Position numbers and translations under genes: made by a program
The notes under the pieces: generated by a model
Told to the model about the DNA's origin: nothing
Seen by the model: only the letters and a program-made list of their open reading frames with translations
Databases searched by the model: none
DNA from: JALTID01 sp027004335 [NCBI: bacterium]
Lineage (GTDB): Bacteria > JALSQH01
Assembly: GCA_027004335.1 (NCBI GenBank)
Contig: JALTID010000223.1
Span: 1 to 6,837, forward strand
Direction: 5' to 3'
Length of the DNA: 6,837 nt
Shown: positions 1 through 6,837 of the stretch, one piece after another
Layout: every line of letters begins with the position of its first letter
Numbering within the stretch: position 1 is the stretch's first letter

Positions 1-1031
1 CTCACAAAGTGTCTTAGTCCAGCTTTAAGTTTCAGATCCTGATCAATTTTTGCTTTGATCTTCGGTCTGAATATTCTTTTATGTCCCATCATTTTCAACA
101 GGGCTGGTCTCACATGCTGCTCAAACATAACAGCTGTGGAAACAGGATTCCCCGGGAGACAGAAGATAAGAGTATCGTTTTTGGTCGCGAATAGGAGGGG
201 TAGCCCTGGCCTCTCCTTCACCTTCCAGAAATGCATCTCCACCCCCAACTCTTCTAGAGCATCTTTTAAGAGATCAAGGTCTCCCATGGAAATAGCACCA
301 GAGGTGATAGCCACATCAAAATCTAAGGCTGTCTGTAATCTTTCCAGTAGATCCTCTTTTGTATCTTTTGCTATTCCCAGGAAGAATGGAACCGCTCCAG
401 CTACTTTTACCTGAGAATACAGCGTGTATCCGTTAGAGTTTCTTATCTGAAAGGGGGTTCTTTTTTCATCTACATCTACGATCTCATTACCTGTGGCTAA
501 AATCCCCACTGTTGCCCTTCTGTAAACTTTTATCTGACTTTTCCCCACTGAGGCTAACTGCCCGATCTCGTATGGTCTTAAGTACTTACCTTTTTTAATA
601 ACCAATTCCCCCTCTTTTACATCTTCACCTTTTTCCCTGATATTTTTCCCCTCGGGGATAACTCTTTTGAGAATGATGTAATCTCCATCAACCTCAACAT
701 CTTCCACCATAATTATTCTGTCTGTGCCTGGAGGTACAGGAGCTCCTGTCATTATTTTAACTGCGATTTCTTCATTTAACTCTATTGATTTTTCCTCACC
801 CGCTGCTACCATATCTACAACTTTTCTTCTATCTCCTATGTTATAATCTCCCTTTATTGCATACCCATCAACTCCTGGATTGTCCCAGGGTGGAAGGGTA
901 ATATCTGAAAAAACATCCTCAGCAATGATTCTTCCCACCCCCTCCTGAATGGGAAGTTTCTCCCACGAAAGGGTATTTGTGTGCTCTAGTTCAATTTTTC
1001 TTGCTTCTTCAAATGGGACAAGGATTTTCAT
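1..1031 (-). CDS. moeA: Molybdopterin molybdenumtransferase MoeA (partial, C-terminus outside window)
   Basis: MoeA inserts molybdate into adenylylated molybdopterin, the last common step of molybdenum cofactor synthesis, in the cytoplasm. I translated the minus strand from the ATG at 1031 and found 343 residues open to the window edge; the family is about 400 residues long, so most of domain IV is missing. Visible motifs are PPWDNPGVDGYA (47-58, the family's DNSxMDGYA), TGAPVPPGTD (95-104), an acidic VED (109-111), TGNEIV (180-185), RNSN (197-200), SGAISMGDLD (244-253) and LPGNPVS (292-298). The region from about 173 to 310 is the molybdopterin-binding fold. A Shine-Dalgarno sequence AGGAAGG at 1037-1043 lies 5 bases before the ATG. 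The gene is divergent from lgt. Some motif positions differ from the E. coli type (PGV for SAM, GAI for GGV), but the assignment is secure. Confidence 0.96.
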   Translation of the reverse strand, partial: MKILVPFEEARKIELEHTNTLSWEKLPIQEGVGRIIAEDVFSDITLPPWDNPGVDGYAIKGDYNIGDRRKVVDMVAAGEEKSIELNEEIAVKIMTGAPVPPGTDRIIMVEDVEVDGDYIILKRVIPEGKNIREKGEDVKEGELVIKKGKYLRPYEIGQLASVGKSQIKVYRRATVGILATGNEIVDVDEKRTPFQIRNSNGYTLYSQVKVAGAVPFFLGIAKDTKEDLLERLQTALDFDVAITSGAISMGDLDLLKDALEELGVEMHFWKVKERPGLPLLFATKNDTLIFCLPGNPVSTAVMFEQHVRPALLKMMGHKRIFRPKIKAKIDQDLKLKAGLRHFV

Positions 1032-1060
1032 AGTTACCTTCCTTTTATCTTTGAGTAGTT

Positions 1061-1089
1061 ATAATACACCATCACGACAAAAATTTCCA
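1061..1089 (-). promoter_or_regulatory. Candidate sigma-70 promoter for moeA
   Basis: On the minus strand, TGGAAA (1084-1089, 4 of 6 matches to TTGACA) is followed after 17 bases by TATTAT (1061-1066, 5 of 6 matches to TATAAT). It lies about 30 bases before the moeA start. The spacing is ideal but the -35 is weak, so this rests on pattern only. Confidence 0.45.
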
Positions 1090-1090
1090 C

Positions 1091-1118
1091 TTGAATAAAT
1101 TCCACAATATGGTATAAT
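1091..1118 (+). promoter_or_regulatory. Candidate sigma-70 promoter for lgt
   Basis: TTGAAT (1091-1096) and a perfect TATAAT (1113-1118) are separated by 16 bases, with the expected transcript start near 1125, only about 15 bases before the lgt ATG. This is the best promoter match in the window and lies in the only substantial intergenic gap. Confidence 0.65.
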
Positions 1119-1127
1119 TTTATTCAA
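1091..1127. repeat. 9-bp inverted repeat over the lgt promoter
   Basis: TTGAATAAA (1091-1099) and its exact reverse complement TTTATTCAA (1119-1127) are separated by 19 bases. The left arm includes the candidate -35 of lgt, the spacer contains its -10, and the right arm covers the expected transcript start. The 28-base centre-to-centre distance, near three helical turns, and the position are compatible with an operator for a dimeric regulator, but the arms are AT-rich and could match by chance. Confidence 0.4.
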
Positions 1128-1139
1128 AGAGGAGCTTAG

Positions 1140-1967
1140 ATGCACCCAGTTCTTATTAAGATTGGGCCGGTTGTTATTCATACCTATGGTGTAATGGTTG
1201 CTCTGGGTTTTATAATGGGTATGTGGTACTCTGCCAGAGAGGCGGAGAGGCTGGGCCTTGAGGTAAATAGGATCCTTGATCTTGCCTTCTGGGTACTAAT
1301 TGGTGGTCTTGTTGGGGCAAGATTACTTTTCATTATAACTCTCTGGAAGGATTTCATGCGTTATCCTATCCAGATGCTGGAAATCTGGAAGGGTGGTCTT
1401 GTGTGGTATGGAGGGGTAATTGGTGGTGTTCTTGTTGCCTACTGGTATATAAAAAGATATAAATTACCCATGTGGACAGTGCTGGATATAATCGCAACCG
1501 GTGCTTTTCTGGGACTTGCTTTTGGTAGATTTGGATGCACTTCTGCTGGATGCTGTCATGGTAAGGTTATAACATGGGCTAATCCTCAGCATCCACCATG
1601 GTGGTCTCTCGTTTTTACTGATGATAGAAGTCTTGTTCCCATCTCCATGAGAGGCAAGCCTCTCTATCCCACCCAGCCTCTGAGCTCTCTTTGTGCATTT
1701 TGTTTATTTACTTTTCTTATTATATGGAGGAAATACAAAAAATTTGATGGCCAACTTGTTGCCTTCAGTTTGATAATTTATTCAGTTTACAGATTCCTGA
1801 TTGAATTTTTAAGAGGGGATACAATCAGAGGATTTGTTATTCCAGGAGTTCTTTCCACTTCACAGTTCATAGGAATCTTCACTTTTGTATTTGGAATATG
1901 GCTTTACTGGTATTTAAACGAAAAGGAAAAAGTGAGAAGTGGGGTTGTGGTAAATGGGAGAATATAG
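1140..1967 (+). CDS. lgt: Prolipoprotein diacylglyceryl transferase (Lgt)
   Basis: Lgt is a polytopic inner-membrane enzyme that moves diacylglycerol from phosphatidylglycerol to the lipobox cysteine of prolipoproteins, the first lipoprotein maturation step. The 275 residues are a normal length. Seen in order: the HTYGVM start (14-19), G59-A60-R61 in the second helix, KGGLVWYGG (84-92), the signature GRFGC (129-133) followed by SAGCCHG (135-141), YPTQ (176-179), and YSVYRFLIEFLRGD (214-227). R130 and R218 likely match the essential arginines R143 and R239 of E. coli. About seven hydrophobic segments are visible. AGAGGAG at 1128-1134 lies 5 bases before the ATG and fixes the start. The well-known catalytic-region HGG of E. 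coli (H103) is YGG here (Y90). The stop overlaps the next gene by 14 bases, suggesting coupled translation. Confidence 0.96.
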   Translation: MHPVLIKIGPVVIHTYGVMVALGFIMGMWYSAREAERLGLEVNRILDLAFWVLIGGLVGARLLFIITLWKDFMRYPIQMLEIWKGGLVWYGGVIGGVLVAYWYIKRYKLPMWTVLDIIATGAFLGLAFGRFGCTSAGCCHGKVITWANPQHPPWWSLVFTDDRSLVPISMRGKPLYPTQPLSSLCAFCLFTFLIIWRKYKKFDGQLVAFSLIIYSVYRFLIEFLRGDTIRGFVIPGVLSTSQFIGIFTFVFGIWLYWYLNEKEKVRSGVVVNGRI

Positions 1968-2223
1968 CGAAAAGAGCAAGTACCATGTGATAAATAAGCT
2001 CTGGCTTGATGGAATGAATGTATGGCACACCTATATTCAGGGTAAGGAGGAGATCCTTGGTAAGTTGAACGAGGTTCCCATCCCATTTGAAGAAGGTGCC
2101 GAGTGGGAGAGTTTTGAGGGTTTCAAATTCAGAATAGCGGATCACAGGATAATTAAGATCTATGACCCTCTTGAAGAGGGGGATCTTGATGAGGAGGAAT
2201 TGCTCAGCCGCTGGAAGAAGTGA
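1954..2223 (+). CDS. Small acidic hypothetical protein, coupled to lgt
   Basis: I do not recognise this 89-residue protein. It has no signal peptide or membrane helix, so it is probably cytoplasmic. It is rich in aromatic residues (WLDGMNVWHTY, 17-27; AEWESFEGFKF, 49-59) and has an acidic end, EEGDLDEEELLSRWKK (74-89). The middle part VPIPFEEG (41-48) and RIADHRIIKIYDP (60-72) looks like a small folded beta-rich domain. Its ATG lies inside the end of lgt, overlapping by 14 bases. No strong Shine-Dalgarno sequence precedes it, which fits translation by ribosomes finishing lgt. Its last 64 bases overlap the convergent phosphoesterase gene. Sensible composition, operon position and an open frame support a real gene; conservation was not tested. 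Confidence 0.72.
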   Translation: MGEYSEKSKYHVINKLWLDGMNVWHTYIQGKEEILGKLNEVPIPFEEGAEWESFEGFKFRIADHRIIKIYDPLEEGDLDEEELLSRWKK

Positions 2224-3470
2224 GATTTTTTCATTAGCAAAAAAGCTGCACAAATCATCATCATACTTTCTATAAAGTCGTAAGAATTGGTACTTCCAGA
2301 GGTACATCCCCATGTATAGATTTCTTCTTCCGGTGGCTTTTCTCCGATGTAGAAATTATCGATTATATCTCCGTTTATAGCGATTGCTTTAATGTGAATA
2401 TATTTCTTTTTTACCTTAACCAGAACAAAATGGAAATGTTTTAACGACGAGTTGGTGTCCAGTACCTGGCTATAGGGATTAAGTTTTTTGAAACCAATAA
2501 TTGATGGTGGAGCACCTCCCCCACCGGTTGTGATAAAATAAACACCGTCTTTGTAACTCCTTTCATACAGATGCTCGTGACCGTTAAACACAATTGTTAC
2601 ATGGTACTTAATTGCCAGTGGTGCCAGGATCCTCCCTGCCATATCCTCATATTCATCTCCCCGCATTTTATGAAAGGGACCCGATGTAAATGGAGGCCTG
2701 TGGTAGAACATGAATTTGTATTTTGCCTTCTTTTTATCTGCATTTGATAGTTCTTTTACCATCCAGTGATACTGAAGACTGTCAAGGGTAAATGGTTTTT
2801 CTGTGGAGGCAACCATGAAAAAAACTTTATCTACCCAGAATGAGTAGTATGACCCAGTTTCTGTTACTTCTGGAGGAAAATAGAAGAGATCCGAGAGCGT
2901 GATATTCTCCTCCCCCACATCGTGATTCCCCTCCACAGGGTAGAAAAAGTGTGAAGAAAGCAAGGGAGATTCGATCGTGAAAAACTTATCCCACTGCCTC
3001 AAATAGTCTTTTTCGTCCATATCTCCTGTGTTAAAGTAAAAATTGAATTTGTATTTTTCCATTAAATTAACCACTTCTCTATGGTAGTAATCACCACTTC
3101 TTGTGTCTCCCATTACTGCAAAAGAGAATTCACCCCCTTCTGGAGGAGTTCTGAATGAGAATGTTTTTCTGCTTCCTGCTATTTTGTAAAAAAATTTTGA
3201 ATCGGTGGGCAGCATTTTGAATAGTGAGCAATATCTGTATCTTCCCGGAACAATTGTGCTTTCCTCTTTCAGGGAGGGAAAATAGAAAGCGTTGAATTCA
3301 TCCCACAGGGTAACAGAAAGATTGTCTAATTTTTCGTTACTCTGCCAGCAGATCGCAGCTGTGCTTGCCGGTGAAGGAGATATTAAGTAAGGGCCAATTA
3401 TAACATCTGAAAAAAGGAATTTACCTTCTATTAGAAGAAGGAGTATAAAAAGAAGACTGGAAAATTTCAC
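2160..3470 (-). CDS. Exported purple-acid-phosphatase-like metallophosphoesterase, second paralogue
   Basis: This is a 436-residue secreted calcineurin-like phosphoesterase that should hydrolyse phosphate esters outside the cytoplasm; the substrate is unknown. A signal peptide (1 to about 21) precedes an N-terminal fibronectin-like domain (about 22-110) and the metal-binding domain (about 115-375). Metal motifs are GDTRSG (121-126), NTGD (147-150), GNHD (181-184), YHRPP (256-260) and GHEHLYER (297-304). Motif II lacks the tyrosine that gives true purple acid phosphatases their colour. The end has GC (388-389), a hydrophobic stretch (about 399-413) and KK, like a Cys-containing C-terminal sorting signal. 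The start is GTG in a GTGA overlap with the preceding gene's stop; the Shine-Dalgarno match is poor and a stop lies just upstream in frame, so coupled translation is likely. Residues after about 415 form a Ser/Arg tail encoded opposite the convergent gene. Confidence 0.9.
   Translation of the reverse strand: MKFSSLLFILLLLIEGKFLFSDVIIGPYLISPSPASTAAICWQSNEKLDNLSVTLWDEFNAFYFPSLKEESTIVPGRYRYCSLFKMLPTDSKFFYKIAGSRKTFSFRTPPEGGEFSFAVMGDTRSGDYYHREVVNLMEKYKFNFYFNTGDMDEKDYLRQWDKFFTIESPLLSSHFFYPVEGNHDVGEENITLSDLFYFPPEVTETGSYYSFWVDKVFFMVASTEKPFTLDSLQYHWMVKELSNADKKKAKYKFMFYHRPPFTSGPFHKMRGDEYEDMAGRILAPLAIKYHVTIVFNGHEHLYERSYKDGVYFITTGGGGAPPSIIGFKKLNPYSQVLDTNSSLKHFHFVLVKVKKKYIHIKAIAINGDIIDNFYIGEKPPEEEIYTWGCTSGSTNSYDFIESMMMICAAFLLMKKSHFFQRLSNSSSSRSPSSRGS
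2166..2180. repeat. Short perfect hairpin inside the convergent gene overlap
   Basis: CCCTCT (2166-2171) pairs with AGAGGG (2175-2180) around a TGA loop. It lies in the stretch shared by the ends of the 89-residue gene and the phosphoesterase gene, just before the latter's TAG stop (2160-2162). It resembles a terminator stem for minus-strand transcription, but only a poor T-tract follows, so termination is uncertain. Confidence 0.3.
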
Positions 3471-4792
3471 CTGCGCTCTGATTTTTTTAATCTAAAAGTA
3501 AAGTAGATTGCTCCAACGAATATCAGGAGAATAACTCCTTCCGTTGTTGAGCCTCCGCTTTCCCTGCAACTGCAGCCGGTGGATTTTTCTTTCTGCCCGG
3601 TTGCTGATTTTTTCCCTATTACCAGATCATCTATCACCTCATTATGCATGGTAATTGCTTTCAACTCCACATAGGTTGTTCCTACATCAACAAGAACAAA
3701 ATGGAAATGTTCTAGATCAGCATTGGGCTCGCAGTACTGACTGTAGGGGTCAATTCCCTTTTCGCATATAAATGCAGGAGTGGCACCTCCCCCACCTGTT
3801 GTTATAAAATAAACACCATCTTTGTAGTTTCTCTCGTAGAGGTGTTCATGACCGTTGAAAACAACAGTGACTCCATATGTTATTGCCAGTGGTGCTAAGA
3901 TACTTGCTGCTGCTTCCTCACCTTGATCCTCTGTTACGCCGTGAGGACCTGAGCTGAAAGGTGGTCTGTGGTGAAACATGAATTTGTGAATAGCACCCCT
4001 TTTCTCTGCATTTTTCAATTGATTTTCAAGCCAGTGATACTGGGGAGAATCAGAGGTAAAAGGTTTCTCTGTAGAGGCAATCAAAAAGAAATTCTTACCA
4101 ACCCAGAAGGAATAGTAAGAACCAGTAGGTGTTACCTCTTCAGGATAGTAGAAAATTTTGCTGTAGGGGATACCTTCACCACTAACATCATGATTCCCCT
4201 CAACGGGAAAGAAGAAATGAGAAGATAAGAGAGGTTGTTCTATTTCAAAAAAAGGATCCCACTCATCAAGGTCATCTTTCCACACAAGATCTCCTGTATT
4301 AAAGTAGAATGAGAATTTGTATTTTTCCATAACTGCGATAACTGCTCTGTGGTAATCATCTCCTGATCTTGTGTCCCCAATTACAGCGAATTTGAAATGT
4401 TCGGTGCTGCTAAGAGTCTGAAAACTGAAAATGGATGAGGTTCCCGGTATAGAATAAAAATATGTTATTGCAGGAGAGAGGTTTTTAAAACTGGCACAGT
4501 AACGGTATCTTCCATCATAAACCGTTGCCCATGTTGCAGGTTCTGACATATTTAACTCTGAGGGAGATGTTCCCATTTTAACCGTGGGATTTTCTGGCTG
4601 AGCATTGGTATGCCAGCAGATAGTTGCACTATCCTGCAGATCAAAAGACTGAATAAAGGGTCCATATATCTTGGCTTGCAGGAGTACTGGAAAAAAGAAA
4701 AAAGCGAGAACTGTCAGGATTGCTGGCCCGGAGGCAAAATCGCCTCTTTGTGTATTGTAATTTCTCCTTTTTCCTGTAAGTATCTTAGCCAT
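3467..4792 (-). CDS. Exported purple-acid-phosphatase-like metallophosphoesterase, first paralogue
   Basis: This 441-residue protein is a paralogue of the next gene downstream; 24 of 30 residues match between metal motifs I and II. A hydrophobic signal segment (about 24-40, ending LLQA) is preceded by an unusually long basic N-region. The fibronectin-like domain spans about 41-128. Metal motifs are GDTRSG (139-144), NTGD (165-168), GNHD (199-202), HHRPP (274-278) and GHEHLYER (314-321), so the dimetal site looks complete except that motif II carries Trp (GDLVW) where purple acid phosphatases have Tyr. The C-terminus has GCSC (406-409), a Gly/Ser linker, a membrane segment (about 419-434) and RLKKSERR, matching the layout of MYXO-CTERM-type sorting signals. 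The first 79 bases lie inside the ppiD coding region, yet no other ATG, GTG or TTG start occurs before the signal segment. Confidence 0.9.
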   Translation of the reverse strand: MAKILTGKRRNYNTQRGDFASGPAILTVLAFFFFPVLLQAKIYGPFIQSFDLQDSATICWHTNAQPENPTVKMGTSPSELNMSEPATWATVYDGRYRYCASFKNLSPAITYFYSIPGTSSIFSFQTLSSTEHFKFAVIGDTRSGDDYHRAVIAVMEKYKFSFYFNTGDLVWKDDLDEWDPFFEIEQPLLSSHFFFPVEGNHDVSGEGIPYSKIFYYPEEVTPTGSYYSFWVGKNFFLIASTEKPFTSDSPQYHWLENQLKNAEKRGAIHKFMFHHRPPFSSGPHGVTEDQGEEAAASILAPLAITYGVTVVFNGHEHLYERNYKDGVYFITTGGGGATPAFICEKGIDPYSQYCEPNADLEHFHFVLVDVGTTYVELKAITMHNEVIDDLVIGKKSATGQKEKSTGCSCRESGGSTTEGVILLIFVGAIYFTFRLKKSERR

Positions 4793-6645
4793 TTTTCCTC
4801 CAGTTTTTCAGATACTTTTTCTCTGAATTTTTTTTCTACTCTATCTTTGTTTTTTCTAAAATCTTTTGCATTTACTTTCTTATGCTCTTTCAGTGCTATT
4901 ACAAAGAAATTATTTTCTACCGTGAAAACCTTTTTGGGAAACGGGTTTTTTTCTGAAAGTCTGAAGGCAGACTGCCATAGCTCCAGATTTTTCCCGATGC
5001 CAGGAATGGAAGGTGATGATGGGGTAAATTCACCAGTTTCTTCAACCTTAAGATGCATTCTTTTAGCAGCCTTTTTTATGTTATTATATTTTTCCATGAG
5101 GGAAAGAAATCTTGAAGCTTCTGCTGCTGCCTTTAATTTTGCCTTGTTCATTTTAAGCTTTTCTGTGATCTTATCTTTAACTTCTGGAAATGTTTGCTGA
5201 TAAGGAGGTTTTTCACCGTTAACTTTTACGATATAGGCCCCTGAGAATGTGTCAAACTTAAACGGTTTTGAAATATCTTTCTGGGCAAATACTTTATCTC
5301 TAAAAAAAGTCGGATCAGGTACATTTTTGGGAACAATATGCTCTTTATCGAAATAATTTGTTTCTTTGACCTTAGCACCGAATCTTGCTGCAAGGGATTT
5401 TAAGTCTCCAGTTTTTTTAGTTTCTTTAAAAGCATCACTTATTTCTTTTTTCTTTTTCTCCAGTATCTTCTGTGAAAGTTCAAATTTTATTCTTGTCTTT
5501 ACTTCACTGAGAGGAGAAATTCCTTCTCCTCTCTTCCCTTCCACCTTTATTATGTGAAATCCAAATTGACTTCTCACAGGACCTGTAATTTCACCTGAAG
5601 CAGTATTGAATGCTGCATCTTCAAAAGATCTTACCATCTCTCCTCTTCCAAACCAGCCGAGTTCTCCCCCTCGGGAGGCTGAAGGGCCCTCAGAGTACTT
5701 TTTGGCTAATTTTGCGAAATTAAAACCTTTTTTAGCAAGGGCAAGTATCTTAAGTGCTTTTTTCTTAGCCTTTTCAACTTCTTCCGTTGAGGCATTGGGG
5801 GAGACTTTTATAAGGATGTGCCTTGCTTTAACCTCTTCCCCGTGCTGAAATTCATCCTGGTGCTGGTTATAGTAATCTTTTATCATCTTCTCAGTTATTT
5901 CGTTTTGACCTGGTATAAGTGGGATATAGACATATTCTGTTTTCCTGAGTTCTCCTGTTTTAAATTCATCTTTGTGCTGAGTGTAATAATTTTCTGCTTC
6001 CCTTAACGATACCCTCTCCCGAGGAATGAATTGCTGAGGTGTGAACTTAACATAATATAGATTAATTTTTTCATTTTCAGCATAGTAGAGTTCAAATAAT
6101 TCTTCATTTTCAATAAACCATGTGTTCTGAACTAAATTGTCAAATCGCACAGATCCCAGTTGTATTTTCTCTTCTTTTTCAAATTCTGCAGGAGTTAGAG
6201 GTGGTCTGGAATCTCTTAAAACTCTTTCATACAGTCTCTGGTTGAATCTTCCACCATACTGAAATGCTGGAATAGATGCTATCCGTTCTGCGAGGGTCTG
6301 ATCATCAACATCCATACCTAACTCTACTGCTTCTTTTGATTTTAGTAGTTGGATTATCATCCCATAAAGTATCTGCTCTCTGAAATGAATTTTTTTCATA
6401 AGAGCTTCATCAAATTTATTCCCGAATTTTTTCCTGTAAATTTCTACATATCTTGAGAGAAGAAGATTATAATCCTGAAGATAGATTTTCTCTCCGTTTA
6501 CCTCAGCTACAACTCCACTTCCCATTTTACTTGTTCTTCTGATGCCTGTTAAGATTCCGAAACCTATAAAAAATGTAAGGGCGATCAGACCTGCACCCAA
6601 TTTTACAGCAGGTGAATTCGCTCTTTTTCTTACATAGTCAAGCAT
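4714..6645 (-). CDS. ppiD: Membrane-anchored periplasmic peptidyl-prolyl isomerase/chaperone PpiD
   Basis: PpiD is a SurA-like chaperone with a parvulin domain, held at the periplasmic face of the inner membrane near the Sec translocon, where it receives newly exported proteins. The 643 residues are typical. A short cytoplasmic N-terminus (MLDYVRKRAN) precedes one membrane helix (about 16-35), then a helical SurA-like chaperone region (about 45-210). The parvulin domain runs from about 273 to 371, with ARHILIK (274-280), GGELGWFGRGEM (326-337), FEDAAF (341-346) and FGFHIIKVE (361-369). A Lys/Glu-rich helical C-terminal half follows. AAGGAG before the ATG (bases 6652-6656 carry AGGAG) gives a good start, 11 bases after the preceding gene's stop. 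The 3' end overlaps the first phosphoesterase gene by 79 bases. The operon suggests that it serves the phosphoesterases among its clients; that is inference. Confidence 0.93.
   Translation of the reverse strand: MLDYVRKRANSPAVKLGAGLIALTFFIGFGILTGIRRTSKMGSGVVAEVNGEKIYLQDYNLLLSRYVEIYRKKFGNKFDEALMKKIHFREQILYGMIIQLLKSKEAVELGMDVDDQTLAERIASIPAFQYGGRFNQRLYERVLRDSRPPLTPAEFEKEEKIQLGSVRFDNLVQNTWFIENEELFELYYAENEKINLYYVKFTPQQFIPRERVSLREAENYYTQHKDEFKTGELRKTEYVYIPLIPGQNEITEKMIKDYYNQHQDEFQHGEEVKARHILIKVSPNASTEEVEKAKKKALKILALAKKGFNFAKLAKKYSEGPSASRGGELGWFGRGEMVRSFEDAAFNTASGEITGPVRSQFGFHIIKVEGKRGEGISPLSEVKTRIKFELSQKILEKKKKEISDAFKETKKTGDLKSLAARFGAKVKETNYFDKEHIVPKNVPDPTFFRDKVFAQKDISKPFKFDTFSGAYIVKVNGEKPPYQQTFPEVKDKITEKLKMNKAKLKAAAEASRFLSLMEKYNNIKKAAKRMHLKVEETGEFTPSSPSIPGIGKNLELWQSAFRLSEKNPFPKKVFTVENNFFVIALKEHKKVNAKDFRKNKDRVEKKFREKVSEKLEEKWLRYLQEKGEITIHKEAILPPGQQS
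4797..4801 (-). promoter_or_regulatory. Strong ribosome binding site embedded in ppiD
   Basis: GGAGG on the minus strand lies four A residues before the ATG at 4792. It sits within the ppiD coding sequence, 79 bases before the end of that gene, and decides the start of the first phosphoesterase. Confidence 0.8.
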
Positions 6646-6656
6646 AATTTACTCCT

Positions 6657-6837
6657 TTATCTTCTGAAAATTATTGCCAATGTAAGTATTAGTATAACTA
6701 TTATCAGGCTATCAGTCAAACCGATTCCTGTAACGAAAAGAGGAGCGAGTAAAGCGCCTGCAGCACCGCTTAGATGATCTATCATTTCTGCAAATGAAGC
6801 TGTTTCTCCAGTTTTCTCAGCATAGTAAAATTTTTTC
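6657..6837 (-). CDS. C-terminal fragment of a membrane protein, possibly an MFS transporter
   Basis: A minus-strand frame enters from the window edge and gives 59 residues ending at TAA (6657-6659). It reads as a polar loop (YYAEKTGETASFAEMIDHLS), a Gly/Ala-rich helix (GAAGALLAPLFVTGIG) and a last hydrophobic helix (SLIIVILILTLAIIFRR). A cytoplasmic loop followed by two closing helices and a basic end fits the last two helices of a major facilitator superfamily transporter, but too little is visible for certainty. The stop lies 11 bases before ppiD, so it probably heads or belongs to the same operon. Confidence 0.6.
   Translation of the reverse strand, partial: KKFYYAEKTGETASFAEMIDHLSGAAGALLAPLFVTGIGLTDSLIIVILILTLAIIFRR

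Follow-up and report, generated by a model that had tools for sequence, protein, structure and literature searches.

The two secreted phosphatases encoded in the window, a 6,837-nt stretch of DNA (contig JALTID010000223.1 of assembly GCA_027004335.1; locus G000:C223), are very probably substrates of a myxosortase system, and our best reading is that this is a myxosortase system of known kind in a new lineage. The window's genome (G000) is a 1.5-Mb assembly of 262 contigs that is 80% complete. It was analyzed in a comparison set of 59 genomes that also includes G001, which represents a sister genus and is the sole family relative of G000 in the set, together with 57 others with which G000 shares no rank but the domain. 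The lineage of G000 and G001 looks isolated among the 59 genomes, and a literature search found no report of it, a result that does not prove the absence of any report.

The two phosphatases are tandem metallophosphoesterase paralogues encoded on the reverse strand. Protein 1 (positions 3467 to 4792, 441 residues) is purple-acid-phosphatase-like and has a signal-peptide-like start, while protein 2 (2160 to 3470, 436 residues) begins at a GTG codon, with an overlap of 4 bases between this start and the stop of gene 1. Both proteins match the Pfam Metallophos domain, protein 1 matches the Pfam purple acid phosphatase N-terminal domain as well, and among the solved chains that match protein 1 purple acid phosphatases predominate (best E 2.3e-10). 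The motifs GDTRSGD, GD, GNHD, HRPPF and GHEHLYER are kept in both proteins and take the forms GDTRSGD, GDL, GNHD, HHRPPF and GHEHLYER in protein 1. With the tails excluded, 203 of 364 aligned residues are identical (56%), and the tails of the two proteins are thus not independent observations. Upstream of the pair lies a gene for a SurA/PpiC-domain protein (4714 to 6645, reverse strand). On the other side and convergent with the phosphatases are lgt, the prolipoprotein diacylglyceryl transferase gene (1140 to 1967, forward strand), and an 89-residue ORF (1954 to 2223, forward strand) that matches nothing in Pfam at E up to 0.01, resembles an ORF after lgt in G001 and overlaps the codons for the last 20 or so residues of protein 2 (2163 to 2223). 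The window also holds an incomplete moeA, which is cut.

Each phosphatase ends in a predicted C-terminal sorting signal, and the arrangement described in the first-pass annotation for both paralogues, with Gly-Cys followed by a linker, a hydrophobic segment and a basic end, proved exact to the residue. The signal of protein 1 (3470 to 3577, reverse strand) starts with GCSC at residues 406-409, the Gly-Cys codons being at 3572-3577, and that of protein 2 (2163 to 2309, reverse strand) starts with GC at residues 388-389 (codons 2304-2309). In both proteins a short linker containing Gly, Ser and Thr comes next, followed by a hydrophobic segment (residues 419-433, positions 3494-3538, in protein 1; residues 399-413, positions 2232-2276, in protein 2) and basic residues, which lie in RLKKSERR and KKSHFFQR, respectively.

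That the Gly-Cys tail is more than a chance arrangement and represents a real C-terminal sorting signal is well supported. Tail profiles combined with reading of the matches identified seven such tails in G000 (those of the window's two proteins and five more) and 13 in G001, totals that are lower bounds, and the proposal that the signal is used genome-wide is borne out to that extent. A profile of three tails (the window's two and a G001 orthologue) found two more G000 proteins (E 0.001 and 0.028), a five-tail profile found two further tails in G000 and five in G001, and a 12-tail profile found another five (C63 of G000; C54, C118, C41 and C65 of G001). The tail of G001 C117 was found by a layout filter, and those of G001 C17 and C46 via the MYXO-CTERM model. 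Some profile matches were read and rejected as tails, namely C133 of G000 with the three-tail profile, 4 of 10 G001 matches with the five-tail profile (C145, C45, C157 and, on the strand matched, C117) and 3 of 13 G001 matches with the 12-tail profile (C223, C71:14870 and C39).

All 20 tails possess Gly-Cys, a linker and a hydrophobic segment, and 19 have at least two Lys or Arg residues after that segment, the exception being C196, which ends in FF without basic residues. A second Cys is present as CxC in six tails. In every tail the Cys is followed by Ser, Thr, Gly or Val, and in most tails by Ser or Thr. The profiles themselves favor Gly-Cys, which in part accounts for its invariance across the 20 tails. 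Cleaner evidence comes from the orthologue pairs, as these were matched through the bodies of the proteins. In five G000/G001 pairs with body identities of 39-66%, both tails have Gly-Cys and the following segment diverges (C223 and C221, 59%; C247 and C175, 39%; C196 and C54, 66%; C113 and C118, 54%; C147 and C168, 42%), so the expectation that orthologues would keep the Cys held for each of them.

Beyond this family, the distant genome G049 has two proteins with the same ending, relatives of C247 (40% over 292 residues) and of G001 C139 (42% over 152 residues), respectively. The 12-tail profile matched in 41 of the 59 genomes at E up to 1; among the best matches of 28 of the 39 genomes besides G000 and G001, scanned as ORFs of at least 60 residues, real tails were present in G049 only. 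A 62-residue ORF of G040 (profile E 0.0003) was set aside because it is short and lacks Gly-Cys. The layout filter, which required Gly-Cys, a hydrophobic stretch and the protein end in ORFs of at least 150 residues, retained none of 442 ORFs at the loci examined in other genomes, 16 of 98 from G000/G001 loci and 2 of 7 from G049, counts that are not fair frequencies given that the G000/G001 and G049 loci were chosen because they hold tails.

The first-pass annotation also suggested that the signal is a variant missed by standard models, and this is mostly so. None of the seven G000 tails exceeds the curated cut-off (20 bits) of the MYXO-CTERM model TIGR03901, the one match scoring 15.5 bits, and in G001 one of 13 does (20.6 bits) with one match below it (18.4 bits). 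Neither of the window's two phosphatases matched an NCBIfam model at E up to 10. In searches with 19 single tails, including two of G049, at E up to 10, MYXO-CTERM was matched by five (best E 5.7e-6), JDVT-CTERM by six (best E 0.0068) and GlyGly-CTERM by one (E 0.029), the output not specifying which members matched. Because most tails fall under the MYXO-CTERM cut-off, annotation would miss this tag system.

Nineteen of the 20 proteins that carry the tails were scanned against Pfam, C221 (the orthologue of protein 1) being left out, and 11 of them have a domain over the cut-off: Metallophos in both window proteins, LTD in C196 and C117, C25 peptidase in C113 and C118, S8 subtilase in C139, SBBP with PKD in C41 and C46, He_PIG in C71 and FG-GAP in C17. 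The remaining eight have no Pfam domain over the cut-off, although C247 and C262 give weak sub-threshold matches of Ig-like or PKD type. By a hydrophobicity measure, a signal-peptide-like start was present in all eight G000/G001 carriers that were checked and have their start in view, seven being assessed by script and the one with the GTG start by eye.

What enzyme might process these tails? The prediction that a CPBP-family myxosortase gene would be present is upheld for G001, whereas in G000 the contig holds just the N-terminal part of the gene. The G001 gene (C193) lies downstream of mutS and encodes the second CPBP protein of that genome, which scores 124.6 bits (126.6 in the genome search) on the myxosortase core model NF040914, for which the cut-off is 100 bits. 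Its sequence contains LPEEFFYRG, ALGHF and FHASSN as the catalytic motifs EE...R, H and H...N, which in MrtX correspond to E146, E147, H188, H223 and N227 according to PMC11980579. The best NCBIfam matches are to MrtP (NF040674, 1.1e-48) and MrtC (NF040594, 1.5e-36); the protein scores best on MrtP, MrtC and MrtX and stays below each model's own cut-off (for MrtP, 166.6 bits vs 250). In G000 C213, the ORF after mutS runs for 111 codons before the contig ends, ahead of the catalytic half. This partial ORF is identical to the G001 protease at 57 of 107 aligned residues and matches MrtP weakly (E 1.4e-6), and the N-terminal half together with synteny with G001 suggests that G000 has the myxosortase gene. 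The 80%-complete G000 assembly gave no match to the core model, the protease being missed in model searches because the contig ends 111 codons into the gene. A core-model protease also directly follows mutS in G015, a member of another family.

The presence of a myxosortase is associated with tails of this type across the comparison set. The core model is matched over its cut-off in 7 of the 59 genomes, and a Gly-Cys tail was read in six of these seven vs 3 of the 52 others (Fisher's exact p 1.2e-5). For this reading, the best MYXO-CTERM match of each genome (28 genomes, E up to 1) was followed in its own frame to the stop codon, and genomes without a match were counted as tail-less, a convention that overlooks tails of other styles. 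Of the 28 matches, nine proved to be C-terminal tails with Gly-Cys. A tail lacking Cys was read in G052 and, of PEP type, in G005, G009, G043, G047 and G057; the remaining 13 matches arose by chance or contain no Cys. The three tail-positive genomes outside the core-positive set are G000, whose truncated protease gene put it on the side opposing the association, G011, in which the core score is 82.5 and thus below the cut-off, and G034, which has a Gly-Cys tail with no core match and is a true exception. Conversely, G021 has a protease over the cut-off, and with no MYXO-CTERM match no tail was found in it. Both genomes of the family also encode a GspD secretin (TIGR02517, cut-off 351.35 bits; 360.8 bits from a partial gene in G000 and 530.7 bits in G001), the single component from which the type II secretion system was judged.

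Taken as a pathway, the carriers would be exported by their signal peptides, and the C-terminal segment would then insert into the membrane with its basic end inside. The mutS-linked protease would cleave at Gly-Cys, as its family, its co-occurrence with tails, synteny and the precedent of MrtX of Myxococcus xanthus suggest. The Cys may carry a lipid, which is the weakest step of the pathway and draws on analogy with MrtX, and the type II system may transfer the proteins to the surface, a location suggested by the MrtX work.

An alternative explanation for the tails is that they are plain, uncleaved C-terminal membrane anchors in which the Cys is structural or engaged in a disulfide. To the eye, the length of the hydrophobic segments suffices, or nearly suffices, to cross a membrane, and cleavage is so far a prediction from sequence. 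A plain anchor nevertheless seems unlikely given that Gly-Cys persists in each of the five orthologue pairs despite the divergence of the segment that follows, and given the presence of a myxosortase-family protease and its co-occurrence with tails like these across the 59 genomes. It is very unlikely that a different C-terminal sorting system, such as GlyGly-CTERM/rhombosortase or PEP-CTERM/exosortase, accounts for the tails. These signals share the three-part layout, and one of the 19 single tails matched GlyGly-CTERM, but the Gly-Cys of all 20 tails and the more numerous matches to MYXO-CTERM and JDVT-CTERM, both Cys signals of CPBP proteases, argue against such an assignment.

If a myxosortase system is indeed at work, its enzyme might be the other CPBP protein, encoded at G000:C187 (242 residues), rather than the mutS-linked one, an assignment we consider somewhat less probable than a plain anchor. 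The C187 protein was the initial candidate, being the sole Pfam CPBP match in G000, and was demoted once the mutS-linked gene emerged via G001. It has a 77% identical counterpart in G001, and its best NCBIfam model is that of the archaeomyxosortase MrtA (NF040590), on which it scores 76.3 bits against a cut-off of 200. Trp replaces the first Glu of EE...R, as in 33 of 40 compared sequences, and Gly replaces the Asn of H...N, though these residues alone do not exclude the protein as the processing enzyme, since the MrtA model shows almost no preference for Glu or Asn at these positions. Further points against it are its 16.7 bits on the myxosortase core, its location between two epimerase-family genes and its relatives at 29 loci (Ignavibacteria, Bacteroidetes, planctomycete and other records), where no such tail occurs among flanking ORFs of at least 60 residues. 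Searches against solved structures gave no match up to E 1 for either type of protease. The mutS-linked myxosortase is the preferred candidate for the processing enzyme.

A further question is which enzyme would modify the Cys. The first-pass annotation drew on the proximity of lgt to the phosphatases, an argument that does not survive the comparison. One lgt was found in each of G000 and G001; this copy is transcribed toward the phosphatases and has a single tail locus as its neighbor in either genome, whereas 5 of the 7 tail genes in G000 and 12 of the 13 in G001 are on other contigs. The order lgt, small ORF, phosphatase and SurA-like gene is kept in G001, which indicates that the neighborhood is inherited, and with lgt facing the phosphatases and other tail genes on other contigs it says little about function. 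For MrtX, modification of such cysteines by Lgt has already been proposed in print, with cleavage in E. coli cited in support, and Lgt is named there as the leading candidate for the lipid step (PMC11980579). The present data neither add to this hypothesis nor exclude it, and Lgt stays a candidate enzyme for the lipid step. It is possible, albeit doubtful, that the tails are C-terminal lipoprotein signals, with the sole housekeeping Lgt lipidating the Cys with diacylglyceryl and the mutS-linked myxosortase then cutting behind it, such that one enzyme would serve N- and C-terminal lipoproteins of opposite membrane orientation.

MYXO-CTERM is called a myxobacteria-specific tag in PMC11980579, which also cites an earlier in-silico paper on these signals. 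Tags, a core protease and a secretin together in a lineage with no rank but the domain in common with the other 57 genomes widen the search space for Cys-based C-terminal anchoring. The 20 tags and five orthologue pairs form a compact set for a better tail model, and G000 and G001 provide a test case for which enzyme modifies the Cys.

Among known systems, the bacterial lipoprotein pathway (Lgt, LspA) would share with the tails a modified Cys as membrane anchor, which is the proposed outcome here, but it differs in that the tails have a C-terminal Cys, no lipobox and the opposite membrane orientation. MrtP and MrtC (NF040674 and NF040594) are the best full-protein matches of the G001 protease and lie beyond its reach at their curated cut-offs, and MrtA (NF040590) is the best model for the Trp-Glu type CPBP of G000 and G001, which is far below its cut-off. 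The closest comparison is with the MYXO-CTERM/MrtX system of M. xanthus (TIGR03901, NF040593), as described in PMC11980579. Relative to that system, the window's tails are not over the TIGR03901 cut-off, Ser or Thr follows the Cys in most tails and Lys and Arg are mixed at the end. The G001 protease, whose gene comes after mutS, scores best on MrtP and is over the cut-off only for the general core model, and 7 (G000) and 13 (G001) carriers were found vs 35 for M. xanthus. What the systems have in common is the Cys signature (GC or GCxC) followed by a hydrophobic segment and a basic end, a myxosortase-family glutamic protease, a GspD-type secretin and secreted hydrolases among the carriers.

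In eight predicted proteins of G036, another genome in the 59-genome set, an acidic stretch at the C-terminus leads into CCG, GCGC or GCGG among the last residues, and one of these endings reads CCGRL. No hydrophobic segment lies downstream of the Cys motif in any of the eight. The sample comprised 366 open reading frames, covering at most 0.5 Mb of the 4.3-Mb genome. Six of them contain DDDDD among their final 60 residues, and all six carry the acidic, Cys-containing ending. The eight proteins are encoded at L004, 1381-2847; L030, 266-1711; L058, 1944-3308; L060, 1575-2831; L061, 13623-15191; L240, 4942-8973; L243, 549-1382; and L252, 3-407. Five of them lie in loci chosen for their phosphatase matches, and three are in arbitrary stretches. 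From their sequences, these endings look like a MYXO-CTERM signal in which the gene stops at what would be the protease cut site. When the other frames past the stop codon were read for two of the eight genes, no common hydrophobic segment was found. The G036 genome contains a myxosortase detected by the core model, and two MYXO-CTERM-like tails with a transmembrane segment are present in the sample, at L190 and L230.

A 272-residue reading frame of G034 (L210, 790-1608) ends in Gly-Cys, a hydrophobic segment and basic residues, and a search of that genome with the myxosortase-core model gave no match. In the window, the gene for the second phosphatase overlaps a convergent 89-codon reading frame by 64 bases (2160-2223), such that about the last 20 residues of the phosphatase are encoded opposite that frame. 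The two do not overlap in the sister genome, G001, and the overlap may have arisen through loss of a stop codon.

A myxosortase-type gene directly follows mutS in three genomes of two families (G000:C213, G001:C193 and G015:C119). A separate CPBP group has Trp-Glu in place of Glu-Glu in 33 of the 40 sequences tabulated, with H...N mostly replaced by H...G, and includes records from Ignavibacteria, Bacteroidetes and planctomycetes, among others. Its loci include G000:C187 (L052, 551-3291), G001:C109 (L051, 637-3379) and L035; epimerase-family genes flank the G000 gene on both sides, and the gene order in G001 is identical. Among the 59 genomes, the core myxosortase (for G000, its truncated gene) occurs in four of the six with a strong match to the Trp-Glu group, compared with 4 of the other 53.
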